This document shows positions 1 through 64,000 of a DNA stretch of 64,000 nucleotides, piece by piece. Location of the stretch: assembly GCA_945878405.1 (NCBI GenBank), contig CAMCTJ010000006.1:62001-126000 (forward strand), given 5' to 3'. The first letter of the stretch is position 1; each line of letters begins with the position of its first letter. The notes under the pieces are model-generated. The model had not been told where the DNA came from and did not search any database. It saw nothing but the letters and a program-made list of their open reading frames with translations. Both the position numbers and the translations under genes were made by a program. Source of the DNA: Bdellovibrio sp. ZAP7 (lineage in GTDB: Bacteria > Bdellovibrionota > FAC87 > UBA2466).

Positions 1-118
1 AATCGAGTCCATGCTTCAATTAAAAGATCACTGCGCGGGTTTTCATGTCATGACAATACGACGCGAACCTTTAATTCCTTTAGTTGTGAAAGGCTTTTAT
101 GAGCGAATCTCTATCTAG
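1..118 (+). CDS. 3' end of an upstream gene, possibly methylenetetrahydrofolate reductase-like (partial)
   Basis: An open frame enters from the left edge (codons in phase with base 2) and stops at TAG 116-118, overlapping the gcvT start by 20 bases. The visible tail is about 38 residues and contains CAGFHVMTIRREP. This faintly resembles the GVHVM-type strand near the C-terminus of some MetF-family reductases, and a folate one-carbon enzyme would fit next to gcvT. The piece is too short to identify reliably: the reading frame is seen, the function is a guess from one short motif and the neighbour. Confidence 0.45.
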   Translation, partial: IESMLQLKDHCAGFHVMTIRREPLIPLVVKGFYERISI

Positions 119-1217
119 AACCCCCCTCTATAAAAATCACTTGGCACTGAGTGCTCGGATGGTTCCTTTTGCAGGCTACGAAATGCCTGTTCAGTACCAA
201 GGGGTGATCGAAGAAACCAAAGCTTGCAGAAAAACAGGCGGATTATTTGACGTAAGTCACATGGGCCAATTTGTTTTAAAAGGCAAAAATGTTTTGCCCC
301 TTTTGCAAGAATTAGTAACGAATCAATTGAACAAAGTAGCTATCGGCCAAGCCCAATATAATTTTCTTTGCAATGAACGCGGTGGGGTAATTGATGACAT
401 CATTGTCTATCATCGTGCTGAAAACGAAGTGTTTCTCTGTGTAAATGCGAGCAATCGAAAAGCAGATTGGGATTGGTTGACCTCTCATTTGGGCGCCCAA
501 TTGGATTTTCAGGATCTCAGCGAGCAAACCGCACTTATCGCGATCCAAGGCCCTGAATCCCAATCAGTGCTCATGAAGATTGCTCCAGATGGAGACTGGG
601 ATCGGTTAAATTATTACTGGGCAAAAGAAACCTCTATCTGTGACATTCCTGTTTTTGTGTCTCGAACAGGGTATACGGGGGAGGATGGTTTCGAACTCTA
701 CGTGCCTTCTGAAAAAGCGAGTGAGCTGTGGAATGCTTTACTCGAAGAAGGAAAGACTAGAGGCATTCAACCCTGTGGTCTAGGAGCCCGAGATTCGTTG
801 AGACTAGAGATGGGGTATCCGCTTCACGGTCACGAATTAAGCCCTGATATTACGCCTCTTCAAGCCGGTTTAACTTGGGCAGTAAAACTAGATACAGTTC
901 CACAATTCATTGGAAGAGAGGCATTATTAAAGGAACGAAGCGAAGGCCCGCAAATTCAACTTAAGCCTTTAGTCATTCAGGATAAACGAATTGCACGACA
1001 AGGTTATGAGATCGCAAATCTCAATAAACAGATTGTTGGCACAATCACCAGTGGCACTTTTAGTCCCCATTGCGGTTCACCTATTGCTCTTGGCTTCGTT
1101 CAAAAAGAAGACAGTCAAAACAGCCAGTACCTGGTAAAAGTCAGAACCGACTGGATCCCTGCGCAATCCACTAGTCTCCCGTTTGTTCCCAGTCGAGTCA
1201 GAAAGAACACAAAGTAA
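99..1217 (+). CDS. gcvT: Aminomethyltransferase, glycine cleavage T-protein
   Basis: T-protein of the glycine cleavage system. It takes the aminomethyl group from lipoyl-H-protein, releases ammonia and makes 5,10-methylene-tetrahydrofolate in the cytoplasm. The 372 residues match the usual family length (about 360-375). The N-terminal KNHLALSARMVPFAGYEMPVQY, the DVSHMGQ segment, GYTGEDGFELY and the GLGARDSLRLEMG stretch with LHGHE are T-protein signatures, and the C-terminal barrel with SGTFSP is complete. The ATG start follows a GAAAGG ribosome-binding sequence and overlaps the end of the preceding gene. gcvH, gcvPA and gcvPB follow after one unrelated gene; the lipoamide dehydrogenase is not in the window. 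Confidence 0.96.
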   Translation: MSESLSRTPLYKNHLALSARMVPFAGYEMPVQYQGVIEETKACRKTGGLFDVSHMGQFVLKGKNVLPLLQELVTNQLNKVAIGQAQYNFLCNERGGVIDDIIVYHRAENEVFLCVNASNRKADWDWLTSHLGAQLDFQDLSEQTALIAIQGPESQSVLMKIAPDGDWDRLNYYWAKETSICDIPVFVSRTGYTGEDGFELYVPSEKASELWNALLEEGKTRGIQPCGLGARDSLRLEMGYPLHGHELSPDITPLQAGLTWAVKLDTVPQFIGREALLKERSEGPQIQLKPLVIQDKRIARQGYEIANLNKQIVGTITSGTFSPHCGSPIALGFVQKEDSQNSQYLVKVRTDWIPAQSTSLPFVPSRVRKNTK

Positions 1218-1225
1218 CTTTACGA

Positions 1226-1234
1226 TGTTATAAT
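1226..1234 (+). promoter_or_regulatory. Candidate extended -10 promoter element
   Basis: TGTTATAAT, a perfect TGnTATAAT extended -10, lies between gcvT and the gene at 1255. Transcription would start near 1241, about 14 bases before the ATG. No convincing -35 hexamer is present, which is normal for extended -10 promoters. It would give the downstream gene, and perhaps gcvH-gcvPA-gcvPB, transcription independent of gcvT. Confidence 0.45.
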
Positions 1235-1254
1235 TATCTTTCAACCGGAGAGGA

Positions 1255-2442
1255 ATGATGCGCTTTTTTTCTGCACTGAACGTATTTTTTTTGATCCTTG
1301 CGTCCGTACCGGTTTTTCCAGAATCTCAACACAACTCCATACTCCTTGAACGCATTGGATCCGCGAAAAAGCGGCCACCGGTAACCGATCGATTATCTGA
1401 AGATGAGATCCTTTTTTTGACTGACAACTTTTTCAGGATCGAAGAATCGGTTAAAGAAAGATATGACAACAAAACCGAAAAGCCCGATTTAACCATTGCT
1501 GATGGAATCAGCTCAGCCCTTTCCTCAGATGCCAAAGAATCGGTTTTGGCTGCCGCCCTTGCAGACTTAGCAGGTTCACTCAACAAAAATCAATTGAGAA
1601 GCCTTCAAAGAGAAAGCGAAGCCCTAGCTACTAAAATTCGGGAACAAGAGCCCAGAGATCGAGACCTTAGACTTTTGACGTTAATTGAACGAAGTGAATG
1701 GCTCACCTATATCGTAAGTGGCCAGACTCCACCTCCTTCCAGTTTCCCACAGCCCAAAGATGAAGAAGCCTTTGAGCGATTCAAGAAAGAATTTAAGTTG
1801 GCCAAAAAGGAAGTAAATAAAAGAAATCGACAGATTTTGGATTATATCCAGGAAGCAAAAGGCGGGAATAAAGATGCCAAGCAATGGCTGCGCCAGAAAT
1901 TGGATCTCAAATCATTTACCACGTTTATGAAGGGTCAAAAAGATTTTGGGGGAGATGCACTTTTTGAAGATGTTGCAGAAGCCCTGGTCTGGGATGACAA
2001 AGAAATCGGTGCTAAATATCATGATTTTACCGACCCAGAGGGGAAAACAGCTCGGCTAGTAGTTGGAAAAGAACCCAAAAAACACGCTAAACAACTGGCT
2101 GATTTCCTAAAAAAAGAGGGGGAGCGATTCGAGCGCTTTTCCTTATCACCCACTCGCCTAAAGCCCAACGAATCTCAGGTGATAAATCTCTCTGGGACCA
2201 AGCTAGCTGCGCCTCAATCTAACTCGCTTGCAACAAAAGCGCTCCCAGTTTTCAAACAAGCTTGTGTTGACTGCCACCGCACGCAGCAAATCCCTATTTC
2301 GAGCTTCGCCAATGCCGCTACGCTGGTTCAAACTGGCGAGATGCCGCAGAATCAGGCGCTTAGCGAATCGGATAAAAAGGCCTTGATTGATTTTTTTCTC
2401 AGTAATGAGCCTAAAGAGCCCTTCTTACAGTTAATCCGCTAG
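1255..2442 (+). CDS. Exported protein with one C-terminal CxxCH haem motif, function unknown
   Basis: I do not recognise this 395-residue protein as a named family. It begins with a signal peptide (MMRFFSALNVFFLILASVPVFPES). The middle is charged and probably helical, with many Lys/Glu. Near residue 340 there is CVDCH, followed by a segment ending TGEMPQNQALSESDKKALIDFF. That layout resembles a small class I c-type cytochrome domain: CxxCH haem attachment, a possible methionine ligand in GEMP, and a C-terminal helix. A periplasmic monohaem cytochrome-like role is therefore plausible. The start codon is a tandem ATGATG after GGAGAGG. It sits between gcvT and gcvH, where no glycine-cleavage component of this kind is known to me. 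Confidence 0.85.
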   Translation: MMRFFSALNVFFLILASVPVFPESQHNSILLERIGSAKKRPPVTDRLSEDEILFLTDNFFRIEESVKERYDNKTEKPDLTIADGISSALSSDAKESVLAAALADLAGSLNKNQLRSLQRESEALATKIREQEPRDRDLRLLTLIERSEWLTYIVSGQTPPPSSFPQPKDEEAFERFKKEFKLAKKEVNKRNRQILDYIQEAKGGNKDAKQWLRQKLDLKSFTTFMKGQKDFGGDALFEDVAEALVWDDKEIGAKYHDFTDPEGKTARLVVGKEPKKHAKQLADFLKKEGERFERFSLSPTRLKPNESQVINLSGTKLAAPQSNSLATKALPVFKQACVDCHRTQQIPISSFANAATLVQTGEMPQNQALSESDKKALIDFFLSNEPKEPFLQLIR

Positions 2443-2516
2443 TTTGAACCCCATTTATGGTTGACTAAGCCCCGAGATTTATTACTGTTATGTAAACATT
2501 TCCTTGAGGTGAATTT

Positions 2517-2906
2517 ATGGCTTCGGTGCCAAACGGACTCCGCTACACAAAAGAACACGAGTGGGTGTTGATGGAAGATAATATTGCTACCATCGGCATT
2601 ACAGACTTCGCACAGGAATCCCTGGGAGACGTTACTTATATTCAACTCCCAAAAGAGGGCGAGACTATTGGTAAGAATGATCCGTTTGGGGTCGTCGAAT
2701 CGGTTAAAGCGGTAAGTGATTTGTATGCTCCCGTTTCTGGTAGAGTGGCTGAAGTAAATCAACCTCTTTTAGATGCCCCAGAATTAGTAAATCAGGATCC
2801 TTACACTGATGGTTGGATGGTTAAAGTCGAGCTAAAAGATATCTCCGATATTGAAGATCTTATGGAAGCAAAAGAGTACAAGGAATACATTGAGGAACAA
2901 GGATAA
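2517..2906 (+). CDS. gcvH: Glycine cleavage H-protein (lipoyl carrier)
   Basis: H-protein shuttles the methylamine intermediate between P-, T- and L-proteins on a lipoyl arm. The 129 residues fit the family (about 125-130). The lipoylated lysine is K64 in [18 protein letters not shown], and the start YTKEHEW plus the [15 protein letters not shown] stretch are diagnostic. A TTGAGGTG ribosome-binding sequence precedes the ATG. A TTGACT hexamer at 2461-2466 in the 74-base gap before it might belong to a promoter, but no good -10 is properly spaced. gcvPA begins 6 bases after the stop codon. Confidence 0.97.
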
Positions 2907-2912
2907 ACAAAA

Positions 2913-4283
2913 GTGCCTTCACTCCCGCTCACTCCTGAAGAAGAAAAAAAAGCATTTCAAACCATCGGCATCCAATCGTTCGATGATTTAATTGCGACTA
3001 TCCCCCCAAAAATAAGAGAGTCTGCTCGTTTTCAACTGGATTTCGGGCCCGAATATAGCAATCTAAATTCAGGTTTAACTGAACATGAGTTGAGAGATTA
3101 CTTTTTAAAGCTCTCAGCGGAAAACAAAATAGGTCCCGAAACAGTTCATTTTCTAGGGGGCGGAATTTATGACAATATTATTCCCGCAATCGTAAATCAG
3201 CTGGTATTACGAGGTGAGTTTTTAACGTGTTACACACCTTATCAGCCCGAGATAAGCCAGGGAACCTTACAGGCTATTTTCGAATTTCAAACAATGATGT
3301 GTCGGATCACTGGAATGCCTCTGTCAAACGCATCAATGTATGATGGTCCGACTGCTACTGCGGAAGCCGTGCTAATGGCTCAGAGATTGAGCAAGAATTC
3401 GAAAAGTGTTTTATTAGCGACGAATCTTTCGCCAGAGTATCGAACAGTCACTCGCACATTTCTATCAGGACATGAAACTCAAATTGGCGAAGTTTTATTT
3501 ACTGATGATGGCCTTTTGGACATGAACCATCTATCCAAGCTTACGGAGTCTTTAGATCCTTGTGCTTTAGTAGTGAGCTATCCAAATTATTTTGGTTCGT
3601 TAGAGGACCTAGCGGTTATAAAAAACCAACTGCCTGCTAGCTGCTTATTGATTGTAGCAGTACCGGATCCCTCTGCTTTGTCCATCTTTGAACCCCCCGG
3701 TTCTTTTGGTGCGGACATCGTTGTTGGAGAGGCCCAACAGCTCGGCACCCCCATGTTGTTTGGGGGTCCCCACGTAGGATTTTTCACTACTCGAAAAGAG
3801 TATCTCCGCCAACTGCCTGGCCGAATCGTTGGAGAAACGCAGGATTCTAGAGGGGAAAAGTGTTACACCCTGACGCTTTCCACTCGGGAACAGCACATCA
3901 GAAGAGATAAGGCCACTTCTAACATCTGCACCAATCAAGGACTTATTGCTCTGAGAACTACTATTTATTTAAGTTTTCTAGGAAAACAAGGGTTTCAGAG
4001 TCTGGGAGAGACGAATTTCTCTCTGTTTGAATACTTGAAGGAACAACTTTCAGCTCGTCAAATACCTCTCAAGTTCAGTGGCGCATCTTATTATCGAGAG
4101 GGCGTGTTTGAAGTTCCTAACCTTGAGGAACGATTTGAAAAGTGTTTGGCAAAAAACATCGTTCCCGGAATCCGTCTCCGCGATAAATTTGGACCGGCCT
4201 TCGAAAACAGCCTTCTTATTACGGTAAATCCCAAACATAGTCGAAGGCAGTTGGACTTACTTTGTGAGGTTTTGGCATCATGA
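2913..4283 (+). CDS. gcvPA: Glycine dehydrogenase (decarboxylating) subunit 1
   Basis: N-terminal half of the split glycine decarboxylase (P-protein), which with GcvPB binds PLP, decarboxylates glycine and loads the H-protein. At 456 residues it has normal subunit-1 length. FLGGGIYDNIIPAIV, TPYQPEISQGTLQAIFEFQTM and SMYDGPTATAEA are family hallmarks, and TREQHIRRDKATSNICTNQ lies near residue 330. The start is a GTG six bases after gcvH; the end overlaps gcvPB by 4 bases (ATGA), indicating translational coupling of the two subunits. The split form, rather than a single ~950-residue P-protein, is found in many bacteria and archaea. Confidence 0.95.
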   Translation: MPSLPLTPEEEKKAFQTIGIQSFDDLIATIPPKIRESARFQLDFGPEYSNLNSGLTEHELRDYFLKLSAENKIGPETVHFLGGGIYDNIIPAIVNQLVLRGEFLTCYTPYQPEISQGTLQAIFEFQTMMCRITGMPLSNASMYDGPTATAEAVLMAQRLSKNSKSVLLATNLSPEYRTVTRTFLSGHETQIGEVLFTDDGLLDMNHLSKLTESLDPCALVVSYPNYFGSLEDLAVIKNQLPASCLLIVAVPDPSALSIFEPPGSFGADIVVGEAQQLGTPMLFGGPHVGFFTTRKEYLRQLPGRIVGETQDSRGEKCYTLTLSTREQHIRRDKATSNICTNQGLIALRTTIYLSFLGKQGFQSLGETNFSLFEYLKEQLSARQIPLKFSGASYYREGVFEVPNLEERFEKCLAKNIVPGIRLRDKFGPAFENSLLITVNPKHSRRQLDLLCEVLAS

Positions 4284-5764
4284 GTACACCCAACAAAGCA
4301 GCTTTAGGCATTGCACTGAGAGAAGATACAATATTTGAACGTTCTGCCTCTGGAAGAATTGGGTTTGAGCTGCCCCAAACATCAGTTCCTCTTAAAAAGC
4401 CTACTTCTAAAGGACGGCAAAAGGCAGCTGAACTTCCGGAAGTTTCTGAACTCCAAGTGGTTAGACATTTTACTCGTTTATCCAGCTGGAATTACGCAAT
4501 TGATTTAGGCACTTTTCCACTGGGCTCCTGTACCATGAAGTACAATCCGCGAATTAATGAGGAACTGGCCGCTCTTCCCGGATTCTGTGATGTTCATCCC
4601 GAACTCCCTGTGGATTTTTGTCAGGGCTCTTTGAAACTGATTTATCTTTTGGAACGAGCTCTTGCGAGCATCGTAGGATTAGATGCATGCACTGTACAAC
4701 CAGCCGCAGGAGCTGTCGGTGAATTCACAGGCCTTAGCCTTATCCGTGCTTTTCATGAAAAACATGGGGGACATCGAAAGTATGTTCTTATCCCAGATAG
4801 TGCCCACGGAACAAATCCGGCATCGTGTATTTTAGCGGGTTATGAGGCGATTCCTTTAAAGGTAGGAAAAGACGGATTTATGACCGTCGAGTCGGTAGAG
4901 GAAGCGATTTCGAAATACGGGCGAGACATTGCCGCTCTCATGACCACGAATCCAAATACTCTCGGGGTCTTCGAACAAAACATTTCTCAGATCGCTGAAG
5001 TCCTTCATGGCATCGGGGCCCAGCTCTGTATGGATGGCGCCAACATGAATGCGATCTTAGGAATTGCAAAGCCGGGAGACATGGGTGTGGACGTCATGCA
5101 ATACAATTTGCACAAGACATTTTCAACACCTCATGGAGGTGGCGGCCCCGGATCTGGCCCAGTAGCATGTCGTTCTCATTTGGCCCCCTTTCTTCCCAAT
5201 CCGCGTGTAGTGGAACGAAATGGAGTTTATCAAGTAGAGCACCTTCCTGATTCAATAGGCAAAGTGAAGGGAGCTTTTGGCAATTTTGGCGTTATGGTTA
5301 GGGCGCTTGCTTACATTATGAATCACGGAAGCTCTGGATTGCGGAGGGTTTCTACAAATGCGGTCATCAACGCAAATTATCTCAGGGCACGACTTCAAAA
5401 GCACTATCGACTTGGAACCAACACTCCCCATTTTCACGAGTGTGTACTTTCAGATTCTAAGCAGATTGAGGATAATGGCGTTAAGACTATCCAAATTGCA
5501 AAGGCACTAATGGATTATGGCTATCATCCACCGACCGTTTATTTCCCACTAACCGTTCCAGGGGCCATGTTAATCGAACCCACGGAAACGGAAAGTCTGC
5601 AGGAACTTGATGAGCTTGCAGATGCCTTTTTAGACATCGCCAAGAAGATCGAAAGCAAAGAGGAAACATTTGAAAAGTCCCCCATCAAAACATTCGTTGG
5701 GAAAGTCGATGAAGTGGGTGCGGCCAGAAAGCCCATTCTTTCACTGGACGACCGCACTCTCTGA
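4280..5764 (+). CDS. gcvPB: Glycine dehydrogenase (decarboxylating) subunit 2
   Basis: C-terminal half of the split P-protein, carrying the PLP-binding lysine. K279 lies in NLHKTFSTPHGGGGPGSGP, the standard PLP site. SWNYAIDLGTFPLGSCTMKYNP and IPDSAHGTNPAS are also typical. Length 494 fits subunit 2. The start overlaps gcvPA by 4 bases. The last 30 or so residues run into the likely start of the following membrane glycosyltransferase gene, which overlaps it in another frame. Confidence 0.95.
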   Translation: MSTPNKAALGIALREDTIFERSASGRIGFELPQTSVPLKKPTSKGRQKAAELPEVSELQVVRHFTRLSSWNYAIDLGTFPLGSCTMKYNPRINEELAALPGFCDVHPELPVDFCQGSLKLIYLLERALASIVGLDACTVQPAAGAVGEFTGLSLIRAFHEKHGGHRKYVLIPDSAHGTNPASCILAGYEAIPLKVGKDGFMTVESVEEAISKYGRDIAALMTTNPNTLGVFEQNISQIAEVLHGIGAQLCMDGANMNAILGIAKPGDMGVDVMQYNLHKTFSTPHGGGGPGSGPVACRSHLAPFLPNPRVVERNGVYQVEHLPDSIGKVKGAFGNFGVMVRALAYIMNHGSSGLRRVSTNAVINANYLRARLQKHYRLGTNTPHFHECVLSDSKQIEDNGVKTIQIAKALMDYGYHPPTVYFPLTVPGAMLIEPTETESLQELDELADAFLDIAKKIESKEETFEKSPIKTFVGKVDEVGAARKPILSLDDRTL

Positions 5765-7202
5765 GCATGGCTACCTGATCCTTCTGGGCTGTGTTTTTGT
5801 TGCTCATTTTTTCTTAGCTCACTTTTTACCCCCTGCTGAAGACGAGCTTTATTATTGGTCTTGGTCCCAGAATTTGTCCTGGAGCTACTTTGATCATCCG
5901 CCCATGACAGCATGGTTGATACGATTATCGACTGCTGTTTTTGGCAACAATATTCTCGCTATTCGCCTTCCTGCGATTCTAGTGCATCTAGTTCTCCTCT
6001 ATAAACTGAGCACTCTTTCTGAAAACAGAACTATTTTATCTCTTCTGCTTCTTACGCCTTTGAGTTTGTTTGGAGCAGTCCTGATGACTCCCGACATTCC
6101 TCTAGTACTTTTTTGGTTTTTTTATTTCATCTGGGCTTTAGATGTTAATTCACAATTTAGCCAGTGGAGTGACGATCCGATTTCAAGAGTCTATCGCCAA
6201 AAGCCCGTCCCCATTTCAAACTGGGTAATTGGCGGAATGGTTCTTGGTCTGGGACTACTGAGCAAATATACGATGGCCCTAGCGCCCATTTGCTTACTTT
6301 TTTTGCTGCTGGGGAAATATCGAATCAAAGCTTGGTACCAAGGGTTTTTAGCTCATGGTTTTGCCGCTTTTATCGTTTTCCTACCGGTAACGATTTTCAA
6401 TGTGCGTTACAACTTTTCGCCCATTTTGTTCCAATGGGAGCACACGCGACATTCCGTTCCCTTCTCTTTTCTTTTTTCGTATTTGGGCTCTCAAATTCTC
6501 CTTGTCGGTGCACTGCCTTTTTTATTAATTCCTTGGATCTTGCTTAACTACCGTTCTCTGGTTCGCTTACCCTCTTACCGCAGTCAGCTCTGCTTTTTTT
6601 TAATTCCCCTGATTTTTTTTTCCTATAAATCGACCCATCATTTTTTAGAAGCTAACTGGGGACTTGTTTGTTATCTCAGCTTCTGGCCTTTGAGCTCTTA
6701 TTTTTTATTGCACAACTCTTTTCGTTCTTTCGTTTGGGCTATTATATTTGTAGCTTTTATTGTTCCGCTAACCATTTCATTAGCTGTCTTGATTCACTTG
6801 TTTCACCCTTTGCCTTGGATTGGAATTGCTCAGGATCGGTTAGCTAAGATGCGAGGGCAAAACCAGCTTGTGCAAATTGTTGCTGAAACCCAAAAGGGGT
6901 ATCAGCATCTTCCGATTTTTTTATCAAGTTATCAGTGGACATCGTATTTTAAATTTTACGGTTTTTCTTCGGCCAATCAATTGCCCGGGACTGGCAGGCC
7001 GAGTCATTTCACGCTATTGCCGAGCGATCCCTGCCAAAAAGAAAGAGTATTATTTTTTAATCCAAGTGGCGAAAAACTACCGCAGGCCTTAGAATGCTTT
7101 AAGCAGAAACGACCTCTAATTGAACTCCCTTTAATGATTCGAGGACAAGTAGCCTCACAATGGGAATTATTGGAATTATCAAACTCTGGGGCAGTGAAAT
7201 GA
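5709..7202 (+). CDS. Membrane glycosyltransferase, PMT/ArnT-like (GT39/GT83 type)
   Basis: Integral membrane glycosyltransferase of the dolichyl/undecaprenyl-phosphate-sugar-dependent class, which transfers sugars on the periplasmic face of the inner membrane. After the first membrane segment comes PAEDELYYWSWSQ, containing the acidic pair of the first periplasmic loop, then SYFDHPPMTAWLIR, both characteristic of the family. About ten further hydrophobic segments follow. I chose ATG 5709; an in-frame TTG at 5670 with a better AGAGGA ribosome-binding sequence would add 13 residues. Either start lies inside the 3' end of gcvPB. It ends in an ATGA overlap with the PHP-like gene. The acceptor (lipid A, protein or glycan) cannot be told from sequence. 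Confidence 0.88.
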   Translation: MKWVRPESPFFHWTTALSEHGYLILLGCVFVAHFFLAHFLPPAEDELYYWSWSQNLSWSYFDHPPMTAWLIRLSTAVFGNNILAIRLPAILVHLVLLYKLSTLSENRTILSLLLLTPLSLFGAVLMTPDIPLVLFWFFYFIWALDVNSQFSQWSDDPISRVYRQKPVPISNWVIGGMVLGLGLLSKYTMALAPICLLFLLLGKYRIKAWYQGFLAHGFAAFIVFLPVTIFNVRYNFSPILFQWEHTRHSVPFSFLFSYLGSQILLVGALPFLLIPWILLNYRSLVRLPSYRSQLCFFLIPLIFFSYKSTHHFLEANWGLVCYLSFWPLSSYFLLHNSFRSFVWAIIFVAFIVPLTISLAVLIHLFHPLPWIGIAQDRLAKMRGQNQLVQIVAETQKGYQHLPIFLSSYQWTSYFKFYGFSSANQLPGTGRPSHFTLLPSDPCQKERVLFFNPSGEKLPQALECFKQKRPLIELPLMIRGQVASQWELLELSNSGAVK

Positions 7203-8395
7203 AACACTGGATCTTAAGTGCCTTTTTAGGGCTTTTTCTTTTTGAGGCGTTCAGTGTTCTCCCCACTCGCTCTGTTAATCCTCCCTCAACTGAGGCTCCT
7301 CACTTTATTTCTGGGCTGATAAACGTTCCACCAAATGTAACTGCGGAAGCCCACAACATTCCCCAGCTGGCTCTGCTTGCTAAAGAAAACGGCCACTCTT
7401 TTGCGGTTTTTGCAGATCATGATTCTGTAGAGGGACGACGTTTAGGGCTTGAGAAAAATTATGATGGTTTCGATGCGTTCATTGAGGTTGAGTCGTCAAC
7501 CCCTTCCGGAGATCTGCTTGTCTTCTTTTCTCACACCCCTCTTGAAAGCGCCTCTCCCAAAGAATTGTCAAAAGCGGCTTATGAACGCTTTCAAGGAAAC
7601 CCCATAACCCCAGAGCTATTTGTTTCCGTTTCACATCCCAGTCACAATAAACGACCCTGGACACAGCTAGACCGTTTTCCAGACGGAATAGAGCTGATTA
7701 ACTTTGATTCTCTTTTCTGGCGCAAGCTCATTTCAAATCCCTTAGATTTTCTGGGCTTGTCTTTATTATATCCGTTGAATCCTTTCATCACGGCGCTGAG
7801 AGTGATTGAACCGTATCCCAAAGACATTGCAAATTGGGATAACATGAACTCCCTTGAGCCTCGTCACTTTGGGATTCTTTCATCTCAATTTAATTTGAAG
7901 GTTCATTGGCCCAGACTAAACATCTCCTGGCCAAATTATCGAGAGCTCTTCCGGCTGGGTAGCAACATCGTATTTCCGAGGGAACCTCTTTCCACTGAAT
8001 TTAAAACTCGAAAAAAACAGATCTATCGTTGGATAAAAGAGGGACGACTGGCCATAGCTTTTCAAGCAATCCATCCTTTTTTAGGAAATGATTTTTATTT
8101 AAAATGCCCCAACGGTATTTTTCGAAGTGGTGAGGTTTTTCACGGCGACACCAGCGCTTGCGAGTTCATTGTTAAAACTCCTGCGAATCTCCCTTACGCA
8201 ACCAAAATTCGACTCTTAAAAAATGGAGAGTTGGAAAAAGAAATCTTCTCAAGCGATTCAGAGATACATATTCCGGTTGTCGGGGTTGGCCAATTTCGAA
8301 TAGAAACTTTGGTTCGCCCGCACTCATTTTTCTGGATTCTTCTACGAAAGTGGATTCCTTACGTTTTCTATAACCCTATATTCATTTCCGCATAG
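7199..8395 (+). CDS. Exported PHP-domain-like protein
   Basis: A 398-residue protein from the ATG that overlaps the upstream stop (ATGA); an in-frame start at 7160 would add 13 non-signal residues. It begins with a hydrophobic signal or anchor (WILSAFLGLFLFEAFSVL). The region EAHNIPQLALLAKENGHSFAVFADHDSVEG matches the PHP metal-dependent phosphoesterase pattern (SDG-type helix, then a TDHD-like strand), and SVSHPSHNKRPW may be the later histidine motif. The HxH pair normally just before this region is absent (INVPPN instead). The C-terminus ends in a hydrophobic segment. It may modify or hydrolyse a cell-envelope phosphate substrate, perhaps connected to the coupled glycosyltransferase; this is inference. 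Confidence 0.8.
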   Translation: MKHWILSAFLGLFLFEAFSVLPTRSVNPPSTEAPHFISGLINVPPNVTAEAHNIPQLALLAKENGHSFAVFADHDSVEGRRLGLEKNYDGFDAFIEVESSTPSGDLLVFFSHTPLESASPKELSKAAYERFQGNPITPELFVSVSHPSHNKRPWTQLDRFPDGIELINFDSLFWRKLISNPLDFLGLSLLYPLNPFITALRVIEPYPKDIANWDNMNSLEPRHFGILSSQFNLKVHWPRLNISWPNYRELFRLGSNIVFPREPLSTEFKTRKKQIYRWIKEGRLAIAFQAIHPFLGNDFYLKCPNGIFRSGEVFHGDTSACEFIVKTPANLPYATKIRLLKNGELEKEIFSSDSEIHIPVVGVGQFRIETLVRPHSFFWILLRKWIPYVFYNPIFISA

Positions 8396-8487
8396 CTTTT
8401 TTTCCATTCGTTTCAGCTACTTAGATTTGGTTCTTTAGTCTTTAAGGCATCCTAAGCATTCGTCGATAAGTATCCGAGTCATTATTT

Positions 8488-8988
8488 ATGTCTACCGTAA
8501 AACAACTTTGGGCGCCCTGGCGAATGGTCTTCATACAAGGGGGAACAAAAACTGGGGCTGGCTGTGTTTTCTGCGAACTTCCTAAGCAAAACCAGGATGC
8601 TCAGAATCTCATCCTATTTCAGAGCACCTACTCTTTTGTAATTCTTAACAAGTATCCCTACAACAATGGACACCTTATGGTGATCCCACACAAGCACACG
8701 GCCGATTTAAACGCACTAAGCTCAGAAGAACATGCCGATCTCATGTCCCTCACTAATCATTGCGTTTCTGCGCTCAAGGAATCCTATAAACCAGAAGGCT
8801 TTAATATTGGTATGAATTTAGGAGCAGCTGGGGGCGCTGGAATTCGAGAACACTTACATTTTCACATTGTGCCCCGATGGACTGGAGATACAAATTTCAT
8901 GCCGGTTTTAGCAGACACCAAGTCGATGCCCCAGCATCTCGAAGAAAGTTTTAAACAATTGGAACCCTATTTCAGGAGACTCTCATGA
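8488..8988 (+). CDS. HIT family nucleotide hydrolase/transferase
   Basis: Histidine-triad protein of 166 residues. The catalytic triad is HLHFHIVPRW near residue 130, and an N-terminal CVFCELP gives a CxxC pair as in zinc-containing bacterial HIT proteins. NGHLMVIPHKHTADL is the conserved nucleotide-binding core. The architecture (an ~160-residue HIT with C-terminal extension) resembles Ap4A phosphorylase/hydrolase-type proteins, so a dinucleoside polyphosphate substrate is plausible. Its end overlaps the next gene by 4 bases (ATGA), placing it in a coupled set with the LapA and phosphatase genes. Confidence 0.92.
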   Translation: MSTVKQLWAPWRMVFIQGGTKTGAGCVFCELPKQNQDAQNLILFQSTYSFVILNKYPYNNGHLMVIPHKHTADLNALSSEEHADLMSLTNHCVSALKESYKPEGFNIGMNLGAAGGAGIREHLHFHIVPRWTGDTNFMPVLADTKSMPQHLEESFKQLEPYFRRLS

Positions 8989-9323
8989 CAGGCCTAAAAA
9001 TTATTCCCGCTTTTTTTCTTCTCATGGTGCTTACTTATTTTGGTATCCAATTCGTAGAAGCAAACCGTGACGAAGTGATGGTCACGGTAGGGTCTTGGCA
9101 ATCTCGGCCACTAGCTTTAGGTTTTGTAGTGATTACCTCTTTTTTCTTAGGAATGGTTTTTTCTGCAGCTCTTTCCATAAGCGAAGTACTTCGTCTTCAT
9201 TTGAATAATCACCGCATGAAGAGAAAAATTGCCGAACTTCAGAACTTCTCGAATACCTCTAATTCTTCAAATCAACCTGCAACGGATATCCCTTCAGTTA
9301 AACCCTCAGGACGTTTCACTTGA
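8985..9323 (+). CDS. LapA-domain small membrane protein
   Basis: A 112-residue inner-membrane protein with two hydrophobic segments (residues about 5-24 and 44-66) joined by a short loop containing FVEANRDEVMVTV. That pattern, followed by a basic coiled tail (NHRMKRKIAELQ), is the LapA/DUF1049 domain; in enterobacteria LapA is linked to LPS assembly with LapB. The last 25 residues are Ser/Asn/Pro-rich and low complexity. It begins in an ATGA overlap with the HIT gene and ends in a TTGA overlap with the phosphatase gene, so the three are probably translated together. Confidence 0.85.
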   Translation: MTGLKIIPAFFLLMVLTYFGIQFVEANRDEVMVTVGSWQSRPLALGFVVITSFFLGMVFSAALSISEVLRLHLNNHRMKRKIAELQNFSNTSNSSNQPATDIPSVKPSGRFT

Positions 9324-10462
9324 ACATTGCTTTTGCAAATTTCCCCTCAACTTCAAAGGCCCAGCTCATTTTAGAGCGACTCGGTTGTTCTCTTTCCAAT
9401 CACGAAACAGCACACATCTTGTGCTATCAAATCAGTTCTTTAGATTGTCTGAAACAAGTGCAACACTCATCGCAGACTCTGATTTTTTTTGTATCCTCGG
9501 CCATTTCTCAGAAACCACACTTCCAGGGATTCGTTTCTGCACTTAATGAGGCTCCTTTTGTACTCCTATCTGATTCTTGGGAAGATCAGCTGGCATACAC
9601 CCTACCCTCCGTTTTGCTCCTTCTCAGTCTCAAAACCACGAACCAAAAACAACAAAACGAAATCGTAGCCCTTGCTAAACAGACCGATGATCTGTTGCAA
9701 CGATTTCAAATGGACTTAGAGCTCGCTACAAAAGTGCATCATCAGCTTCTTCCGCCTTCCGACCTTCAAATCCCTGGCGTTTCTGTTACAAGCAAATATT
9801 TGCCAGCCTCTGGACTTGGGGGGGATTATTTCGATGTCTTCGAACTCCAGGACAAAAAGCATCTCGCAGTGCTCGTAGCGGATTCCCAAACACATGGGAT
9901 GGCCTCAGCGCTACTGTCTACGCTTTTAAAAATTCGATTAGATGAACTAAAGGAAAGGGGTCCATTTGCACAGAACCTAATGAACCATCTGAATCGAGAG
10001 ATTTACCAAATCCATCAATCTAAATTGCCTGGACTCGATCTCTTCTTTGGTGTTCTCGACAGAAGCACCTTAACTCTTGAATATGCTTCAGCAGGTGCCT
10101 TGCGACCTCTTTTTTGGAAGTACCCACACTTTTCGGAACTCCCTTGCGATGAGAATCCTCCCCTCGGAATTCAGCCTAATCACGACTACACAACTAGTCT
10201 TACACAGCTGCGTCCCGGCGACTTATTATTCTTTCACACCAACGGTTTAGAAGCCATTTTTGAGGAAAAAGGGGATTCCTTTAGAAATGAATTAGCTGGT
10301 CTTTTTACTTCAGGCAAAAAAATGGACCCGCTGTTTTTTCAAACAGAGCTATTAGCTAAAATCGATAGATACCAAGAATCCAAATCAGAACTTCCGGATG
10401 ACATCACTCTGATTCAACTGATGATCGACAAAAAAGCACTCTACCTCACTCAATCCAAATAA
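9320..10462 (+). CDS. SpoIIE/RsbU-type PP2C serine phosphatase with degenerate N-terminal domain
   Basis: A 380-residue cytoplasmic protein with a TTG start overlapping the LapA stop. Residues about 1-120 alternate strands and helices like a response-regulator receiver but lack an obvious phospho-acceptor aspartate. A helix (QTDDLLQRFQMDLELATKVHHQLLPP) then leads into the PP2C-type SpoIIE domain. The metal-binding aspartates are visible in SGLGGDYFDVFE, VLVADSQTHGMASALL and LPDDITLIQL, so the enzyme is probably active. The family dephosphorylates anti-anti-sigma (STAS) proteins or other signalling partners; no partner gene is in the window. The 3' end overlaps the convergent alr gene by 13 bases. 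Confidence 0.88.
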   Translation: MNIAFANFPSTSKAQLILERLGCSLSNHETAHILCYQISSLDCLKQVQHSSQTLIFFVSSAISQKPHFQGFVSALNEAPFVLLSDSWEDQLAYTLPSVLLLLSLKTTNQKQQNEIVALAKQTDDLLQRFQMDLELATKVHHQLLPPSDLQIPGVSVTSKYLPASGLGGDYFDVFELQDKKHLAVLVADSQTHGMASALLSTLLKIRLDELKERGPFAQNLMNHLNREIYQIHQSKLPGLDLFFGVLDRSTLTLEYASAGALRPLFWKYPHFSELPCDENPPLGIQPNHDYTTSLTQLRPGDLLFFHTNGLEAIFEEKGDSFRNELAGLFTSGKKMDPLFFQTELLAKIDRYQESKSELPDDITLIQLMIDKKALYLTQSK

Positions 10463-11571
10463 ATTCTTGGAACACGTGAAGATATGCCACATAGTATTTC
10501 GTAGGGAATGGTCCCCGCCAATTGAGCAACTTCACTAGCTGAAATCTCAAGACGGCGATCCGAACCAATAAGTACCACTGAACTTCCATCTCTCACATCG
10601 AGACCCGTGGAATCCACGGCAATTAAGTCCATTGAAACCCTTCCACGAACCGCTACTTTCTTCCCGTTTAAAAGAACAAAGCCTTTGTTGGAGAGTGAAC
10701 GAGGATATCCATCAGCATAACCAATGGACACAATCGAAATCTTTTCATTCCGTTTTGCCCGGTAAGTTCTCCCGTAACCAACCGTGTCGCCGCGCTTTAG
10801 TGACTTACTTGCAACAACACGGGCCTTCCAAGTAAGAATCGGATTTAACTGTTCCGAGCCTTTCAGATTACTGTTAGGGGAGACACCATAAAGAGATAGT
10901 CCAGGTCTCACTGAAAGAGACGACCCTAATTTACCTCTCAGAATGGCAGAAGAATTAGCTAAGTGTATTTTGGCATCTGTATGAAGCAATTTTCTATCTT
11001 GCAGATCTCGATAAACTGCCTCAAACAATCTTAACTGTTCATCGGTAAACGAAGAGGTGCTCTTATCACTTTCGGCAAAATGCGTGGCAAGCCCAGAAAG
11101 CTTGATATTCATCCGGGTCAGAAGCTGGATAGCCTCAGGAAGTTCACAGGGAAGAATTCCTAACCGATGCATTCCGGTATCAATTTTGAGATGAATATCG
11201 GGAAGGGTCTTTCTTAATTGCAGACTTTTCAAATGATTGAGGGAATGAATAACAGGAATTAACCGATACTTTACGAAAGCCTCTGCTTGATGGGGCCAGT
11301 ATCCCGAAAGAACAATAATTGAAATGGCATACGGAATTTTCTTTCTTAGCTCAATAGCTTCCTCCAACGTTGCGACAGCTAATGTGTGACAACTTCCGCG
11401 AGAAACTAATGCTTTAGACACTGGAATCATTCCATGGCCATAGGCGTCTGCTTTTACAATCGGGATAATTTCCTTTTTAGAAATGGTTCGCAGAGTAACG
11501 AGGTTTTTTATTAAACTAGAAAGACTCACCTCGGCTACCGTGCGATACGGAAATTGATAGAGAGTGCCCAT
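10450..11571 (-). CDS. alr: Alanine racemase
   Basis: PLP-dependent racemase making D-alanine for peptidoglycan. The PLP lysine is K40 in PIVKADAYGHG. HLKIDTGMHRLG, ATHFAESD, SLYGVSP and the catalytic-tyrosine region SIGYADGYPR are all present, as is the VSMDLIAVD strand. At 373 residues it has full length. I start at ATG 11571; a TTG at 11586 in frame would add 5 residues. It is divergent from rnpB, with about 100 bases between them. Confidence 0.96.
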   Translation of the reverse strand: MGTLYQFPYRTVAEVSLSSLIKNLVTLRTISKKEIIPIVKADAYGHGMIPVSKALVSRGSCHTLAVATLEEAIELRKKIPYAISIIVLSGYWPHQAEAFVKYRLIPVIHSLNHLKSLQLRKTLPDIHLKIDTGMHRLGILPCELPEAIQLLTRMNIKLSGLATHFAESDKSTSSFTDEQLRLFEAVYRDLQDRKLLHTDAKIHLANSSAILRGKLGSSLSVRPGLSLYGVSPNSNLKGSEQLNPILTWKARVVASKSLKRGDTVGYGRTYRAKRNEKISIVSIGYADGYPRSLSNKGFVLLNGKKVAVRGRVSMDLIAVDSTGLDVRDGSSVVLIGSDRRLEISASEVAQLAGTIPYEILCGISSRVPRIYLD

Positions 11572-11656
11572 GCCCGATTTTCCCAAGCTTCAGTGAACTC
11601 GTCCAGGTGTTTTCTCGAATCACTAATTCCTGTGGAAAGCCACCGGAACTTCGTCT

Positions 11657-11662
11657 ATAAAT
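11657..11662 (+). promoter_or_regulatory. Candidate -10 element of rnpB
   Basis: TATAAA lies 9 bases before the predicted 5' end of RNase P RNA, the right spacing for a sigma-70 -10 box. No clear -35 hexamer is visible. Confidence 0.4.
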
Positions 11663-11670
11663 CCCCCCTG

Positions 11671-12073
11671 GGAAGGTTCGAAGGGACAATCGCTGTTGGC
11701 TTAGGCCAGTAGAGGAAAGTCCGGACACCAAAGAGCACCGTAGCGGGTAACGCCCGTCCAGCGAAAGCTGCGGACCAGCGCAACAGAAAGGAAGTACAGA
11801 GCTTTGACTTTTAAGTCGGGACTCATCGAGTTGGCAACTCGATAAGGAAGAGGTTTCCTCAAGCTGCTGTAGTGAAATCAGGCAAGCTCTACGGGGTGCA
11901 AGGTCAAATCGTGAAGTGAGCGACCTATCTTTCATTGGATAGTTTGCCCCAAGTGACTCGCTTGGAAACTTCCAGGTAGACTGCTAGATCCCCAAGGCAA
12001 CTTGGGGACCAGAGGAATGATTGTCAAAGAGCTCGTCTCTTTTACAGAATCCGGCTTACTTTCTGACCTTCCC
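11671..12073 (+). ncRNA. rnpB: RNase P RNA (class A)
   Basis: Catalytic RNA of RNase P, which cuts 5' leaders from tRNA precursors. The universally conserved block GAGGAAAGTCCGGAC lies at about 11708-11722, followed by the CAACAGAAAG segment near 11780 and the 3' ACAGAATCCGGCTTAC block near 12044. The proposed ends pair: GGGAAGGT at 11671-11678 with ACCTTCCC at 12066-12073, forming helix P1. The length of about 403 nt fits bacterial class A. Ends are set from the P1 pairing, so they may be off by a few bases. A T-rich stretch (TTATTATTTTC) follows, with no strong separate hairpin. Confidence 0.95.
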
Positions 12074-12096
12074 TTATTATTTTCTAGGAGGCTAAC

Positions 12097-12339
12097 GTGA
12101 GATCTGTTTGGTGGGCTATTTCAGGGGCTATTATTATCGTAACCGTCATTACATGGACGGGACCCACCTTGATCTCCTGGTGGTTTACCCCTCCCGTAGA
12201 CACCCTATTTAATTGCAAAGGCCCCATTGAATGGTCGCTGAAAAGATTTCAGTGGGCACAACTTGCCGGCTTATTGCTCGGCGCAGTTCTCGGACTCACC
12301 GCAAGCTTTGCTTTTAAAAAAACGGACCGTCTTAGTTAA
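12097..12339 (+). CDS. Small membrane protein with two hydrophobic segments
   Basis: An 80-residue protein with an excellent ribosome-binding sequence (AGGAGG at 12086-12091, five bases before the GTG start). It has two hydrophobic stretches (about residues 5-28 and 53-74) separated by PPVDTLFNCKGPIEWSLKRFQW. It ends in charged KKTDRLS. No family recognised. It follows rnpB by 23 bases and could share its transcript. Its last codons overlap the end of the convergent gene by 8 bases. Confidence 0.7.
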   Translation: MRSVWWAISGAIIIVTVITWTGPTLISWWFTPPVDTLFNCKGPIEWSLKRFQWAQLAGLLLGAVLGLTASFAFKKTDRLS

Positions 12340-13048
12340 GCTCGGTCGAACGAACTTCTGCACTATCTCCTCGAAACTCGTGGAGGTGTTTTATTCGAAC
12401 TTCTTTCATAACCGTTTTAACGGTTAGACCAGTTTCCATTGCGAGACTCGCAACAGGATTTCCTTTTGTTCCTAAATTCACTGCGCTGACTTGTTCGACA
12501 TTTAAATTAACGTTATAGCCCCAAAGTACTTCGACGTTTTGAGGAAGAACAGTTGCGCTCTCAATATAAGCCCCCTGTCCATTGAACTGGCCGCCGAATC
12601 GGTGGGCTAGCGTATAGGTAACGTCGTAAACAGTAACACCATAGAGGTTGACCCCATAATGGCGAAAAGAACGAAACTGCAATGATGAAAAGTTTTCTAA
12701 ATCCTCAGCTCTTACTCCAGAGGGTAAAGCGTTGGCGTAAGCAGATCTCACATTTACTACGGGGCGACCGTTCTCAACCACAGTCCACATTTTTTTACCC
12801 AGATTGACCACTTTATCGAGAACTACTGATGTCAAATCGAGTTCCTCAAGCGAACTGCCGGAGTTTTCGTTTTTGGGATTTGATTCTGCTCTTCGCCACA
12901 TCAAGGTATGAGCTTTTTCTTTTACATGGGATGCAGTTTCAATTTCTTCCAATCGATGAGAAATTCCTTCGTCGTCGCGGAACAATTCAATTTCCGCTGC
13001 ACCACAAACTGCGTGAAGAACAACTAGACCAAATAACCACTTTTTCAT
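12332..13048 (-). CDS. Exported protein of unknown function
   Basis: A 238-residue protein with a signal peptide (KKWLFGLVVLHAVCGAAE). The mature part has an acidic N-terminal region and then a strand-rich C-terminal half (GVNLYGVTVYDVTYTLAHRFGGQF, VEVLWGYNVNLNVEQV), which could fold as a beta-sandwich or be surface-exposed. It has no motif I recognise. It lies alone between two short gaps and is convergent with the small membrane protein downstream of rnpB. Confidence 0.75.
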   Translation of the reverse strand: MKKWLFGLVVLHAVCGAAEIELFRDDEGISHRLEEIETASHVKEKAHTLMWRRAESNPKNENSGSSLEELDLTSVVLDKVVNLGKKMWTVVENGRPVVNVRSAYANALPSGVRAEDLENFSSLQFRSFRHYGVNLYGVTVYDVTYTLAHRFGGQFNGQGAYIESATVLPQNVEVLWGYNVNLNVEQVSAVNLGTKGNPVASLAMETGLTVKTVMKEVRIKHLHEFRGDSAEVRSTELN

Positions 13049-13111
13049 GAGCTCCCCTTAGTACAGGTTGACGATTTGTTGGGAACGTCTTAGCGCGAAG
13101 CGTTACGCCTG

Positions 13112-13507
13112 TCAATCTTCCCAGATCTGTTTGGGAGAGCCTAAGAAAGCTTGTTTAATCTTACAGTCTAAGAACCTGGTACTATTATCTTTTTCTGGCT
13201 GGATCCATTTATAACCCTGAAGAGAAACCTCATTGACCTCTTCACTTTTAAAAACACAATACACCCAACTTTCTTGATCTTTAGCTATTCCGGAACCAAT
13301 TCCGGCAAGCGAATGCTCTTTGTCCTCAAGTCCTAACCCCTGCTTCACCAGTCCTAAAGCCCCTTCCCAGCTCTCACCGCCAGAAAGCTCCTTGAAGGGA
13401 AGCACCGGCTCCTGTTGCCGGATATCCAGTAACCATTTTCCTGAACATGATATGACAACTAAAAAAACTCCTACTTTTGGAAATTTTCGATTTTCTCTAC
13501 CTGACAA
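13112..13507 (-). CDS. Nudix-fold-like protein lacking the catalytic box
   Basis: A 131-residue cytoplasmic protein overlapping the 3' end of the upstream Nudix gene by 11 bases. GVFLVVISCSGKWLLDIRQ and ELSGGESWEGALGLVKQGLGLED align by eye with the strand and Nudix-box region of a hydrolase (LPGGxxExGExxxxAxxREVxEExGL). The REVxEE catalytic acids are missing. A WIQP tail region also fits the Nudix WF-type C-terminal strand. It is probably a non-catalytic paralogue or a diverged fold; the alignment is by eye only. Confidence 0.6.
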   Translation of the reverse strand: MSGRENRKFPKVGVFLVVISCSGKWLLDIRQQEPVLPFKELSGGESWEGALGLVKQGLGLEDKEHSLAGIGSGIAKDQESWVYCVFKSEEVNEVSLQGYKWIQPEKDNSTRFLDCKIKQAFLGSPKQIWED

Positions 13508-13949
13508 ACGGCACCCCTTGGAAGTTTAGGGCATCTTGGATACGAATGGGATGTGAGCGAAGCATAGGAGTTGGAAGATCTTCCAGTCCAAACCATCCCC
13601 AAGCATCCACCTCATGATTGGGACACACTTCACCTTGAAACTCCGTAACTAAAAAAGTAGCAACCACGAACTGTCCATGAAACTCACCGTAATAGGGATT
13701 GGGTGTAACAGTTAAATCGGGATCTGAATAAACCCCCAGAAGACAAGATTTCACAACAAGTAATCCAGTTTCCTCAGATACTTCCCGAATCATCGCCAGC
13801 GACCATGGTTCCCCCAATTCAACGTGTCCTCCCGGCAAACACCATTTGCCTCCTTCTCTAATGGCAGCGGACCGTCGAGTGAGTAATATTTTTCCCTCTT
13901 TCAGTATTGCCGCATTGGCCGCAGGGACAGGAATAATCGGAACGCTCAT
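13497..13949 (-). CDS. Nudix hydrolase
   Basis: A 150-residue Nudix pyrophosphohydrolase. The box reads GGHVELGEPWSLAMIREVSEETGL, with all catalytic glutamates (REVSEE) and the GHVELGE lead. NAAILKEGKILLTRRS is the first strand, and WFGLEDLPTP the usual C-terminal strand. The ADP-ribose or NTP class cannot be decided. It is divergent from tgt, with about 70 bases between. It overlaps the downstream Nudix-like gene by 11 bases, so the pair is probably co-transcribed. Confidence 0.93.
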   Translation of the reverse strand: MSVPIIPVPAANAAILKEGKILLTRRSAAIREGGKWCLPGGHVELGEPWSLAMIREVSEETGLLVVKSCLLGVYSDPDLTVTPNPYYGEFHGQFVVATFLVTEFQGEVCPNHEVDAWGWFGLEDLPTPMLRSHPIRIQDALNFQGVPFVR

Positions 13950-14019
13950 TTCCTCATTTTAGCACAGACTAAAGCCGAGTTTTGCCATTCCCGGTATTTT
14001 CCACTAAGCATTCACAACC

Positions 14020-15174
14020 ATGTCCTTCGAAGTTTTGAAATCAGATGGCTTTGCCCGTTATGGGAAATTAACCCTTGCTCACGGCACCGTTGAAACACCC
14101 GTTTTCATGCCGGTAGGAACTTACGGAGTTGTAAAAACTCAAACACCAAATGAACTAAAGGCGCTTGGAACTCAAATCCTTCTTGGTAACACCTATCATC
14201 TTTATCTTCGGCCAGGATTAGAACTTTTGAAACAGTTTGGCGGACTCCACTCTTTTATGAATTGGGACGGTCCCATTCTAACCGATAGTGGCGGTTTCCA
14301 GGTTTTTAGTTTAGGCCCTCTTCGAAAAATGACTGAAGAAGGGGTCTTGTTTCGCTCACCCCTTAATGGTGACGAAATCTTCCTTTCTCCAGAGCTATCC
14401 GCAGAAATCCAACAAGTCATAGGTTCTGACATTGCGATGGTGCTAGATGAATGTATTTCGCTTCCTGCAAAAGCCCAAGACGTTGAAAATGCCGTTAGGC
14501 GAAGCGCCCGGTGGGCAGAGCGTTTTTTCAAAGTGCCCACCAAAGTCGGACAAAAGCGTTATGCCATTCTTCAAGGAGGCACCTCTCTTCCTTTTAGGGA
14601 GTTGTCTTTGGAACTAACCCGTGATTTTCCCATGGATGGCCTAGCGATTGGAGGGCTGAGTGTTGGGGAGCCTCACCATGAAATGATTCATGTTCTTCAG
14701 GGCTTAGCGCCTCTTCTTCCTGTTCACCTTCCGCATTATTTGATGGGCGTTGGGACCCCTCGCGACATCTTGGAAGCCATAAGATGTGGCGTGGACCAGT
14801 TCGACTGTGTTCTTCCCACCCGAAACGCTCGAAACGGTGGATTTTTTACTCCCCAGGGCCTCTTAAACATTCGAAACTCTGAGCACAAACTCGATCCCAA
14901 ACCCATCGATGAAACCTGTGGCTGCGAATGCTGTCAGAACTATTCTAGGGCTTATTTACGTCATCTTTTTCAAGTGAAAGAAATACTTGGATGCCGCCTT
15001 GCAACCACACATAATCTTTACTATTATCACAGCTTCTTAAAAGAGATCCGGGACTCAATTAAGGCCGGCAATTTTGCAGCTTTTTACGAAATAAAAAAAG
15101 CAGAGTTGACCCAAGCCTACCCGGACAAATGGGAACGTTCTCAAATTGAGAACACTGATAAGGAGTCAAAATGA
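14020..15174 (+). CDS. tgt: Queuine tRNA-ribosyltransferase
   Basis: Exchanges guanine-34 for preQ1 in the anticodons of Asp, Asn, His and Tyr tRNAs. FMPVGTYGVVKTQTP, LLGNTYHLYLRPG and ILTDSGGFQVFSL (with the catalytic Asp) are diagnostic, and the zinc site CGCECC with a following H is near residue 307. Length 384 is standard. It begins the conserved tgt-yajC-secD-secF set; its stop overlaps yajC by 4 bases (ATGA). queC, for preQ0 synthesis, is at 50370 in this window. Confidence 0.97.
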   Translation: MSFEVLKSDGFARYGKLTLAHGTVETPVFMPVGTYGVVKTQTPNELKALGTQILLGNTYHLYLRPGLELLKQFGGLHSFMNWDGPILTDSGGFQVFSLGPLRKMTEEGVLFRSPLNGDEIFLSPELSAEIQQVIGSDIAMVLDECISLPAKAQDVENAVRRSARWAERFFKVPTKVGQKRYAILQGGTSLPFRELSLELTRDFPMDGLAIGGLSVGEPHHEMIHVLQGLAPLLPVHLPHYLMGVGTPRDILEAIRCGVDQFDCVLPTRNARNGGFFTPQGLLNIRNSEHKLDPKPIDETCGCECCQNYSRAYLRHLFQVKEILGCRLATTHNLYYYHSFLKEIRDSIKAGNFAAFYEIKKAELTQAYPDKWERSQIENTDKESK

Positions 15175-15548
15175 AGTGGGTAGTTAGCTTAATGGTAAGT
15201 TTAATAAGTTCTTTAGCTTTAGCAGATGCTCCTGCAGCTGCTCCACGGGACGGGGTTACACCTTTTATTCCCCTGTTGATGATTTTCGGAGTCTTTTACT
15301 TCCTTATCTTGCGGCCACAACAAAAAAAGCAAAAGGAACAACTCAAATTTATTTCTGAGCTTAAAAGAGGCGATATGGTGATCACACAAGCTGGGATCAT
15401 CGGAACCGTTAAAACAGTCAATGATAAGTTTGTGACTTTGGAAGTGGACGACAATGTTCATTTGAAAATTTTAAAAAGTCAGATTGCTGAAAGTGCGACA
15501 ACTTTGAAAGAAAGCAAAACAGCCACTACAAAAGAAGTTACTGCTTAA
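15171..15548 (+). CDS. yajC: Sec translocon accessory protein YajC
   Basis: Single-span inner-membrane partner of SecDF. It begins with a short hydrophobic signal-like segment (VVSLMVSLISSLALA) and has the YajC helix PLLMIFGVFYFLILRPQQKKQKE, followed by ELKRGDMVITQAGIIGTV. At 125 residues it is typical. It is translationally coupled to tgt and precedes secD by 40 bases. Confidence 0.95.
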   Translation: MKWVVSLMVSLISSLALADAPAAAPRDGVTPFIPLLMIFGVFYFLILRPQQKKQKEQLKFISELKRGDMVITQAGIIGTVKTVNDKFVTLEVDDNVHLKILKSQIAESATTLKESKTATTKEVTA

Positions 15549-15588
15549 GTAGCTAGTAGCGGCGTCATTAACACCAGGAGAAGGCAGC

Positions 15589-17349
15589 ATGAAGGGACTA
15601 CGTCCGCGCATCGTCGTTGTTTTAGGAACTCTGCTATTTGCAGTCTACTTACTTATCCCTACTTGGATTCGTTTCAGCACAGGAAAAAGCATTCCAAAAA
15701 TAGTCCGCCCTGAGGATCCTTGGGTTTACAACTACCTTCCCTCAGAGACTTTAAAATTAGGTCTCGATCTTAAAGGGGGCCTTCACTTGGTTCTAGGAAT
15801 TGATTTCGACGAAGTCCACCGCGATTCTGCAACGAAATTAAAAAACGACATCAAAAATATGTTGGAGAGCGAAAAGGTAACGGGCCTTACTTTAGATACC
15901 ACTTCCAACCATCGAATCATTGCTAAATTCGCGAATGAGGACACATGGAAAAAGGCTGATAAGCTGATTGGCGAGCGCTTTGGAAGAATTATTGATTTTG
16001 AAGGGCAAAAAGGAAATGAAGCCACAGTTAAAATGAGTCTTTCTTATGAAGCAGAAGTAAACAACCGCGCCATTGAACAATCACTAGAAACTCTTCGCAA
16101 TCGTATTGACGAGTTTGGCATCGCTGAACCCATTATTACTCGACAAGGCGACGATAAAATCATGGTTCAATTCCCCGGCATCCAAGAGCCTGGACGTTTA
16201 AAAGATATTATTTCACGTACGGCAAAACTTTCTTTCCAAGTCGTCCGGACAGGACCTGAAGTTTCGGACTCGGAAGTTAAAGAACAGCAACTACAGAAAT
16301 GGATTGATGACTTTAAGACAGAAAAGAAAATTGTCACGGATGAAACCAAGCCCATTACTCAACACTTAAAAGAATTGAATCAATGGGTCAGTGGCAAAGT
16401 TCCTGCAGGGACCGAAATCCTTTTTCAAAGACGAGTAAACATCAACACTCGTCAAACTGAATACGTTCCTTACCTTTTGGAGAAAGATGCACTGGTTACT
16501 GGTGAGGACCTGCAAGACGCTCGCTATAGCTATGATTCACAGACAAACCTTCCAGAAGTAAATTTTCAGTTAACACCGATTGGGGCTACCAAGTTTGAGA
16601 AAGCAACGGGAGCCAATGTTGGTAAGTTTATGGCCATTATCTTGGACAATAATGTTCATTCAGCTCCTCGAATAAGAGAAAAAATCGGCGGAGGAAGTGC
16701 CCGGATTGAGATGGGTTCCTCTGGAAGAGGTGCCGATGACATTCTAAAGGAAGCAAAAGATACTTCCCTTGTTCTTCGCTCTGGCGCCCTCCCAGCAAGA
16801 TTACAGTTCTTAGAAGAACGCGTCGTAGGTCCTTCATTGGGAGCTGATGCAATACGAGCTGGAAGTATTTCCTTGTTAGTTGGTCTTTTAGCTGTCTTTG
16901 TATTTATGCTTGTTTACTATAAAACCTCTGGTCTGTTTGCGACTGTATCTTTGTTACTGAACGGCATTTTCATATTGTCGGTCATGGCTGCCTTTGAAGC
17001 GACCTTGACTCTCCCAGGTCTTGCCGGGATTACTTTAACTCTCGGGATGGCAGTGGATGCTAATGTTCTGATTTTTGAACATATGCGAGAAGAACTCCTC
17101 AATGGCAAAACCCTCTCTTTTGCAATCTCCGAGGGCTACAAAAGAGCCTTTGGGGCCATCCTCGATGCGAACCTAACCACTATTATTGCAGGCTTGGTAT
17201 TACTCAATTTCGGTTACGGTCCTATTCGGGGTTTCGCGGTAACTTTGCTGATTGGCTTAATGGCTTCTATGTACACGGCAGTATTCGTAACGCGTGTGAT
17301 GTACGACTATTTTATTGTGTCTAAAAACAAACAATCAGTTGGACTTTAA
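15589..17349 (+). CDS. secD: Protein translocase subunit SecD
   Basis: Inner-membrane SecDF subunit that uses the proton gradient to pull secreted proteins into the periplasm. It has an N-terminal span, the LKLGLDLKGGLHLVLGID motif near residue 60, a large periplasmic domain, and a five-span C-terminal half beginning VGPSLGADAI with GMAVDANVLIFEHMREE. At 586 residues it is slightly shorter than E. coli SecD (615). GGAGAAGG precedes the ATG. secF follows after 20 bases. Confidence 0.97.
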   Translation: MKGLRPRIVVVLGTLLFAVYLLIPTWIRFSTGKSIPKIVRPEDPWVYNYLPSETLKLGLDLKGGLHLVLGIDFDEVHRDSATKLKNDIKNMLESEKVTGLTLDTTSNHRIIAKFANEDTWKKADKLIGERFGRIIDFEGQKGNEATVKMSLSYEAEVNNRAIEQSLETLRNRIDEFGIAEPIITRQGDDKIMVQFPGIQEPGRLKDIISRTAKLSFQVVRTGPEVSDSEVKEQQLQKWIDDFKTEKKIVTDETKPITQHLKELNQWVSGKVPAGTEILFQRRVNINTRQTEYVPYLLEKDALVTGEDLQDARYSYDSQTNLPEVNFQLTPIGATKFEKATGANVGKFMAIILDNNVHSAPRIREKIGGGSARIEMGSSGRGADDILKEAKDTSLVLRSGALPARLQFLEERVVGPSLGADAIRAGSISLLVGLLAVFVFMLVYYKTSGLFATVSLLLNGIFILSVMAAFEATLTLPGLAGITLTLGMAVDANVLIFEHMREELLNGKTLSFAISEGYKRAFGAILDANLTTIIAGLVLLNFGYGPIRGFAVTLLIGLMASMYTAVFVTRVMYDYFIVSKNKQSVGL

Positions 17350-17369
17350 AAAAGTTAGGAATTTACAAT

Positions 17370-18320
17370 ATGAAATTTTTCACTCTCATTCCAGCAAATA
17401 CGAAAATCGACTTTATCGGAAAGTTTAAATACTTTTTCGCTCTCTCTGTGGTCACTTTTGTTCTCGTCATCTGGAAGGTAAGCCAGGGAGGACTTAATTT
17501 CGGAGTTGATTTTACGGGGGGAACCGTCATTCAGGCTCGATTCAACAAAGGGCAAAATGCCGAGACCGTGAGAAATATTATTTCTGATCTTGGCGAAGCA
17601 GAAGCATCCGTCGTAGCCCTAGGAACCGAGAACACTGATTATTTGATTACCTCCAGAAGCCATACCGAAAACACTGATAATACAAAAACACCCCTGAATC
17701 AGAAACTCACTGAAAAATTAGGATCAGATGTTCAGATCTTAAGCGTAGATGTAGTTGGGCCAAAAGTAGGGGCAGACCTAAAAAAGGCTGCGATTCTTTC
17801 ATTGGTATACTCGATTCTTCTGATCGCGGCTTACATATGGCTGCGCTTTGATTTTCGTTTTGCTCCGGGCGCCACAATTGCGATGGTACACGATCTGATT
17901 ATGGCAACAGGCTTTTATCTACTAACTGGAAGAGAGTTCACTATCACTGCGATTGCCGCTTTGCTTACGATTGCTGGTTACAGCGTAAATGACACGATTG
18001 TTATTTACGATCGGGTTCGTGAAATGAATAAGCTCGGTGGCGGTGCACTGCCTCTAGCAGAAACAATCAATAAAGCCATTAACTTGACTTTATCACGTAC
18101 GATTTTGACTGCCGCTCTTACTCTGATTTCAGTTATTCCCATTGCGATTTTTTGTACGGGCGAACTTCAAAGCTTCGCCTTGGCAATGTGTTTTGGAATT
18201 TTTGTCGGTATCTATTCAACGATCTATATTGCTTCACCTTTCACAATTTATGTAGCAAAGTTCATGGAGAATAAGGAGCAATCGCGGACTACTTCTAAAC
18301 CTGCGAAGGCCAAAGCATAA
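17370..18320 (+). CDS. secF: Protein translocase subunit SecF
   Basis: Partner of SecD. The sequence opens with a span and [16 protein letters not shown], followed by [13 protein letters not shown] and [18 protein letters not shown], the SecF signature in the fourth span. Length 316 is standard. The 3' end is 2 bases from the asnS start, so asparaginyl-tRNA synthetase is probably in the same operon. Confidence 0.97.
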
Positions 18321-18322
18321 GT

Positions 18323-19621
18323 ATGCAAGCCGTTCTAACAACCATACGAAATTTAAACCAGCACGTTGGTCAGACCGTTGAACTTCGAGGCTGGGTGTAT
18401 AACATCCGCAGCTCGGGCAAACTTCGTTTTCTTCAGATGAGAGACGGGTCTGGAATCGTTCAGGTCGTTTGGTTTAAGGGCGCTGTGGATGAAGCAACCT
18501 TTGCACTACTAGATACGCTCACTCAAGAGACATCTATTATTATCACGGGAAAAGTTAAGGCCGAGGCTCGCGCTGAGGGCGGTGTTGAGCTAGATGGACA
18601 GACCATTACAGTTTTGCAGGTTGCCGTCGACTACCCTATTGGGCCCAAGGAACATGGTCCTGATTTTCTTCTCTCCAATCGTCACTTATGGTTACGAAGT
18701 AGAAAACCCCATGCAATTTTGAGAATTCGCGATCGTTTTGCCAAAGCCGTTCGGGACTTTTTTGATAAAGAAGGTTTTACGCTGGTTGATACACCCATTT
18801 TTACACCCGCAGCCTGTGAAGGAACGACGACCTTATTTGAAACGGAATACTTTGGACAAAAAGCATACTTATCTCAAAGTGGTCAATTATATTCAGAAGC
18901 AGCCGCAATGGCTTTTGGAAAATCCTATTGTTTTGGTCCCACATTCAGAGCCGAAAAGAGTAAAACACGTCGGCACTTAACTGAGTTCTGGATGATTGAG
19001 CCCGAGGTTGCGTTCAGTAATTTGGATGACAACATGGTTCTTGCGGAACGTTTTTTGGAATATTGTGTTCAATATGTTCTCAAGGAGTGTCAGGCTGAAT
19101 TTAAGATCCTCGGACGAGACACCACTAAACTACAGAATGTAAAGGCACCCTTTCCTAGAATTTCCTATGACGAGGCAATTGAAAGATTAAAAACCTTAAA
19201 TATTCCTTGCGAGTGGGGCACGGATTTCGGCGCACCAGAAGAAACTGCTCTCGCAGAACAATTTGATAGACCAATTTTCGTTCACCGATTTCCGGCTCAC
19301 ATCAAGGCTTTCTATATGAAAGCAGATCCCAACAATCCGAAACTTGCTCTGGGAATGGATTGTTTAGCTCCCGAGGGCTACGGGGAAATTATTGGTGGGG
19401 GACAAAGGGAAGAAAGCATCGAAGTTCTTCAAACCCGCATTAAAGAACATGGTTTAAAAGAAGAGAATTTTGCATGGTATCTCGATTTGAGAAGATATGG
19501 TTCGGTTCCTCACTCAGGATTCGGACTCGGCCTCGAGCGAACTATTTCTTGGATCTGCGGACTTGAACATCTTCGCGAAGCGGCTGCTTTTCCACGCATG
19601 ATGTATCGCATTTACCCCTAA
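18323..19621 (+). CDS. asnS: Asparaginyl-tRNA synthetase
   Basis: Class IIb synthetase charging tRNA-Asn. The N-terminal OB fold ([22 protein letters not shown]) binds the anticodon. Motif 2 is [21 protein letters not shown] and motif 3 [15 protein letters not shown]. Length 432 is slightly shorter than E. coli's 466 and normal for the family. It starts 2 bases after secF. The 108-base 3' end is overlapped on the other strand by the tail of a membrane-protein gene. Confidence 0.96.
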
Positions 19622-20224
19622 GAAGGCACTTCCCTGGGGCTCGTAATTCAACCGGTAGTAAAGAGCAATTGCACACGCCGGCAGTATCGCTCGCAAATAT
19701 TCAAAACGGTAATCTTGCGCCAACAAATAGATATAAGTTTTAAAGGGTCCTAAGATTTCATTTATAAAAAAACAGTGGAAAAAGATCATGCCGAAAAGTG
19801 AAAAAGCCCAATTAAAAATATTTCGGGTCTTAAAGAAAATTAGGACACTAAGCACGACAGCAGGTATCACGCTCATGGTTACCTCTTGAGCTTGAATTAC
19901 CGTTCTGACATCTCCCACCCAGTAGGAAAAACTAATCAAGGGAAGCGAGATAAGAATTGTTGAAACAGCAATCAATTGGTAGGAACTTAAAGGCGTTCCC
20001 TCAATCCAAACCCACTTTTTTAAAGGCAGAATAAGCAAAACATGAATAAAGAAATATAAACCGAGTGCTTGCCCCATCAGTTTTAAGAGTGAAAAATCTT
20101 GGAACCATCTTGGTCCCGACTCCCATTGAGCCCACCCCAATCCGACGGCTATTAAGGGAGTACAGAAATAAAATAACCAAGACCATTCTGCTAATGTTTG
20201 AGCAAACCAGGTTTTATTTTTCAT
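19514..20224 (-). CDS. Polytopic membrane protein, function unknown
   Basis: A 236-residue protein with about six hydrophobic segments (for example [64 protein letters not shown]). I recognise no family. The final 36 residues are read from the strand opposite asnS and are polar; a true C-terminus near the asnS stop would leave the membrane part intact, so this tail may have been gained by loss of an earlier stop. The start lies close to the divergent arginase-family gene. Confidence 0.72.
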
Positions 20225-20242
20225 TTTTTAATTATATCGGCT

Positions 20243-21331
20243 TTGACGAAAGTCATCACGACGAGTACTGATAACGCTGTGCTCACCCCGATATCATCCG
20301 AACTTTTTTTCAAAGGACGCCCTGGAGACCTTCGCCTTGGAGAGTGGGTCTCTGCTCAAAAACCATTTAGTGAAGATGCGGAAGAACAAAAGACCAGCGT
20401 TTTTATTTATGGATGTCCCGATGATACGGGAGTTCGCTTAAATCGAGGACGAGGCGGCGCTCACGAAGGTCCTCAGGAAATAAGAAGAGCTTTCTATAAA
20501 ATGGCGCTCCCAATGGATCGTAGCTGGGAATCTCTTAATCTAGTGGAGTGTGGAAACATCGAGGTCTCCAAAAACATTAAAGAAACGCACAAAAATGCGT
20601 TTAATGCATCAGAGAAACTCTCTTCATTGGGGGGAACTGTTGTACTTTTAGGCGGAGGGCATGACTTTGCAGCTCCGGGATTTTTGGGATTTGCTCAAGG
20701 ACGAAAAAGTCTGAGAATATCAGAGAGATTTGGACTCATTAATGTAGATCCTCATTTAGATGTAAGAGAGCTAGAAGAAGGAACACCAAACAGTGGGACC
20801 TCGTTCAGACAAATTCTCAGCTCAACTGTAATTTCCGGAAAACATCTTATTGAATTTGGATGTAGAGAGAACAGAAACTCTCAATCTCATTTCGATTATT
20901 GTGAACAAAATAAAGTCGATCTTCAGCCTTTAAATTTCCTGAGACAACGAGCTAAGTCGATTAAAGACCTATTCCAGGTGAATCTCGCATCCCTTTCAAA
21001 GAAAGTAGATACTATCGGGCTCACCCTCGATATGGATTGTTGCTCCGAGCTCACAGGAACAAGCGCAGCCCAGGCAATTGGGTTTTCCTTACAAGAACTG
21101 TACGAAATCGCTTTTTTGGCGGGGGCTCACCGGCAAGTGAAATATTTAGAAATCGCAGAAGTAGCTCCCAGCCTAGATCCCAGTGGAAAAACTGCGCTTG
21201 GGGCAGCTGAAGTTCTCTATTCTTTTCTCTGCGGAAAAGCCCACAGCCTGCGCTCCCGATCCGGTGCCGGATTAAAGAAAAATTTTAATAAAACACCAAA
21301 AAAAACTAGAAAACGAAGAAAAACGAAGTAG
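20243..21331 (+). CDS. Arginase/formimidoylglutamase-family ureohydrolase
   Basis: Binuclear manganese hydrolase of the arginase-agmatinase-formimidoylglutamase superfamily. All six expected metal ligands can be seen: His in GGGHDF, Asp-His-Asp in NVDPHLDVRE and the Asp pair in LTLDMDCCSE. RGRGGAHEGPQEIRRAFYKM is the superfamily substrate-entry motif. The usual DxDxxDP ending is changed (DMDCCSE). The substrate is uncertain; formimidoylglutamase (HutG) type is my best guess. I use TTG 20243; a TTG at 20198 would overlap the divergent gene, and a GTG at 20279 is also possible; none has a good ribosome-binding sequence. The C-terminus is strongly basic (KTPKKTRKRRKTK). Confidence 0.88.
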   Translation: MTKVITTSTDNAVLTPISSELFFKGRPGDLRLGEWVSAQKPFSEDAEEQKTSVFIYGCPDDTGVRLNRGRGGAHEGPQEIRRAFYKMALPMDRSWESLNLVECGNIEVSKNIKETHKNAFNASEKLSSLGGTVVLLGGGHDFAAPGFLGFAQGRKSLRISERFGLINVDPHLDVRELEEGTPNSGTSFRQILSSTVISGKHLIEFGCRENRNSQSHFDYCEQNKVDLQPLNFLRQRAKSIKDLFQVNLASLSKKVDTIGLTLDMDCCSELTGTSAAQAIGFSLQELYEIAFLAGAHRQVKYLEIAEVAPSLDPSGKTALGAAEVLYSFLCGKAHSLRSRSGAGLKKNFNKTPKKTRKRRKTK

Positions 21332-21336
21332 CTTAA

Positions 21337-21483
21337 TTCTCCACACCCTGTGGATTAAACTCTCAAACTATTGTATTTAAATAGTTTTTTTATTTTTCCA
21401 GGAATAACTCTTTTTGAACGAGGGTTCACGGGCAACAAAACGAGTCATACTTAATGATATCAACACCTTGTTGCTGTGGATTG
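21337..21483. promoter_or_regulatory. DnaA-box-like sites in an AT-rich region upstream of dnaA
   Basis: The 233-base gap before dnaA holds three 9-mers one or two bases from the TTATCCACA consensus: TTCTCCACA (21337-21345) and TGTGGATTA (21349-21357) facing each other across three bases, and TGTGGATTG (21475-21483) on the opposite orientation side. Between and around them the sequence is AT-rich (for example TTTAAATAGTTTTTTTATTTTTCC). Such clusters occur both in dnaA autoregulatory promoters and in chromosome origins. I see no further features such as a clear strand switch in gene direction. Confidence 0.45.
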
Positions 21484-21564
21484 TTTTATATCGTTTCCGA
21501 ATTTTTACTAAAAAACCCTTCTTTGCCGGGTTGAGACCCTCTCAGCTATAACCAGGGATTAATT

Positions 21565-22983
21565 GTGAAAATTGTGCAAACCTGGGAATCAACATTAAGA
21601 ACGATTCAGGACTCTGTTCCTGCTCCGCAGTTTCAGCGGTGGTTTAAACACATCTCCTTTCTGCGCCAAGAAGCGGAGACTATTTATCTAGGAGTCCCCT
21701 CACGTTTTCATCAAGATTGGTTAAGTACTCATTACAGAGACCAATTGAATCAAGCGATTAGTCAGAATTTTGGAAATCCCCTCCAACTTGAATTTGAAGT
21801 TTTAGTAGAAGATTCTAATTTAGAAGCATCAAGTTCCCCTGTCTTGCCGATAGTTCCCGCTCAGAAGCCACAGCTCAGAGTCGTTGAAGGAGGTGGGAGC
21901 TCGACTCCTGCAGAAACTGAATCCGCTCCCTCTGAACTCGGCTCTCAAATCCCTCATTTTTCGGGCGAATTTTTTGAACTAGATTTCAATCGCCTTTGTT
22001 ACCAATACTGTGGACTGTTTGTTCAAGGCTCTACTCCCTCATTGAATCCCCTATTCATCAGCGGGGGAATCGGTATGGGAAAAACCCATCTTCTGTCTCT
22101 GATCGGGAAAGAACTTCAAAGACAATCTCCACAACTCAAAGTTCGTTATACCAGTGCAGAAAAGTTCACGAATGAGATGTTTAAATCGTGGAATGATAAG
22201 TCCGGGCCCAATTATCAAAGATTCTACCGAGATGAGGTCGACGTTCTTCTTTTTGACGATTTACAAGGACTCGCGGGAAGACGAGCAACCCAGGAGGCCC
22301 TGCTTCACATCTATAACGAAATTTTATCTCGAGGGGGCAAAGTGGTATTTGCCTCTTCGGTGCTCCCAACCAAGCTTGGAGAGTTTCTTGAGCCACTCAG
22401 ATCTCGACTTCTTTCAGGAGTATCTGCTGATATAAAGTCTCCAAGTTACGAAGAAAAAGTTGCTCTCTTATCGTTGCTTGCCCAACAAAATCAAATTTCT
22501 GTAGAAGAGCCTTTTTTACGAATTCTGGCTGATCAAGGTCATCGAGACATTCGAGAACTTTTAGGGGTTTTCTTGCGCCTCCATTTACAAGCAAGAATCG
22601 AAAACAAAACATTGGATAGCCGTTTTTTGGCTCGTGAAGGCGTAAGCTTCGAGGCTCCCCAGCAAGCGATTTCATTGAATGAGATTATTTCGCTGGTTGA
22701 ACACAGTTTTGGAATCTCAAAAACTGAGTTAATCTCGAAATCTAGAAAAGGGGTTATTGCCTGGGCCCGACAAGTAGCTATGTATTTAGGAAGACGTTTC
22801 ACTCTTTTATCATTAGAAGAAATTGGAAAAAATTTTGGACGAGATCATGCAACCGTCCTTTATGCTTATGATAAGGTTTCAGAAACCCTGAGATTACATC
22901 CGTCGCGAAAATATGAAGTAGAATTCCTAGTCAGTAAGTTGCAGGCAAGAGTACCCAGAGAAAACGATGATTTCACTCTATAG
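21565..22983 (+). CDS. dnaA: Chromosomal replication initiator DnaA (diverged)
   Basis: Origin-binding AAA+ ATPase. Domain I is recognisable (WESTLRTIQDSVPAPQFQRWFKHISF), then a Ser/Pro-rich linker to about residue 125. The ATPase has a Walker A GGIGMGKTHLL (about residue 168), Walker B VDVLLFDDLQGLAG, and the sensor/arginine region EPLRSRLLSG. Domain IV ends with LEEIGKNFGRDHATVLYAYDKV, close to the DnaA signature GGRDHTTV. Length 472 is typical. Several usually conserved positions differ (LLFDDLQ for LLIDDIQ, LLSGVSADI for WGLITDI), so it is a diverged copy or a paralogue. Start GTG 21565. hemJ overlaps its 3' end by 17 bases. Confidence 0.93.
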   Translation: MKIVQTWESTLRTIQDSVPAPQFQRWFKHISFLRQEAETIYLGVPSRFHQDWLSTHYRDQLNQAISQNFGNPLQLEFEVLVEDSNLEASSSPVLPIVPAQKPQLRVVEGGGSSTPAETESAPSELGSQIPHFSGEFFELDFNRLCYQYCGLFVQGSTPSLNPLFISGGIGMGKTHLLSLIGKELQRQSPQLKVRYTSAEKFTNEMFKSWNDKSGPNYQRFYRDEVDVLLFDDLQGLAGRRATQEALLHIYNEILSRGGKVVFASSVLPTKLGEFLEPLRSRLLSGVSADIKSPSYEEKVALLSLLAQQNQISVEEPFLRILADQGHRDIRELLGVFLRLHLQARIENKTLDSRFLAREGVSFEAPQQAISLNEIISLVEHSFGISKTELISKSRKGVIAWARQVAMYLGRRFTLLSLEEIGKNFGRDHATVLYAYDKVSETLRLHPSRKYEVEFLVSKLQARVPRENDDFTL

Positions 22984-23398
22984 AACGGTTCTAGCTTTTC
23001 ACGTTATTGCAGTGATTTCTTGGATGGCAGGAATCCTCTATTTATTCCGACTCTTCGTTTATCATGCTCAAGAGACTGAAAATATCGTCAAGCAAAGATT
23101 CGGAGTCATGGAGAACAAGCTTTATAAGATAATCACTTATCCTGCCATGTGGGTATCACTTGCTTTGGGCACAACGATGATAGGCCTTCAACCTTTCTTA
23201 TTAGAAACCCATTGGTTTCGTTTAAAAGTGGTATTTGTTGCTTTTCTGATGGCGGCAACCCTTTGGGCCGGGAATATTCGGCACCAGCTTCAAGAAAATC
23301 GGTGCAAAATAAGTTCTAAAGCATTTCGTTTTTTAAATGAAATTCCAACACTTCTCATGATTGGGATAGTTTTGCTTGTTATTTTGAAGCCGTTTTAG
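22967..23398 (+). CDS. hemJ: Protoporphyrinogen IX oxidase HemJ
   Basis: Four-span inner-membrane protein that oxidises protoporphyrinogen IX to protoporphyrin IX in haem biosynthesis. The HVIAVISWMAGILYLFRLFVYH opening with His12, the RLKVVFV segment and the C-terminal LNEIPTLLMIGIVLLVILKPF are characteristic of HemJ (formerly UPF0093). Length 143 matches. It overlaps the dnaA 3' end by 17 bases, and xseA starts 16 bases after it, suggesting one transcript. Confidence 0.94.
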   Translation: MISLYRTVLAFHVIAVISWMAGILYLFRLFVYHAQETENIVKQRFGVMENKLYKIITYPAMWVSLALGTTMIGLQPFLLETHWFRLKVVFVAFLMAATLWAGNIRHQLQENRCKISSKAFRFLNEIPTLLMIGIVLLVILKPF

Positions 23399-23414
23399 GA
23401 GTATCCCAAGTATC

Positions 23415-24686
23415 ATGAGTGAAACGACCCCGGAATCCATTTCCCAACTGAGTTTACAGTTCGATACCCCTCCCCAGATAGATTGGCGAAAAACTGTTCC
23501 CTCTGTTTCTGAATTAACTCGTCGAATTCGAGGCCATTTAGAAAATACGTTTGGGGACGTGTGGGTCAAAGGGGAAATCAGTAACTTTAGAAAACCCGTT
23601 TCGGGTCATGCCTATTTTGTTTTAAAAGACGCTTCAGCTCAGATTCGCTCAGTTGTTTTTAAAGGCTCGCTCTCAAAATTAAAATTCAACCTTCAAGACG
23701 GTATGGAGATTCTCCTTCATGGAAAAGTGGCGGTTTATGAGCCCCGCGGAGAATACCAAATTATCGGCGATACATTGGAACCGGTTGGTATAGGTGCCCT
23801 ACAACTTGCGTTTGAGCAATTGAAGATGAAATTAGCAAAAGAAGGGCTGTTTGATCCCAAACGCAAGAAGCCAATCCCCAAACTTCCCAAAACAATTGGA
23901 ATTGTAACTTCTCCTACCGGTGCTGCAGTAAAAGACATTTTAAAAGTTCTTCACAGAAGATTTCCCAATCGCCGAGTCCTTATTTTCCCTGCAAATGTTC
24001 AAGGGGAAAAAGCTGCTCCTGAAATCTCAGCTGCAATACAACTCTCAGAGCGCTGGAATCAACTCAATCCGGACAAAAAGATTGATGTTTTAATTGTGGG
24101 ACGCGGCGGGGGCTCAATAGAAGACTTATGGCCTTTCAACGAAGAAATAGTCGCAAGAGCTATTTACCAATGTTCTATTCCTATTATCTCTGCAGTGGGA
24201 CATGAAATTGATGTTACCATTTCTGACTTTGTAGCTGATTTACGAGCGCCTACTCCCTCTGTGGCAGCAGAACTTGTAGTGCCAATAAAAGAAGAACTGA
24301 AAAGCCTGGTCAATTCGCACACCCAGCGAATGCTCATAAACTTGAAGAAGTCTTTGGAACACACTCGACTTCATTTGGGTCACCTCACAAGTCGCTTGGT
24401 GGATCCGCGAGAAAGAATTCGACTCATCAAAGAGCGATTCTCAATTGCTTTGGAAAATTTGAAGAAGGCAATGCGGATGCAATTAACTCTTTCCCGTAAA
24501 AGTCTTGAAAGCCGAGTCCAAATGCTCCAAACCCTTTCGCCCTTGCAAGTACTTGCTCGGGGATACTCCCTCACTACAAATAAGTCAGGTTCTGTGCTCC
24601 GGAGCGTGTCAGATATCAAACCTGGGCTCAAGGTTGTGACGCGCCTTGCTGACGGGGAGTTTACCTCAGAAGTTATTTCCGAATAA
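23415..24686 (+). CDS. xseA: Exodeoxyribonuclease VII large subunit
   Basis: Catalytic subunit of exonuclease VII, a single-strand-specific nuclease. The N-terminal OB fold (VSELTRRIRGHLENTFGDVWVKGEISNFRKP) and the core GIVTSPTGAAVKDILKVLHRRFP, VDVLIVGRGGGSIEDLWPFNEE and ISAVGHEIDVTISDFVADLRAPTPS are all intact. The C-terminal coiled coil from about residue 285 binds XseB. Length 423 is standard. The small-subunit gene xseB is not next to it and not seen in this window. Confidence 0.96.
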   Translation: MSETTPESISQLSLQFDTPPQIDWRKTVPSVSELTRRIRGHLENTFGDVWVKGEISNFRKPVSGHAYFVLKDASAQIRSVVFKGSLSKLKFNLQDGMEILLHGKVAVYEPRGEYQIIGDTLEPVGIGALQLAFEQLKMKLAKEGLFDPKRKKPIPKLPKTIGIVTSPTGAAVKDILKVLHRRFPNRRVLIFPANVQGEKAAPEISAAIQLSERWNQLNPDKKIDVLIVGRGGGSIEDLWPFNEEIVARAIYQCSIPIISAVGHEIDVTISDFVADLRAPTPSVAAELVVPIKEELKSLVNSHTQRMLINLKKSLEHTRLHLGHLTSRLVDPRERIRLIKERFSIALENLKKAMRMQLTLSRKSLESRVQMLQTLSPLQVLARGYSLTTNKSGSVLRSVSDIKPGLKVVTRLADGEFTSEVISE

Positions 24687-24700
24687 TTTACTGTTCGAGT

Positions 24701-24706
24701 TATAAT
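24701..24706 (+). promoter_or_regulatory. Candidate -10 element before the GT2 gene
   Basis: A perfect TATAAT lies 27 bases before the ATG of the glycosyltransferase, in the 46-base gap after xseA. No -35 hexamer with correct spacing is visible. Confidence 0.3.
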
Positions 24707-24732
24707 TAAAGAGTCGTTTTTCCCCAAGCCTC

Positions 24733-25728
24733 ATGAATAAACTACCCCACATCGAAGCAGTAATACCCGTCTACAATGAAGCGGAATCCATTCCTTTACT
24801 GGTCTCCCAATTAGATAGAGCCCGGGCCTCCCTGGCTTCTGAAGCAACTTTTAGTTATTTGTTCATTAATGATGGGTCATCTGACGGAACAACGGAACTT
24901 CTCCGAACTCTTCATGCTCAAAGGCGAGATATCCGAGTGGTTGAACTTCTCCACAATTTTGGACATTCAGCAGCTCTAGCTTGCGGCCTAGATTATTTCC
25001 GAGGAGATCTGGCCTTATTTATGGATGCCGATCTGCAAGACTCCCCCGCCGTTCTCCCCCACCTTTTTTCCGAATGGAAGAAAGGAGCCAAGACTGTTGT
25101 TGTAGAAAGAGGAGAGCGCCCAGAAAAATATGGCATTTTATTTAAAGCCTTCTACTTTCTTCTACGAAAAACCTCCAAAAATCTGCCGCCGATCAATTTT
25201 GGAACCCATTCTCTAATAGATAAATCCGTAGTTGAAAGAATGCGAGTTCACAAAGAGCGAAACCGGTATTTTCCAGGTCTTGTCGCTTTAAGCTCTAGCC
25301 ACATTAAAGCGGTTCCCTTTCCTAGAGGTGAACGAAAGCATGGAGAATCTAGAGTGGGCTTCTGGGGTCTCAGTCATTTAGCCCTCACAGCTTTTTTAAG
25401 TTTTTCTTCAGCCCCTATTCGATTGGTTTCTTTTTTAGGTTCCCTTTGTGCTTTGGGAGCTTTGCTCGGAGCCTCCATTATCGTTTCGGTTAAATTATTC
25501 ACTAACTGGGCGATTCCTGGCTGGGCCTCCACTATGTCACTTTTGTTTTTCTCAAGTGGTATTCAACTGCTTTGTTTAGGCATTTTGGGCGAATACGTGG
25601 CCCGAATTTATGATGAAGTAAAAGGCAGACCTCTCTATTGGGTAGGCTCATCCTTAGAGCCACAAAAACGAGTTAATGATACTTCGGCACAACTTTTCAC
25701 CCCGCGTCAGCCTCACTTAAGGCCTTGA
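24733..25728 (+). CDS. GT2 polyprenyl-phosphate glycosyltransferase (GtrB/ArnC-like)
   Basis: Family 2 glycosyltransferase of the type that loads a sugar onto undecaprenyl phosphate. EAVIPVYNEAESIPLLVSQL and FINDGSSDGT start the GT-A fold, MDADLQDSP gives the metal-binding DxD, and HGESRVGFWGL precedes two C-terminal membrane helices, the usual GtrB/ArnC/DPM1-like arrangement. Length 331 fits. It could supply the lipid-linked sugar used by a PMT/ArnT-type transferase such as the one at 5709, but the two genes are 17 kb apart and the link is only by function class. The nearest upstream gene is xseA. Confidence 0.92.
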   Translation: MNKLPHIEAVIPVYNEAESIPLLVSQLDRARASLASEATFSYLFINDGSSDGTTELLRTLHAQRRDIRVVELLHNFGHSAALACGLDYFRGDLALFMDADLQDSPAVLPHLFSEWKKGAKTVVVERGERPEKYGILFKAFYFLLRKTSKNLPPINFGTHSLIDKSVVERMRVHKERNRYFPGLVALSSSHIKAVPFPRGERKHGESRVGFWGLSHLALTAFLSFSSAPIRLVSFLGSLCALGALLGASIIVSVKLFTNWAIPGWASTMSLLFFSSGIQLLCLGILGEYVARIYDEVKGRPLYWVGSSLEPQKRVNDTSAQLFTPRQPHLRP

Positions 25729-25737
25729 TTCCAGGCC

Positions 25738-25766
25738 TTTACCGCTCAAGCGCCGCCTGATAAAAC
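25738..25766 (+). promoter_or_regulatory. Candidate promoter of the tRNA-Thr gene
   Basis: TTTACC (25738-25743) and TAAAAC (25761-25766) are 17 bases apart, each matching four of six consensus positions. A start near 25773 would give a short leader of about 6 bases before the tRNA. Confidence 0.35.
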
Positions 25767-25778
25767 TCTCTTTTACGT

Positions 25779-25851
<73 letters not shown>

Positions 25852-25866
25852 CACTTATAAAAAGCC

Positions 25867-27090
25867 ATGGCATCACAACCTTTTATTTCACTAAAAGATG
25901 TACAAGAAGCAGACCAGCGAATTGCACAATACATTCGTCGAACTCCCAGCATTCCTTTTGATTATTTAAATCAAAAACTAGGAAAGGAAATTATTCTTAA
26001 AGCTGAGATTTTTCAGAAGACCGGTTCCTTTAAATTCAGAGGAGCAGCAAATTGCGTTTTAAGCCAAATGGCCCAAGCAAAAAAAGCAGGTGTCGTTGCT
26101 GCATCTGCAGGTAATCACGCTCAAGGAGTCGCCAGCATCTGTCACCTGTTGGGAATCTCTTCAACAATTGTAATGCCAGTATCGACCCCGGGAATTAAAG
26201 TTCAAAACACTCAACGCTGGGGTGCCAAAATCGAATTAGTAGGAAATGTTTACGATGAATCCTACGAACATGCTGTCAAGCTGTCCAAAGAACAGGGAAG
26301 TTTACTGATTCATCCGTTCAAAGACCCTCTGGTCCAAGCGGGTCAGGGAACTTTGGGTTTAGAAATACTCAATGAACCCCTCTCAAAAGAAACTGAAGCG
26401 GTCTTGATCTCAGTCGGTGGAGGAGGTTTAATCACCGGAGTTGGGACAGTTCTTCGAGCGCTAAATCCCAAAATTAAAATTTATGGTTTAACTGCGCAGA
26501 GCGCCCCGGCGGCTTACCAATCGGTAAAAAGCAAAAACCCGACTGAAACACCGGTTACTTTTACACTCGCTGAAGGAGTAGCAACCAAGAAAACTGAGCA
26601 ATGGATGCTCGATAACATTTCTCGACAAGTTGATGACGTGTTTTCATTGTCGGAAGAATCTATTGCTAAGGCGATTTCGGTCTTGGCTGAACAAGGCAAG
26701 ATGGTAGTCGAAGGGGCCGGAGCTCTACCCGTGGCTGCTCTCCTTGAGGGAATGATTCCGGAAAAACGAGTAACTGCTGTACTCTGTGGAGGAAACATTG
26801 ACCTCCCTGCCCTCTCTGCAGTGTTCCGTCGAGGGATGATCGAACAAGGTAGATTAGTACGACTTTTGATTACCATTTGGGATCGTCCTGGAACCCTGCA
26901 CCTGATTACAGAAGTTTTTGCGCAAAAAAGAGCTAATGTGGTGGAAGTGCACCATACGCGCTCGGCACTCAGTCATCGGATGGGAGAAGCCTCAATCGAA
27001 ACCGAAATTGAAACGAGAGGGCATGAACATACTCAAGACATTATTGATGCCCTTTCGCAACGGGGTTTTCGCGTTGAACGCCAAAGCTAA
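25867..27090 (+). CDS. ilvA: Threonine ammonia-lyase (threonine dehydratase)
   Basis: PLP enzyme converting threonine to 2-oxobutanoate and ammonia, the first step toward isoleucine. The PLP lysine is K56 in KTGSFKFRGAANCV; SVGGGGLITGVG is the phosphate-binding loop. A C-terminal ACT domain (RLLITIWDRPGTLHLITEVFAQ) of about 75 residues matches the 400-residue TdcB/IlvA-like form with one ACT domain. It begins 15 bases after tRNA-Thr, and no ribosome-binding sequence is visible in that gap. The 3' end overlaps the start region of the next gene. Confidence 0.95.
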   Translation: MASQPFISLKDVQEADQRIAQYIRRTPSIPFDYLNQKLGKEIILKAEIFQKTGSFKFRGAANCVLSQMAQAKKAGVVAASAGNHAQGVASICHLLGISSTIVMPVSTPGIKVQNTQRWGAKIELVGNVYDESYEHAVKLSKEQGSLLIHPFKDPLVQAGQGTLGLEILNEPLSKETEAVLISVGGGGLITGVGTVLRALNPKIKIYGLTAQSAPAAYQSVKSKNPTETPVTFTLAEGVATKKTEQWMLDNISRQVDDVFSLSEESIAKAISVLAEQGKMVVEGAGALPVAALLEGMIPEKRVTAVLCGGNIDLPALSAVFRRGMIEQGRLVRLLITIWDRPGTLHLITEVFAQKRANVVEVHHTRSALSHRMGEASIETEIETRGHEHTQDIIDALSQRGFRVERQS

Positions 27091-27787
27091 AAAGCTTTTA
27101 ACGCTTTTTCTTTTTTTCCCTCTCTTTGAGCTGTGTGCTTCGACTCATGAACTTCAATTCGGAGCACAGTTTTCTAAAGAAAATACTTATCGAGACACGC
27201 TGAATCCTTTCTTAGACTATAGCAATAGTCCCCTTTCCTGGTTTCAGATAAAGGCGGGAACAGGCCTTTTGATTTCGACAAAAGATCTCGAGAGCTTCAC
27301 TTACCGAATTGAATTAACCGCAACTCCGACCTCTTGGCTTGCATTCGTAATCCGTGGTTCCCAAAGAGCTCAGCTTCCTGAAGCCTTTTCGAGAACTTCT
27401 CTTTTGGGAGCAGCAAAGCTTCACGCAGATTTCGGAAAAGAGTTTTCTTTTTTTCTATCGGCTGGATTTTACGAGCGCTGGGTGGCTCTCAACCATGCAA
27501 ACTTTTTCCCTTTTTCCACCGAGTCTTCTTTTTCTCAACAGGATTTTGCAACTGAATTAGGATTTACACTGTCTCTGTCCCCGACTCTGAGGGGACTCAT
27601 GAAAGTAGCAACTTTTGATCCTTGGGAAGTTTACAATTTAAACAATCCCTTTATCGAAACGTCTTTTTATTTGGGGGCACCTGATAAGCCGTCCCAATGG
27701 CTGGCTACCTTTCGCTACCATCTTTTGCTCGGCTTCGGGAGACTCGATCGGCTAACATTTGGACTGACTTATCTCACGCAATGGTAA
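27074..27787 (+). CDS. Exported, probably outer-membrane beta-rich protein
   Basis: From TTG 27074 the product has a good signal peptide (NAKAKKLLTLFLFFPLFELCAS) and is 237 residues; a longer in-frame start (ATG 27023 or the 26918 open frame) runs inside ilvA. The mature part is rich in alternating strands with aromatic residues (SFTYRIELTATPTSWLAFVIR, FSFFLSAGFYERW, LATFRYHLLLGF) and ends LTYLTQW, with an aromatic last residue as in many outer-membrane barrels. No family recognised. It is convergent with the metallophosphoesterase gene, four bases apart. Confidence 0.75.
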   Translation: MNAKAKKLLTLFLFFPLFELCASTHELQFGAQFSKENTYRDTLNPFLDYSNSPLSWFQIKAGTGLLISTKDLESFTYRIELTATPTSWLAFVIRGSQRAQLPEAFSRTSLLGAAKLHADFGKEFSFFLSAGFYERWVALNHANFFPFSTESSFSQQDFATELGFTLSLSPTLRGLMKVATFDPWEVYNLNNPFIETSFYLGAPDKPSQWLATFRYHLLLGFGRLDRLTFGLTYLTQW

Positions 27788-27791
27788 GAGT

Positions 27792-28607
27792 TCACTCCAC
27801 GATTTTTAATTGATACTGAACCCCGTTTTTTGAAACGCTCACTTGAACAAAGAAATAGTCCTCCACCGGCTTCATTCTTCTTCCACCGCCCCCTCCCGCG
27901 ACGACATAATCCACTCCAGCGATCCGCTCTTGGCAAAAACTATGGTAATGACCTCCATAAAAACCAGAGACTGTTTTTTTTGATGCCAGATTCATTATTC
28001 GTTCTGCCTCTAGTTGATTGGCTAATCTTAAGTAAGTCTGTTGGCCCGGGACGATAGGCATGTAATGGCTCAAAATAAAAGTCCGTGACATTGGAACGCG
28101 ATCCAACTCATTGACCAACCACTCAAATTGTTCCTCGCCCACAATTCCATCTGCCGTATCCAAGGCGATAAATCGGCTATTTCCAATATCTACTGAATAA
28201 TGAGAGGCACCCCAAACTTTTTGGTACTCAGTCCATCCGTTACCAAAAATGTCATGATTTCCTAACAGAGGAATGGCTTTGTTCTCAAATCCAAAATCCT
28301 TGAGTGCATTTTGAGCAGCAATAAAAGACTCTGCCTCTCCTTTATCCGCAATATCGCCCAAGAGAACAACAAAAGAGTCCCCCTCACTTTGGGCAGTCTG
28401 CAAGATGGCGCGAAACCGAGTGGCATCGGAACCTCCAATATGGAGATCGCCCACCATGGCAAAAGTAAAGACATCCGGATCTGCTAGGCTCACTGAAAGA
28501 GTGGGCTGGGATAAATTCATACTTTCTTTAAATCGTTCATCCCAAACGGATTTACTCTCACATCCCAACAAAATAACGCTGAATAAAATAAATTCTATGC
28601 ACCGCAT
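27792..28607 (-). CDS. Lipoprotein metallophosphoesterase
   Basis: Calcineurin-like phosphoesterase with a signal peptide and lipobox (FSVILLGC), so it is probably anchored in the periplasm. The metal-binding blocks run in order: VGDLHIGG, LLGDIADKG, LLGNHDIFG, LSHYMP and GGHYHSF. At 271 residues it is complete. The substrate is unknown. The start codon is 66 bases from the divergent UDG start. Confidence 0.9.
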   Translation of the reverse strand: MRCIEFILFSVILLGCESKSVWDERFKESMNLSQPTLSVSLADPDVFTFAMVGDLHIGGSDATRFRAILQTAQSEGDSFVVLLGDIADKGEAESFIAAQNALKDFGFENKAIPLLGNHDIFGNGWTEYQKVWGASHYSVDIGNSRFIALDTADGIVGEEQFEWLVNELDRVPMSRTFILSHYMPIVPGQQTYLRLANQLEAERIMNLASKKTVSGFYGGHYHSFCQERIAGVDYVVAGGGGGRRMKPVEDYFFVQVSVSKNGVQYQLKIVE

Positions 28608-28673
28608 AATTTTTCGCTTTTGCCGAATGCTGTTTTCTATTCTAGTGTCCCCTGCATTGGAGATTCTACATCA

Positions 28674-29348
28674 ATGACGGTGAATGAGTATTGGTCTTTG
28701 TGGGAGGAAAGCGGCGTGGAGTTACAACCTGTGAAACGAAAGAAACCCAAAACGACAAGAACGGCTAAACCCGAAACTGTTCCGTCCAGTGTAAAGACAC
28801 TAGAAGGCGTCCAGAAGTGGCTCGGTTCCTGTACCCGTTGCGGGCTCTGCCGCGAAAGAAATGAAATCGTTTTTGGAAGCGGAAACCCAAAGGCTCGTTT
28901 GATGTTTGTCGGAGAAGGCCCCGGAGCCGACGAGGATAAACAAGGACTCCCTTTTGTGGGACGCGCTGGCCAACTCCTTAACAAAATTATTGAAGCCATG
29001 GGCCTTACCAGAGAGGAAGTTTACATCGCAAATATTGTAAAGTGCCGTCCCCCTTCCAACCGAGTCCCAGAACCCGATGAGATTTCTCAATGTTTGCCTT
29101 TCTTAAAAGCACAGATCGACTTAGTTTCTCCTGAAGTCGTTGTCGCTCTAGGATTAACAGCGGCTAGAGCGCTCACCGAAACCGATCACAACATGGCGAA
29201 TCTTCGAGGACAGTTTCAAACGATTGCGTGGAAAAAAGAACTCACGCTGATGCCCACTTACCATCCGGCTTATCTTTTGAGAAACCCAAGCGCAAAGAAG
29301 ATCGTTTGGGAAGACATGAAGCTCGTTAAAGACCGACTGGGTCTATAA
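28674..29348 (+). CDS. Uracil-DNA glycosylase, family 4
   Basis: DNA repair enzyme that removes uracil, with a [4Fe-4S] cluster. Cysteines in SCTRCGLC and later in VKCRPPSN / SQCLPFL fit the four cluster ligands. The catalytic block GEGPGADEDKQGLPFVGRAGQLL and PTYHPAYLLRNP are typical of family 4. From ATG 28674, preceded by TTGGAGA, the protein has 224 residues. The longer in-frame start at 28620 reads upstream untranslated sequence. The 3' end overlaps the M48 gene by 6 bases. Confidence 0.93.
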   Translation: MTVNEYWSLWEESGVELQPVKRKKPKTTRTAKPETVPSSVKTLEGVQKWLGSCTRCGLCRERNEIVFGSGNPKARLMFVGEGPGADEDKQGLPFVGRAGQLLNKIIEAMGLTREEVYIANIVKCRPPSNRVPEPDEISQCLPFLKAQIDLVSPEVVVALGLTAARALTETDHNMANLRGQFQTIAWKKELTLMPTYHPAYLLRNPSAKKIVWEDMKLVKDRLGL

Positions 29349-30134
29349 GGTCGCCCCTAAGCCATACCGAGGCGATTTTTCATAGGCAGGCAGTACTGAG
29401 GAAAGTTGTTTTTCTAAATCTTCCTGTCTTGATTTACTTGAAGGATGGGTCGAAAGAAAAGCTGGGGGCCCTCCCTTCTCACTCGCGCCAAACCTCTCCC
29501 ACAAAAGAGGCGCCTCATGAGGATCATACCCAGCACGAGCCATATAACGGAGTCCAATCTCATCTGCTTCTTCCTCATTGGACCGACTAAAGGGAAGAAT
29601 GACTCCTACCTGAGCCCCTATCCCCAAAGCAGCCAGAATCAGTTGTCGATTTGAATTATCTTTTCCCGTCAGAATTTGTCCCAAGACCAAGACACCTAAT
29701 TGAGTTCCCAGATTAGCTGTCAGGCGTTGCCCGCCATGCCGAAGAGTTGCATGGGCTACTTCGTGCCCAAGAACAGCGGCCATTCCGGCTTCGTTTTTAA
29801 GAATCGGCATGATTCCTGTGTAAACAGCCACTTTGCCCCCGGGCAAGCAAAACGCATTTTTTTCTGGCGATTCAATGAGTTTAAATTCCCAATTGAAATT
29901 AGGTTTATTAGCAACCTGAGAAATTCGCTTACCAACTCTTTGAAGAGTCTCATTCCAATCTTTTCTCTTGGAAAGCTGGTTTTTGGCGAGAACCTGTTGA
30001 TAGGCTTGCTCCCCCAACTGCATCTCTTCTCCTTCGCTTATGAGAAGAAAGCTTTTTCTGCCAGTCTCGGGATTGGTTACGCAACCATTAAGGAAGAGCA
30101 AAGAGCTAATCAAGAGGGATAGTTTCTTAAACAC
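29343..30134 (-). CDS. M48-family metalloprotease, lipoprotein
   Basis: Zinc peptidase with a signal peptide and lipobox (LLFLNGC). Its HEVAHATLRHG supplies the HExxH zinc site, and NEEEADEIGLRYMARAGYDPHEAPLLWERF gives the distal Glu. THPSSKSRQEDL is the BepA/LoiP-type C-terminal motif, so a periplasmic quality-control role at the outer membrane is likely by family. 263 residues. Confidence 0.93.
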   Translation of the reverse strand: MFKKLSLLISSLLFLNGCVTNPETGRKSFLLISEGEEMQLGEQAYQQVLAKNQLSKRKDWNETLQRVGKRISQVANKPNFNWEFKLIESPEKNAFCLPGGKVAVYTGIMPILKNEAGMAAVLGHEVAHATLRHGGQRLTANLGTQLGVLVLGQILTGKDNSNRQLILAALGIGAQVGVILPFSRSNEEEADEIGLRYMARAGYDPHEAPLLWERFGASEKGGPPAFLSTHPSSKSRQEDLEKQLSSVLPAYEKSPRYGLGATL

Positions 30135-30177
30135 CCTTTAAGAGAACAAAAGAAAACTCCGTTTTTCAATAAAGAAA

Positions 30178-30495
30178 TTAACGACGGCGGTGTCTTCTCG
30201 ACCTTCGATGGGCGTTTGAATACCCACGGCGACCATGCCGAGCAGAGCGCCCACGACGGTAATGCCCGCCGCTGGCGACACTCGGATGAGATCGATTTGA
30301 AGAACCAATAAAATGACGAAATCGTGAACCGAAATAAGGAATCTGTCTCAAAATCACCCGGCTCGTATGCCCAATTCCCCCTCTGAAAGCCCCTTTTCGA
30401 TAGAGAGAATACCCGCCATAGGCTACAGCTCCAATGACAAGCACCAGGATAAGTTTACTGACCGCTTCTTTGATCTGCCAAATGATCCGCCCCAT
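30178..30495 (-). CDS. Small membrane protein with an Arg/His-rich tail
   Basis: From ATG 30495 (preceded by AAGAGGAG) the 105-residue product has one hydrophobic segment (LILVLVIGAVAYGGYSLY), a short loop, then an extremely basic tail with many Arg/His pairs (GRSARHGRRGYSNAHRRSRRHRRR-like composition). An in-frame start at 30531 would add 12 residues. No family recognised. The tail could bind nucleic acid, lipopolysaccharide or teichoic-type polyanions; that is conjecture. The 260 bases to the next gene hold a promoter-like stretch. Confidence 0.6.
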   Translation of the reverse strand: MGRIIWQIKEAVSKLILVLVIGAVAYGGYSLYRKGAFRGGIGHTSRVILRQIPYFGSRFRHFIGSSNRSHPSVASGGHYRRGRSARHGRRGYSNAHRRSRRHRRR

Positions 30496-30670
30496 TCCCC
30501 AACTCCTCTTTCCGTTGTCCTCTCCTCTCATCTCGTGAGAGGTCAGGACCCTTTAGTCACGTATCGCAAAGGATGTGCCGTCAAGAGATTGCACCGCTAA
30601 CTCTCTGGATTGTTTCGTTAATTGGTTAACCTTTTTGTATTCCGATGGAATTCACTCGCTGACCAATTGT

Positions 30671-30699
30671 TTGACAGAATGCCCAGAACTGTTCCTAAC
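30671..30699 (+). promoter_or_regulatory. Candidate promoter of the acyl-CoA dehydrogenase operon
   Basis: A perfect -35 TTGACA (30671-30676) is followed by a 17-base spacer and CCTAAC (30694-30699), a weak -10. The 7-mer GGTTAAC occurs at 30624-30630 (as the palindrome GGTTAACC) and again at 30747-30753, just before the ATG, and could be an operator, but two copies alone prove nothing. Confidence 0.3.
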
Positions 30700-30755
30700 C
30701 CGGTTGCCAGTTTGGCCTGCCTCGAATATTCTTTGGGCTCAGAAAGGGTTAACTT

Positions 30756-32570
30756 ATGGCTGAAAATCTCTTCTTGGATATTCCAGATCGCTCACTTCTT
30801 CTCCGCCAATTCTCACGGCTTCGTGACTACGTCATGGACTGGGAAACAACTCTCGGAGACAAAGATACTTTCTCAAACGCAGAAGAAGGATTGGAGTTCT
30901 ATCAGGGAGCTCTGGAGGAGATTGGAAAGTTTGCCGCTCAAGAAGTCCGACCCAAGGCTGCGTCACTGGATCGCGAAGGCGTAACTTTTTCAAACGGAGA
31001 AGTGGTCCTTCCCCCAACTCTCGAAGGGCATCTCAAACGTTTTGTGGAGTTAGGTGTTTTCTCGGCTCAAGTAAGCCGGCAATACGGGGGAATGAACCTT
31101 CCTCAGGCAGTTCAGATTCTCTGTTTGGAAACGCTTGCTCAAGCCTGTCCCAACACAAGCCTCACCGTTGCTGCCTTTTCGATGGCCTCTTTTATTTCAA
31201 AGTGGGGCACTGAAGAACAAAAAGCGCGAATTCTTCCCAAACTAATGACGAATACTTGGCAAACCGCCATGGCTCTTACGGAGCCCGATGCTGGCTCGGA
31301 CTTGGGTAAGCTGCGGACTACAGGGATTCGCAAGGGCGATCATTACATCGTTAATGGCACGAAACGATTTATCACCAATGGCAATGCAGATCTTGTTTTC
31401 ACTTTGGTTCGAACCGATCCCTCATCACAGGGGCTCCAAGGCCTATCAGTTCTGATCATCCCAAAAACTGCCGAAGGACGAGCAAACCTTAAAGTAGCCA
31501 AAATTGAAGACAAAGTCTGTTTACACTCTTCCCCCACTTGCGAACTATCTTTTGAAGATTCAGTAGGGGAATTATTGGGCCCTGAGGGAGATGGGTTCAA
31601 AGTCATGCTGGACCTGATGAATGAAGCACGTTTAGCAATGGCTGCTTTAGCAACAGGAATTGCGACTGCTGCATTTGAAGAAGCAAAAGCTTACGCCAAA
31701 CAGCGAGTAACCTGGGACAAACCCATCATTCAACATCCTCTCGTCGCTGACATGCTCTATGAAATGGAACTTGAGACTAAAGCGATGCGAAGCATGGTCA
31801 TGGAAGCTGCTTGTTGCGCGGATCTGCTCACGCTTGCAGAAAAAAAAGGAGATAAAGCCGCCATTAAAAAATGGAAAAAACGCTATCGCCGCTTAACTCC
31901 GCTCTGCAAATATTACTGTTGTGAAAAGGCTGTGACCATTGCCAAAAATGCATTACAAATTTTTGGTGGGTATGGAGTATGTCGAGAGTATCCGGTCGAA
32001 CGGCTATGGAGGGAATCCGTTATTTATCCCATTTATGAGGGGACTTCTCAAATTCAGAGCCTTATGGTTTTGAAAGACACTCTAAAGGATGTTGCCCAGC
32101 ATGCTGCAGGTTTTCTGGGATCTTTAGCAGGGGCGTGGGCAGAAGCAAAAGTTACGCTCGATCCTGTAAAGTCTTCTCTCCTACATGCTCGAAATGAATT
32201 GAATCAAGCTATCCGGCGAATTCTTTTGAGTATTATCAAGGATAAATTCAAAGCGGATATTGAAGACCTGAAGCAATCAAAAATTCAGGAATTCCTCAAG
32301 GAATTCTCATTGAATTTGCTGACTGAAAAGACTGATCTCACTTATCCCTTTTTATCTTCTGAACGTCTCACTCGAATCACCTGTGATTATTACGCACTTA
32401 AGTGTCTGGCAGATAATTCTGGTAAAGATCAAAATCGACGTGATTTTATTCTAGATTTTGCTGAACTGGCTTTACCGCGTATGAAAATGGAAAACACGTA
32501 CATGGCCGATCGTATTTCATCGACTTTAAAGTTTATGGCACAAAATAGCTGTGCTATAGACAAGTCATGA
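30756..32570 (+). CDS. Acyl-CoA dehydrogenase, long (FadE/DmdC-like) type
   Basis: FAD-dependent acyl-CoA dehydrogenase. ALTEPDAGSDLG is the FAD/substrate signature, FITNGNADLVFTLVRT follows, and the catalytic base is E428 in PIYEGTSQIQ, reached after FGGYGVCREYPVERLWRE. At 604 residues it has the extended N-terminal (residues 1-60) and a 150-residue helical C-terminal extension of the long ACAD subfamily. A Lys/Arg-rich insert (KKWKKRYRRLTPLCKYYCCEK) sits just ahead of the C-terminal helical bundle. It is coupled to rmuC by a 4-base overlap. Confidence 0.93.
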   Translation: MAENLFLDIPDRSLLLRQFSRLRDYVMDWETTLGDKDTFSNAEEGLEFYQGALEEIGKFAAQEVRPKAASLDREGVTFSNGEVVLPPTLEGHLKRFVELGVFSAQVSRQYGGMNLPQAVQILCLETLAQACPNTSLTVAAFSMASFISKWGTEEQKARILPKLMTNTWQTAMALTEPDAGSDLGKLRTTGIRKGDHYIVNGTKRFITNGNADLVFTLVRTDPSSQGLQGLSVLIIPKTAEGRANLKVAKIEDKVCLHSSPTCELSFEDSVGELLGPEGDGFKVMLDLMNEARLAMAALATGIATAAFEEAKAYAKQRVTWDKPIIQHPLVADMLYEMELETKAMRSMVMEAACCADLLTLAEKKGDKAAIKKWKKRYRRLTPLCKYYCCEKAVTIAKNALQIFGGYGVCREYPVERLWRESVIYPIYEGTSQIQSLMVLKDTLKDVAQHAAGFLGSLAGAWAEAKVTLDPVKSSLLHARNELNQAIRRILLSIIKDKFKADIEDLKQSKIQEFLKEFSLNLLTEKTDLTYPFLSSERLTRITCDYYALKCLADNSGKDQNRRDFILDFAELALPRMKMENTYMADRISSTLKFMAQNSCAIDKS

Positions 32571-33781
32571 ACCCAGTTTTGATCGCAAGTTTCGGCCTAT
32601 TCACGCTTGGTTTTATTGCTTTAGCTTTTTGGTTACACCGAGCGCAGCAAAATCAATCGCAGTCTGGTTTCAAACTTTTATCGGAAAGTTTTGAAAGCCT
32701 TCAGCGAAACCTTCTTTTAGCTCAAAAAGAACTTGAGCGATCCCAAGACGTGAAGAACTCTACTTTACGAACCGAACTATCCGAAGCCCTACAACAAAAT
32801 CGGACTGAGCTCCAAAAGGGGCTTTTTCAAGCATCTCAAGGGTTGGATTTAAAAGTAACTTCAATGGAAAAAAAGTTGGAGACGCGACTGGGAGATCTCA
32901 CTCAGAGCGTGGGTCAAAAACTTGAATTAAATCTGAAAGAGGGTTTTTTACATTTTGATAAGATTCAAGAGCATTTGAAAAAAGCGGAACTACAATTGAT
33001 GAGCCTCAATCATGTGGGCCAATCGATCAATGACCTTAATAACCTACTCAAACTTCCCCATTTACGTGGGGGGTTCGGAGAAGCGATGCTGGAATCGCTG
33101 CTTACCGATCTACTCCCGCAAGACTGTTTCGAACTCCAGTATCGAATCGTACCTCACTCAACAGAGCGGGTGGATGCGGTTATAAAGTATCCAAATACTG
33201 TCCTTCCTATCGATAGCAAGTTTCCTAAGGAACAAGTTCTCGCTTTATTTGAAACCCAAGACCCGGGGCTTCTTGAAGCGGCGCGCAAAACACTTTATGA
33301 AGTCATGCGTGGTTTGGCGAAACAAATTCGAGAAAAATACATTCATCCCGAGTACGGGACCACTGACATGGCGCTTCTTTTTGTGCCGAGCGAGACCCTA
33401 TACTTTGAGATGCTCCGCAATGTAAAATTGTGTGAAGAGCTTTCGAAAAATAAAGTTTTTGCAGTTTCTCCCAACACGCTCTCCGTGACCTTACACGCCG
33501 TATCAGTAGCCCGAAATTATTACGAAATGGCTAAGGGGGTCGAAAAGACCATTTTGGAAGTAAAAAAATCCCAACAACACTTCCAAAATTTTGAGTCACG
33601 TTTTGAGGAAATTGGAAACGCTCTTCAGAAAGCACAGGCAAGTTTTGGCGTGGCAGGAACTCATCTTTCTCGCTTCAGCAGTGCCATCACTAGGCTAACT
33701 GGTCTCGAATCTTCAGAGGGCTTGAGTGACAACGCTATGCCTGGGGCTGGACCGTCAGCCTTGATGCCCCAAAATAACTAG
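32567..33781 (+). CDS. rmuC: DNA recombination protein RmuC homologue
   Basis: RmuC family, probably a nuclease-fold protein that limits inverted-repeat recombination. It has an N-terminal membrane segment (VLIASFGLFTLGFIALAFWL), a long coiled coil (about residues 40-140), then the RmuC core GGFGEAMLESLLTDLL, VDAVIKYPNTVLPIDSKFPKEQ and the typical SPNTLSVTLHAVSVARN. Length 404 is slightly short but complete. It overlaps the acyl-CoA dehydrogenase stop by 4 bases, an unexpected pairing. Confidence 0.93.
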   Translation: MNPVLIASFGLFTLGFIALAFWLHRAQQNQSQSGFKLLSESFESLQRNLLLAQKELERSQDVKNSTLRTELSEALQQNRTELQKGLFQASQGLDLKVTSMEKKLETRLGDLTQSVGQKLELNLKEGFLHFDKIQEHLKKAELQLMSLNHVGQSINDLNNLLKLPHLRGGFGEAMLESLLTDLLPQDCFELQYRIVPHSTERVDAVIKYPNTVLPIDSKFPKEQVLALFETQDPGLLEAARKTLYEVMRGLAKQIREKYIHPEYGTTDMALLFVPSETLYFEMLRNVKLCEELSKNKVFAVSPNTLSVTLHAVSVARNYYEMAKGVEKTILEVKKSQQHFQNFESRFEEIGNALQKAQASFGVAGTHLSRFSSAITRLTGLESSEGLSDNAMPGAGPSALMPQNN

Positions 33782-33846
33782 CCTGTCTCAAGAATAAACT
33801 TGTTCCATTCGTTGCCATCTCAATACCGCCACGTTATGAAACTTTT

Positions 33847-35190
33847 ATGGCTACAATGGACTCGCGGTTACCGCCTCAAAATCTTGAGGCTGAACAATCA
33901 GTTTTAGGGGGAGTGCTTCTTGATAATCAGAGCTTTGATCGAGTAGCCGACACTCTATCAACACACGATTTTTATCGCCCAGCCCATTCCAAAATTTTCA
34001 ACTCAATGTTGGAGTTGGCTAAAAAGTCAGAACCTATCGATATCGTTACTCTCACTTCGAAAATGAAGGAACTGGGAGTCTATGAAGAAGTGGGAGGAGC
34101 TGCTTACTTAGCTGAACTTTTAGAACGAGTTCCTACCGCACTTCATTCTGAAAAGTATGCGTCACTGGTATCTGAACAAGCCATTAAAAGACGGTTGATT
34201 ACTTCGTGTACTGAAATCGCACAGAAAGGTTTTGATCCCGTTATTCCCGCGGCCGAATTGGTAGACTTTGCTGAAAGAGAAATTTTTAAAGTTAGCTCTT
34301 CTAAGAAATCTGAGAATGTCGCAGCAGCCAGAGATCTTGTCCGATCAGCTTTTTCAGAACTAGAAAAAAGATTTGAAAATCAAAATGAGCTAACGGGTAC
34401 CCCCTCTGGTTGGATTGAACTCGATAAACTCACTCAAGGCTTTCAACCTTCCGATTTGGTAGTTGTTGCTTGTCGTCCGAGTATGGGTAAAACCAGTTTC
34501 TCTTTGGGAGCCGCTCGATACGCCGCTCTTCACACGAAACGCCCCGTCCTTTTCTTCTCTCTAGAGATGTCCAAAATGCAGATTATTCATCGACTTCTTT
34601 CTTCAGAAGGAAAAGTTGAATCAACGAGAATTCGAAGCGGAAAATTAACTGAACAAGATTGGGCTCGATTAACCCGCGCTGCGGGAGGAATCTCAGAAGC
34701 TCCCTTATACATAGACGACACATCACAGATCACAGCTCTGGAATTACGAGGAAAAGCTCGCCGTCTAAAAGCTCAACTCGGGGATATTGGTCTTATCGTA
34801 GTGGATTATCTCCAGATCATGGGGAGCCCAAATAAAAATGAAAATCGCGAACGAGTTATTTCTGAAATCTCTGCCTCGTTAAAGGCACTAGCTAAGGAAC
34901 TTCAAGTTCCCGTTTTGGCCTTGGCCCAGCTTAATCGCCAAATCATGTTACGTCAGGACAAGAGACCTACCCCAGCCGACCTTCGAGAATCAGGCGCTAT
35001 CGAACAAGATGCGGACCTCATTATTTTTATTCACCGTGAGGAGATGGAACCCGTCCAACCTAATAATGCCTGCGTTGCAGAATTTATTATTGGAAAACAT
35101 AGAAACGGCCCTTTGGGCTCGGTAAAAGTGGCCTGGTTGGCGCAATATGCCAGTTTTGAAAATCTCGCAACCCAAGTACCTACTATTTGA
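33847..35190 (+). CDS. dnaB: Replicative DNA helicase DnaB
   Basis: Hexameric replication-fork helicase. The N-terminal collar domain (PPQNLEAEQSVLGGVLLDNQSFD) is followed by the RecA-like motor with Walker A CRPSMGKTSFSL near residue 215, Walker B LIVVDYLQIMG and GAIEQDADLIIFIHR near the C-terminus. Length 447 is standard. No intein or insertion is seen. The small basic protein and mltD follow closely. Confidence 0.97.
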   Translation: MATMDSRLPPQNLEAEQSVLGGVLLDNQSFDRVADTLSTHDFYRPAHSKIFNSMLELAKKSEPIDIVTLTSKMKELGVYEEVGGAAYLAELLERVPTALHSEKYASLVSEQAIKRRLITSCTEIAQKGFDPVIPAAELVDFAEREIFKVSSSKKSENVAAARDLVRSAFSELEKRFENQNELTGTPSGWIELDKLTQGFQPSDLVVVACRPSMGKTSFSLGAARYAALHTKRPVLFFSLEMSKMQIIHRLLSSEGKVESTRIRSGKLTEQDWARLTRAAGGISEAPLYIDDTSQITALELRGKARRLKAQLGDIGLIVVDYLQIMGSPNKNENRERVISEISASLKALAKELQVPVLALAQLNRQIMLRQDKRPTPADLRESGAIEQDADLIIFIHREEMEPVQPNNACVAEFIIGKHRNGPLGSVKVAWLAQYASFENLATQVPTI

Positions 35191-35224
35191 TTTCTATGTT
35201 AAAATTTCCGTCTAAGGTATCCCA

Positions 35225-35488
35225 TTGAAAACTACTAGAAAAAAAAGAAAAAAAGCCTCTCCTCGAAAGCCTTCAAAGAAGAGGCTTCTTGATCAAGTGA
35301 TCCAATTAACCGGCATACCGTCGCAGACTATTCGAAAAGAATTGCAGACGATCATGGCCAAAAAGAACATAAAAACTGACGACATCACTTTGGACCAGTT
35401 GAGATCGGTGGCGGCGACTTATTTACGTGAGATTATGGGCGGCCTTCTGGAATCGACTCACTTGAGACGCCACGACAGGACGAATTAA
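35225..35488 (+). CDS. Small basic protein of unknown function
   Basis: An 87-residue protein from a TTG start preceded by AAGGT. The N-terminal 20 residues are almost all Lys/Arg (TTRKKRKKASPRKPSKKR), then a helical region (QVIQLTGIPSQTIRKELQTIMAKKN, ITLDQLRSVAATYLREIMGGLLES). The shape suggests nucleic-acid binding, possibly linked to replication because it follows dnaB by 34 bases, but no family is recognised. Confidence 0.65.
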   Translation: MKTTRKKRKKASPRKPSKKRLLDQVIQLTGIPSQTIRKELQTIMAKKNIKTDDITLDQLRSVAATYLREIMGGLLESTHLRRHDRTN

Positions 35489-35510
35489 TTTTCAAAGCGA
35501 GGATAGCTAA

Positions 35511-36857
35511 ATGAGAAACGCCATCAGACTCCGTTCTTTTTTTCTTCCCACGCTTGTGGTTTTACTTTTTTTATTTACCGCATCTTGTTCCTCGTTAAAA
35601 AACTCGAACTCGACAAATCCTTCTTCTAAAACTTCTTCCATTCGCTCTAATGATGCTATTGCCCAGATGCTTGACCGAGAACGGGATACAGAACTCTCCA
35701 ATATTCCCACTGGACGTAGCTTATCTAAAGCTCAGGAAATCGAGAATCTCAAACTGGATGAAGTTATTCGCGGAGAGGAACCTAATACCCAGAGCCTTTA
35801 CGATAATAGCCGATATGACTTTCCGATCGTAGTTAACTCGCGGGTGGAGGGATGGATCGATTATTTCACGGGCAAAGGCCGCGGGCATATGGAGCGCTAT
35901 TTGGAACGTTCCAGTCGATATTTGCCTCGGATGAAAGAAATTTTTAAAAAGTCGGGCATGCCAGTAGATCTGGTCTACCTAGCGCTGATCGAGAGCGGTT
36001 TTAATTTACGTGCTAAATCGCGTGCTAAAGCAGTTGGGCCTTGGCAGTTCATGAAAGCAACAGGAAAACGGTATGGGTTGCGAGTGGACTCCTGGTTAGA
36101 TGAACGTCGGGATCCTATTTTGTCGACGGAAGCTGCAGCCGCTTATCTTAAAGATCTCTATTTGATGTTTGAGTCTTGGTATCTAGCGGCAAGTGCATAC
36201 AATGCGGGCGAATACAAAATCCTAAGAGCTATTGAAGAGCTCAAGACGAATAACTATTGGCGCATTTCAGAAACCTCCCAAATTCGTCGTGAGACTAAGG
36301 ATTACATTCCTAAACTCATCGCAGCAGCCATCATTGCGAAAAATCCCCACAAGTATGGTTTCAGAGAGCTGAGCTATCAAGATCCCCTGGAATTTGAAAC
36401 GGTAGAAACCTCTCAATCCATTTCTTTAAAGGAATTAGCCAGAGCTATCGATTGCTCAACTGATGAAATGCTCGATTTAAATCCTGCTTTTGTTAAAGGA
36501 TTAACTCCCCCCACTCGAGAGACCTATGTACTCAGAGTTCCAGTGGGTAGCAAAGTGCTCGTTGAGAGAAAAATTGCCAATACCAAGTGGAATACTCCTG
36601 TCTATGCCTCTACTGCTTCGCCCTCAAAGCTAGCTTCGAAATCAACACGCTCACCTTCCTCACTAGCGCCAGCACCAACATCAGCCGGCCCAGGGTACGT
36701 TTATCACATGGTGCAAAGAGGCGATTCTCTCTGGTCTATTTCTGAAAAATACAATGTTACGATTCAAAGTATCTTTAAGTGGAACAGTTTAAAAAAATCT
36801 CGTATTTTTCCGGGTAATAAACTTAAGATCCAAGTCACTAGCAAAGCAAACAGCTAG
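35511..36857 (+). CDS. mltD: Membrane-bound lytic murein transglycosylase D-like lipoprotein
   Basis: Peptidoglycan-cleaving enzyme, lipid-anchored to the envelope. The signal peptide ends in a lipobox (LFTASCSS). The SLT domain has the catalytic Glu in YLALIESGFNLRAKSRAKAVGPWQFM, with YLAASAYNAGE further on. A LysM-like region (SISLKELARAIDCSTDEML) is followed by one clear LysM (YVYHMVQRGDSLWSISEKYN) at the C-terminus. Length 448 is typical of MltD. Its TAG and the stop of convergent tamA share the tetranucleotide CTAG at 36854-36857. Confidence 0.93.
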   Translation: MRNAIRLRSFFLPTLVVLLFLFTASCSSLKNSNSTNPSSKTSSIRSNDAIAQMLDRERDTELSNIPTGRSLSKAQEIENLKLDEVIRGEEPNTQSLYDNSRYDFPIVVNSRVEGWIDYFTGKGRGHMERYLERSSRYLPRMKEIFKKSGMPVDLVYLALIESGFNLRAKSRAKAVGPWQFMKATGKRYGLRVDSWLDERRDPILSTEAAAAYLKDLYLMFESWYLAASAYNAGEYKILRAIEELKTNNYWRISETSQIRRETKDYIPKLIAAAIIAKNPHKYGFRELSYQDPLEFETVETSQSISLKELARAIDCSTDEMLDLNPAFVKGLTPPTRETYVLRVPVGSKVLVERKIANTKWNTPVYASTASPSKLASKSTRSPSSLAPAPTSAGPGYVYHMVQRGDSLWSISEKYNVTIQSIFKWNSLKKSRIFPGNKLKIQVTSKANS

Positions 36858-39634
36858 ATACTTCCCACAGTAAACGTAAAGCGGATGATCGAATTAGCTT
36901 CTGGACTAATCCCGTGAGCCAAATCCAACACGATAGGTCCAACAGGAGTCTTATACCGGATTCCCAGCCCTACCCCATCATTTCGCCGCTCTGGTTTTAA
37001 TTCAGGAAATAGTTGTCCAGTATCAAAGAACACTGCCCCGCTTACTTCACCAAACAGGGGAACAGACAGCTCCGTTCTGATATTATAGAAAGCCATTTCA
37101 CGAACTCCCGCAGGAGCTCTGAATAATCGCGGAGCATAGCCCCGAATCGAGCCCTGTCCGCCCAAAGCTAATTCGTTTGCAAGACGCGCTTCAGGTAAGC
37201 CCCGTCCCATTAACGATTTAGACCAACCCATCCCTACATAAAAAGAAAGATTGAAGAGTCTTGAAATCGGTATGTAGAAAGAATTGCGCTGAAGCGCCAG
37301 AAGGAAGGAAAGATCCTGGCTCGAGAGCAATGCAGGATGGGCAAACTCCAAATCTACCGAATGCAAACTCCCAGACGTTGGGTTAAAGGCATCGTTTCTC
37401 AGATCAAGGGTCAAGTTGGGGCCTGTAGATCCGATCACGTCTACGGTATCGCTGAGAGTCGCAGTTCCCCCAGAATCTTTTCGCTCAATTAACTCCGTTC
37501 GTGTTCGCTCAAGCCGATGTACTCGATACTGCGCCATCAATCTTTTACCAAACCGTTTTTCTATTCGTTCTTCGAGTTTTGCTGTTGTTTGCAAATCACT
37601 TTGTTTTCCATCTGATGAGGAAGCAACTTGAAAACTGGTAAATCCTCCCTGAACCACGAAAGCAAACGGCAAATCGGCGAGGTAAGGGGCTCGATAATTC
37701 ACCAAAGCTGCATATTCAACGAAGGGAATCAGGACATTGCTTCGTGAAATCGGGAGCGATACTTCTGACCGTACCGACGCTGTTTGGTTTAAACCAAATA
37801 AATTTCGATAACCGACTCCCACAAATGAACGAGCCCGAAACAGAGGATCTTCATAAAGAGCTCCTAACCCTACCTCGCCAAAACCAGGCTTAATTTCTGA
37901 CAGTACAAAAACAAGATTCTTTACTCGTGGTTCGCTTGCCGAGGAACTGGTGAGAGCCTCTACTCGACTAAAGAGGCCTAAAAGTGAAATATTCTCTTCG
38001 GACTGTCTCACTTTTTCCGGATCAAACGGATCTCCTGAGTTAACGGTGATCTCACGAAGAACAACTTTTTCCTGCGTTCTCGAAAGTCCATCAATTTTCA
38101 CACTTCCAACGTAATATCTCGGCCCTTCTTCAACCTGAAACTCAACTTCTATCCCTTCGACTTTTGACCCTACTCCCATTTCGCCAGTAATCTCTTCGGC
38201 TTTAACTTTAGCATCTAAGTAACCATGAGACTGAACTCTAGACCTGACTGTCTCAGCGGCGCTTCTCACCGCATCTCTATTAAGCGTATCGCTGACTTTA
38301 AAGGACAAAATGTCGATGAGTTCTTGGGTGGGGACATTCCGATTTCCCTTGAAACTTATTTTTTTGACCTCATACAAATTCCCGAGCTGAAGATCATAAA
38401 ACAGCTGGACTCCTTTTCGGTCATCACTAAAAAAGACCCGAGGCCCCGTAACGGACGCACTCAAAAAGCCTCTTTCCCTGAGATTTTTTACAAATCTTTG
38501 AGTCGATTCCTCAATCCCCTCTTCCCAGAAAACCTTTCGTTGCAATACACCAACTGCGTTCTCAAAAAAGATCGAGGCTGGGTTGCCATTTTTCTCGGTC
38601 CACAAGCCGTCAAACACCACCGCATCAACCAAGACTTTTGGGCCCTCGTTTACTTGGATGTTCACCGTTACGATTTCATCTTTTTTTAATGCACCAATAT
38701 CTACGTTGACCTGAATAAAGTGATGCCCAATCGACCGGTATTTATCCTCGATTATCTTTTTGATCTTATTAGCCGCATCGGATTGGCCTAACAAATCAAA
38801 ACCAATCAGTCCTCTCAGGGCAGCAGTATCAAACACTTCGTTGCCACGAATAAAAAACCGATACCTCTGCCCAATGCTTACTTCAAAAACAATTTTAACT
38901 GCCTTAACCCCAGGGTCGACATTCTCACTGCTCCATTTAACCTTGGCACCTGGATATTGATTCCTAAAAAGAAAAGCGACAAAAGCTTGCGCACTCAGAT
39001 CGATTGCTCTCTTATCAAAATAATCTCCCTCTTTTACTTTGAGACGCAAACGCAGACTATCCCGCAATTCTACATCTACTCCCTTAAAAACAATCTCCTG
39101 GATTCGTGCCCGATCCATTTTACTAACAAGAAAACGAACGTCGGCAACCGTTTCATTGGGCTCGCCTACCAACTCATAGTCCACTCGAGCCTCACTATAT
39201 CCGCGGTCTTCCAGGGCCGATTTAATTTTTTGTGCGGCCGCTCTCAATTCTCCGGGATCGATTTTTTGTCCAGGAACCAATGTCTTTTCAATGCCAGTCT
39301 CTTCACGAACAGAGGATTCAACTTGGGTCCAATCCACAACTCCCAGCTTTCGGATTTTTACCCCCTCAACAAAGCAAGTGTAGGTCTTGTCGTTTTGCCT
39401 CTCCAAATAAACACGAACATCTCCAAAACGCCCCCCCACAAACATTCTTCTGATTTCCTCATCAATATGGTTCAAGTCCAAAGGTTTTCCGATCCGGATG
39501 TGAAGAACCTGAGATATTTCTTTTAGTTCCTGTGGGGTAAACGTCTTAGATTTTAATTCTTGAACTACCGAGCCGTTTGTAAATGGGAAAGCACAAATCG
39601 CCCCGAAGGCTACGACGGCCACAAGCACTCTCAT
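36854..39634 (-). CDS. tamA: TamA-type outer-membrane assembly factor with extended POTRA region
   Basis: Omp85-family barrel that inserts proteins into the outer membrane together with TamB. From ATG 39634 the protein has 926 residues and a signal peptide (RVLVAVVAFGAICAFPF). The N-terminal 540 or so residues contain repeated POTRA-like units (for example FSVSDTLNRDAVRSAAETVRS and VEFQVEEGPRYYVGSVKIDGLS), and the C-terminal barrel carries GGQGSIRGYAPR and ends LDLAHGISPEANSIIRFTFTVGSI. E. coli TamA has three POTRA units and 577 residues, so this has clearly more, as in BamA. Gene order next to tamB supports the TamA call. An earlier in-frame start at 39748 would lie inside tamB. Confidence 0.85.
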   Translation of the reverse strand: MRVLVAVVAFGAICAFPFTNGSVVQELKSKTFTPQELKEISQVLHIRIGKPLDLNHIDEEIRRMFVGGRFGDVRVYLERQNDKTYTCFVEGVKIRKLGVVDWTQVESSVREETGIEKTLVPGQKIDPGELRAAAQKIKSALEDRGYSEARVDYELVGEPNETVADVRFLVSKMDRARIQEIVFKGVDVELRDSLRLRLKVKEGDYFDKRAIDLSAQAFVAFLFRNQYPGAKVKWSSENVDPGVKAVKIVFEVSIGQRYRFFIRGNEVFDTAALRGLIGFDLLGQSDAANKIKKIIEDKYRSIGHHFIQVNVDIGALKKDEIVTVNIQVNEGPKVLVDAVVFDGLWTEKNGNPASIFFENAVGVLQRKVFWEEGIEESTQRFVKNLRERGFLSASVTGPRVFFSDDRKGVQLFYDLQLGNLYEVKKISFKGNRNVPTQELIDILSFKVSDTLNRDAVRSAAETVRSRVQSHGYLDAKVKAEEITGEMGVGSKVEGIEVEFQVEEGPRYYVGSVKIDGLSRTQEKVVLREITVNSGDPFDPEKVRQSEENISLLGLFSRVEALTSSSASEPRVKNLVFVLSEIKPGFGEVGLGALYEDPLFRARSFVGVGYRNLFGLNQTASVRSEVSLPISRSNVLIPFVEYAALVNYRAPYLADLPFAFVVQGGFTSFQVASSSDGKQSDLQTTAKLEERIEKRFGKRLMAQYRVHRLERTRTELIERKDSGGTATLSDTVDVIGSTGPNLTLDLRNDAFNPTSGSLHSVDLEFAHPALLSSQDLSFLLALQRNSFYIPISRLFNLSFYVGMGWSKSLMGRGLPEARLANELALGGQGSIRGYAPRLFRAPAGVREMAFYNIRTELSVPLFGEVSGAVFFDTGQLFPELKPERRNDGVGLGIRYKTPVGPIVLDLAHGISPEANSIIRFTFTVGSI

Positions 39635-39653
39635 AATCAGTTGTGGTGATTGT

Positions 39654-42600
39654 TTATTCAAAGCTAAACCTATAACGAAGATCAAGCCCGAAGGAGTCAC
39701 CTGGTCTTGCTTGTGTATTGTTGCGGCTTCTATCGCCCGCTGTTGCATTTACGGTGATATTGTCGTCCAACATTTGTTCAAGACGAATCTCCCGCGTTTG
39801 ATTTTGGTCTAAAGTGTTTGAATAGGAAATCTTTGTTTTCTTGGTTAAGCCTTTTTCTATCCGCACGGCAGGGACCATGCCTGGAGATGTCGGATTGGCC
39901 GCAGAGGCTGAACTCGTATCCGTTGCCGTAGGCCCTTGTCCCGGAGCTGATTGAACCTTAATATCAAGTCCGAGTTCGCTTTGAATTTTCGACCTAATGG
40001 GACTTTGCCCCATTATCGCAGTTCCTAAGTCAAAGTAATTCCCTTCTTGCCCACGAGTAGTAACCCCCAAAACCAACAATGAAATAAGATCCTGTTCGGC
40101 CAGCGGTGGATTCGAGGTCAGACGTATTTTATAGTCGTTTGGAGTTCCCAATGCCTGCAAATTCACTTCGTAATCTTGGTAAGCACGCCCCTTCTGTTCC
40201 CGAACAACACTCCTTCCATTGATTGCGAACCGGGGAAAAATCTCATCCTCCCGCTCAAATCTTGCAGTCCCAGAAATGATTTCGAAGGGCGTATCCTTAA
40301 AATTAATCTTCCCCTTGAGAACTTCGGTTTTTCCCAGGAGTCCGATAGTGTTTGTATCGCCAACAATTTTGAAGTCCCCAGAAAACTCGGCATCGACAAC
40401 ATCGGTTCTAACAAATAACTGATCGTTGGCATCTGCTTTAATGTCAAAACTCAAAGCGGGCTGTTCTGATGTCTGACCACTTGTTTTTGCCTCTAAACTC
40501 GAGAGAACAGCCTCATCCACTCTTAATCGTCCCGAAAGTCGATAGGGCACCCCCTTGCCCACGAGTTGCAATTCTCCTGTGAGGCGCGTCTTTAAAAACG
40601 ATTGTAGTTGTAAGTTAACTTTGGATACAAAAATAGAGAGCTTTGGTGCGAATTCGTTAAATCTATTGATGCCTACTTCGCCACCAACCACTACTTCACC
40701 GCCTCCTAATATTCCTTGAAAACGTTCGAAAATCATTTTCTGTGGAGTGAGATTAACTTGAGCTGCCACGGCTCGAAATTCGTCTTGCATTCCGGTAATT
40801 CGAAACACAGATTCGGACAAAGTCATATTTCCGAAAAGTTCATAATTACCAGGAGCCCCCGTGGCTTCAACGTTGATGTTGACCAGGCCGCTTGCGTAAT
40901 CAATTCCCGGAATAAACGGTTGCAGAAACTCAAGAGCTAGCTTTCCTTTTAAAGATGCATCCACTTCTTGGCCTGGAACCAAAGATAAACTTCCAGTGAC
41001 TTCGCTTTCAGAGCCACTCAAACGCAAACGAGGGATGTTCACCCCGCCCTTATCAAACCGGACTTTAATAATTTCATCCGATACAAGCGGTCCATCTTCA
41101 AAATTCAACTTCAGGTTCTTTACTTCAGCGCTGCCCTTAGTATCCGAGGGACGAGAGAAATCTCCCTCAATTTCAGCACTACCAGAAATAATAATTCCGT
41201 TGAGTGGGCTAATATCTCGTCCCAACCAGGCAGATAAGTAGGGTGATAATTCGGTTTCCTGACAGGAAACATCTAGTCTTGAAAAAGATTTTCCCTCTCC
41301 GACATCTTTTCTCACGAGGTGCGCCTTAAGAGCCTCTTTCTCCAAATCCAGCCAATACTCACTCGACTTTCCCGACGAACGAAGAGCCAATCTGGCATCG
41401 GACATTCGTTGGCCCTTGAACTGAATTTTACTAATGAGAAGCTCTCCATTGCCACGGGGGTAATTCAAGTCACCCTCGAAGGCGAGGCGCCCCGTAATTT
41501 CTCCTTGTAGGGGAGATGCCCCTAAATGGTTCAGATCTTCTAATCGCAATCCGCTGGTGAAAAAAACGAGCTCTTGCTCTTTCTTGTCAAAAGTTGCTTT
41601 TACTTCTAACGAACCAGAGCGTTTTAAAAAAACACCTCGATTGACTTTAAAAGAATCCGGTCGGTACCTAATACCAAATCCGGCTGACATCCACTTCTCA
41701 TCGTACCATTCAAATGAGCGCGCCTGTCCGTCAACATGAACATCAACTCCTTTCTCGTCTTTCCCCCCCTCGATAGTAACTCGAGCAGCAAGTTCTCCTC
41801 CTCGGGGTTTTTGAACAGGAAGCCCTACTTTGTCGAAAAGAGATAAGGTCTGTTCCATGCTAATTCGCGGAACATTGACGTCAAACCGATAGGTGGTTTC
41901 TTTGGGAGTGAAATCCACAAAGCCCTGCCCCCGCGCAGCTTCCAATGCTTTTAATTCCAACTTTGAAAAGGAAAGTAAATCTTTCCTGTACTGTACTTTT
42001 CCTCGCACCGCCCCCAACTTCAGCTCGGAGATCTCAGCGTTTTGAATATCAATCTCCCCCTCAACGTTCACATCGTCTTGAATGATTCGCAGATCGCCTC
42101 TTAAGAGAGCTGTTCCGCCAAAAGGAAGCTCCGAAATGTTTTTGAGCTGATCCAGTGATACCTGTTTGCCCTCGAAATGAAATCGAGCCCGACCATCATT
42201 AACGGCTCCTTGCAACTCCAGTTTGCCACCCAGTAGCTCATTTTCTAATTTCACATCGAGGCCGGTCTCCTGCAGGTTTACAACGCCACGAACATCATCT
42301 CGGGGTATCGCAATGATCGTATTGGCTGCAGTCATTCCCAATTCAGCTTTGTTAATCACCACGATCTGGCTGAGGCGAACGTCTGGCTCGATTTGTAGTT
42401 TTCTTGGCAAATCCAGCGTGCCACGAAACTTTATTTTCCCATCAGCATTTGCAAACAAGGGGGCCTGAGAAACACTGAACGCATCGAGGAATTCATTGAG
42501 ATTCAGTTTCTTTAAACTCAGTTCTCCCTGAACCGGGTACCCCTTTTCCAATCCTACTTTTATTAAGTCAGACTCGATAGTTCCTGATGCGATTTTCCCC

Positions 42601-43592
42601 ACCACTTTACTGAGCTCCACGCCCTTTTGGCTCAGCGAATAGCCCAGCCGCCAATCTCCCAGCCTCATTTTCTGAACACCACTTTTTTGCCACTCGAGCG
42701 TTCCAGTGCCAGAATAATTATCTTTCCCCACATGGAGTGTTCCCGAGCTAATCAAAGTGCCACTCAGTCTAGGTTCTTTTAGCTCCTCGATTTGATCCAA
42801 AAGAGTTAAATCCATTTGGGTTTCGTGGGCTAAATGAAAAGATGAAATCTGTTTGTTCCCCCCCTGTGGAAGAGCAAAAGCCCCTTTCCATTGGAGTTTA
42901 ATTCCAGGCCCCTGAACTACCAAACGATTGGCCCTTACGCTTTGCTCAGTAAAGTCGACATCACCATCCAGCTTATCCAAAATGAGCTCGAGTTTTCCCC
43001 GTTTCATTTCAAAATGGGAACTTTGAACCTCAACCGTCTGTTGTCCAACTGAAGTCTGGGAAAAGAATACCGTCAGGTTTCTCGACCGGATTGAAAAGCT
43101 GGGCTGAGAGGAACTTACTTCAAACTGTGAATCAACGATTCCGAATCGGCGAAACACAACCGGCCATCCCTTGCTCTTAACTTCCAGTCTTTTTCGTTTT
43201 TCAATTTGTGAGACAACTTTCTGGTAAAGCTTGTCCGCTTGTGGAATTTGAACCTTGGGATGAAATAAGGCCACTTCCTCAAGAACGATTTCTCGATTTA
43301 GAAGGCCTAGGGGTTGAAACTCAACTTTGATTTTATCGACTTGAAGAGGGTGATCGAATTGAATTTCTGCTCTCTCGGTAGTCGTGATGGAGACACGATT
43401 CAAGTAAATCCGCGGAGCAAAAAACGACAGCTCAATACTTTCGATGGAAACTTCGATACCTTGACTGGCAAGAGCCGCCGTAATCTCTTTGAGAATTTTT
43501 CTCTGAACGGGCCCGCTTGCCAATACCACGTGGAGAAGCCCATAAATCACCGCGAAACCAATCACGAGCGCAATAAGGACTTTTCTCATCAT
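39654..43592 (-). CDS. tamB: TamB/DUF490 translocation and assembly module protein
   Basis: Very large inner-membrane-anchored, mostly beta protein that spans the periplasm and works with TamA. An N-terminal anchor (MRKVLIALVIGFAVIYGLLHVVLAS) is followed by about 900 residues of AsmA-like beta repeats, then the conserved C-terminal DUF490 region, ending in DLRYRFSFE. Length 1312 is close to E. coli TamB (1259). tamA lies 19 bases downstream; a TPR protein gene upstream overlaps the start by 4 bases, so all three appear to be in one operon. Confidence 0.92.
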   Translation of the reverse strand: MMRKVLIALVIGFAVIYGLLHVVLASGPVQRKILKEITAALASQGIEVSIESIELSFFAPRIYLNRVSITTTERAEIQFDHPLQVDKIKVEFQPLGLLNREIVLEEVALFHPKVQIPQADKLYQKVVSQIEKRKRLEVKSKGWPVVFRRFGIVDSQFEVSSSQPSFSIRSRNLTVFFSQTSVGQQTVEVQSSHFEMKRGKLELILDKLDGDVDFTEQSVRANRLVVQGPGIKLQWKGAFALPQGGNKQISSFHLAHETQMDLTLLDQIEELKEPRLSGTLISSGTLHVGKDNYSGTGTLEWQKSGVQKMRLGDWRLGYSLSQKGVELSKVVGKIASGTIESDLIKVGLEKGYPVQGELSLKKLNLNEFLDAFSVSQAPLFANADGKIKFRGTLDLPRKLQIEPDVRLSQIVVINKAELGMTAANTIIAIPRDDVRGVVNLQETGLDVKLENELLGGKLELQGAVNDGRARFHFEGKQVSLDQLKNISELPFGGTALLRGDLRIIQDDVNVEGEIDIQNAEISELKLGAVRGKVQYRKDLLSFSKLELKALEAARGQGFVDFTPKETTYRFDVNVPRISMEQTLSLFDKVGLPVQKPRGGELAARVTIEGGKDEKGVDVHVDGQARSFEWYDEKWMSAGFGIRYRPDSFKVNRGVFLKRSGSLEVKATFDKKEQELVFFTSGLRLEDLNHLGASPLQGEITGRLAFEGDLNYPRGNGELLISKIQFKGQRMSDARLALRSSGKSSEYWLDLEKEALKAHLVRKDVGEGKSFSRLDVSCQETELSPYLSAWLGRDISPLNGIIISGSAEIEGDFSRPSDTKGSAEVKNLKLNFEDGPLVSDEIIKVRFDKGGVNIPRLRLSGSESEVTGSLSLVPGQEVDASLKGKLALEFLQPFIPGIDYASGLVNINVEATGAPGNYELFGNMTLSESVFRITGMQDEFRAVAAQVNLTPQKMIFERFQGILGGGEVVVGGEVGINRFNEFAPKLSIFVSKVNLQLQSFLKTRLTGELQLVGKGVPYRLSGRLRVDEAVLSSLEAKTSGQTSEQPALSFDIKADANDQLFVRTDVVDAEFSGDFKIVGDTNTIGLLGKTEVLKGKINFKDTPFEIISGTARFEREDEIFPRFAINGRSVVREQKGRAYQDYEVNLQALGTPNDYKIRLTSNPPLAEQDLISLLVLGVTTRGQEGNYFDLGTAIMGQSPIRSKIQSELGLDIKVQSAPGQGPTATDTSSASAANPTSPGMVPAVRIEKGLTKKTKISYSNTLDQNQTREIRLEQMLDDNITVNATAGDRSRNNTQARPGDSFGLDLRYRFSFE

Positions 43593-44758
43593 TTCTTTTC
43601 TTGCTTCACATTTTGTTTAAGGTTCTTTAAATCGCGATACAGGGGGTCTACTTTCTCAATTTGCTCTAGCAGTTTTTTTGCGTTGTTCTGATCCCCCAGC
43701 TTCATGTTGATTTTTATCAACTGATAAACCGTTTCTTTCCAAAATGAACTCCCTTTTAACGCCGTTCTGAGCGCGCTTTGAAAGGCGCCAAGAGCAGCTA
43801 CTTCGCTTCCCTCTTTCATAAGAATATTTCCAAGAAGGTGCTGGGCTTGTCCAAAGAGTAAGTGTTCGGCTTCGATGTAATTTAACTCAAGCTTTGCCTC
43901 TCGGAATCGTCCCATTTCAAAGAAGGCAAATGCTAAATCGAGACGGGCTTGAAGATCAGAACCGATAACTTGATTCGATTTTCTTAAAAACTCTTGAATG
44001 ACAGGTTCTAAGTTCTCATAGTCTTCATCCGAATCGAGTTCTAACTCCCGTTCCAAATCTGTTACTAGCTCGCTTAATTCTTTTAGCTCAGAAGACTTTT
44101 CAACTGATCTGATTTCTGCTTTTCCGTGGCCTGTTTTCTCAGGTGGCTTACCAATTAACATTACAAAATCTTCATAGCTCAAACTTTTTTCTTTAAAGCG
44201 TTTGAAATAGTCCTGCTCCAGTTCGTTGCCATGCTTTTGCAAAATGGCCTCAAGGGACTCCCACAAAAGCTTGTTCTCAGGCTCAACCCGAAGGCCTTTT
44301 ATAAAGAGTTGTTTCGCCTCGCCCCAGTTATTTTCCTGAATCAGCTCTTCCCCTAATCCAAGAAAGGGAACACCAGAGGTTCTATCTATCGATAGCCACA
44401 ACTCAAAGAATCTCCTTCTCAAAGAAGCACAATTCCCCATGTGTTTGTTTAAATGGTCGAGATAAACTTGAAGTTGTTTCTTTTCAAGGCCTAGCTGAAT
44501 GCATTTTTGAAGACTATCTCCAGCCCGCGATTCTTCTTTTAAACCAAAAAGACAGGCGGCTTCTTCAAGATAGAGTCGCCCTGAATCAGGGGTCAGCGCG
44601 ATAGCTTTGGAGATCATCTTCCGAGCATCAGAAAACTTATTTTTTTTGCGAAGATAAACGGAAAGAAGCGCGTAATCCCTCGCCGCTTCTTTTTTTTGAC
44701 CTTCCTTCTCTGATTGCTGGGCCCGATGTAATACCTCTTTCGGTCGAAAGTGGCTCAA
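43589..44758 (-). CDS. TPR-repeat protein
   Basis: A 389-residue cytoplasmic helical protein with tetratricopeptide-like repeats (AARDYALLSVYLRKKNKFSDARKMISKAIALTPDSGRLYLEEA, FRPKEVLHRAQ... repeated units). No catalytic motif is seen. It lies between efp and tamB, overlapping the tamB start by 4 bases and 23 bases from efp, which suggests a role connected to TamB or EF-P, undefined. Confidence 0.8.
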   Translation of the reverse strand: MSHFRPKEVLHRAQQSEKEGQKKEAARDYALLSVYLRKKNKFSDARKMISKAIALTPDSGRLYLEEAACLFGLKEESRAGDSLQKCIQLGLEKKQLQVYLDHLNKHMGNCASLRRRFFELWLSIDRTSGVPFLGLGEELIQENNWGEAKQLFIKGLRVEPENKLLWESLEAILQKHGNELEQDYFKRFKEKSLSYEDFVMLIGKPPEKTGHGKAEIRSVEKSSELKELSELVTDLERELELDSDEDYENLEPVIQEFLRKSNQVIGSDLQARLDLAFAFFEMGRFREAKLELNYIEAEHLLFGQAQHLLGNILMKEGSEVAALGAFQSALRTALKGSSFWKETVYQLIKINMKLGDQNNAKKLLEQIEKVDPLYRDLKNLKQNVKQEKK

Positions 44759-44781
44759 AGGGTTCTCCTTTTCGTAGGGAC

Positions 44782-45342
44782 CTACTTAACTTTTTCGATG
44801 TATTCCCCAGAGCGAGTATCAACCTTTAGAACATCGTCCTGTTTTACGTGATAGGGAACAGTAATCGTCAGACCAGTTTCCAAAGTAGCGGGCTTTCCGC
44901 CTCCGCTTACCGTATCACCCCTTAAAGCGGGTTCGCAGTAAGTGACTTTCAAATTCACAAAATTCGGAAGCTCAATCGCAATAGGTCGGCCGTCATAATA
45001 AAGAACTTCAATTTCTAAATTCTCAATCAAATAGTCCTTACTATCCCCAATAGCGTCTTTATCCAAAAAGGTCTGCTCATAAGAACCCAAATCCATGAAC
45101 TGGAAGCCACTGTTGTCCTGATACAGGTACTGCATGTGACGTTTGTCGAGATTTGGCTCCCCAACTTTGTCACCTGATTTAAAAGTCTTTTCCAAAACTG
45201 TTTTGTTTAACAAATTCTTCATTCGAGTTCGAACAATCGCATTCCCTTTTCCCGGTTTGACGTGTTGGAATTCAACAATTTGGTAAGGCACTCCGTCCAC
45301 TTCGATACAAAGACCTTTTTTAAATTCTGACGTGTCGTACAT
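44782..45342 (-). CDS. efp: Elongation factor P
   Basis: Ribosome-rescue factor for polyproline stalls. MYDTSEFKKGLCIEVDGVPY starts the KOW domain; the modified residue is K32 in VKPGKGNAIVRTR, a lysine as in the beta-lysylated or unmodified types, not arginine. OB domains II and III are complete and ends RSGEYIEKVK. Length 186 is standard. The modification enzymes (EpmA/EpmB) are not in the window. Confidence 0.97.
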   Translation of the reverse strand: MYDTSEFKKGLCIEVDGVPYQIVEFQHVKPGKGNAIVRTRMKNLLNKTVLEKTFKSGDKVGEPNLDKRHMQYLYQDNSGFQFMDLGSYEQTFLDKDAIGDSKDYLIENLEIEVLYYDGRPIAIELPNFVNLKVTYCEPALRGDTVSGGGKPATLETGLTITVPYHVKQDDVLKVDTRSGEYIEKVK

Positions 45343-45397
45343 AATCCCTCAATTCGCTGTCACTCTTCTCGTATTTCCAGTAAAAATTCAAGAGGTT

Positions 45398-46450
45398 TCA
45401 GTTTTTTTCTGAGTCTTGGAGTTTAGTGAGAATTCCTTTAAGAACTTTTATTTTTTTATGACGAATCTGTGAATTGGGATCCACTCCTAACCTGACTCTG
45501 CAGGCTTTCATTTTTCTCTCAAGCTCTGGGCTAGAGCGAATTCTAGATATTTTTTCGAAAATCTTCAGCGAGTGCCCATATTGTCCCTGCGAAAAATAGA
45601 GATCCCCCAAAGTCTCGGTTGTGATTTCAGGAGAGAGCGGCTCAGCTACATTCTTAAACGCATTCGATACAGGTGCGACTGCGAATACTTCTTCGCCTTC
45701 TTCTTCTTCAAAACCTAAAACGGCATTCACTTGCGCTGAAGTTTCTTCCTCGGTTTCCTCATCCTGCTCGGAGCTGTCAGAAATGGGAAACTCCTGGAGA
45801 GGGCTAGCCTCCCAATTTTGATTTTGCGAAACAGGGGCTTCAAATACTACCGGAGCTGGTTCTAGTTCGAGGGTTGGCTCGGGTTCAACCTGAGCCATTG
45901 GGAATGCAGGAAAAGAGCTCTCAAAAACTTCTTCGGAGCTTCTTGAAAATTCGGTACTCGTCGAAGCCGAAATTGGATTAGCAATTTGTTTTTCCAATTG
46001 ATGGACCTTATCGGTAAGCGAAACATCACAAGGAGCTAACAACAAAGCCATTTTAAAAGCGTGGAGAGCCTGAGTATCAAGTCCTTGGGCCATCAAAGCT
46101 TCTCCCAGAAGCCTTTGAGCCAATAAGTTTTCAGGAGCTAAGTGAACTACTTTTTCTAGTTCTCTTTGAGCATCTTGATGTCGATGTTTATCGATATAAC
46201 ATTTGGCAAGAGCCACGCGCCCACCATGAAAATCGGGGTGGTGCTCAAGACCTTTTTGACATATTTCAATCGCTTCATCCAATCTTCCCAAGCGTCGATA
46301 ACTTTCAGCCAATGGGGCAAAAACTCGGCTGGTCGGATCTTGTTGGAGACGTCTGAGCTGTTCCCGAAACTGGGGAGGCTGCTGATCGTACAAACGATCC
46401 AGAGTTTCTCGAATTCGGTTTTGTTTAGGATTAAGTTGTTTGTTCATCAT
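45398..46450 (-). CDS. TPR-repeat protein with acidic Pro/Glu-rich segment
   Basis: From ATG 46450 the product has about 350 residues. The first 160 are TPR units (LAESYRRLGRLDEAIEICQKGLEHHP, EKVVHLAPENLLAQRLLGEALMAQG). A low-complexity acidic middle (LELEPAPVVFEAPVSQ, EQDEETEEETSAQ) follows, and another TPR-like pair (LGDLYFSQGQYGHSLKIFEKISRIR) closes it. An in-frame start at 46471 would add 7 residues. Function unknown. It lies between efp and the ComEC-like gene. Confidence 0.8.
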   Translation of the reverse strand: MMNKQLNPKQNRIRETLDRLYDQQPPQFREQLRRLQQDPTSRVFAPLAESYRRLGRLDEAIEICQKGLEHHPDFHGGRVALAKCYIDKHRHQDAQRELEKVVHLAPENLLAQRLLGEALMAQGLDTQALHAFKMALLLAPCDVSLTDKVHQLEKQIANPISASTSTEFSRSSEEVFESSFPAFPMAQVEPEPTLELEPAPVVFEAPVSQNQNWEASPLQEFPISDSSEQDEETEEETSAQVNAVLGFEEEEGEEVFAVAPVSNAFKNVAEPLSPEITTETLGDLYFSQGQYGHSLKIFEKISRIRSSPELERKMKACRVRLGVDPNSQIRHKKIKVLKGILTKLQDSEKN

Positions 46451-46474
46451 ATTAAAATGTAGAAAAACCAACCC

Positions 46475-47578
46475 CTATTGTCGGCGAGCGCCCTGCGTTA
46501 AATCAATGCATGTCGCGCCGTAGGCATTTTTTTTTGCCACATTTTGACATCTCTCACGATTCCAATAAGCTAACGCAACTAGCCAAGCCAAAAAAGTCAC
46601 GGCTTCTATGAAACTTGGCCGATAGACAGAGCTACCACCAGTTTTTACGTGAAGCGCCTCCCAAGTTAGCCAAAGATCCAAAATTTTTTCAGAGCCCAGT
46701 GCAAGAAATTTCGTCAGAACTGGAGGAAGCATTAAAATCGAAAGACCCAACAAAAAAAGAAGCGGGAGAAAAACCTGATCCCAGATCAAGCCCATGAAAA
46801 GTTGAACCAACACCGAATCCCCTACCCATTTTCCAAAAAAAAACGCCATGATGGGAATAAACCAGGTTAAGACCCAAAGGAGACCAAACAGCTTTTGACC
46901 GGAAGAAAAACAACGCCCCATAATCCACACTCCAATTACGCCTGAAAAACTTAACTGAAATCCTTTTGAAAAAAGAACCTGCGGAAATAAAGCGAGAAAA
47001 ACCAGAGTTGTTAAGCTTGCTGCGTATTCGGGTTCGATCGTGAGCGGGTTTTCTTGATAGAGAAAAATAAAAAACACACAAATCGCGGTTCTCATGAGCG
47101 ATGGCTCAGCCGGGGCCAAGCCCAATAAGATAGCTGCCGCCAAAGGCATTTTTACTCTCCGGGACCAAAGTAATAACTTGCCTCGAGGATAGGGATAAAC
47201 TCTCCAAAACATCCCGCCCAAGCAACTAAGACAAAGAGCAAGAGCCCACACATGTTGGCCACTCAATGCCAGGACCTGCAGCAATCCTCGCTCCCGGTAT
47301 TTCTGAAGAAGCCAAAACGGGAGTCCCGAGAAATCCCCCTGCCACAAAGCCATCTGAATCGCCGAAAGATTTGGGTTCCCAAAAGTACGGGAAAGCAGCG
47401 TTCGAGTAAAAAGTCCTGTCGGGTTGCGCGATTGAGGTGCCTTGGTTACTGGAACCCATTGAGCATCCGATAAAGCGGCGGGGTTTCTAAAGATCAGAAG
47501 TTTGTTTTCTCGTCGCGCGTTTTTAAAACTCAGGACAAAACAGGCAGCCACTGCAACCCAGATGAGAAATCTTTTCAT
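46475..47578 (-). CDS. ComEC/Rec2-like competence-domain membrane protein (no metallo-hydrolase domain)
   Basis: Polytopic membrane protein of 367 residues from ATG 47578 (a start at 47653 would add 25). LLQVLALSGQHVWALALCLS, GLAPAEPSLMRTAICVFFIF and FQLSFSGVIGVWIMG match the Competence domain of ComEC, the DNA-uptake channel. A full-length ComEC also has an N-terminal OB-like region and a C-terminal metallo-beta-lactamase domain; both are missing here, so it may be a split, truncated or specialised version. It has an N-terminal membrane segment of its own. Confidence 0.75.
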   Translation of the reverse strand: MKRFLIWVAVAACFVLSFKNARRENKLLIFRNPAALSDAQWVPVTKAPQSRNPTGLFTRTLLSRTFGNPNLSAIQMALWQGDFSGLPFWLLQKYRERGLLQVLALSGQHVWALALCLSCLGGMFWRVYPYPRGKLLLWSRRVKMPLAAAILLGLAPAEPSLMRTAICVFFIFLYQENPLTIEPEYAASLTTLVFLALFPQVLFSKGFQLSFSGVIGVWIMGRCFSSGQKLFGLLWVLTWFIPIMAFFFGKWVGDSVLVQLFMGLIWDQVFLPLLFLLGLSILMLPPVLTKFLALGSEKILDLWLTWEALHVKTGGSSVYRPSFIEAVTFLAWLVALAYWNRERCQNVAKKNAYGATCIDLTQGARRQ

Positions 47579-47724
47579 GGAGGCAGTCTCTAAACCGGGC
47601 CTCGAGGGTTCAAGTAGGTTTGGGGGGCGTTCTTTTTTAATTAATATTTTCAAAGCATTAGACGGTTTCCTTAAGGGTTTTTAAGCGCTTCAAACCCGGA
47701 ACTCTCTCTAAGCCCATTAAATGA

Positions 47725-47754
47725 TTGACTATAACGGGCAAAATCCACTAAAAA
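47725..47754 (+). promoter_or_regulatory. Candidate promoter of the rplU-rpmA-obg operon
   Basis: TTGACT at 47725-47730 (five of six -35 bases) and TAAAAA at 47749-47754 (four of six -10 bases) are 18 bases apart. A start near 47762 would leave a leader of about 18 bases. AAGGTGG just before the ATG at 47780 is a strong ribosome-binding sequence. Confidence 0.4.
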
Positions 47755-47779
47755 AGACCGTTCAATAAAAGGTGGATTT

Positions 47780-48094
47780 ATGTACGCAGTGATTCGCACA
47801 GGAAATAAACAGTATCGAGTAGAGGAAGGCATAGAGCTTTTAGTGGAGCGTCTTCACGTAGAAGCGGGCAAATCTCTTGAGTTAACTGATGTGCTCTTAT
47901 ATTCGGATGGCAAAGAAGTAAAAGTTGGCCAACCACAACTCCCCGTCTCCGTGCATTGCTTATGTGTCGGAGAAGAAAAAGGGGAAAAACTAAGAACTTT
48001 TAAATATCGTCGACGTCACAATTATTATCGTCGTTACGGACACAGACAAACACTCACTCGTTTGAGAGTCGAAAAAATCGAGAGAAAGGGCTAA
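47780..48094 (+). CDS. rplU: 50S ribosomal protein L21
   Basis: Large-subunit protein L21. MYAVIRTGNKQYRVEEG and the C-terminal FKYRRRHNYYRRYGHRQTLTRLRVEKI are characteristic. 104 residues, normal. Three bases separate it from rpmA, and obg follows, the usual rplU-rpmA-obg order. Confidence 0.98.
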   Translation: MYAVIRTGNKQYRVEEGIELLVERLHVEAGKSLELTDVLLYSDGKEVKVGQPQLPVSVHCLCVGEEKGEKLRTFKYRRRHNYYRRYGHRQTLTRLRVEKIERKG

Positions 48095-48097
48095 TCC

Positions 48098-48373
48098 ATG
48101 GCACATAAGAAAGCGGGCGGTAGCTCTAGAAACGGTCGTGATAGTCAGGGGCAACGGCTGGGCGTAAAAAGATTTGGCGGAGAACTCGTTAAAGCTGGAA
48201 ACATCTTAGTTCGTCAAAGAGGAACCAAGTTTCATGCTGGTTTAAATGTAGGCACAGGCCGTGACTGGACTTTGTTTGCATTGATTCCAGGACGAGTGGC
48301 TTTTGAGCGTCTCGATAAAGACAGAACTCGAATCTGCATACATCCAGAAGAATCAACTAAAGTCGCCTCTTAA
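48098..48373 (+). CDS. rpmA: 50S ribosomal protein L27
   Basis: L27, whose N-terminus reaches the peptidyl-transferase centre. [28 protein letters not shown] is a standard start without an extra cleavable leader as in Firmicutes; [15 protein letters not shown] follows. 91 residues. Confidence 0.98.
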
Positions 48374-48426
48374 GACTGGCTACCTAATAATTTTTTCATA
48401 ATTAAAGGAATTCGGGGTGGTGAGCT

Positions 48427-49428
48427 ATGGCTCTCATCGATGAAGTTGTTATACGAATCCAAGGCGGTTCGGGTGGAAAGGGCTGCATCAGCTTCCGTCG
48501 CGAAACTTTTGTGCCTTTTGGAGGCCCGAATGGTGGCGATGGTGGTAAGGGCGGTGACGTTTACCTTAAAGCAACTCGAGATAAAACAAGCCTTCTCGAT
48601 TTTAAATACCAGCCTCGGTATCTAGCCGAACGTGGGGAACACGGACTTGGCAAAGATATGTTCGGAAGAGGTGGTGAAGATCTCATCGTCGCAGTCCCAA
48701 TGGGAACCCTTGTTTTTGATAATCAGACGGGGGAACTCCTCGCTGATTTAACCGAGCACGAACAAACTATTTTGGTGGCAAAGGGTGGAAGAGGCGGCCG
48801 AGGAAACCTTTCCTTTAAATCATCGACCAATCGAGCGCCACGAAACGCAACTCCTGGGGAATTAGGAGAAAGCAAAGAGCTAAAACTTGAGCTGAAACTC
48901 CTTGCCGATGTCGGCTTAATTGGACTTCCCAATGCCGGAAAAAGCTCTTTCTTAACGGCAGTCTCTCGAGCCAGACCTAAAGTTGCCGACTATCCGTTTA
49001 CAACTTTAGAACCTGCTTTAGGAGTTGTTGAGCATAAAGGCCATGCGTTTGTCATCGCGGACTTACCAGGACTCATTGAACGCGCCTCCGAAGGAGCAGG
49101 TCTTGGACACCGCTTTCTTCGACATGTGGCTCGAAATCGAGTGCTGCTGCATTTGGTGGATATCACACAATCTCCGGAATCAATTCAAAAAAGTATCGAG
49201 ACGATCCGTAATGAATTGGGCGCCTATGATCCAGAACTTCTCGAACGAGAACAGCGTTTAGTTTTTACCAAAATCGACTTATTACCTGCGGAAGATCTCG
49301 CTGAACAGAAACAAAATCTCCAGGCTCTGGGACTGGACGGATATTATATTAGTAGTGCTGCTCGAGAGGGCCTCGGTCCTTTACTAGATGATTTGGCTGG
49401 CCTGACCCGCAGGGAGAATAAAGCTTGA
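48427..49428 (+). CDS. obgE: GTPase ObgE/CgtA
   Basis: Essential ribosome-associated GTPase acting in 50S assembly and stress control. The Obg glycine-rich fold (GGSGGKGCISFRRE, GGPNGGDGGKGGDVYL) spans residues 1-158. The G domain has GLPNAGKSSFL, DLPGLIERASEG and TKIDL (with SSAAREG as G5). The usual C-terminal OCT extension is missing; length 333 fits the short form. nadD overlaps the stop by 4 bases. Confidence 0.97.
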   Translation: MALIDEVVIRIQGGSGGKGCISFRRETFVPFGGPNGGDGGKGGDVYLKATRDKTSLLDFKYQPRYLAERGEHGLGKDMFGRGGEDLIVAVPMGTLVFDNQTGELLADLTEHEQTILVAKGGRGGRGNLSFKSSTNRAPRNATPGELGESKELKLELKLLADVGLIGLPNAGKSSFLTAVSRARPKVADYPFTTLEPALGVVEHKGHAFVIADLPGLIERASEGAGLGHRFLRHVARNRVLLHLVDITQSPESIQKSIETIRNELGAYDPELLEREQRLVFTKIDLLPAEDLAEQKQNLQALGLDGYYISSAAREGLGPLLDDLAGLTRRENKA

Positions 49429-50087
49429 TCGGGCTTTTTGGAGGAACTTTTGATCCTCCGCATCTGGGACACATCCATTTAATTAAAAGCATCCTCAAGG
49501 AATTTAACTTTTCAAAACTTTATCTGATACCCAACTATCAGAACCCTCTCAAAGCAAAAGGTCCAGCGGTAGCTCCGGAGGAAAGACTTCTCCTGCTTCG
49601 CACTGCGATTTCAGGATTAGACCCTCGAGTTGAAATCCTTGATTGGGAAATTAAAAAACAGGAACCCTCTTATACCATTGATACGGTCAGGCACTTGAAG
49701 TCTCTTCACTCCGAACCGCTTACTTTTATCATTGGAAACGACATTTTTTCGCAACTTCCTGAATGGAAATCAGCAACGCAGTTGCTTCAAGGGGTAGACT
49801 GGATTGTCATCAAAAGAAGTGAAGGAATCGTGTTGGATCCACAACCATTGCTGCACAAAATCGGCATTTTCGACTCCCATTTTATCGAAAAAAATCACCT
49901 CGCTTATAGTCAAGATCGGAGGTCGATTCGCTTCTGTGATATCAGAGCCCTTCCCATTTCCTCTACTGACATCCGATTGAAATTAGGAGAACTGTGGAAA
50001 AAGAATAAGTTAGACGATTCGCCGCAGGGAATTCAACGCTCAGTGTGGCTACTGATTAAAGAAAAGCGGCTCTATACCGTTGGATAA
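49425..50087 (+). CDS. nadD: Nicotinate-nucleotide adenylyltransferase
   Basis: Adenylates nicotinate mononucleotide in NAD synthesis. GLFGGTFDPPHLGHIHLI is the nucleotidyltransferase start with the HxGH motif, and ISSTDIRLKLGEL the C-terminal signature. TTG start, coupled to obgE by TTGA. 220 residues is slightly long. A ribosome silencing factor (rsfS), often next, is not in the window. Confidence 0.95.
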   Translation: MIGLFGGTFDPPHLGHIHLIKSILKEFNFSKLYLIPNYQNPLKAKGPAVAPEERLLLLRTAISGLDPRVEILDWEIKKQEPSYTIDTVRHLKSLHSEPLTFIIGNDIFSQLPEWKSATQLLQGVDWIVIKRSEGIVLDPQPLLHKIGIFDSHFIEKNHLAYSQDRRSIRFCDIRALPISSTDIRLKLGELWKKNKLDDSPQGIQRSVWLLIKEKRLYTVG

Positions 50088-50122
50088 TTCATACCACGAC
50101 TCGCTTTTTGAGGAGAGTTCCG

Positions 50123-50314
50123 ATGTCTGAAAAGAAAATGTCGAATTCCAATTCCAAAAATGCTTTAAACCACCACCTGAAACACTTTGTAGGTTTCGGT
50201 GAAAAACCCCAGACTCAAACCCCTCCCGGCTCAGTAACTGGCCGCCTTAAAGAGCTCGTCAAAAAGGTCGAAGACTTAAATCGAAGAGTCGACCGTATTA
50301 AAGATCAATTCTAA
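50123..50314 (+). CDS. Small protein, function unknown
   Basis: A 63-residue product from ATG 50123, which follows an excellent GAGGAGAG ribosome-binding sequence; an in-frame TTG at 50108 reads through that sequence. It has a polar, Asn/Lys/Ser-rich first part and a helix LKELVKKVEDLNRRVDRIKDQF that should form a coiled coil. No family recognised. It lies between nadD and queC. Confidence 0.65.
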   Translation: MSEKKMSNSNSKNALNHHLKHFVGFGEKPQTQTPPGSVTGRLKELVKKVEDLNRRVDRIKDQF

Positions 50315-50369
50315 AGCCTCCATTTCCTGAACTATTGAGAATCTCTACGACCCATGTTACTCGGGTCTT

Positions 50370-51080
50370 ATGGGAATTAACCAGTCTGCTATTGCCCTGC
50401 TCTCTGCTGGCCTAGACTCGTCGTTAGCGGTCGCTATGGCGCTTAAGGAGGGGGTTCAAATTAAGCTCGCCCTGACTTTTGATTACGGTCAGAAAGCAGC
50501 TCCCCAAGAAATCAAACAGGCAAGTCGATTGGCAAGTTACTGGAAAATCCCCCACAAACAGGTGAATTTGCCTTTTTTTGCTGAAAGTGGACACAGCAGT
50601 CTTCTTCGAGGCTCAACCAATAAAGAACTTCCCCGTTTATCTTTAGATGACTTAGACAATCTGGAAGCTTCTCAGAAAAGTGCAAAGGCAGTTTGGGTGC
50701 CCAATCGAAATGGCGTCTTCATTGAGATTGCGGCTTGTTTCGCCGAGCAGTTGGGAGCTTCTTATATTCTCGTAGGCTTTAACCGTGAAGAAGCTGCCAC
50801 TTTTCCTGACAATTCAAAAGCCTACCGTGAAAGCCTAAATCGCGCTCTTTCCTTTTCAACTGCGAATCACGTGCAAGTCATTTCCCCAACTGAGCTTTTG
50901 AACAAAACTCAAATTGTAGAGATGGCATTAAAACTGAAATTTCCAATGGAGTTTCTGTGGAGTTGCTATGAAAACGGCACACAGATGTGCGGGAGTTGTG
51001 AGTCCTGCATGCGTTTGAAACGTGCATTGAAACAAAACGAGGTACCTTTTGATGATTACTTTGCAAACCCATCTGTTTAA
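50370..51080 (+). CDS. queC: 7-cyano-7-deazaguanine synthase
   Basis: Makes preQ0, the precursor of queuosine, using ATP and a ammonia source. The PP-loop reads ALLSAGLDSSLAVAMA; the C-terminal zinc cysteines are in CYENGTQMCGSCESCMR. 236 residues is typical. The DUF366 gene overlaps its 3' end by 29 bases. queD, queE and queF are not in the window; tgt is at 14020. Confidence 0.94.
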   Translation: MGINQSAIALLSAGLDSSLAVAMALKEGVQIKLALTFDYGQKAAPQEIKQASRLASYWKIPHKQVNLPFFAESGHSSLLRGSTNKELPRLSLDDLDNLEASQKSAKAVWVPNRNGVFIEIAACFAEQLGASYILVGFNREEAATFPDNSKAYRESLNRALSFSTANHVQVISPTELLNKTQIVEMALKLKFPMEFLWSCYENGTQMCGSCESCMRLKRALKQNEVPFDDYFANPSV

Positions 51081-51615
51081 AGAAGCCGAAATTCCCTACG
51101 ATGGAACGCCTCTCGCTCCCCATTGGATTTATCGAAAATTTAATTTGCTGGGGGATGCTTTGGTGGCTTTTGTAGGGCCCGCAAAAGTGGATTTAGACCA
51201 CATGGTGGACTTGGAAGATGTGAAACAAAATGCTCCTATTTACAGTCCCAAAATGCTTCACTTCTTGGGCGAATGGTTTATTGATTCGCTAGAAACGGGA
51301 ATTCTTCTCCAGCATCTTTTTGTGGGAAATGTTTATCAACGACTTTGGGAACGGGGCGGTAGAGACCTCTCAAGAAAGGGAAACGACCTTTTCTACGATC
51401 AACGAAAAATGAGTGTTTCCATAGCCACTCGATCACCTGTTTCGGTCCTTTTTCATATGGGAATCAACATTGAGACCGAGGGAACCCCTATCCCAACTTC
51501 TGGGCTAAAAGAGCTGTGGATCGACCCTTGGGACCTGGCCTCTGAAGTTTTCGAGAAATTCCAGCAAGATATTCAGGGGTTTAAGAAGGCCCGAGTGAAA
51601 GTACTTTCTCGTTAA
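51052..51615 (+). CDS. DUF366-family protein
   Basis: A 187-residue protein from ATG 51052, behind GAGGT; the sequence MITLQTHLFKEAEIPYDGTPLAPHWIYRKFNLLGDALVAFVGP and the DHMVDLEDV and HFLGEWFID segments suggest DUF366. I make this call from memory of the family, not from a search. Its function is unknown to me. The 29-base overlap with queC points to a link with 7-deazaguanine metabolism. Confidence 0.7.
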   Translation: MITLQTHLFKEAEIPYDGTPLAPHWIYRKFNLLGDALVAFVGPAKVDLDHMVDLEDVKQNAPIYSPKMLHFLGEWFIDSLETGILLQHLFVGNVYQRLWERGGRDLSRKGNDLFYDQRKMSVSIATRSPVSVLFHMGINIETEGTPIPTSGLKELWIDPWDLASEVFEKFQQDIQGFKKARVKVLSR

Positions 51616-51621
51616 AAAGCC

Positions 51622-51650
51622 TTGCCAAGTCACTGAAAAAACACCATTAT
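51622..51650 (+). promoter_or_regulatory. Candidate promoter of the tRNA-Glu gene
   Basis: TTGCCA (51622-51627) and CATTAT (51645-51650) are 17 bases apart, four to five of six consensus bases each. Transcription would start near 51657, leaving about 11 bases of leader before the tRNA. Confidence 0.4.
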
Positions 51651-51667
51651 CCGAGCCCTGGCATTTT

Positions 51668-51743
51668 GTCCCCATGGTCTAGAGGCCTAGGACGTCACCC
51701 TTTCACGGTGAAAACCCGGGTTCGAATCCCGGTGGGGACGCCA
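51668..51743 (+). tRNA. tRNA-Glu (anticodon TTC)
   Basis: Cloverleaf folds cleanly: acceptor GTCCCCA (51668-51674) with TGGGGAC (51733-51739), discriminator G and encoded CCA at 51741-51743. The anticodon stem TCACC/GGTGA surrounds the loop CTTTCAC, with anticodon TTC at 51702-51704. The T-arm GGTTCGAATCC is standard. Confidence 0.98.
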
Positions 51744-51796
51744 AGTTCTTACGCGACTCATCACAACAAAAAGCTCTGTAAGTCCGATACGTAAGC

Positions 51797-52939
51797 GTGA
51801 AGTACCGCTTACTCAATCTGCTAATCTTTTTTGGGGTTTCGGCGATCTGCGCTGAAGATCTTCCCCGATATTTTATTTCACCCGCCTCTGTCCATATCTT
51901 CAACCATTTTGACGTCAAAATCTGGATACTCATGAATCGCATTCCCGAGCTTCACTGGAAAAAAATAGAAATTCCACCAACACGAAATAAAACGGCTCAC
52001 TTACCAAAAACCATTCTCGTGCATGGAAACTTCCAAAAAGAAGGCAAGGGTAAACGGTCTCTTGTAGTCAATGGAACCGATGTAAAAGTCTCAGACACCG
52101 GGGAGTTTATTCTAAAAGTTCACACTCAGGGAACTGAGTTTGGACTCTTGGTCACTTTCACAGAGTTAGATGCAGCCGAAGCACTGAAGCAAACTCTTGG
52201 TTTTAAAATTTTTTCAGTAAAAGAGAAAACCAAAAGAACTTTTTCCCCAAGCTTTGGTTTCTTAGGAACACATGTTTACAACCAACGAAAAATAGCGAGC
52301 CTTACTTTACCAGAAGAGTTAACAACCACAGTAGAGAATCCTCTGAGCGCTGAAAAGCTAGATAACTTTCGTTTGTATTTGGGTGCAAGCCTTGCAAACT
52401 ATGAACAAAACACTTATCGCCAGTCTCCGAAAACAAGTTTTTTCAGATTTGCTTACGAAAGAGATTTAAAACACACTCTTTCTTCACCCGTTTTGGTGGG
52501 CTTCGGCTCTCGTTTATCGATTGTCCCATTGAACAAGGAGCCTGGAGGCTCTCTTCAATTTTTAAACCCTGAGATCAAAGTGGGAATAGCACTCCACCAA
52601 AACCATTCGTCTGGTATTCACATATTTACTGGAACAAACTACTACACCAGTTTCGGAAATCAGTCCTTGGGCTTTTTCTCTGGCCTAGGCCAATCTTTAG
52701 AGCTAGACACAAAATTGAACATCGCTCCGAGTTGGGATTTGGGTGTTTACGCTAAAGCAACTCTCGTTCCCCCTTCTAAAAAAACAAGTAACCTCTTTTC
52801 AAACCGTGAACTTCTTGGAGGAGTAACCATCTCACATAACAACTGGGGATTGTTTTCAGAGTTCACTCACACTCAACTCAACACCTCCCAGAAGGTTAAC
52901 TTGTCAGCAGCTCGTTTCGGATTTTTTACTCAGTTTTAG
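51797..52939 (+). CDS. Exported probable outer-membrane beta-barrel protein
   Basis: A 380-residue protein with a GTG start, signal peptide (KYRLLNLLIFFGVSAICAED) and a mature chain of alternating strands (GFLGTHVYNQRK, FFRFAYERDLKHTLSSPVLVGFGSRL, WDLGVYAKATLVPP), ending FGFFTQF with an aromatic terminus. The first 120 residues look like a separate domain. No known family. It starts 53 bases after tRNA-Glu and is convergent with the next gene, ten bases away. Confidence 0.75.
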   Translation: MKYRLLNLLIFFGVSAICAEDLPRYFISPASVHIFNHFDVKIWILMNRIPELHWKKIEIPPTRNKTAHLPKTILVHGNFQKEGKGKRSLVVNGTDVKVSDTGEFILKVHTQGTEFGLLVTFTELDAAEALKQTLGFKIFSVKEKTKRTFSPSFGFLGTHVYNQRKIASLTLPEELTTTVENPLSAEKLDNFRLYLGASLANYEQNTYRQSPKTSFFRFAYERDLKHTLSSPVLVGFGSRLSIVPLNKEPGGSLQFLNPEIKVGIALHQNHSSGIHIFTGTNYYTSFGNQSLGFFSGLGQSLELDTKLNIAPSWDLGVYAKATLVPPSKKTSNLFSNRELLGGVTISHNNWGLFSEFTHTQLNTSQKVNLSAARFGFFTQF

Positions 52940-52949
52940 TTAGAATTCT

Positions 52950-53654
52950 TTAGGGTTCGTTCCCAATCACACACACTGCGGGGATTCCTTCTCGTGTTTT
53001 TTTCAGTAGCTCGATGTAATAGTCTTTTTCTTCTTTTGACTTCGCTCGAGCAATCGTCGTGCGGACTCTCGTTAAGAACGTAGAAAACTGATGGGTCTCA
53101 AGCTTTGAATCCGCCTCTTCCCATGCTGACAAGAACGTCTCTTTGTTTGCCTTATCCTTAACCTCATCTCCGGAAGAGGCCCAAAACAAAACCCCCTTCT
53201 TTTGAGGATTTTGAGGAAGCGGGAAGGACGGTGCTAGTTCAATAAAAAATGCCATCACCTGAGGCACTGTCGCTAACCTCCACTGCCCTAACGGAACTAA
53301 TTTTTCACAAGCTTTTTTAGCAGCTATTAAGGTCCTCGCCTTTCCTGCCTGCATGGCCACGAGATCAATCTCTCCTGTAGGACGGCCTTTTTCTCCTCGG
53401 TAGATGTGAATCGCTTTTTGTTTTTCACCGCTGGTGTCCGGTATACCGCCATATTCGAGCTGGAGTGACTGGGTAGGATTTTCCTTATTGGTAGAAAGCT
53501 CGTGCTGAAATTGAGAGGTAAAGGAAAGTTTATCCACTAATGTGAGCGCTTCTGTTCTTCTTTGATCCGCTCTGGAGAGATGGCTGGCTTCCGCAAAAAC
53601 CAACTGTGAAACCAGGATACTTGGAATTATCAAAAATCGAAAGGCACTCCCCAC
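52950..53654 (-). CDS. Exported protein with a C-type-lectin-like/DUF1566-type segment
   Basis: A 234-residue protein with a GTG start and signal peptide (FRFLIIPSILVSQLVFAEAS). Near residue 115-160, CEKLVPLGQWRLATVPQVMAFF and VLFWASSGDEV recall the Lcl/DUF1566 pattern (C..lg..WRLPT..E...; ...FWTSS). The WRLPT proline is replaced by Ala. The rest is not recognised. The gene lies between the beta-barrel gene and the acyltransferase. Confidence 0.7.
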   Translation of the reverse strand: MGSAFRFLIIPSILVSQLVFAEASHLSRADQRRTEALTLVDKLSFTSQFQHELSTNKENPTQSLQLEYGGIPDTSGEKQKAIHIYRGEKGRPTGEIDLVAMQAGKARTLIAAKKACEKLVPLGQWRLATVPQVMAFFIELAPSFPLPQNPQKKGVLFWASSGDEVKDKANKETFLSAWEEADSKLETHQFSTFLTRVRTTIARAKSKEEKDYYIELLKKTREGIPAVCVIGNEP

Positions 53655-53729
53655 GGTTCACCTCGGGGGAAAGCGGAGTGCAAGCGCTGCACCAAGCGTA
53701 TTCTTGCGGGAGATATTTATCAGGACTGT

Positions 53730-55643
53730 TTAGATTTTTGCCGAAGGTGACGTTTTTAGGACCCCTATCACCCTCTCTGCCGCTTCGTAATTTAAATGGT
53801 TTTTATTGAAGTAGTAGGGCTTTAAGCCATCCGAAGCATGGCACTTCACCCCATCGCAAAAGAGAGGCCTCGGATTAAATATCTCAATGCTTGGAAACTG
53901 TTTCACGAGCTCGTCTATCACTCGGTCACTTGGTTCAACTCTTTTTAAAAAAGCTTTCTCACTCATTGAACAATCTTTTTTTAAATCTTTCTTGGTTAAC
54001 CGGACCGGGCGAATACCAAAACAAGATCGAATATCGAAATCCAAATCAGGGTTATCTTTAAAGACCGTTACTTTTCGTTGATTTCCGACGGCAGCAGCCA
54101 GCACCTTTACTGCGTTTTCTCTAAAGCTAGGCACCGTATTGTCAGTGTTTTCTGTGTAATTAAACTTTCCTGTCGAGAGATAGGCCCAATACCCTGCAAA
54201 ATAGACTGACTTGATCGATTCGTGATTTTTTAAGATATCTACCACCGAATTTATTTTCTTTTCGCACGCTTGATTTACAAGGCTTCTAGTCGCAAAGGGC
54301 AGACAACTCGTTTGGGCGATTAAAAGCACCGACTCCTCTGGAAAATGCTTAAAAAAAGCATCTTGATATTGAATCGTATGAGAATCTCCGACCACTAACA
54401 GGGTGGGAGGAGAGTCTTTCGAAAGCACACAGAGTCCATCAAAACTAAGTTCCCTAACCTCTTTAACCTGCTTGGCACACTCGGTTCCCACTACTCGTCG
54501 CTCAGGATGTGAAACAATTTCTCTGAGTTCTTTCTGTTGAGATCCCAATCGCCCCTCAAAGCCTTCTCCCCAGCTTGTGATTAACCCTGCGATTCCCACA
54601 CATACTGCGCCACTTACGAGAGCTGGAACCGCATTTTTAATACCCCTTCCAAATCGAATGGGAGTTTCAATCCATCGGTAAGTGAGCCACGACAGAAACA
54701 CCGATAAGAGAACGGCTGCGCTTCGTATGGCCGTTTGAGGAAAACTTTCTTCTACTATCTGTGCTATCGATAAAAGTGGCCAGTGCCATAAATAAAGCGG
54801 AAAACTAATTAAACCAAACCATACAAGCAAAGGACTACTGAGAACATGCCGATTGATCCATGCCTTAGGGCCAGCTGCAATGATACTCCACGCCCCCACG
54901 ACCGGAAGAAGAGCCCAGAATCCCGGAAACTGGAATTCTTTCCTTATCAGGAAAGCTCCAGAAATTACCAAGAGGATTCCTAGGGTAGAAAGCCCGCTTC
55001 GACTTCCCTCTCTTGACCACGCTGCTCGAGCCAACACGGCTCCGGAGAGAAGTTCCCAGAATCTTGTGAAGGGCGAATAGAATCCCGCACTCGGGTCCTG
55101 GTGAGTTAAATAGCAGTTTAAAAAGAACGAAGCAGTCATCAGATTGGTAATGACCACCAGGAGTTTCCATTTCTTCTTATAAGAAAACCACAAAAGCAGC
55201 GGCCAAAAAATATAGAACTGTTCTTCAATGGCTAAACTCCATAAGTGGAGCAAAGGTTTCGTCTCGGCAGCTTTGTCGAAATAACCCGTTTCCGACCAAA
55301 GCATCCAGTTAGAAACGAACCCCACTCCTCCAGCCATGTGCTTTCCCAGAGATTGGAATTCATCTGATAAAAGCACAAACCAACCAAGCGCATAGACACT
55401 CGAAAGGACGATAAGAAGCGCAGGGAAAATCCTTTTGATTCGTCGGATGTAAAAATCCTTAATTGAGAAAACCCCTTTTTGCAGGTTCTCAAAAAGTATC
55501 GAGGAGATGAGGAAACCCGAGATAACAAAGAAAACATCCACTCCGATGAACCCACCCGGAAGTTTCCCCGGAAAAGCGTGATACCCCACAACTAAAAGAA
55601 CGGCGATTGCTCTTAAGCCGTCGATGTCAGGCCGATAGGACAT
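53730..55643 (-). CDS. Acyltransferase 3 / SGNH fusion (OafA-like)
   Basis: Membrane O-acyltransferase that adds acetyl or another acyl group to envelope polysaccharide. The N-terminal AT3 domain (YRPDIDGLRAIAVLLVVGYHAFPG, VDVFFVISGFLISS, LLHLWSLAIEEQFYIFWPLLL) has about ten spans. A C-terminal SGNH hydrolase-like domain has the catalytic Ser in VVGDSHTIQYQ and a DGLKPYYFNKNHLN histidine motif. Length 637 is typical of OafA. The acceptor is not identifiable. Confidence 0.93.
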   Translation of the reverse strand: MSYRPDIDGLRAIAVLLVVGYHAFPGKLPGGFIGVDVFFVISGFLISSILFENLQKGVFSIKDFYIRRIKRIFPALLIVLSSVYALGWFVLLSDEFQSLGKHMAGGVGFVSNWMLWSETGYFDKAAETKPLLHLWSLAIEEQFYIFWPLLLWFSYKKKWKLLVVITNLMTASFFLNCYLTHQDPSAGFYSPFTRFWELLSGAVLARAAWSREGSRSGLSTLGILLVISGAFLIRKEFQFPGFWALLPVVGAWSIIAAGPKAWINRHVLSSPLLVWFGLISFPLYLWHWPLLSIAQIVEESFPQTAIRSAAVLLSVFLSWLTYRWIETPIRFGRGIKNAVPALVSGAVCVGIAGLITSWGEGFEGRLGSQQKELREIVSHPERRVVGTECAKQVKEVRELSFDGLCVLSKDSPPTLLVVGDSHTIQYQDAFFKHFPEESVLLIAQTSCLPFATRSLVNQACEKKINSVVDILKNHESIKSVYFAGYWAYLSTGKFNYTENTDNTVPSFRENAVKVLAAAVGNQRKVTVFKDNPDLDFDIRSCFGIRPVRLTKKDLKKDCSMSEKAFLKRVEPSDRVIDELVKQFPSIEIFNPRPLFCDGVKCHASDGLKPYYFNKNHLNYEAAERVIGVLKTSPSAKI

Positions 55644-55663
55644 AGGAACTCATTATACCGCTT

Positions 55664-56503
55664 TCAGCGGCGGGGGAGAGAAAAAGTCTCGGTCCATCCA
55701 AAATGATCAGACAGATTGACAAGTTTTCCTTGCGCTTCAATGGGCTCGCGCATCGCTAATCGCCCATCGACCGAATCAAAGTGGCTCGATGCAAAAATAT
55801 GATCGACTCTGTCTTGATCCTTTTCTTGAAACGAATTCTCAGAGCTCAGCGTGGTTTCCTTTTCTGATTCTTTGCTTACGATAAAATCGGAAAAGTGTTG
55901 ATTCTTTTCAGACCAGAGTTCTTGATTCTGTGAGCCAAAATTCCAGTCCCCTCCAATAATGACGGGCCTCTCTCCGGCGAGTTTCTTGATCCATTTTGCA
56001 AATTTTTTAAACTGGCTTCGACGGGTGCTCTGATACTTATCCAACTCCCCTTCGGCGTAATAGGAAACCAAGTGAGTATTCGCAAGGACGATAGTTCCTG
56101 CTTCTAGATGAATCATCTCCACAAAGTTCGCTGATTTACGAACTAAGGCTTCCCCTTCCTCAGCTACTCCAGGAGCAATCGGGATTCGGGGATAAGTCAG
56201 CCGTTTTGCATTTTTGAGGCGGTGTTTTGAAAGAAACATGAGTCCTGAATCTATCAACTTGAGATTTGCATTCAAATCAACACTCTCTCGATACCCACAC
56301 TGAGAAAGCGTTCTTCGATCTTCTTTGAGCCAGACTTCTTGAAGCATGACTGCGTCCCAGCCTTCAGGATTGGCTGCTGCCCGTTTGAGCTCTTCGCAGA
56401 TTCCTTGGACCCGCTCTTTTTTGAGAAGAGTTAATTTACCAGGAAGCCCCCAAATATTGAGAGTCAAAATCGAAATGATTACAAACCCGGCACTAGTCAT
56501 CAT
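55664..56503 (-). CDS. Endonuclease/exonuclease/phosphatase-family protein
   Basis: Metal-dependent phosphodiesterase-fold protein of 279 residues from ATG 56503. The EEP blocks TLNIWGLPG, MLQEVWL, GGDWNFGSQ, DQDRVDHIFAS and LSDHFGWTE are all present. The hydrophobic first 20 residues (MTSAGFVIISILTLNIWGL) may form a signal or anchor, so a periplasmic or secreted role (nuclease or sphingomyelinase-like) is possible. It overlaps the cytochrome b561 3' end by about 11 bases. Confidence 0.9.
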   Translation of the reverse strand: MMTSAGFVIISILTLNIWGLPGKLTLLKKERVQGICEELKRAAANPEGWDAVMLQEVWLKEDRRTLSQCGYRESVDLNANLKLIDSGLMFLSKHRLKNAKRLTYPRIPIAPGVAEEGEALVRKSANFVEMIHLEAGTIVLANTHLVSYYAEGELDKYQSTRRSQFKKFAKWIKKLAGERPVIIGGDWNFGSQNQELWSEKNQHFSDFIVSKESEKETTLSSENSFQEKDQDRVDHIFASSHFDSVDGRLAMREPIEAQGKLVNLSDHFGWTETFSLPRR

Positions 56504-57191
56504 GGGTCTTATTTTCTCCCAAAGTAAGAACAGTCCCAACGAACTTTAGAGTTCTCGATTGAAAATCGTAATTCCTAACGAGATTAATCCCAAAAGCAAT
56601 CACCAGTCCCAAAAAGAGAAGGGCTACTCCTCCCCTCTGGCTTCCAATTTCCTCCCCAGCTGAAACATCGGCTTTTTTTCCATCCACCATGCTGAGACCT
56701 ATCCATTCACGATACCGCACCGTATGCACAACAATCCCAGCTACGTGGACCAAAGCAACAACCATAAATGCATTTGCAGAAATCTCATGAAAGTCTTCAA
56801 AATTCTCTTTGGCTGTACCCGAAGTCATCAGATATCCGGTCAGTGATGAAATCATCGCGAAGGCCATCATACAGAGAGCAGCCCAACTGGAAGCAGGATT
56901 GTGACCCGCCCATTTTCTTTTTTCTCCTCGAAGAATCCCGATGAAATAACTGATAAGATCTCGCGGGTTTAAACTGAAATCTGAAAGTCTTGCATGCTTG
57001 GTTCCTAGAACTCCCCAAATCAAACGCAAGACAACGGCAAACCCCAAAGTTAAGCCAACCAGCATGTGGTAGGTATAGACAAGGGAATCTGAATCAATTG
57101 TCTTCGCAATAAGAAACGCAGTGATGAAAAGTCCCGAAAAAAGCCAATGAAAAATGCGGGTCGGTAAATCGAAAACAAGCTTTCGAATCAT
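56493..57191 (-). CDS. Cytochrome b561-type membrane protein
   Basis: Four-span di-haem-type cytochrome b561. FDLPTRIFHWLFSGLF, YTYHMLVGLTLGFAVVLRLIWGVLGTKHA, FHEISANAFMVVALVHVAGIVVHTVRYRE contain the haem histidines. A fifth hydrophobic segment near the C-terminus extends it beyond the core. Length 232. Together with a PepSY protein (58165) this is a familiar electron-transfer pairing, though the two are on opposite strands with the protease between. Confidence 0.9.
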   Translation of the reverse strand: MIRKLVFDLPTRIFHWLFSGLFITAFLIAKTIDSDSLVYTYHMLVGLTLGFAVVLRLIWGVLGTKHARLSDFSLNPRDLISYFIGILRGEKRKWAGHNPASSWAALCMMAFAMISSLTGYLMTSGTAKENFEDFHEISANAFMVVALVHVAGIVVHTVRYREWIGLSMVDGKKADVSAGEEIGSQRGGVALLFLGLVIAFGINLVRNYDFQSRTLKFVGTVLTLGENKTHDD

Positions 57192-57193
57192 CG

Positions 57194-58105
57194 TTACAGC
57201 TGCCCTTTGAGAAACTCAGTTACTTTTGATCCCGCGGCATAACTCGCGTCTTTACTGAAATCATGAGGTAGCGGTGGAGAGGCAGCAATCTTTTTTCCGG
57301 TTCCGGATAAAACCCCTAAAAGGCAGAGCTCATTTGACTCTCCCCTCATGAATCCTGCCCCTCCCGAATCGCCTTGAGTGATCGCCGCTTTTGTATCCTG
57401 AGTACTGCCGCTGAAACTCACCCCTTCGCCGATGATGGTATCGATAAAGTCCCCGTGTGCTGAAATCCCCAGCCCAGGAGCTAGTCCGCCAGACATCAAT
57501 TTTCCCATCCAAGAACTCGCCATGAAAAGTTTGTCTCCTTTCTGTGGCTGTTTGGGGCACAAGGCAACCTTGGTTGCTTGGGAACAAAACTTCTTATCTT
57601 TGATTTTTAACACTGCAACATCAAAAGGCTTCTCCGCTTGATCCTGATTTTCCCCCTTTGCTTTTTCGTGAGCTGCTGCATAGGTGGGGTGCGGAGTCAC
57701 TTCCATGGTCACCTCCCCATACCCCGTTTTTACCCTTGCACTCTTCCCAAAAGAAGGCTCCACACAATGGGCAGCCGTTACAGCAGTACAGTTTTCCTCC
57801 CCATTTTTTTGTTTCTGTTTATCGCTCGGCCGTTTCAATACGGTCGCCGCACATCGATGTGTTTCTCCCGATTTCTCGCCCGGGAAGCCAATGTCAAAAC
57901 TGGGATTCTCACTTTTACCTCCTTCCAGAGATTCATAGGATTTAAAATACCTATCTCCCTTTTTCTCGCGAGGATCCTCAACACCGGTTGCCTCTTCTCT
58001 GGATCCATTTTTTTCTGGAGCGCCATGATCCCCCTCGTCACATACTCCAAAGGGAGCTGAGATCAAAAGACCGATAAAGCAAAACGCGAGAATTTTCATT
58101 TTCAT
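57194..58105 (-). CDS. Secreted trypsin-like serine protease
   Basis: Chymotrypsin-fold protease with a signal peptide (KILAFCFIGLLISAPFGVC). The catalytic triad reads H in CTAVTAAHC, D in PFDVAVLKI and S in QGDSGGAGF. Residues 25-60 form a charged Glu/Gly/Lys-rich pro-segment. AAGGA precedes the start codon. 303 residues. Two bases separate it from the cytochrome b561 gene, which it probably shares a transcript with. Confidence 0.92.
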   Translation of the reverse strand: MKMKILAFCFIGLLISAPFGVCDEGDHGAPEKNGSREEATGVEDPREKKGDRYFKSYESLEGGKSENPSFDIGFPGEKSGETHRCAATVLKRPSDKQKQKNGEENCTAVTAAHCVEPSFGKSARVKTGYGEVTMEVTPHPTYAAAHEKAKGENQDQAEKPFDVAVLKIKDKKFCSQATKVALCPKQPQKGDKLFMASSWMGKLMSGGLAPGLGISAHGDFIDTIIGEGVSFSGSTQDTKAAITQGDSGGAGFMRGESNELCLLGVLSGTGKKIAASPPLPHDFSKDASYAAGSKVTEFLKGQL

Positions 58106-58164
58106 TTTTATTTCCTTTTGGGAATATCATATCTGGAATAGCAGACTAAGAAAAAGGAGTTGTT

Positions 58165-58422
58165 ATGCACAAAGCGTTACTCATAGCCCTGGCACTCGGT
58201 TTAGGAATCACCGCCCACGCAAAAAAGAACTGTACAGATGAGCCAAAAGACAAGTGGATGTCTGAATCTGACTTTAAGAAAAAATTAGAAGCCGAAGGAT
58301 ATACCATAAAGAAATTCAAACAACCGGGAACATGCTACGAAATTTACGGAACGAACAAGGAAGGACAAAAAGTAGAAATCTACTTCAATCCGGTCGACGG
58401 AAGCATCGTCAAAGCTCACTAA
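58165..58422 (+). CDS. Exported PepSY-like protein
   Basis: An 85-residue periplasmic protein with a signal peptide (HKALLIALALGLGITAHA) and one PepSY domain (WMSESDFKKKLEAEGYTIKKFKQPGTCYEIYG, VEIYFNPVDGSIVKAH). AAGGAG precedes the ATG. It is divergent from the protease/cytochrome b561 set and probably functions with it, by analogy with other PepSY/cytochrome b pairs. Its stop shares bases with the convergent antiporter (CTAA). Confidence 0.9.
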   Translation: MHKALLIALALGLGITAHAKKNCTDEPKDKWMSESDFKKKLEAEGYTIKKFKQPGTCYEIYGTNKEGQKVEIYFNPVDGSIVKAH

Positions 58423-60107
58423 AGGAGCGCTTCGATATCTGAGGCTGGGATCTCGTAAAACCCTAAAACTTTTCGGGTAATTTGTTTCGCGGTTTCAGCT
58501 TCAGCAATCACTCTCTCAACTCCTTCTAAATTGAGGCATCGCGCTTCATCCATAAAGTATTGCAAACGAACCACCAGTCGAATGTCGGGTCGTATTTTTC
58601 GAACTGAAGCTACAATTTTATTGATCCACACAGCATCGTTAATCGTCACCACCACTGCTCGAGCCGTTTCTATTCCACACTTTTCTAAGATTTCTTGTTT
58701 GCCCCCATCTCCAAAATGCAAAGGCTCATTGGGGTTCTGCTGCAAGGCTGAGGCATTGCTCTCAATTGCTTGATACGGTATTCCCAAAACTCTCAGTGCC
58801 GCCGCAAGGTTTTTTCCGTTGTTTCCAAAGCCGATAATGATGACATGATCTTTTATGCTGCTCTCATGCCGATTCATGGTTTGAATATGAGCGCTGTGTT
58901 TATCACGAAAGGATCTCTCAATCAGTTTTCCCACCAGATCCGTTTTAATCAACTGAGGAGCCAAGAGCGGTGTCGCATGCACAATGAGAGGCGATATAAC
59001 AAGACTCAACACAATCACCGACAAGAGAAACTGGTACTCTGTTGGCTGAATAACCCCTGCTCGATGCGCACTATCCGCTAGGATAAATGAAAACTCTCCC
59101 ACTTGAGAAAGCATTAACCCTGCTATGAGACTAGCTCTTTGCATGACTCCCAAAAGATTTCCTGCTATGGAGTTGAGAACCGTTTTTCCAAACAGAATCG
59201 CAAGCGTTGCCCCGATAATGGAAAACGGATGTGAAAGGAAAAACTGAACATCGAGCAGCATTCCCACTGAGACAAAGAAAATCGCCACCAGAGGATCGCG
59301 CCAAGCGACCATGTCAGCTGTTGCTTGATGTCCATAAGGGCTTTCAGAAATTAAAAGCCCCGCAATAAAGGCCCCCAACGCTAAAGACAATCCTACCTGT
59401 TGTGCAGCCCATGCTGAAAAAATAATGAGTAGAGCTACTGCAATAATAAACAGTTCTCGCCCTCCTGAACGGGCTATCAATCGAAACAGTGCGGGAATGA
59501 AATAGCGAGCAGCAATGACAATAACCCCCAAAATTCCTGCTGCTTTAACTAAAAGCTCTAACCAACTTTTGGTCTCAACCGGAGTCGTGGAGTGCGAAGC
59601 CAAAAATGGGACCAAAAGCATCAGAGGAACCACTAACAAATCTTGAAAAATTAAAATACCAACGGCCAAGTTCCCGTGGGGACTCGCAATTTCACGGCGT
59701 TGATGGAGCGCTTTTAAAACAATGGCAGTCGAACTCAAAGCCATCATGCAGCCCATGAGAAAAGATTCTCGGCTGTCATGTCCCAGGGCCATTAGGATTC
59801 CCATAGACACGCCTGTCACCAGTAAAAACTGAAGTGTTCCCCCACCAATCAGTACACGCTTCATTTGGAGTAGGCTTTTAATGGAAAATTCGACCCCGAT
59901 ACTAAACAGCAAAAAGACCAACCCAAGCTCAGCAATTTGGTGAATCGTTTCCGTATCTGAAATAAGTCGAAACCCGTACGGACCAACAATGACGCCACTG
60001 ATGATGAATCCGACGATGGTGGGGAGTTTTAACAGTCTAAAGAAAATAGCTACGCCCGTAGCGACAGCAAAAATGATGAGAAATTCGCGAAGAAAGCTTT
60101 CAAGCAT
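58419..60107 (-). CDS. Kef-type monovalent cation:proton antiporter
   Basis: CPA2-family potassium/proton exchanger of the inner membrane. About twelve spans cover residues 1-390 (starting LRLLKLPTIVGFIISGVIVGPYG), followed by a TrkA-N/RCK domain (HVIIIGFGNNGKNLAAALRVLGIPYQAIES) with a Rossmann NAD(H)-binding motif. No C-terminal TrkA-C is visible. Length 562 is close to YbaL/KefB. Confidence 0.94.
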   Translation of the reverse strand: MLESFLREFLIIFAVATGVAIFFRLLKLPTIVGFIISGVIVGPYGFRLISDTETIHQIAELGLVFLLFSIGVEFSIKSLLQMKRVLIGGGTLQFLLVTGVSMGILMALGHDSRESFLMGCMMALSSTAIVLKALHQRREIASPHGNLAVGILIFQDLLVVPLMLLVPFLASHSTTPVETKSWLELLVKAAGILGVIVIAARYFIPALFRLIARSGGRELFIIAVALLIIFSAWAAQQVGLSLALGAFIAGLLISESPYGHQATADMVAWRDPLVAIFFVSVGMLLDVQFFLSHPFSIIGATLAILFGKTVLNSIAGNLLGVMQRASLIAGLMLSQVGEFSFILADSAHRAGVIQPTEYQFLLSVIVLSLVISPLIVHATPLLAPQLIKTDLVGKLIERSFRDKHSAHIQTMNRHESSIKDHVIIIGFGNNGKNLAAALRVLGIPYQAIESNASALQQNPNEPLHFGDGGKQEILEKCGIETARAVVVTINDAVWINKIVASVRKIRPDIRLVVRLQYFMDEARCLNLEGVERVIAEAETAKQITRKVLGFYEIPASDIEALL

Positions 60108-60177
60108 GTCCCATCATACCTTGTCTAACGGCCGCTGCCGTACTAAATTTAATTCAAATATTTTAAGGGGGGGTCCA

Positions 60178-60708
60178 TTGGCAAAATTCTGGATGATTCT
60201 GTTTTTAGCTTCCGTTAGTTTCGGTACAGATGTTTTATCCATCGGAATTCGAACTAGTTTTCGGTATGAAGATCTGAAACACCAATGCACTTTACCGCCA
60301 GTTGCAGTTAATTTTATTCTCGCTGCAGAGCTAAAAGACGGTCAGATCACCAAAATGGAACTAAGAAAGACCCAGATGAAAGGTTATTCTAAAGTCCTCG
60401 AACTCTCTCCTGAGGAAATTTCTCAAATCCAAATGCAAAAAGCCGATTCTCACCTCTGGCTTAAGAATTGGCAGGTTTCAGGACGAGTTTTGGAAATGTT
60501 GTTCTACGGCGGCACGGATCAGGGATTGGATACGTGTTATCCCCCAGAGTCTTTAACGAGTATCGAGCCTTCGTTGTTTACGTTTACTTTTCCCTCGGAA
60601 CAAACTGAGAAGCTTTACTCAGATTCCAATGAAGCCCACTTTGAAGGAACTACGAAGAGTGGAAATGCCTATCGAATAGATCTCTTACTCGTACAGGACA
60701 GAATTTAA
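60178..60708 (+). CDS. Exported protein of unknown function
   Basis: From TTG 60178, behind a strong AAGGGGGGG sequence, the 176-residue product has a signal peptide (AKFWMILFLASVSFGTD). The mature part is strand-rich with two cysteines. A longer in-frame start at 59989 lies inside the antiporter gene. I do not recognise it. The left end of the inserted element begins 2 bases after its stop codon. Confidence 0.7.
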   Translation: MAKFWMILFLASVSFGTDVLSIGIRTSFRYEDLKHQCTLPPVAVNFILAAELKDGQITKMELRKTQMKGYSKVLELSPEEISQIQMQKADSHLWLKNWQVSGRVLEMLFYGGTDQGLDTCYPPESLTSIEPSLFTFTFPSEQTEKLYSDSNEAHFEGTTKSGNAYRIDLLLVQDRI

Positions 60709-60710
60709 GA

Positions 60711-60770
60711 TACCTGATCCCTTTTAATGTGCTTAGGACGGGAAGTGGGGAGAGGAAAAGGGAAGGATAA
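60711..60770 (+). repeat. Left terminal inverted repeat of the element
   Basis: Reads TACCTGATCCCTTT at its outer end. Against the reverse complement of the right end it has five substitutions and one single-base gap over about 61 positions. The purine-rich inner half includes GGGAAGTGGGGAGAGGAAAA, identical in both. Confidence 0.9.
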
Positions 60771-61719
60771 TGCGGCCCTAGAGCACTTGAGAGGCCAATA
60801 CTTTTTAGTTACTAGCTTTTTTGTGACAAAAGCAAAGGCCCATTGCCCCAATTCTTCTTGCAAAAACCACCTTACTCCGAAACAGCGGTTTTACATCAAA
60901 AGAGGGTATTTCATCACCCAATGGAACCGCGGGCGAGTTCCCCGCTACCAGTGTCTTGATTGTAAAAAAAGTTTTAGTAGCCACACGTTCTACCGCACCT
61001 ACCGACAGAAGAAACCTTATCTAAACGACACGATTTATAGGTTCTACACTTCAGCCACCACTCAAAGACGCCTTGCAAAGATTCTGGGAGTAAACTTAAA
61101 GACAGTGGTTAGAAAGTTTCTCTTTCTTGCCCACAACGCAGAAGCTATGCACCTAGAAAAACTCGGCAAAAAAGAATTCGATGTGGCTCATTGCCAATTT
61201 GACGAGATGCTGACCTTTGAGCATACCCGCTTAAAGCCCATCTCCATTGCACTGGCTGTGCAAAAGCAGGATTCAAAACTCATTTCCATACAAGTGGCGC
61301 AGAGTCACTACCAGGGTATTCTCTCCTCTGTGGCAATCCGAAAATATGGGCCAAGAGAAGACCAAAGCCATGCTGCCAGAAGTAGGGTACTAACAACACT
61401 CCAATCCCAAATCAAAGGCAGTTGCACTCTGGTGACTGACGCAAAGTTAGTCTACCGAACAGAGGTCGCAAGCCATGTTCCAGAAGCAACGCTTGTACAA
61501 ATCAAAAATAGAGGCAGTAGATTACAGAGGCTTCTGGGTGCCAAGAGAAGAAACATCAAAGACCCGATGTTTGAACTTAATCTCGTGGCTGCAAAAATCC
61601 GACATGATTTATCTCGCATGGCGAGAAAAGTGTGGGTGACGACCAAGTGCCAAGACAGGCTTCACAAACACTTGATGTTATTTCTCGCTTCTCAAAATGG
61701 ATATTCGATTGCAGATTAA
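60727..61719 (+). CDS. DDE-type transposase with N-terminal zinc ribbon
   Basis: A 330-residue transposase. Zinc-binding CPNSSCKNH and YQCLDCKKSF pairs form an N-terminal ribbon, then a helix-turn-helix-like AKILGVNLKTVVRKF. QFDEMLTFEHTRLKP and LVTDAKLVY give two candidate catalytic aspartates, and DPMFELNLVAAKIRHDL carries a possible glutamate, so a DDE fold related to the IS1/IS1595 group is likely but not proven. ATG 60727 lies inside the left repeat; an alternative GTG at 60823 lies beyond it. Confidence 0.8.
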   Translation: MCLGREVGRGKGKDNAALEHLRGQYFLVTSFFVTKAKAHCPNSSCKNHLTPKQRFYIKRGYFITQWNRGRVPRYQCLDCKKSFSSHTFYRTYRQKKPYLNDTIYRFYTSATTQRRLAKILGVNLKTVVRKFLFLAHNAEAMHLEKLGKKEFDVAHCQFDEMLTFEHTRLKPISIALAVQKQDSKLISIQVAQSHYQGILSSVAIRKYGPREDQSHAARSRVLTTLQSQIKGSCTLVTDAKLVYRTEVASHVPEATLVQIKNRGSRLQRLLGAKRRNIKDPMFELNLVAAKIRHDLSRMARKVWVTTKCQDRLHKHLMLFLASQNGYSIAD

Positions 61720-61798
61720 GTTCGCTGTAAACTTAGGAAAAACGGCCGCTTTTTAAAAAAGACGGTACAAACTGATTAGAGAGCTGAAAAAAGGGAAT

Positions 61799-61858
61799 CA
61801 TCTTTCCCTTTTTCCTCTCCCCACTTCCCGGCCTAAGCACACTCAAAGGGATCAGGTA
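61799..61858 (-). repeat. Right terminal inverted repeat of the element
   Basis: Reverse complement of the left end except for the differences noted there. Outer end on the minus strand reads TACCTGATCCCTTT. Confidence 0.9.
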
Positions 61859-61901
61859 TAAATTGACACTTTTAGGCTAACCCAACCACTGTCGAATCCC
61901 C

Positions 61902-61907
61902 TATAAT
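61902..61907 (+). promoter_or_regulatory. Candidate -10 element of the patatin-like gene
   Basis: A perfect TATAAT lies 42 bases before the GTG start. A TTGACA at 61863-61868 is too far upstream to pair with it, and no -35 is correctly spaced. Confidence 0.3.
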
Positions 61908-61949
61908 AAGGATCACCTTTCCTCAGGTTTTTTCCAAGGAGCTCAATCC

Positions 61950-63824
61950 GTGAAGATCTTTCGTTTACAGTTATTTTTCTTTCTTATTACGTCGGTGATT
62001 TTAGTTTGTGCAGGAGCTTGCCAAACGCTCATAGGAAATCGTTCGCTTTCAGGGGGGCGGCCAAATCCACTCCGGACCGATTTTCTCAATCAGGCCGATA
62101 AACTCGTCTCAAAATCTGACAGCGCTTTTTTCTCACCCGATAAGCCCAAGCTGTGTGCAGCTCTGAGAGGGAACGGTGATAAGGTTTTAGCACATATTGC
62201 TTCGATGGCAGGGATTGTTGAGCGGTATGGAGTTATCGATGGAGTTGCAGGCTCGAGCTCTTCAGCCATCTCATTATTTCTCTATGAAAGCGCTCTCATG
62301 AATCCCTCAATTTGGAATTGTGGCGGCGCTCCTTGCGATGAACAAACCGTTCGGGCCCGTTTATCTTTTCAGCTTAAAGCAGGTGAGGTCGTCGTTAAGG
62401 GCTTTTTGAACAGCCCCATGATAAAACAGGCACTAGACACGCAGAACCCCAGCAATTCGGCTGAAGCAAAACAAGGTGAAGACTTCCTGAAATATGGGTT
62501 CCACCCCAAAACACGAGGGCTTTTTAAACGCCTTAAAAAACGCATCATCCATCGATTTGCTTGGCGGATTATGTCCGAAAAGTTTTATCAATTTACCGCA
62601 ATGTCTGGAGCCGATTTTGTAAATCGGGAGCTTCTTGGAGAAGTTGAAGATTTTCTCATTGATCTACCGGCCCAAAAGCGGTGGGAAATGATGAGAGCGC
62701 TGAATGCTCTCGATTTCAATAACAGTGACATATCGATTCTGTTCAGAGAAGGCGTTATTGATTTTCCACGACTGTTTCGAAAAGTAGGAATCGTAGCCGA
62801 CTTCTTTGCAGGACGTGGAAAGGCGTATCCGAAAGCTCAAATGGCCCAGATATTGGGTAGTAAATGTGTCACTGAGGCCTTTGGAAAAAGTTGGTCGGAG
62901 TTTATTGCAAGTTCTGTGGGAAAAAGCTGTGAAAACACAATTGGAACTGTGATGAGAAACTATTTCAACGTCTACCGAAATTCTGCTCCGATTGCGAATA
63001 CCCGTTTGAATGATCCTATTGGTGGCGCTTTGAAATCCATTGTACCCGTTTCCGTGATTGTCCAGGGGGGAGTGGAAAAAGTACAAAAAGCCTATCGAGA
63101 ATATAAACTTCTTTATGAAACTAATCTTCCCGATCCCGCTCCTGGACATTTCGAAGCTGCTTACAAAGCTTGGACCGATCGAACGGCGAGAATTAAATTC
63201 GATTTAGATTTTGAAAATGAAATTCTTTATGGTTATTGGGGGCGGTACTCAGACCTAAAAAATATTGTGAACTCGTGGACGCCAACAGATGAGATTAAAT
63301 CCCAAAAGTTTACTCCCTTAGGAGTCATGGCGTGGCGAGACGTGCTTTTAGCCTCGCCTGTTGAGCCAGGGCTTTCTAAGATCAATCCTCTCAAAGACAC
63401 TCCGGATCATCGAGCTGCCGGAGTATCAGGTTATATGGCTGGAGGTTGGGTAGATTTGCATCCGACTCAAGTTTCTCGATTGATGGGTTGTGAAAAAGTG
63501 ATTTTTGTTACGCGGGAGTGGCCGGAAGATAATGAATTTGCAGAGGGCCTAGTAAAATTCTTTAAAATCCCCGAGGAAAAAAGAAAAACTATTTATGACA
63601 TCAACGATCCTAATAGTTCTTTTAATCAGTCCCTTCGTGAAGCAGATGCTATTTGGTGTACCAATTGGGGCCAGTTTAAGATGTTTGATTTACAACCGAT
63701 GACCACTCAATCTTTTCATTCACCGGTTTTTTCTCGAGCTGGGGATGACCCACTTTTCAGTAGAGCCAACCCCATTCTCCAATCCTATAAACCCGGCTGT
63801 ATGCCGATTGAACGGAAATCGTAG
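61950..63824 (+). CDS. Patatin-like lipoprotein with altered active-site motifs
   Basis: A 624-residue protein (GTG start behind AAGGAG) with a signal peptide and possible lipobox ending (LVCAGAC). The segment ALRGNGDKVLAHIASMAG, GVIDGVAGSSSSAISLFLYES, and later YMAGGWVDLHPTQVSRLMGCEKVIFVT line up by eye with the three patatin phospholipase blocks: oxyanion GGGxxG, nucleophile GxSxG and the DGG/A aspartate. Here they read RGNGDK, GSSSS and AGG, so the nucleophile Ser may remain but the loop Asp and the oxyanion glycines differ. The middle 300 residues are helical. It could be a diverged or inactive phospholipase. Confidence 0.75.
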   Translation: MKIFRLQLFFFLITSVILVCAGACQTLIGNRSLSGGRPNPLRTDFLNQADKLVSKSDSAFFSPDKPKLCAALRGNGDKVLAHIASMAGIVERYGVIDGVAGSSSSAISLFLYESALMNPSIWNCGGAPCDEQTVRARLSFQLKAGEVVVKGFLNSPMIKQALDTQNPSNSAEAKQGEDFLKYGFHPKTRGLFKRLKKRIIHRFAWRIMSEKFYQFTAMSGADFVNRELLGEVEDFLIDLPAQKRWEMMRALNALDFNNSDISILFREGVIDFPRLFRKVGIVADFFAGRGKAYPKAQMAQILGSKCVTEAFGKSWSEFIASSVGKSCENTIGTVMRNYFNVYRNSAPIANTRLNDPIGGALKSIVPVSVIVQGGVEKVQKAYREYKLLYETNLPDPAPGHFEAAYKAWTDRTARIKFDLDFENEILYGYWGRYSDLKNIVNSWTPTDEIKSQKFTPLGVMAWRDVLLASPVEPGLSKINPLKDTPDHRAAGVSGYMAGGWVDLHPTQVSRLMGCEKVIFVTREWPEDNEFAEGLVKFFKIPEEKRKTIYDINDPNSSFNQSLREADAIWCTNWGQFKMFDLQPMTTQSFHSPVFSRAGDDPLFSRANPILQSYKPGCMPIERKS

Positions 63825-63830
63825 TTTCTG

Positions 63831-64000
63831 TTATCGACGAATCTGTCGTTGACTGCGTCTTAGCAAGGTAGACGTTGTGCGCGGAACCGATGTTCTGCTG
63901 GGAACTACGCTACCACGTCCAACACCTAAATTGGGTTGATTCGGTGTTACCGGAGTAACTGGAGCTCCTGGGTAACGAGGAATCTGATTAAAGTAAGGAT
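63831..64000 (-). CDS. Proline-rich protein, C-terminal end (partial)
   Basis: An open frame on the minus strand enters from the right edge and stops at TAA 63831-63833. The visible 55 residues are Pro-, Gln- and Arg-rich (YPGAPVTPVTPNQPNLGVGRG, then RTTSTLLRRSQRQIRR). The upstream part lies beyond the window, so nothing more can be said. It is convergent with the patatin-like gene, 6 bases apart. Confidence 0.5.
   Translation of the reverse strand, partial: PYFNQIPRYPGAPVTPVTPNQPNLGVGRGSVVPSRTSVPRTTSTLLRRSQRQIRR

Follow-up and report, generated by a model that had tools for sequence, protein, structure and literature searches.

The 624-residue protein studied here, encoded in a 64,000-nucleotide stretch of Bdellovibrio sp. 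ZAP7 DNA (the window), is, as predicted from profile homology and from the ranking of structural hits, a very divergent patatin-fold protein. Sequence comparison places it in a distinct, un-named family common to Bdellovibrionota and Myxococcota; on the present alignments and models this is a new variant family built on the patatin fold and predicted to be exported. Patatin chemistry is defined by the Ser-Asp dyad, whereas this whole family drops the Asp and keeps the Ser together with new invariant residues. Devoid of the Asp, the family would represent either a catalytic arrangement of a new kind or a pseudoenzyme of ancient origin. The boldest form of the former has a rough probability of 0.42: a patatin-fold branch, exported, would carry out acyl chemistry through the retained Ser in the absence of a Ser-Asp dyad, with the help of a new base (e.g. 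E472) and an Asn-containing oxyanion loop, an arrangement that would have been fixed before the Bdellovibrionota and Myxococcota members diverged. The analysis also provides annotation, and a candidate envelope factor, for unnamed proteins of two groups rich in predatory bacteria.

The gene (Table 1) starts with GTG, is present in one copy in its own genome and stands alone, its downstream neighbour being convergent. The protein is 65 and 71% identical in amino acid sequence to its relatives in two congeners; differences affect 18 and 13% of second codon positions, as against 68-69% of the four-fold sites that could be compared. Amino acid identity retained at this level despite such divergence at four-fold sites indicates strong purifying selection on the gene. 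A chance ORF is ruled out by the homologues and by the purifying selection. An earlier reading made from the sequence alone (the sequence-only reading) had considered a diverged, redirected or catalytically dead phospholipase; the altered blocks proved to be fixed across an old conserved family, which together with the purifying selection rules out the decay of one gene.

Clustering of gene neighbourhoods over 57 family loci revealed no conserved partner, the other clusters being mainly shadow ORFs overlapping the gene, and no family-wide conserved neighbour tying it to lipid metabolism was found among these loci. Synteny is kept in one congener downstream of the patatin-fold gene, not upstream. 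The convergent ORF of 564 amino acids (63834 to beyond the window end; C6:125834-127525, minus strand) has no Pfam match and is conserved beside the patatin-fold gene in the congener, with 48% identity. Positions 60727-61719 (plus strand) hold a 330-aa ORF with a zinc-ribbon-like start (CPNSSC...YQCLDCKKSF), a transposase-like look and no Pfam match; its first 43 residues recur at 100% identity on another contig (C15:46581-46709), it is absent upstream of the relative in the congener, and it is possibly a mobile element. Further ORFs encode a secreted trypsin-like serine protease (57194-58105, minus strand; PF00089, E 6e-7) and a Na/H exchanger of the KefB type with a TrkA_N domain (58419-60107, minus strand).

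Table 1 Features of the patatin-fold gene and its product (positions in the window)
Feature	Position	Strand	Basis
Ribosome-binding-site-like AAGGAG, 8 nt 5' of the GTG start	61936..61941	+	Direct reading
Coding sequence of the 624-aa patatin-fold protein, with its stop codon	61950..63824	+	Full-length homologues; purifying selection
Predicted N-terminal export signal, hydrophobic residues 4-23, weak lipobox A-G-A-C24	61950..62021	+	Sequence; aligned relatives
R73-G74-N75-G76, aligned with the patatin oxyanion GGG loop; Asn in place of the middle Gly and Arg in place of the Ser before it; invariant 74/74	62166..62177	+	Family alignment
G101-S-S103-S104-S105, nucleophile elbow; no variation at S103 (nucleophile position) or S104 (74/74)	62250..62264	+	Family alignment; AlphaFold2 strand 98-101, then helix 104-116
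Mostly helical insert between the halves of the patatin core, about residues 125-415; invariant K143, C306, C327	62322..63194 (approximate)	+	No profile match; secondary structure of the model
S469-P-V-E472-P473, counterpart of the patatin 'AS..(I/L)P' element; invariant Glu (76/76) where patatins have a hydrophobic residue, candidate replacement base	63354..63368	+	Family alignment
A497-G-G-W500-V-D502-L-H-P, DGG block in which Ala takes the place of the catalytic Asp; W500 invariant, D502 in 74/76	63438..63464	+	Family alignment

Neither Pfam nor NCBIfam searches with the window protein matched any family. The profile search against PF01734 that the sequence-only reading had proposed left the protein unmatched at E<=10, and the same profile run over the whole genome found three other loci, not this gene. 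Pfam gave a patatin match in none of ten sampled relatives; PF01734 touched two of 50, with a best E of 0.02, below the curated cut-off. A scan of 84,980 genomes with the single sequence was likewise negative, as was tblastn over plasmids. An alignment-based scan of 84,980 species detected 56 loci, nearly all titled Bdellovibrionota or Myxococcota, and genome searches placed relatives in 12 of 59 close genomes, in 50 of the 369 Bdellovibrionota genomes searched and in 21 of 284 searched from the phylum of a Myxococcota relative. One relative (L011/L058, G012:C79) has an apparent internal partial duplication at about residues 165-245, with X in the translation and possibly an assembly join. A tree of 50 rows separates a Bdellovibrionota clade (20 rows) from a clade of 30 rows that includes the Myxococcota and the window's own family. 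The tree was made by a quick method and has some long branches, and some bins of the window's family are assigned to other groups by their NCBI titles. The best explanation of the aligned residues is that the family ancestor already lacked the DGG/A aspartate before the split of the Bdellovibrionota and Myxococcota members. Literature searches over open-licence papers returned no account of such a patatin-fold family.

The fold assignment comes from profile comparison by hhalign with a patatin alignment built from the same phylum. Residues 60-160 matched the N half of patatins and residues 440-624 the C half, independently of each other, with P of 1.3e-4 and 5e-5 in a first run and 4.8e-5 and 1.2e-5 (scores 33 and 40) after cleaning of the columns. 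In the first run column-shuffled halves scored at most 14.4, as against 31-37 for the true halves. In the later comparison, control profiles of FabD and alpha/beta-hydrolases scored 12-15 (P 0.2-0.4 for the halves). The two matches are collinear with the three motifs: the RGNG loop is paired with the GGG loop, GSSSS with GxSxG, SPVEP with AS..xP and AGGWVDLHP with DGG...P. Residues 160-440 gave no match to patatins. The alpha/beta-hydrolase and FabD folds were ruled out, having produced no profile match (P 0.22-0.73).

The AlphaFold2 model of the window protein, built with 50 family sequences, reached a pLDDT of 86.1 and a pTM of 0.87. When it was compared with the PDB by Foldseek, the best 16 of 359 matches were all patatin-type (VipD, CapE, PlpD, ExoU, CapV); the best E was 0.03 and no match passed 0.001. 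A patatin also ranked first in a viral structure library (E 0.023). A Myxococcota relative, modelled separately (pLDDT 92.4), had patatins at ranks 1-4, 6 and 8-10, none individually significant. The helical insert of about 290 residues is the likely reason for the weak whole-chain structural scores. That the protein has an unrelated fold, with motifs resembling those of patatins by chance, is very improbable: the absence of Pfam, NCBIfam and significant sequence matches to solved structures, along with Foldseek E values above 0.001, has to be set against two independent collinear profile matches lying far above shuffles and other serine-hydrolase folds, and against top structural matches dominated by patatins. 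The combined profile and model evidence makes a patatin fold close to certain. The claim that the family fold was recognisable has thus held, on the two profile-profile matches and the patatin-dominated structural ranking; a better match to another fold was looked for, and no fold ranked above patatins in the PDB.

Residues were counted over 76 distinct members (74 for the N-terminal motifs), of which 42-43 had come from a genome profile search independent of motif patterns; the same residue states hold in these. The motifs reported earlier, RGNGDK (residues 73-78), GSSSS and AGG, are present, and the profile alignment sets them in the right register opposite the patatin blocks. The accompanying statement that all three catalytic blocks are altered is correct for two of them, the catalytic Asp being absent in 76/76 and the oxyanion loop changed, but not for the nucleophile Ser, which is invariant. 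The aligned patatins have G opposite N75 (97%), S opposite S103 (94%) and D opposite A497 (94%), I/L/V opposite E472 and L/V/I opposite W500. At the position of the catalytic Asp the members carry A (55), V (10), S (5), T (3) or F (3), and D in none; W500 is the same residue in every one of the 76. The fifth residue of GxSxG is A in 38, G in 31 and S in 5 of the 74 members, so that the complete motif occurs in 31. The GSSSS of the window departs from GxSxG at this fifth residue alone and, by alignment, is an uncommon version of GGSS[AG].

By the same alignment the new invariants R73, N75, S104, E472 and W500 occupy the very loops that hold the patatin motifs. The 50-row alignment has 20 invariant columns, and 13 of them fall in the 18 residues that make up the four active-site loops, where 0.6 would be expected (hypergeometric 2e-18), which argues that the site is maintained with family-specific residues and is not decaying. 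Such loop invariance would also fit ligand binding without catalysis, a point against a rebuilt enzyme. A further reading retains an ordinary patatin lipase, with the catalytic Asp situated elsewhere, in the insert or at the C-terminus, and the alignment mis-registered. The heavy elaboration of the domain speaks for it, as do two strongly conserved acids, D502 and the one at position 448 (D in 71/76; the window protein has E). Against it, the alignment of the C half has fixed points in AS..xP, GG, P and the G-A/C and strand that come next, and we regard this reading as improbable. D502 and H82 are conserved in the family, yet both occur in canonical patatins too, and the D502-equivalent site of patatins has no fixed residue (N, F, E or D), so D502 is not the catalytic Asp by homology.

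Hydrophobic N-termini are found in nearly all relatives with a plausible start, and the 49 aligned relatives have mostly signal peptides, most of those in the Myxococcota clade with canonical lipoboxes (LAAC, LVAC, LSAC and similar). A canonical lipobox is absent from the main Bdellovibrionota clade, in which the mature protein would start just before the first core strand. The AGAC of the window, compared with the lipobox [LVI][ASTVI][GAS]C, has Ala at -3 and is a poor lipobox. The earlier label of lipoprotein is therefore weakly supported for the window protein itself, although many Myxococcota relatives have good lipoboxes. The 50-row alignment shows little or no variation at cysteines 69, 306, 327, 514, 570 and 617, which fits disulfides formed outside the cytoplasm. 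From these features we infer that the window protein would be exported and either periplasmic or membrane-anchored.

In the patatin/PNPLA mechanism the Asp of the Ser-Asp dyad helps to deprotonate the Ser (PMC12871566), and in ATGL both Ser47 and Asp166 have been found essential by mutation (PMC3198459). Since the Asp is essential in the patatins studied, its loss predicts inactivity unless another base serves. A pseudoenzyme, that is, an exported lipid or ligand binder on the patatin fold with hydrolysis abolished by the loss of the Asp and with a pocket lined by the Ser, Arg, Asn, Glu and Trp that never vary, would accord with this requirement of known patatins for the Asp (PMC12871566, PMC3198459), with the variation at the Asp position (A, V, S, T, F), which looks released from any function, and with the Asn replacing the middle Gly of the oxyanion loop in all members. 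We give it about one chance in three. Against it, the nucleophile Ser is kept in all 74 distinct members across two phyla, whereas in pseudoenzymes the nucleophile, too, is commonly lost.

An exported serine acyl-hydrolase or transferase with a rebuilt catalytic site and an alternative base, for which E472 is the best candidate, stands at even odds. Its catalytic chemistry, what it acts on and any cellular or predatory role are matters that we infer, and the steps are put forward as a proposal. By alignment S103 remains at the nucleophile elbow; its surroundings would have been rebuilt as a set, with R73 and N75 on the oxyanion loop, S104 next to the nucleophile, E472 within the AS..xP loop and W500 after the GG. 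Outside the cytoplasm the protein would still attack a lipid-like ester or thioester by way of a covalent acyl-serine intermediate, in an oxyanion hole given a new shape by N75. The role of the lost aspartate as base may have been taken by E472 in the first place, because this residue never varies and stands where patatins have a hydrophobic residue, in a loop that they conserve; D502 or H82 would be the next candidates.

Among known systems, FabD-type acyltransferases and alpha/beta hydrolases are also serine-elbow enzymes, with no profile match to the window protein. CapV and CapE, the patatin effectors of CBASS defence, are among the best structural matches of the models of the window family. 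Their patatin domain is canonical and they are cytoplasmic binders of cyclic nucleotides, whereas the window protein is predicted to be exported and no conserved neighbour gene accompanies it. The closest comparison is with the patatin/PNPLA phospholipases (PF01734; patatin-17, PlpD, VipD, ATGL), which share with it the core fold, the order of motifs, the Ser in the elbow, the AS..xP element and the GG after the lost Asp, followed by a helix and a strand. The window protein should not be filed as a PF01734 phospholipase, because two of the three defining motifs (GGGx[KR]G and the Asp of DG[GA]) are missing and it falls below the curated cut-off. In contrast to patatins, the family has RGNG in place of GGGxRG, no member with the DGG/A Asp, a Glu in the AS..xP loop and a Trp after the GG, and it is further set apart by the helical insert, the export signal and the conserved cysteines.
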